DNA of 10,291 nt. It comes from Komagataeibacter kakiaceti JCM 25156 (lineage in GTDB: Bacteria > Pseudomonadota > Alphaproteobacteria > Acetobacterales > Acetobacteraceae). The DNA is taken from positions 1 through 10,291 of the forward strand of contig NZ_BAIO01000050.1 in assembly GCF_000613305.1 (NCBI RefSeq), written 5' to 3'. Positions 1 through 10,291 of the stretch are shown piece by piece; position 1 is the stretch's first letter, and every line of letters starts with the position of its first letter. Made by a program: the position numbers and the translations under genes. The notes beneath the pieces were generated by a model. The model was given only the letters and a program-made list of their open reading frames with translations, ran no database searches and was not told the DNA's origin.

Positions 1-187
1 CGGCTGGCGTGAGGAACTGGGCGGGATCGTGGTGCTGGGATGCGGGCTGCCATTGCTTGACATCCTGACCGCCCCCGGCGCGTGGATGACCTGTCCCGGC
101 ATTCATGCGGGTGTGGCTGCCATAAGCCTGCTGGCTGCGTTCACGGCCTTATACGCGCGCCGCCGGATTGCGGGCGACAGGGCATGA
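1..187 (+). CDS. C-terminal end of a membrane protein, probably PepSY-associated TM protein (partial)
   Basis: The window opens inside this gene; the frame beginning at base 2 is open for 61 codons and stops at 185-187. The visible tail starts GWREELGG, has two hydrophobic stretches (IVVLGCGLPLLDIL and AAISLLAAFTALY) and ends in a basic ARRRIAGDRA, as expected for the last two membrane helices of an inner-membrane protein with a cytoplasmic end. The stop overlaps the start of the next gene by ATGA, so the two are translationally coupled. Its partner resembles DUF3325, which in many Proteobacteria lies next to PepSY-associated (PiuB-like) proteins in siderophore/iron-uptake operons; the identification rests mainly on that context. 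No PepSY motif is visible in this fragment, so another membrane protein is possible. Confidence 0.55.
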   Translation, partial: GWREELGGIVVLGCGLPLLDILTAPGAWMTCPGIHAGVAAISLLAAFTALYARRRIAGDRA

Positions 188-462
188 CCATCGCCATATC
201 CCTGTTGCTGTGGGCTGTCAGCCTGTCATGCCATGCGTGGCTGCACCCGGGCCGTTACGGGTTGCCACATCTCCCCTTGCGCGACCGTACCCCCGTGCGG
301 GCAGCACGCCTTCTTGCGCCCCTGATCGCATTTGTAATCACAACGTGGCATGACATCATTGCGGGCATGCTGGTCTGGTGCATGACGTTTTCCATTGCCG
401 GGGTGGTGGTCGCCCTTGCCCTGCCCCATGGCCTGCGCCATCGGAACAGGCAGGATTTTTAA
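184..462 (+). CDS. DUF3325-like small membrane protein, iron-uptake associated
   Basis: A 92-residue protein beginning MTIAISLLLW. The start at 184 is preferred over an in-frame one at 82 because it overlaps the upstream stop (ATGA) and puts a hydrophobic helix at the N-terminus. Three hydrophobic segments are visible, at about residues 2-18, 42-55 and 58-78, separated by a Pro/Arg-rich loop (HLPLRDRTPVRAAR); the end is basic (GLRHRNRQDF). Length, three-helix layout and the Arg-rich loop followed by AARLLAPLIA fit the DUF3325 family, which is encoded with PepSY-associated proteins and TonB-dependent receptors. Its biochemical role is unknown; a part in ferric-siderophore handling at the inner membrane is inferred from neighbourhood only. 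Confidence 0.6.
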   Translation: MTIAISLLLWAVSLSCHAWLHPGRYGLPHLPLRDRTPVRAARLLAPLIAFVITTWHDIIAGMLVWCMTFSIAGVVVALALPHGLRHRNRQDF

Positions 463-513
463 AACGGTTTCTTATGGATGGACACGGGCGGGAGGGATGC
501 TTAATCAGGCGCC

Positions 514-1800
514 ATGTCTTCCCCCGCTTCTTCCCCCACCATACGGCTCGGCATAGATTTCGGCACGACCAACACGGTCGTGGTCATGCTGGATGCGAAC
601 GGACAGCCGCGCCCCATGCGCTTCTCCTTTCCGCATCATCCACCGGCCGAGACATGCCGCTCGTTACTCTGCCTGTGGCATGAGGAAACGCAGCCCGGCC
701 AGCCGCCGCTGCACGAGGCCATCGGGGCCGCCGCGATTGACGCCTATCTGGAAGACCCGGCGGAAAGCCGACTGATCATGTCCATGAAGTCCTATCTGGC
801 GCAGGCTTCCTTCCGGCAGACACGGCTGCTGGGCCGGGTGATGACGCTGGAAATGCTGATCGCGCGCTTTCTGGACTGTCTCATGCGTGTCATTCAGGTT
901 GATCCCGCCCATGTCAGCGCGACAGTGGGGCGGCCCGTGCAGTTTGCGGGCGAGAGGAGCGACAACGCCTTTGGCGAGCAGCGCCTGCGCGACAGTTTTC
1001 GCACCGCCGGATTCCAGCATGTCAACATCGCTCTGGAACCTGAAGCCGCCGGGTGGCGCTTCGCCCAGAGGCTGAAGGAACCCGCCACGGTTCTGGTTGC
1101 CGATTTTGGCGGTGGCACGAGCGATTTTTCCATCCTGCGCTTTGACCCGGACGCCGCGCAGGGCACCGTCCCCCTGGGCTATGCCGGTGTTGGTATTGCC
1201 GGGGACCAGCTTGACTACCGGATTATCGACCACGTCATTTCGCCCGAACTGGGTCGGCACGCCACCTACCGGGTCATGGGGGGCCAGCCGTTGCCGGTGC
1301 CCGCTGAATGGTATGCAAGCCTGGGCCACTGGCACCGTCTGGCGCTCATGCGCACACCGCAGACACTGCGCGCCATTGCCGATGTCGCCCGCACCGCGTC
1401 CGAACCCCACAGGCTGCATGCGCTGATGAAACTGATCGAGGACCAGCAGGGTCAGACGCTCTATCGCGCGGTTGGCGCGGCAAAACGGGCGCTTTCCTCC
1501 GCCGGGGCGACAGTTCTGGAGTATTCTTACGGAAATCTGGAAATCCGCCGCGAAATTACCCGCACGGAATTCGAAAGCTGGATCGCGCCCGACCTGATCC
1601 GCTTCGATAACGCGGTGGAGGCGGCCCTTACCCGCGCCAACCTGCCCGCAACGGCGATTGACCGGGTGTTCCTGACCGGCGGCACCTCGTTCGTACCGGC
1701 CGTGCGCAACCTGTTTGTCAGGCGGTTTGGAAGCGAACGGGTTGATATGGGTGGGGAATTCGTCTCGGTCGCGGAGGGGCTGGCGCTGATGAATGGCTAA
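514..1800 (+). CDS. Hsp70-family (YegD-like) ATPase lacking a substrate-binding domain
   Basis: A 428-residue cytoplasmic protein with the actin/Hsp70 ATPase fold. The phosphate-1 loop is IDFGTTNT at residues 14-21, the phosphate-2 motif DFGGGTSDF at 197-205, the connecting EPEAAGW at 175-181 (Hsp70 EPxAA), and the adenosine motif FLTGGTSFVP from residue 386. A segment SMKSYL near residue 90 is typical of the YegD subgroup. The protein ends about 30 residues after the adenosine motif, so there is no beta-sandwich substrate domain or helical lid as in DnaK (about 640 residues). YegD-type proteins are presumed ATP-dependent chaperone-like proteins with unknown clients. No dnaJ or grpE is nearby. 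A short AGG lies just upstream of the ATG. The gene stands alone and appears intact, unlike several neighbours. A long opposite-strand frame (664-1836) is a shadow of it. Confidence 0.9.
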   Translation: MSSPASSPTIRLGIDFGTTNTVVVMLDANGQPRPMRFSFPHHPPAETCRSLLCLWHEETQPGQPPLHEAIGAAAIDAYLEDPAESRLIMSMKSYLAQASFRQTRLLGRVMTLEMLIARFLDCLMRVIQVDPAHVSATVGRPVQFAGERSDNAFGEQRLRDSFRTAGFQHVNIALEPEAAGWRFAQRLKEPATVLVADFGGGTSDFSILRFDPDAAQGTVPLGYAGVGIAGDQLDYRIIDHVISPELGRHATYRVMGGQPLPVPAEWYASLGHWHRLALMRTPQTLRAIADVARTASEPHRLHALMKLIEDQQGQTLYRAVGAAKRALSSAGATVLEYSYGNLEIRREITRTEFESWIAPDLIRFDNAVEAALTRANLPATAIDRVFLTGGTSFVPAVRNLFVRRFGSERVDMGGEFVSVAEGLALMNG

Positions 1801-1851
1801 ACGGTTGTTTGAAAACAACTGATTGACAAAAAACAATGAAAGGCTTTGGAG

Positions 1852-1876
1852 CGCCGCCTTTTTTCAAAAGGCGGCG
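1852..1876. terminator. Strong hairpin between convergent genes, putative bidirectional terminator
   Basis: A perfect 11-bp stem, CGCCGCCTTTT (1852-1862) with AAAAGGCGGCG (1866-1876), closes a 3-base loop. It lies between the Hsp70 gene (+, ends 1800) and the M48 gene (-, ends 1937), where termination from both sides is needed. The A/T pairs at the loop end and the TTT after the stem on the + strand suit a rho-independent terminator, though the T-run is short. A second small dyad, GTTGTTT/AAACAAC, is at 1804-1819. Confidence 0.6.
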
Positions 1877-1936
1877 TTTAAAGCGTCACCAGAAACTTTC
1901 TTCTGATTTACAGAAGATTACCCGCGCACATGACTG

Positions 1937-3426
1937 TCAGAGTTTATTATTCTGCGCGTCATTGCACAGCGTCTTGATGGCGTCATCACCCGTTGCAATA
2001 CATTTGGCCATCAGAACCGCCGTATCCCCCTTCGGGTTCTGTTTTTTAATAACCCTGATCCGGTATGCGTACATACCGTCATCCCCGAACTGCTTCTGGA
2101 TATTTTCATATATGCCCAGCGCCTGCGTGTACTGCTTCTGTGTTTCCAGCGTCTGCGCATAGGCCTTGGCGATATCTTCCGTCACATCGGGCCTCAGATA
2201 GGCCTGGTGCAACTGGCCGAGCATCTGGTTCCCCTGCCCTTTCTGCTGGCGGGCCATGTATTCCAGATAGAAGTAATATTCACTCCGCTGCACCGCGGGA
2301 CTTTTTACATTATGCAGGACGCGCAACGTCGCATCGGCGCTCGGGGCGTTATGCTTGTCGAGTGATGCGGTCTGGATCGTGTTCAGGCTTTTTACATCGG
2401 TCAGAAGCTGTTTTACAGGCTGCTGCCCGATAAAGCTGTGGAACGGTGCGGAGCGAAGCGTGACCATCTGGTCATCATATTCACGGTTGATATACGCACG
2501 CGCCTTTTTAAGGCGTTTGCCGCCACCGGGATGGTCCGCTGCAATATCATGCAGGGTAGCCTGTGTATTACGCCCGAGCCACCCGATGCCCTGATTGAGA
2601 AAGCCGGTAACCGGGTTGCCGGTACTGACGACATCCTTGAAAAAGTCCCGGTCCAGCGCGGCCTGTTTTTCGTGTTCCTCCTGCTCGCGCTGCTTGAAGA
2701 TTTCCAGAACCTTCAGCGCTTCCTCCACCGAGTAGTTGGCCCGCGCCATAAGGTCGATCGCAAGGGTATCGGCCTCGACCTCCTGCCCCCGCTGCCAGAT
2801 CGGGAAAATATATTCCTGCGCCATCTCGACCATCGCGCTGTCAGCCACATAGGCCAGCGCCGCGCCGCCGCCCACGGGGGCATATTTCGCCATATGCGCC
2901 ATGGCGGACATAAGCTGGAGCGCCCCGTTGGTCTTGTCCATCATCTTCTTGGAATTGCGCATGTCCGCCGGGTGGTTCAGCAGGACATGGGCCAGTTCGT
3001 GCGCCACCACGAAGGCCATGCATCTTCCGACTGGAATTCGGGCGACGTGGCGAAATAGTTCAGAATGCCGGTAGTAAACACCAGCGTTCCGCCAATCGTG
3101 GCGTCACTGGTGAACTGGTCGTTGGGCTGGATATAGATGTAAAGGGGGGGCTTTGGCCCCTGCCAGCCTGCCAGAAGGTTGTTGGCTATCTTCTTCAGAT
3201 AGGCGACCGTCACGGGTTCCGACAGCACGCCAACCGGAATCTTGTTGTTCGGATCAAGCAGTTGCGGGCCGGGCTGCATGCCGGGATAGGACGTGACAGG
3301 CGTAATGACGGAGATATATTTGCCCTTGCCCGGAACATCCGGCGCGGCCGTGGCCTGCCCGGCCATGAGACCGGTACAGGCCAGAATGGAGAGCGCCAGA
3401 TTTCCGAAGCCACAACGGTATTTCAT
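1937..3426 (-). pseudogene. Secreted M48-family zinc metalloprotease with helical (TPR-like) C-terminus, frameshifted
   Basis: Two - strand frames join into one protein: 3426 down to about 3020 (signal peptide and N-domain) and 3019 down to 1937 (catalytic domain and tail). Adding one base at 3019-3022 restores an Ala codon and reads ...SEDA-MAFVVAHELAH..., giving 496 residues, normal for secreted BepA-like M48 proteases. The signal peptide ends near GQATAA (about residues 1-28). HELAH is at joined residues 143-147; the third zinc ligand is Glu in RGQEVEAD (about 216). The last 150 residues look helical and repeat-like, as in M48 proteins with TPR tails that handle misfolded envelope proteins. 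It follows the small exported protein by 18 bases and is last in the set. As given, translation would stop just before the active site after 149 residues. Either a true frameshift or a one-base sequence error; the intact downstream motifs favour a recent or artefactual break. Confidence 0.85.
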
Positions 3427-3444
3427 GCTGTCTTGACCTTGGGA

Positions 3445-3828
3445 TCAGTTGCAACCAGACGCCAGACCGGAGGTGGAACTATCCTCACGGCTGGCGGAAG
3501 CTGGCCGCAGCAGCCGGCAGTCCCCCTCAGCCGGGAGTTCGACCTTGGCGCTGGTCCCGACCTTGCCCGGCTTGACCATGACCACGCCCTTGTCCGTCTG
3601 GATCCTGAGCAGGCCGGTTGTCGGGTCTTCCCCCACCACGGGGCGGTGCAGCAGGGCGGCGGCGGGCAGTTTGCCCATCGGCTTATGGTCAGGCCCGAAA
3701 ACGGTTACGGAATCGGCAAAGACATCCGTCACCATATTGGCCCGGGCCGCATGGCCCGGCTGGGGGGCGAACGTGGCGCCCGCCATCAGCGCGCCAACGA
3801 ACAGGACAGGATAAAAATAACGCTTCAT
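3445..3828 (-). CDS. Small exported protein of unknown function, possibly SH3-like
   Basis: A 127-residue protein starting MKRYFYPVLF. An in-frame start at 3864 exists, but 3828 is better: GAGGAA lies six bases upstream and the signal peptide then begins at once. The N-terminus has a basic MKR, a hydrophobic core (YPVLFVGALMAGATFA) and probable cleavage near PGHAARA, so the mature protein should be periplasmic. The mature part is short-stranded: DSVTVFGPDHKPMGKL, then TTGLLRIQTDKGVVMVKPGKV. That spacing recalls bacterial SH3-like domains, but I recognise no family. It has two Cys (DC near residue 103 and the second-last residue), which could form a disulfide. It lies 32 bases after the CHASE2 stop and 18 before the M48 start, so it is very probably co-transcribed with both and may act with the protease or sensor. 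Confidence 0.75.
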   Translation of the reverse strand: MKRYFYPVLFVGALMAGATFAPQPGHAARANMVTDVFADSVTVFGPDHKPMGKLPAAALLHRPVVGEDPTTGLLRIQTDKGVVMVKPGKVGTSAKVELPAEGDCRLLRPASASREDSSTSGLASGCN

Positions 3829-3860
3829 TTCAAATTCCTCTGACAGATCGGGTCCACGGG

Positions 3861-5622
3861 TCATTTATCCTGACCGGTATTGTGACCCAGGTTCATGAAT
3901 GTTTTTGTTCTTTCATATCTGACAACAAGCCTGCGCCAGATGGATGAACAGAAGCTCGATATACTCTGCACCGGGCTGTTATCTTCATTGACTTCCGGTA
4001 CGGTGAACCACAACAGCGCAAGGCCGATCCAGTCGGTATTGGGCCAGTGAAAGAACAGTTCGTTGACACAGAAGGCCACGGCGCTGATGCACAGGACCTG
4101 CCGCAGCTTTCTCAGATAGGTTCGTGTCTCGAACTCGATGGGCATCAGTACGATCAGTATGAATACAAATCCGTACAGCCCGATAAGAACCGGTGAGAAT
4201 ATGTGGCGTGACCCCAGGTCAAGAACACAGCACACAGTACAGAACACGGCGGCCGCCACGATCTTGGCGCGGCTGAACAGTCTGTGGCGGGGGCTTCCAT
4301 CGTGCTTCCGGGGCGGCGCGCGCCTGCCGGTCTTTTTTTCGGCCACCTTTGTGTTCTGTTCACTACCGGTGCGCGAAGGCGCCTGGTTCTTCTCGATAGC
4401 CCTGAGATGCTTTATGACAAGGCTGAGACTGAGCGCCATCCACAGCACCAGTTCCACCATCTCCGCCCTGTCGAGCGAGAGATAACGGGTTTTTATGAAA
4501 CCGGGCGCTTCATGGAAATACTGCGTCCCATAGGTCAGCAGGTTATCGAACGCCATGGCGTGCAACTGGACACCGGGAATCTGCCCGATGGCCGGGGCGT
4601 TGACCACGTCATGCATGGCGGCCAGATCGCCACCATAAAAGACCGCGCGGCCCTGCAATACATCCGTATAGGGGCGGTTCGTGCGTGGCGATATGTTGTC
4701 CAGCAACGCCGCATCCATGGTCAGCGGGTAGAAACAGGCGTTTTCCCGGGGCGGAACCCACTGCCCCCACAAGGCATCAAAACCGGTGCCTATGGCGCGC
4801 CACACACGCGACGCCCCCCCTGCCGTTGCATCCACGCAGCCGCCGGAACTGTTGAAAACCTGTTTCTGGACCGGATCGACATACACGCCCCAGCGCACGA
4901 AGGCGGGTTCCTCGAATGACTCATCAACATGGCATAGATTGCGCCACCGGTCGGCACAGAGCGCGCTGTACATGGCGAAAGCCGCGGTGGGGGCAGTTGC
5001 TTCCTCATCCCCGCCCGGCACGTGCACATGCAGTGGGTACATGCCCGGTTTTTCGCCCACCCAGCCTGAATAGACCTGATAGGGGGTCAGCGGGGCGGGC
5101 AGCATGCCGGTCGGATCACCGGGAATGCCATGCACGAAAAAGATCGGCACATGCATCTGCCGCGCCTGCGCCAGCACGCCGTCCAGGGCATGCAGGTCAT
5201 CATTCTGCCGTTCGCCATTGAAGTAGATGTCAACCAGAATGGCGGCGGGTTTTGCATCCAGTATCTGTTTAAGCAGATAGCATGGCGGTGATAGGAAATC
5301 GGCCAGGCCTCCCCGAAATAGCCGAGGGAATCATCCGATATTTCCACAACCGCGATATGTGACTGCGACCGCCCGTGGGAGCCGTAACCGTAAAATGGCT
5401 CCGTAATGGCGGAGAAGAATTGACCCGATGCCGATTTGGTCGCGCTTTCCAGCCCTACCGGGTCAATATACTTGAAAACCACCCAGTACATGAGGAAAAG
5501 GAGCATAAGCCCCCGCCCCGCAGGCCCAGCCCGGCATACCGCCCCCTGAATTGCCAGACCCGCCGGCAGAAGCGGGAAATATCGTTCAGGCGGATTGCTT
5601 CATGGTCGGGTATGCTTCTCAC
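3861..5622 (-). pseudogene. CHASE2-domain membrane sensor without output domain, frameshifted
   Basis: Adding one base at about 5280 joins two frames (...ISYHRHA-YLLKQILDAKPAAILVD...). A second added base in the G-run at about 5508-5513 would extend the protein upstream to a GTG at 5622 with a basic, positive-inside N-terminus (RFCRRVWQFRGR), giving 587 residues. That start lacks a clear ribosome site; ATG at 5506 is the alternative. CHASE2 features: a first membrane helix (LLFLMYWVVF), HIAVVEISDDSLGYFGEAWP, AAILVDIYF, and the closing GRAVFYGGDLAAMHDVVN...IPGVQLHAMAFDNLL (joined residues about 325-363). Then come a membrane helix (about 390-405), a basic linker of about 40 residues, and roughly three more helices. 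CHASE2 is an extracytoplasmic sensory domain usually linked to a kinase, cyclase or GGDEF output. None is present, so this may be a sensor that signals through partners. First gene of the set with the small exported protein and the M48 protease. Confidence 0.8.
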
Positions 5623-5831
5623 GCTTAATTTAGACCGTTTATCCTCAATTCCTTGTCATTGAAAAACAGTCAGGTCAACAGGAAAGAAACAATCTGTAAC
5701 CATCCACAATCCTGACAGCAACGCCTCACCATTGCGCGGGCCGCAGCCAGCGGCTTCAACCCGCGTAATGTCACGGCCAGGGCAATGCCAGTAACCAGTC
5801 TGTCTATCCGTGCATGAGCGCAGGTATTCTT
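5623..5831. other. Intergenic gap between copB and the CHASE2 gene, with an open stretch
   Basis: About 210 bases without a convincing gene. On the - strand, the frame of the copB stop stays open a further 54 codons, to a stop at 5670-5672, and reads as hydrophobic and basic (for example ALAVTLRGLKPLAAARAMVRR). It has no start codon with a ribosome site and I recognise no family; it may be chance or the remnant of a displaced gene. The promoter for the CHASE2 set should lie here, but I see no convincing -35/-10 pair. No clear terminator for copB is visible. Confidence 0.35.
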
Positions 5832-6610
5832 TCAGAACCAGCTCCGGACCCCGAAACTGAACCTGAGCGAGCCGGTTTCGCCGCGCTGGTCATGCACGAT
5901 CCGCCGGGCCTGTGTCAGGTAACCGGAATAGGTAACGGCCACATAAGGCGCGAATTTGCGCCATATTTCATAACGCAGCCGCAACCCGGCATCGACATCG
6001 GACAGGCCCGCGCCAACCTGCCGGGCGGGGTCGGACTTGGTATAGAGATTGAATTCCGCCTGTGGCTGAAGGATCAGGCGGTTGGTCAGCAGGAAATCGT
6101 AAGATCCTCAAGACGGGAGGCAAACCGCCCCCGGTCACTGACATACGCCGTGGCCTGCACCTCGAACTGGTAGAGGGCAAGCCCCTGCACGCCCAGCGCG
6201 CCCCATGTGCGCGTCGGGCCATCGTCAATATCCGCCCGCACCCCCGTCTGCACATTGAAATAGGGCGAGACCGCACGGCTGTAGAGGAGTTCATGGTCCC
6301 CGTCATGCAGGCGGCCATGCTCAAGGGTTCCTTCGGATTTGAGCCAGACCCTGTTGTAATCCGTGCCGTACCACGCCTCGCCATCCCAGCGGAAATCCGA
6401 ACCGCCGGGGGCGTAACGTCCCTCCAGCTGATCAAGGATTCCGTGGAAATAGCTGGCCTGATCCATGACGGGCCGCATACCGCCCAGATAGGCCACGGGC
6501 GTGGCGGAAGGCGCATCGGCCGCGCGGTAAACCGTGCCGGACGATTGGGCGCGCGCCGCCGGTCCCATGCCGGACAGCACGAACGCCGCCAGTAAAAACG
6601 CCCGCTTCAT
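5832..6610 (-). pseudogene. copB: Copper resistance protein CopB (outer membrane), frameshifted
   Basis: CopB is an outer-membrane beta-barrel of the Pco/Cop copper-resistance system. The start at 6610 overlaps the copA stop (ATGA), so the two are coupled. A signal peptide (MKRAFLLAAFVLSG...AARA) is followed by CopB hallmarks: VMDQASYFHGILDQLEGR, FRWDGEAWYGTDYNRVWLKSEG and HGRLHDGDHELLYSRAVSPYFNVQTGVRAD. The frame breaks at about 6105 after SRLE and ends early as DLTISC. One added base restores SYDFLLTNRLILQPQAEFNLY, then LSDVDAGLRLRYEIWRKFAPYV, and the classical barrel end GVRSWF with a stop at 5832-5834. The repaired protein has 259 residues. It lacks the Met/His-rich N-terminal segment of longer CopB proteins, and the metal-rich region is in CopA instead. 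Identity is very secure; whether the break is biological is not. Confidence 0.9.
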
Positions 6611-8393
6611 GCCACGATCACCGTGCGGAACATGCCCAGTTCCATATGCAGCATGAGATGGCAGTGATAGGCCCACATGCCCGGAACATCGGCCGTGACC
6701 AGATAGCTCATGCGCGAACCCGGCTGGGAAATGAGCGTGTGCTTGTAGGGGCGGTACGCGCCCTGCCCGTTTTCCAGTTCACTCCACAGGCCATGCAGGT
6801 GGATGGGGTGTTCCATCATCGTATCGTTGATGAGGGTGAATCGCACCCGCTCGTCCCTGCGAAGGCGGATCGGCCCGGATTCAGAAAATTTCCGCCCGTT
6901 GAAGCCCCATATGTACCGCTCCATGTTTCCGGTCAGGTGCATGATGATCTCACGCGTGGGCGGGCGCTGATCCGCCCCCGGCCGGGTGGCGCGAAGCTGG
7001 CGGTAGTTCAGCACCCGGCGGCCGTTGGCCTCCAGCCCGTCGCCGGGACTGCCAAGACGGTCCACCGGCATTTTCGCGACATTCTGGTTTTCGACATTCA
7101 GCGGCGGCGGGCCGGGATCATCCACCTCCATCGGCGGGTGGTCCATGGGGGCCATGTGGGACATATCCATGTCCTTCATGTCCATGCCCGCCATGTCATC
7201 ATCCGGTTTCATGTCGGACATATCCATGCCCTTCATGCTTTCACCCGGCTTCATGTCCCCCATGCCCATATCGACCATGGTGCGCACCGGGCGCGGATCC
7301 ATGGGTGGGATCGGGCCAGCCATGCCCTCACGGGGGGCAAGCGTGCCGCGCGCATAGCCGGTACGGTCTTCGCTCTGGGCAAAAATGCTGTAGGCCCGGT
7401 TATCCCTGGGCTGAACGATCACATCATAGGTTTCCGCCACCCCGATGCGGAATTCATCCACCGGCACCGGCTCGACATCATTGCCATCCGCCTGCACCAC
7501 CAGCATTTCAAGGCCCGGAATACGGACATCGAAAAAGGTCATGGATGATCCGTTGATGAACCGCAGGCGCACCCTTTCACCGGGGCGGAACAGGCCGCTC
7601 CAGTTCATGTCCGGCGCATGGCCGTTGAGCAGATAGGTGTAGATGATACCCGTGACATCGGCGATGTCGGTCGCGGCCATGCGCATGCGTGACCAGGCGA
7701 GACGGTCCCTGAGCGCCGCCATGGCGCTTCCGGCAGCGCGGGCCTCACGCGGGAAAGACGCCGCCGTGCGCTGGCGGAAGACATAGTAGTCATCCTGCAT
7801 CTTGAGGTTGTTCATGATGTCCGTGGGGGAGACATCGGTCCATTCGGACAGCAGGATGACGTAATCGCGCTCACACGCATTGGGGTCCACGCGCGGGGGT
7901 CGATCACGATGCCGCCGTAAAGCCCCTGCGCCTCCTGCATGCCGGAGTGGCTGTGGTACCAGTAGGTTCCGCTCTGCCGGACAGGAAAGCGGTAGGTAAA
8001 TGTCTCACCGGGCTGGATGCCGGTAAAACTCAGCCCCGGCACGCCATCCATGTTCGCGGGCAGGCGGATGCCGTGCCAGTGGATGGACGTATCCTCGTCC
8101 CGAAGGGCGTTGGTCACGTTGATGGTGACCGTATCCCCCTGCCGCCACCGCAGGATGGGGCCGGGAACACTGCCCTCCATGCAGGCTGTATGAAGGACCT
8201 TATGGTCGATTTCCACGCGGTTTCGGCTGACACGCATGTTCCACACCGCGCTGGACGCAGGCGGCACCGTGCCGGATACGACCCGGCTGGCGCGCGACGG
8301 ACAGGGCAAGGCGGCCATCATGCCACCAGCCCCAAGGCCCGTGACAAAACGGCGACGTGTCAGGCCGCCCCGGATACGAGACGGTATGAACAT
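6607..8393 (-). pseudogene. copA: Multicopper oxidase CopA (periplasmic copper resistance), frameshifted
   Basis: Periplasmic cuproxidase/sequestration protein of the Cop/Pco system, not the P-type ATPase of the same name. The N-terminus has a twin-arginine signal (TRRRFVTGL, residues 12-20). Type 2/3 copper motifs are HWHG (105-108) and WYHSHSGMQEAQG (145-157); the C-terminal set is HPIHLHG (529-535) and HCHLMLHMELGM (577-588), with Cys and Met ligands for type 1 copper. The frame breaks at about 7891 after YGGIVIDPR; one added base gives an Ala codon and continues VDPNACERDYVILLSEWTD, for 595 residues in all, a normal CopA length. As given, translation stops after 193 residues. A Met-rich segment lies at about 373-422. 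The stop overlaps the copB start. The ATG at 8393 has only a weak GGA about nine bases upstream; no better in-frame start is seen. Confidence 0.93.
7129..7278 (-). repeat. Met/Asp-rich degenerate repeat inside copA
   Basis: Fifty codons with 16 Met, plus many Asp and Gly and two His. The units are degenerate, such as MKGMDMSDMKP, MAGMDMKDMDM and SHMAPMDHPPM. At DNA level the + strand shows repeated GACATATCCATG and CTTCATG words. Such segments in CopA proteins bind several Cu(I) ions by thioether coordination. Slippage between units could change the copy number. Confidence 0.85.
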
Positions 8394-8474
8394 ATGAAAA
8401 AATCCGGAAACAGAGCTGGCGAAAACACTATCCGACGCAGGGACAGCGCGGCGCGATGCGGGCCTTGTGGCCCT

Positions 8475-8852
8475 TCAGCTATTCCGGAATTTGGGGGGAC
8501 GTAAGGGGGGCAGCCAGTCGCCCCCGACAGGACGCACCTGTTCATGGAACATGAACGCCCGCGTATTCACACCCGGCGGCTGGCCCGGACGCTGGGCTGG
8601 TGTGGGAGATGACAGGTCGGATGCACAGAGATGGACATGACAGCACGGATCCTGATGATGCGCGTGCCCCACCGGCAGGGCCGTGGAGGATGGCGTGCAG
8701 TGCGTCCCGGCCATGTCATGACATGCCGCCATGGCGACATGGGCGTGCGGATGGGCCTGTGCCGACATGGGGAAGGCACCGATCAGCAGCCCCGCTTGCA
8801 TGAGCAGGCAGGCAAGAAAACCGATCAGTATCCGGCCATGTGTCCTGACCAT
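8475..8852 (-). CDS. Small exported His/Cys-rich protein of the copper cluster (DUF2946-like?)
   Basis: A 125-residue protein beginning MVRTHGRILIGFLACLLMQAG; the ATG has GGAG six bases upstream. A hydrophobic signal segment (residues about 8-27) ends near MSAQAHPHA, so the mature part is periplasmic. It then carries potential metal ligands: HPHAHVAMAACHDMAGTHC and GHAHHQDPCCHVHLC, with five Cys and about ten His in some 45 residues. The C-terminus is Pro-rich (DWLPPLRPPKFRNS), resembling the PPR-type endings of small DUF2946-like proteins found beside copper genes; the family assignment is tentative. It lies between copZ and copA, 81 bases before copA. A perfect TATAAT upstream suggests its own promoter. 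A role in periplasmic copper binding or delivery is inferred from composition and position. Confidence 0.75.
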   Translation of the reverse strand: MVRTHGRILIGFLACLLMQAGLLIGAFPMSAQAHPHAHVAMAACHDMAGTHCTPSSTALPVGHAHHQDPCCHVHLCASDLSSPTPAQRPGQPPGVNTRAFMFHEQVRPVGGDWLPPLRPPKFRNS

Positions 8853-8897
8853 TCAGGGCTCCCGTGCACAGATGAACCACATCCAGACATGGCGGGC

Positions 8898-8903
8898 ATT
8901 ATA
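8898..8903 (-). promoter_or_regulatory. Candidate -10 box upstream of the small Cys/His-rich gene and copAB
   Basis: Read on the - strand this is TATAAT, a perfect sigma-70 -10 hexamer, about 45 bases before the ATG at 8852 and within the 100-base gap after copZ. No good -35 is found 16-18 bases upstream, so the promoter may need an activator or be weak. It would allow the small gene and copAB to be transcribed apart from copZ. Confidence 0.4.
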
Positions 8904-8952
8904 CTTTGGGGGTGATGATGGGAAGCATTTTTTCCTGGCACCCCAAATGCCG

Positions 8953-9162
8953 TCAGACCACGTCGAAGCCGGTGTCCTCAACCGTGTTGACCAGACGGGA
9001 AACATCGACCACGGCGGGATCATATTCCACCGTCACCTTGCCCCCCTCCAGCACCACCTCAACCGCCGACACACCGGGAACAGCCTCCAGCGCCGCCTTG
9101 AGTTTACCCGAACACCCGCCACAGGACATGCCTTCAACCGTAAGGTGCGCCGTGCTTGCCAT
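8953..9162 (-). CDS. copZ: CopZ-like heavy-metal-associated (HMA) copper chaperone
   Basis: A 69-residue cytoplasmic protein, the usual length for Atx1/CopZ chaperones. The start at 9162 is set by AGGA eight bases upstream and by the family beginning (MASTAHLTVEGMSCGGC); a longer frame from 9255 runs over the likely promoter and is rejected. The Cu(I)-binding motif is GMSCGGC, with Cys14 and Cys17. The rest follows the HMA pattern: VPGVSAVEVVLEGGKVTVEYDP, then VNTVEDTGFDVV. It binds Cu(I) in the cytoplasm and passes it to partners, normally a P-type ATPase, though none is encoded in this window. It lies 180 bases downstream of csoR on the same strand, with a dyad in the gap that may be the CsoR operator. 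Confidence 0.9.
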   Translation of the reverse strand: MASTAHLTVEGMSCGGCSGKLKAALEAVPGVSAVEVVLEGGKVTVEYDPAVVDVSRLVNTVEDTGFDVV

Positions 9163-9253
9163 CACTACATTCCTTTCCCGCCCATCTTCGCGCGCCCCGC
9201 GTGACCAGCAAAACCGGAACCGCTGGAATGCCACGGGACGAAAAGATGCGCCC

Positions 9254-9270
9254 ATACCTCATATGGGTAT
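9254..9270 (-). promoter_or_regulatory. Putative CsoR operator upstream of copZ
   Basis: The 5-bp half-sites ATACC and GGTAT flank seven bases (ATACC-TCATATG-GGTAT). AT-flanked G/C-tract dyads of this sort are known for CsoR/RcnR-family repressors. It lies 92 bases before the copZ ATG, and on the - strand it contains TATACC, a possible -10 element, so repressor binding would block transcription. That CsoR from this cluster binds here is inference. Confidence 0.45.
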
Positions 9271-9295
9271 AGTGTAATTCGATATCACCACCATG

Positions 9296-9318
9296 GGTCC
9301 ATGCAAAATTCATGGACC
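9296..9318. repeat. Perfect 8-bp inverted repeat downstream of csoR
   Basis: GGTCCATG (9296-9303) and CATGGACC (9311-9318) are separated by seven bases. It lies 25 bases past the csoR stop and before the putative copZ operator. It could be a weak terminator for csoR, since a hairpin would form but no T-run follows, or a binding site. Function unknown. Confidence 0.45.
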
Positions 9319-9342
9319 AGACCGCGGAATACGATGGGGTGT

Positions 9343-9684
9343 TCAGCGTATCATCTTGCGTATGAGATCCAGAATCTCCCTGATCTCCGCATTGCCCCCG
9401 TCCTCCATGACCGCCTTGCGCACGCATCCACTGACATGGGTGGAAAGAATCTGGATCGCCACCCCGTCCAGCGCGGATTTCACCGCTGAAATCTGGGTCA
9501 GAATATCGACGCAGTAGCGATCATTCTCGATCATGTTCAGAACACCACCGACCTGCCCCTCGATCCGGCGGATACGGTTGACCAGCGCCTTCTTGTGCGG
9601 TTGCGCGACCTTTCTGGCTTCGGTCTCCGGCGCGCAATGGTCACAACTGGCGGCTTCCTTCGCCGGCTGTTTCTGTCGGGGCAT
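9343..9684 (-). CDS. csoR: CsoR-family Cu(I)-sensing repressor
   Basis: A 113-residue all-helical DNA-binding regulator. The ATG at 9684 is chosen over one at 9771 because AAGGTG lies six bases upstream. The core is NRIRRIEGQVGGVLNMIE, then YCVDILTQISAVKSALDGV, then STHVSGCVRKAV. The ligands are Cys58, His83 and Cys87, the Cys-His-Cys set of Cu(I)-binding CsoR; nickel-sensing RcnR and formaldehyde-sensing FrmR have other residues at the last site. Cu(I) binding releases such repressors from operators, so it most likely controls copZ and the genes beyond. The N-terminus is about 30 residues longer than minimal CsoR and carries a CDHC motif (14-17) that might add a metal site. First gene of the copper cluster and intact. 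Confidence 0.88.
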   Translation of the reverse strand: MPRQKQPAKEAASCDHCAPETEARKVAQPHKKALVNRIRRIEGQVGGVLNMIENDRYCVDILTQISAVKSALDGVAIQILSTHVSGCVRKAVMEDGGNAEIREILDLIRKMIR

Positions 9685-9833
9685 CCGTTTCACCTTATCC
9701 TGCTCTGGCCATCGTACCACCGGATGATGATTCAGAGAAGCGGCGCAAGACGGGGTGGCGCGTCCCGTCACCCACGGCCCCGCCCCGGAGGATACAGGTG
9801 CACACGGATCGGGATGATGCCTGCGTTACCTTA

Positions 9834-9851
9834 TGTGACATTTTCGTCACA
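9834..9851. promoter_or_regulatory. Inverted repeat TGTGAC-N6-GTCACA, possible operator
   Basis: Perfect 6-bp arms separated by ATTTTC. The half-sites resemble those of CRP/FNR-family regulators, but the spacing between TGTGA and TCACA is eight bases, not the six of classical CRP. It lies about 150 bases from each gene start, so it could serve either csoR or the porin gene. Confidence 0.4.
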
Positions 9852-9908
9852 AAGCTGGGGATCACGCTTCGGACGGGCGCTCTTGTTGCGAAAGACTTGC
9901 AAAACGGC

Positions 9909-9950
9909 TTGACCGAAAAAAGTTTCCCGCATAAATGATAATTAATATCA
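9909..9950 (+). promoter_or_regulatory. Candidate promoter with Fur-box-like palindrome before the porin gene
   Basis: A -35-like TTGACC (9909-9914) is followed after 17 bases by a weak -10-like TAAATG (9932-9937). Overlapping this is TGATAATTAATATCA (9936-9950), which fits the 7-1-7 Fur pattern TGATAAT-N-ATTATCA with one mismatch; a further GATTATCAAT at 9959-9968 adds a partial half-site. Fur with ferrous iron at this position would repress the porin gene. The match is seen; the regulation is inferred. Confidence 0.5.
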
Positions 9951-9982
9951 ATGAGACCGATTATCAATTTCATAGGTGCGTG

Positions 9983-10291
9983 ATGCAAGCCATTAGCGGG
10001 GCCACTCTGTGTGCGCCATCGTGGAAAGACTGGCCTTTCAGCAATATGGTCCGGCTATGTTGCGGATCGGGCCTGCTCTGTTTCGGTCTGGTCCTGTCCG
10101 AAACGGGCCATGCCCAGACCCAGATTGAAGAAGACCGGGCGCGACTGGGTAATTCGACCCCCCTGCTCAATGAAACCGACCCCGCGACCCTGCGCGATTC
10201 AGAACGCGCCCAGGCCGATAAGGAGGAAAAGGAAGCAGGCGACGGCAAGCTGGACACCAGCGGCAATCTTCTGGGGGATATGGGCGGCGCG
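9983..10291 (+). CDS. N-terminus of an OprB-like carbohydrate porin (partial)
   Basis: The frame from ATG at 9983 is open for 103 codons to the window edge. AGGTG lies five bases upstream of the ATG. A hydrophobic signal core (LCCGSGLLCFGLVL) is preceded by an unusually long, partly charged n-region; cleavage is likely after ETGHA, before QTQIEEDRARLG. A start at codon 22 (10046) would give a more ordinary signal peptide but lacks a ribosome site. The mature part begins with a charged segment rich in Glu, Asp and Lys, then SGNLLGDMGGA, which resembles the beginning of the barrel in acetic acid bacterial OprB-family proteins. These form outer-membrane channels for sugars and other small solutes. 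With only the N-terminus visible, another outer-membrane protein cannot be excluded. Confidence 0.65.
   Translation, partial: MQAISGATLCAPSWKDWPFSNMVRLCCGSGLLCFGLVLSETGHAQTQIEEDRARLGNSTPLLNETDPATLRDSERAQADKEEKEAGDGKLDTSGNLLGDMGGA

What the first reader, a model, noticed from the sequence alone, without database searches (positions are those of the whole stretch)
3019..7892. Four adjacent genes broken by one-base losses, with no insertions
M48 (about 3020), CHASE2 (about 5280 and probably about 5508), copB (about 6105) and copA (about 7891) each need exactly one added base to join two family-consistent frames. No insertion, in-frame stop or missense decay is evident, and Hsp70, csoR and copZ are intact. 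Four of the five sites are repaired by adding a C or G after a GC or G-run on the coding strand. True decay would usually mix insertions, deletions and stops, so a systematic consensus error of a noisy long-read assembly is the simpler account. If real, this strain has lost both the copper oxidase system and the CHASE2/M48 set.
Basis: partly seen in the sequence, partly recalled or inferred. Interest (0 to 1): 0.75.

Follow-up and report, generated by a model that had tools for sequence, protein, structure and literature searches.

The report
Likely assembly errors breaking four genes
Four neighbouring genes of a vinegar-type bacterium look broken, but they still show the marks of working genes and are whole in its two closest available relatives, so the breaks are most likely sequencing or assembly errors rather than real gene loss.

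Summary
Against two colinear relatives, Komagataeibacter sp. FNDCR2 (about 89% nt) and K. melaceti (about 81-82%), the window is one base short at five places: M48 (1), CHASE2 (2), copB (1), copA (1). The four genes are open in both relatives. No frame-changing insertion was found within them, and no in-frame stop in 2610 compared codons of seven genes.

The broken genes show no decay: replacement:silent counts on the window's branch are 14:112, against 8:45 in three intact genes. Real breaks would have to fall in about the last 2-3% of that branch, where about 0.4 single-base indels (about 1 of any size) are expected; six are seen.

Long same-base runs are not shortened, so this is not plain homopolymer compression, and the platform cannot be named. 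No host genome is held and no reads were available, so the decisive checks were out of reach. Ordinary; low interest.

The parts
514..1800 (+). Intact Hsp70-family gene
   Evidence: 428 aa ORF; PF00012; best NCBIfam match NF008673 (PRK11678) is below its cut-off; no indel against FNDCR2
1937..3426 (-). M48-family peptidase gene, frame changes once, near 3022 (net one base short)
   Evidence: PF01435 on the downstream piece; both relatives intact, 496 and 497 aa
3445..3864 (-). Small intact gene between M48 and CHASE2 (139 aa ORF; start uncertain, 3828 by comparison with FNDCR2)
   Evidence: no Pfam family at E 0.001
3861..5604 (-). CHASE2 gene, frame changes three times, near 5280, 5513 and 5597 (each net one base short); upper end approximate
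   Evidence: CHASE2 domain weak in the fragment, 25.3 bits, strong in the intact FNDCR2 homologue, 64.2 bits
5832..6676 (-). copB gene, frame changes once, near 6107 (net one base short)
   Evidence: PF05275 on the upstream piece; both relatives 281 aa
6607..8393 (-). copA (multicopper oxidase) gene, frame changes once, near 7896 (net one base short)
   Evidence: TIGR01480 on both pieces; both relatives 595 aa
8953..9255 (-). copZ-like gene, open (start uncertain)
   Evidence: NCBIfam CopZ models below cut-off
9343..9684 (-). csoR/ricR-like repressor gene, intact (a longer ORF reaches 9771)
   Evidence: NF052430 below cut-off

Best explanation
The six single-base losses are errors in the consensus sequence of this contig, not mutations of the organism. 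The organism most likely carries working copA, copB, CHASE2 and M48 genes, as its two closest available relatives do. Shown: the losses, the intact relatives, the absence of decay. Inferred: that the cause is sequencing or consensus error. Not known: the platform.
For: Both relatives agree on length at the six sites. No in-frame stop in 2610 codons and no excess of replacement changes: window branch 14:112 in the broken genes vs 8:45 in the intact ones, Fisher p 0.46; broken genes, window branch 14:112 vs FNDCR2 branch 22:151, p 0.72. Constraint limits any neutral period to 2.2-3.0% of the branch, 6.8-8.6% if constrained genes are assumed to make no replacement change at all. At the lineage's own noncoding rate (7 indels, 3 of one base; 91 substitutions) six or more single-base events at 2.5-3% of the branch have P of 2e-6 to 6e-6, or 2e-4 to 6e-4 counting indels of any size. 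All six are losses, whereas the three one-base noncoding events on this lineage are insertions (Fisher p 0.012). Placement along the contig fits chance (range p 0.087). Literature: Kastor (PMC12007338, passages) found indels to be 69% of errors in one long-read assembly, mostly false deletions, errors in under 0.05% of the assembly (here 6 of 10,291, 0.06%); PMC8103633 (passages) reports more pseudogenes in nanopore-only metagenome genomes than in their reference genomes, in all cases but one.
Against: Not a clean homopolymer signature: at most two of six sites touch a run of five or more, and one is an unrepeated base in both relatives. Runs of four or more are not shortened: chosen in FNDCR2, window shorter 1, equal 77, longer 12; chosen in the window, window shorter 4, equal 77, longer 1. 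The Kastor passages tie deletion errors mainly to runs of 4-5, and also report more deletions than insertions (124 vs 71) in an assembly they contrast as Illumina. None of the six falls in 3101 bases of intact coding sequence (p 0.076) or 1398 of noncoding (p 0.42). Under the most generous constraint tried (7.7% of the branch) P is 0.0009, or 0.046 with indels of any size. No reads, platform or other contig of the assembly were available, and no second sequence of the same species was found.
Confidence: 0.85

Rival explanations
1. Real and very recent loss: a strain in which the copper oxidase pair and the CHASE2/M48 set were no longer needed acquired six single-base deletions in a short time, for example under a raised indel rate.
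For: It is what the sequence as given says. Very recent loss would also leave no missense decay. The six fall within one run of five minus-strand genes.
Against: Needs six one-base deletions, no insertion and no stop within about 2-3% of the branch, where about 0.4 one-base indels are expected. CHASE2 has three hits where one would do. copA is open in 81 of 81 related loci, though those were fetched by a copA search and so lean towards good copies.
Confidence: 0.11
2. The genes are functional in pieces or through programmed ribosomal frameshifting, so nothing is lost.
For: Purifying selection persists on both sides of the breaks taken together.
Against: Neither relative has any frame change at these places, the contexts differ from site to site with no shared motif that I could see, and six independent recoding sites in four unrelated genes would be needed.
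Confidence: 0.02

Closest known systems
Indel errors in long-read consensus assemblies (Kastor, PMC12007338; nanopore metagenome genomes, PMC8103633; passages seen)
   Same: Single-base indels, mostly losses, at a similar density, breaking otherwise well conserved genes
   Different: Reported deletion errors sit mainly at same-base runs of 2-8, most often 4-5; here contexts are mostly shorter and longer runs are not shortened. The platform of this contig is unknown
copA/copB copper-resistance genes with copZ and csoR-type neighbours in acetic acid bacteria
   Same: TIGR01480 copA, PF05275 copB, same order in FNDCR2 and K. melaceti
   Different: In this contig copA and copB are each one base short

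Membership tests
Sequence or consensus error (artefact) | Breaks absent from close relatives | tested here: met
   Both relatives are intact at six of six sites; the relatives are other species, no same-species sequence was available
Sequence or consensus error (artefact) | Coding constraint unchanged in the broken genes | tested here: met
   14:112 vs 8:45, p 0.46; no stop in 2610 codons
Sequence or consensus error (artefact) | Platform-typical context (shortened homopolymers) | tested here: not met
   Runs of four or more not shortened; at most two of six sites touch a run of five or more
Sequence or consensus error (artefact) | Reads disagree with the consensus; frameshifts also raised elsewhere in the assembly | not testable with these tools
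   No reads; no host genome held
Pseudogene cluster (true decay) | Mixed lesions or relaxed selection | tested here: not met
   Only one-base losses; no stops, no excess of replacements. Very recent loss is not excluded
copA multicopper oxidase (TIGR01480) | Score above the curated cut-off in one open frame | tested here: inconclusive
   Downstream piece alone 571.6 bits against a cut-off of 478.95; upstream piece 212 bits; the frame is not continuous in this contig

The most novel reading that the evidence does not exclude
The losses are real: a strain close to Komagataeibacter sp. FNDCR2 lost its copper oxidase pair and the neighbouring CHASE2/M48 set almost at once, under a lineage-specific burst of one-base deletions in short contexts, such as a repair defect would give.
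Probability: 0.08. Interest if true: 0.4.

Novelty: not a real feature. Interest (0 to 1): 0.12.

Why it matters
Taken at face value the contig says that this strain lacks its copper oxidase pair and a conserved neighbouring gene set. The evidence says not to record these genes as lost. The case also shows a check that works on one contig without reads: compare the number of breaks with what coding constraint and the lineage's own noncoding indel rate allow. If the losses were real, they would point to an unusual mutation process.

Tried and rejected
Whole window against plasmids, megablast: no match. CHASE2 fragment against viral contigs: no match. Rfam and tRNA scans of the window: nothing at the thresholds used. 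Host genome: none held. Assembly chimera: not supported, since the window is colinear with FNDCR2 in two blocks meeting between Hsp70 and M48. Plain homopolymer compression as the cause: not supported. Papers: Komagataeibacter with CHASE2, 0 papers; acetic acid bacteria with copA, copB and copper resistance, 2 listed, not read; of the 10 listed only Kastor was opened (passages).

Weak points. Noncoding alignment at this divergence makes the seven noncoding indels approximate, and one of them (near 3832) could lie inside the small gene if that gene starts at 3864. Replacement and silent counts use whole codons polarised by simple parsimony, so part of the changes is left out. copA and copB overlap by 70 bases, counted in both. 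The three intact genes in the constraint test are short in total (669 codons).

Full report
What was compared. No host genome is held for the window, and in the protein database its CHASE2 product is known from one contig of exactly 10,291 bases (P0001), so the window is probably a whole free-standing contig. It is colinear with two relatives. L092 (G013) is taken to be Komagataeibacter sp. FNDCR2, from the 3,003,528-base contig length shared. L001/L093 (G001) is K. melaceti AV382. Identity is 87-89% to FNDCR2 and 81-82% to K. melaceti. FNDCR2 was assembled from PacBio plus Illumina reads (PMC8855687, passages), so its open frames are credible.

The breaks. Gene-by-gene alignment with both relatives gives a one-base shortfall in the window at five places: near 3022 in M48, 5280 and 5513 in CHASE2, 6107 in copB and 7896 in copA. 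A three-way alignment of the whole window showed a sixth, near 5597, in the first codons of CHASE2; a closer alignment and the three reading frames confirm it. The four genes are open in both relatives. Frame-changing insertions inside the window's genes: none seen. In-frame stops: 0 in 2610 codons of seven genes, 17 gapped codons dropped. Hsp70, csoR and the small gene between M48 and CHASE2 show no indel against FNDCR2.

Are the genes decaying? No sign of it. With K. melaceti as outgroup, replacement:silent codon changes on the window branch are 14:112 in the four broken genes and 8:45 in three intact ones (Fisher p 0.46); the FNDCR2 branch gives 22:151 and 5:50. A neutral period would give 2.4-3.1 replacements per silent change, depending on the transition bias assumed. 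The upper 97.5% limit on 14 then allows 2.2-3.0% of the branch without constraint, or 6.8-8.6% if constrained genes are assumed to make no replacement change at all.

Is that time enough? In the noncoding parts the window lineage shows 91 substitutions in 1122 aligned columns and seven indels, three of one base, all three insertions. At that rate 2.5-3% of the branch predicts 0.36-0.43 one-base indels, or 0.8-1.0 of any size, in the broken genes. Six or more has P of 2e-6 to 6e-6, or 2e-4 to 6e-4 for any size; at 7.7% of the branch it is 0.0009, or 0.046 for any size. Real loss is unlikely but not excluded; it would need an unusual mutation process.

What kind of error? Deletion-heavy indel errors are reported for long-read assemblies (Kastor, PMC12007338, passages; PMC8103633, passages). 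The contexts here are mostly short, one being an unrepeated base in both relatives, and runs of four or more are not shortened relative to FNDCR2. The Kastor passages tie deletion errors mainly to runs of four to five bases, so the fit is partial, and I name no platform. Placement fits chance: range p 0.087, none in 3101 intact coding bases p 0.076, none in noncoding p 0.42.

Baseline in relatives. copA is open in 81 of 81 loci: 80, and L071, where the match had been split. copB had a match in 80 of 81; in the 14 with under 85% coverage the match still reaches residue 280 or 281 of 281. These loci were fetched with a copA query and so lean towards good copies; that count is support, not proof.

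The locus otherwise. copA (TIGR01480), copB (PF05275), a copZ-like and a csoR/ricR-like gene sit beside an Hsp70, an M48 peptidase, a small protein and a CHASE2 protein. Of 19 genomes searched in the genus, 5 have some match to the 1900-5700 stretch; only K. melaceti and FNDCR2 match along its length, G011 has five short pieces, and G006 and G009 one of 60 bases each.

Verdict. Observation confirmed, with one site more than reported. Most likely a sequence artefact (0.85); real recent loss 0.11. The doubt that remains is the lack of reads and of the rest of the assembly.

Noticed in passing
window 514-5604; L092 7581-12535: CHASE2 and M48 genes seem to travel together: hits for both fall on longest contigs of equal length (278,409; 43,715; 8,859), and both lie beside an Hsp70 gene in FNDCR2 and K. 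melaceti. I know of no function for the set; one search, Komagataeibacter with CHASE2, found no paper.
   Followed up: partly
window 8475-8852: A small open His-rich ORF (125 aa) between copA and copZ, with counterparts of 128 aa in K. melaceti and 123 aa in FNDCR2; no NCBIfam match.
   Followed up: no
window 1-187 and 9980-10291: The window ends inside genes at both sides: the tail of a gene of 507 aa in FNDCR2 on the left, and the start of one of 550 aa on the right.
   Followed up: no
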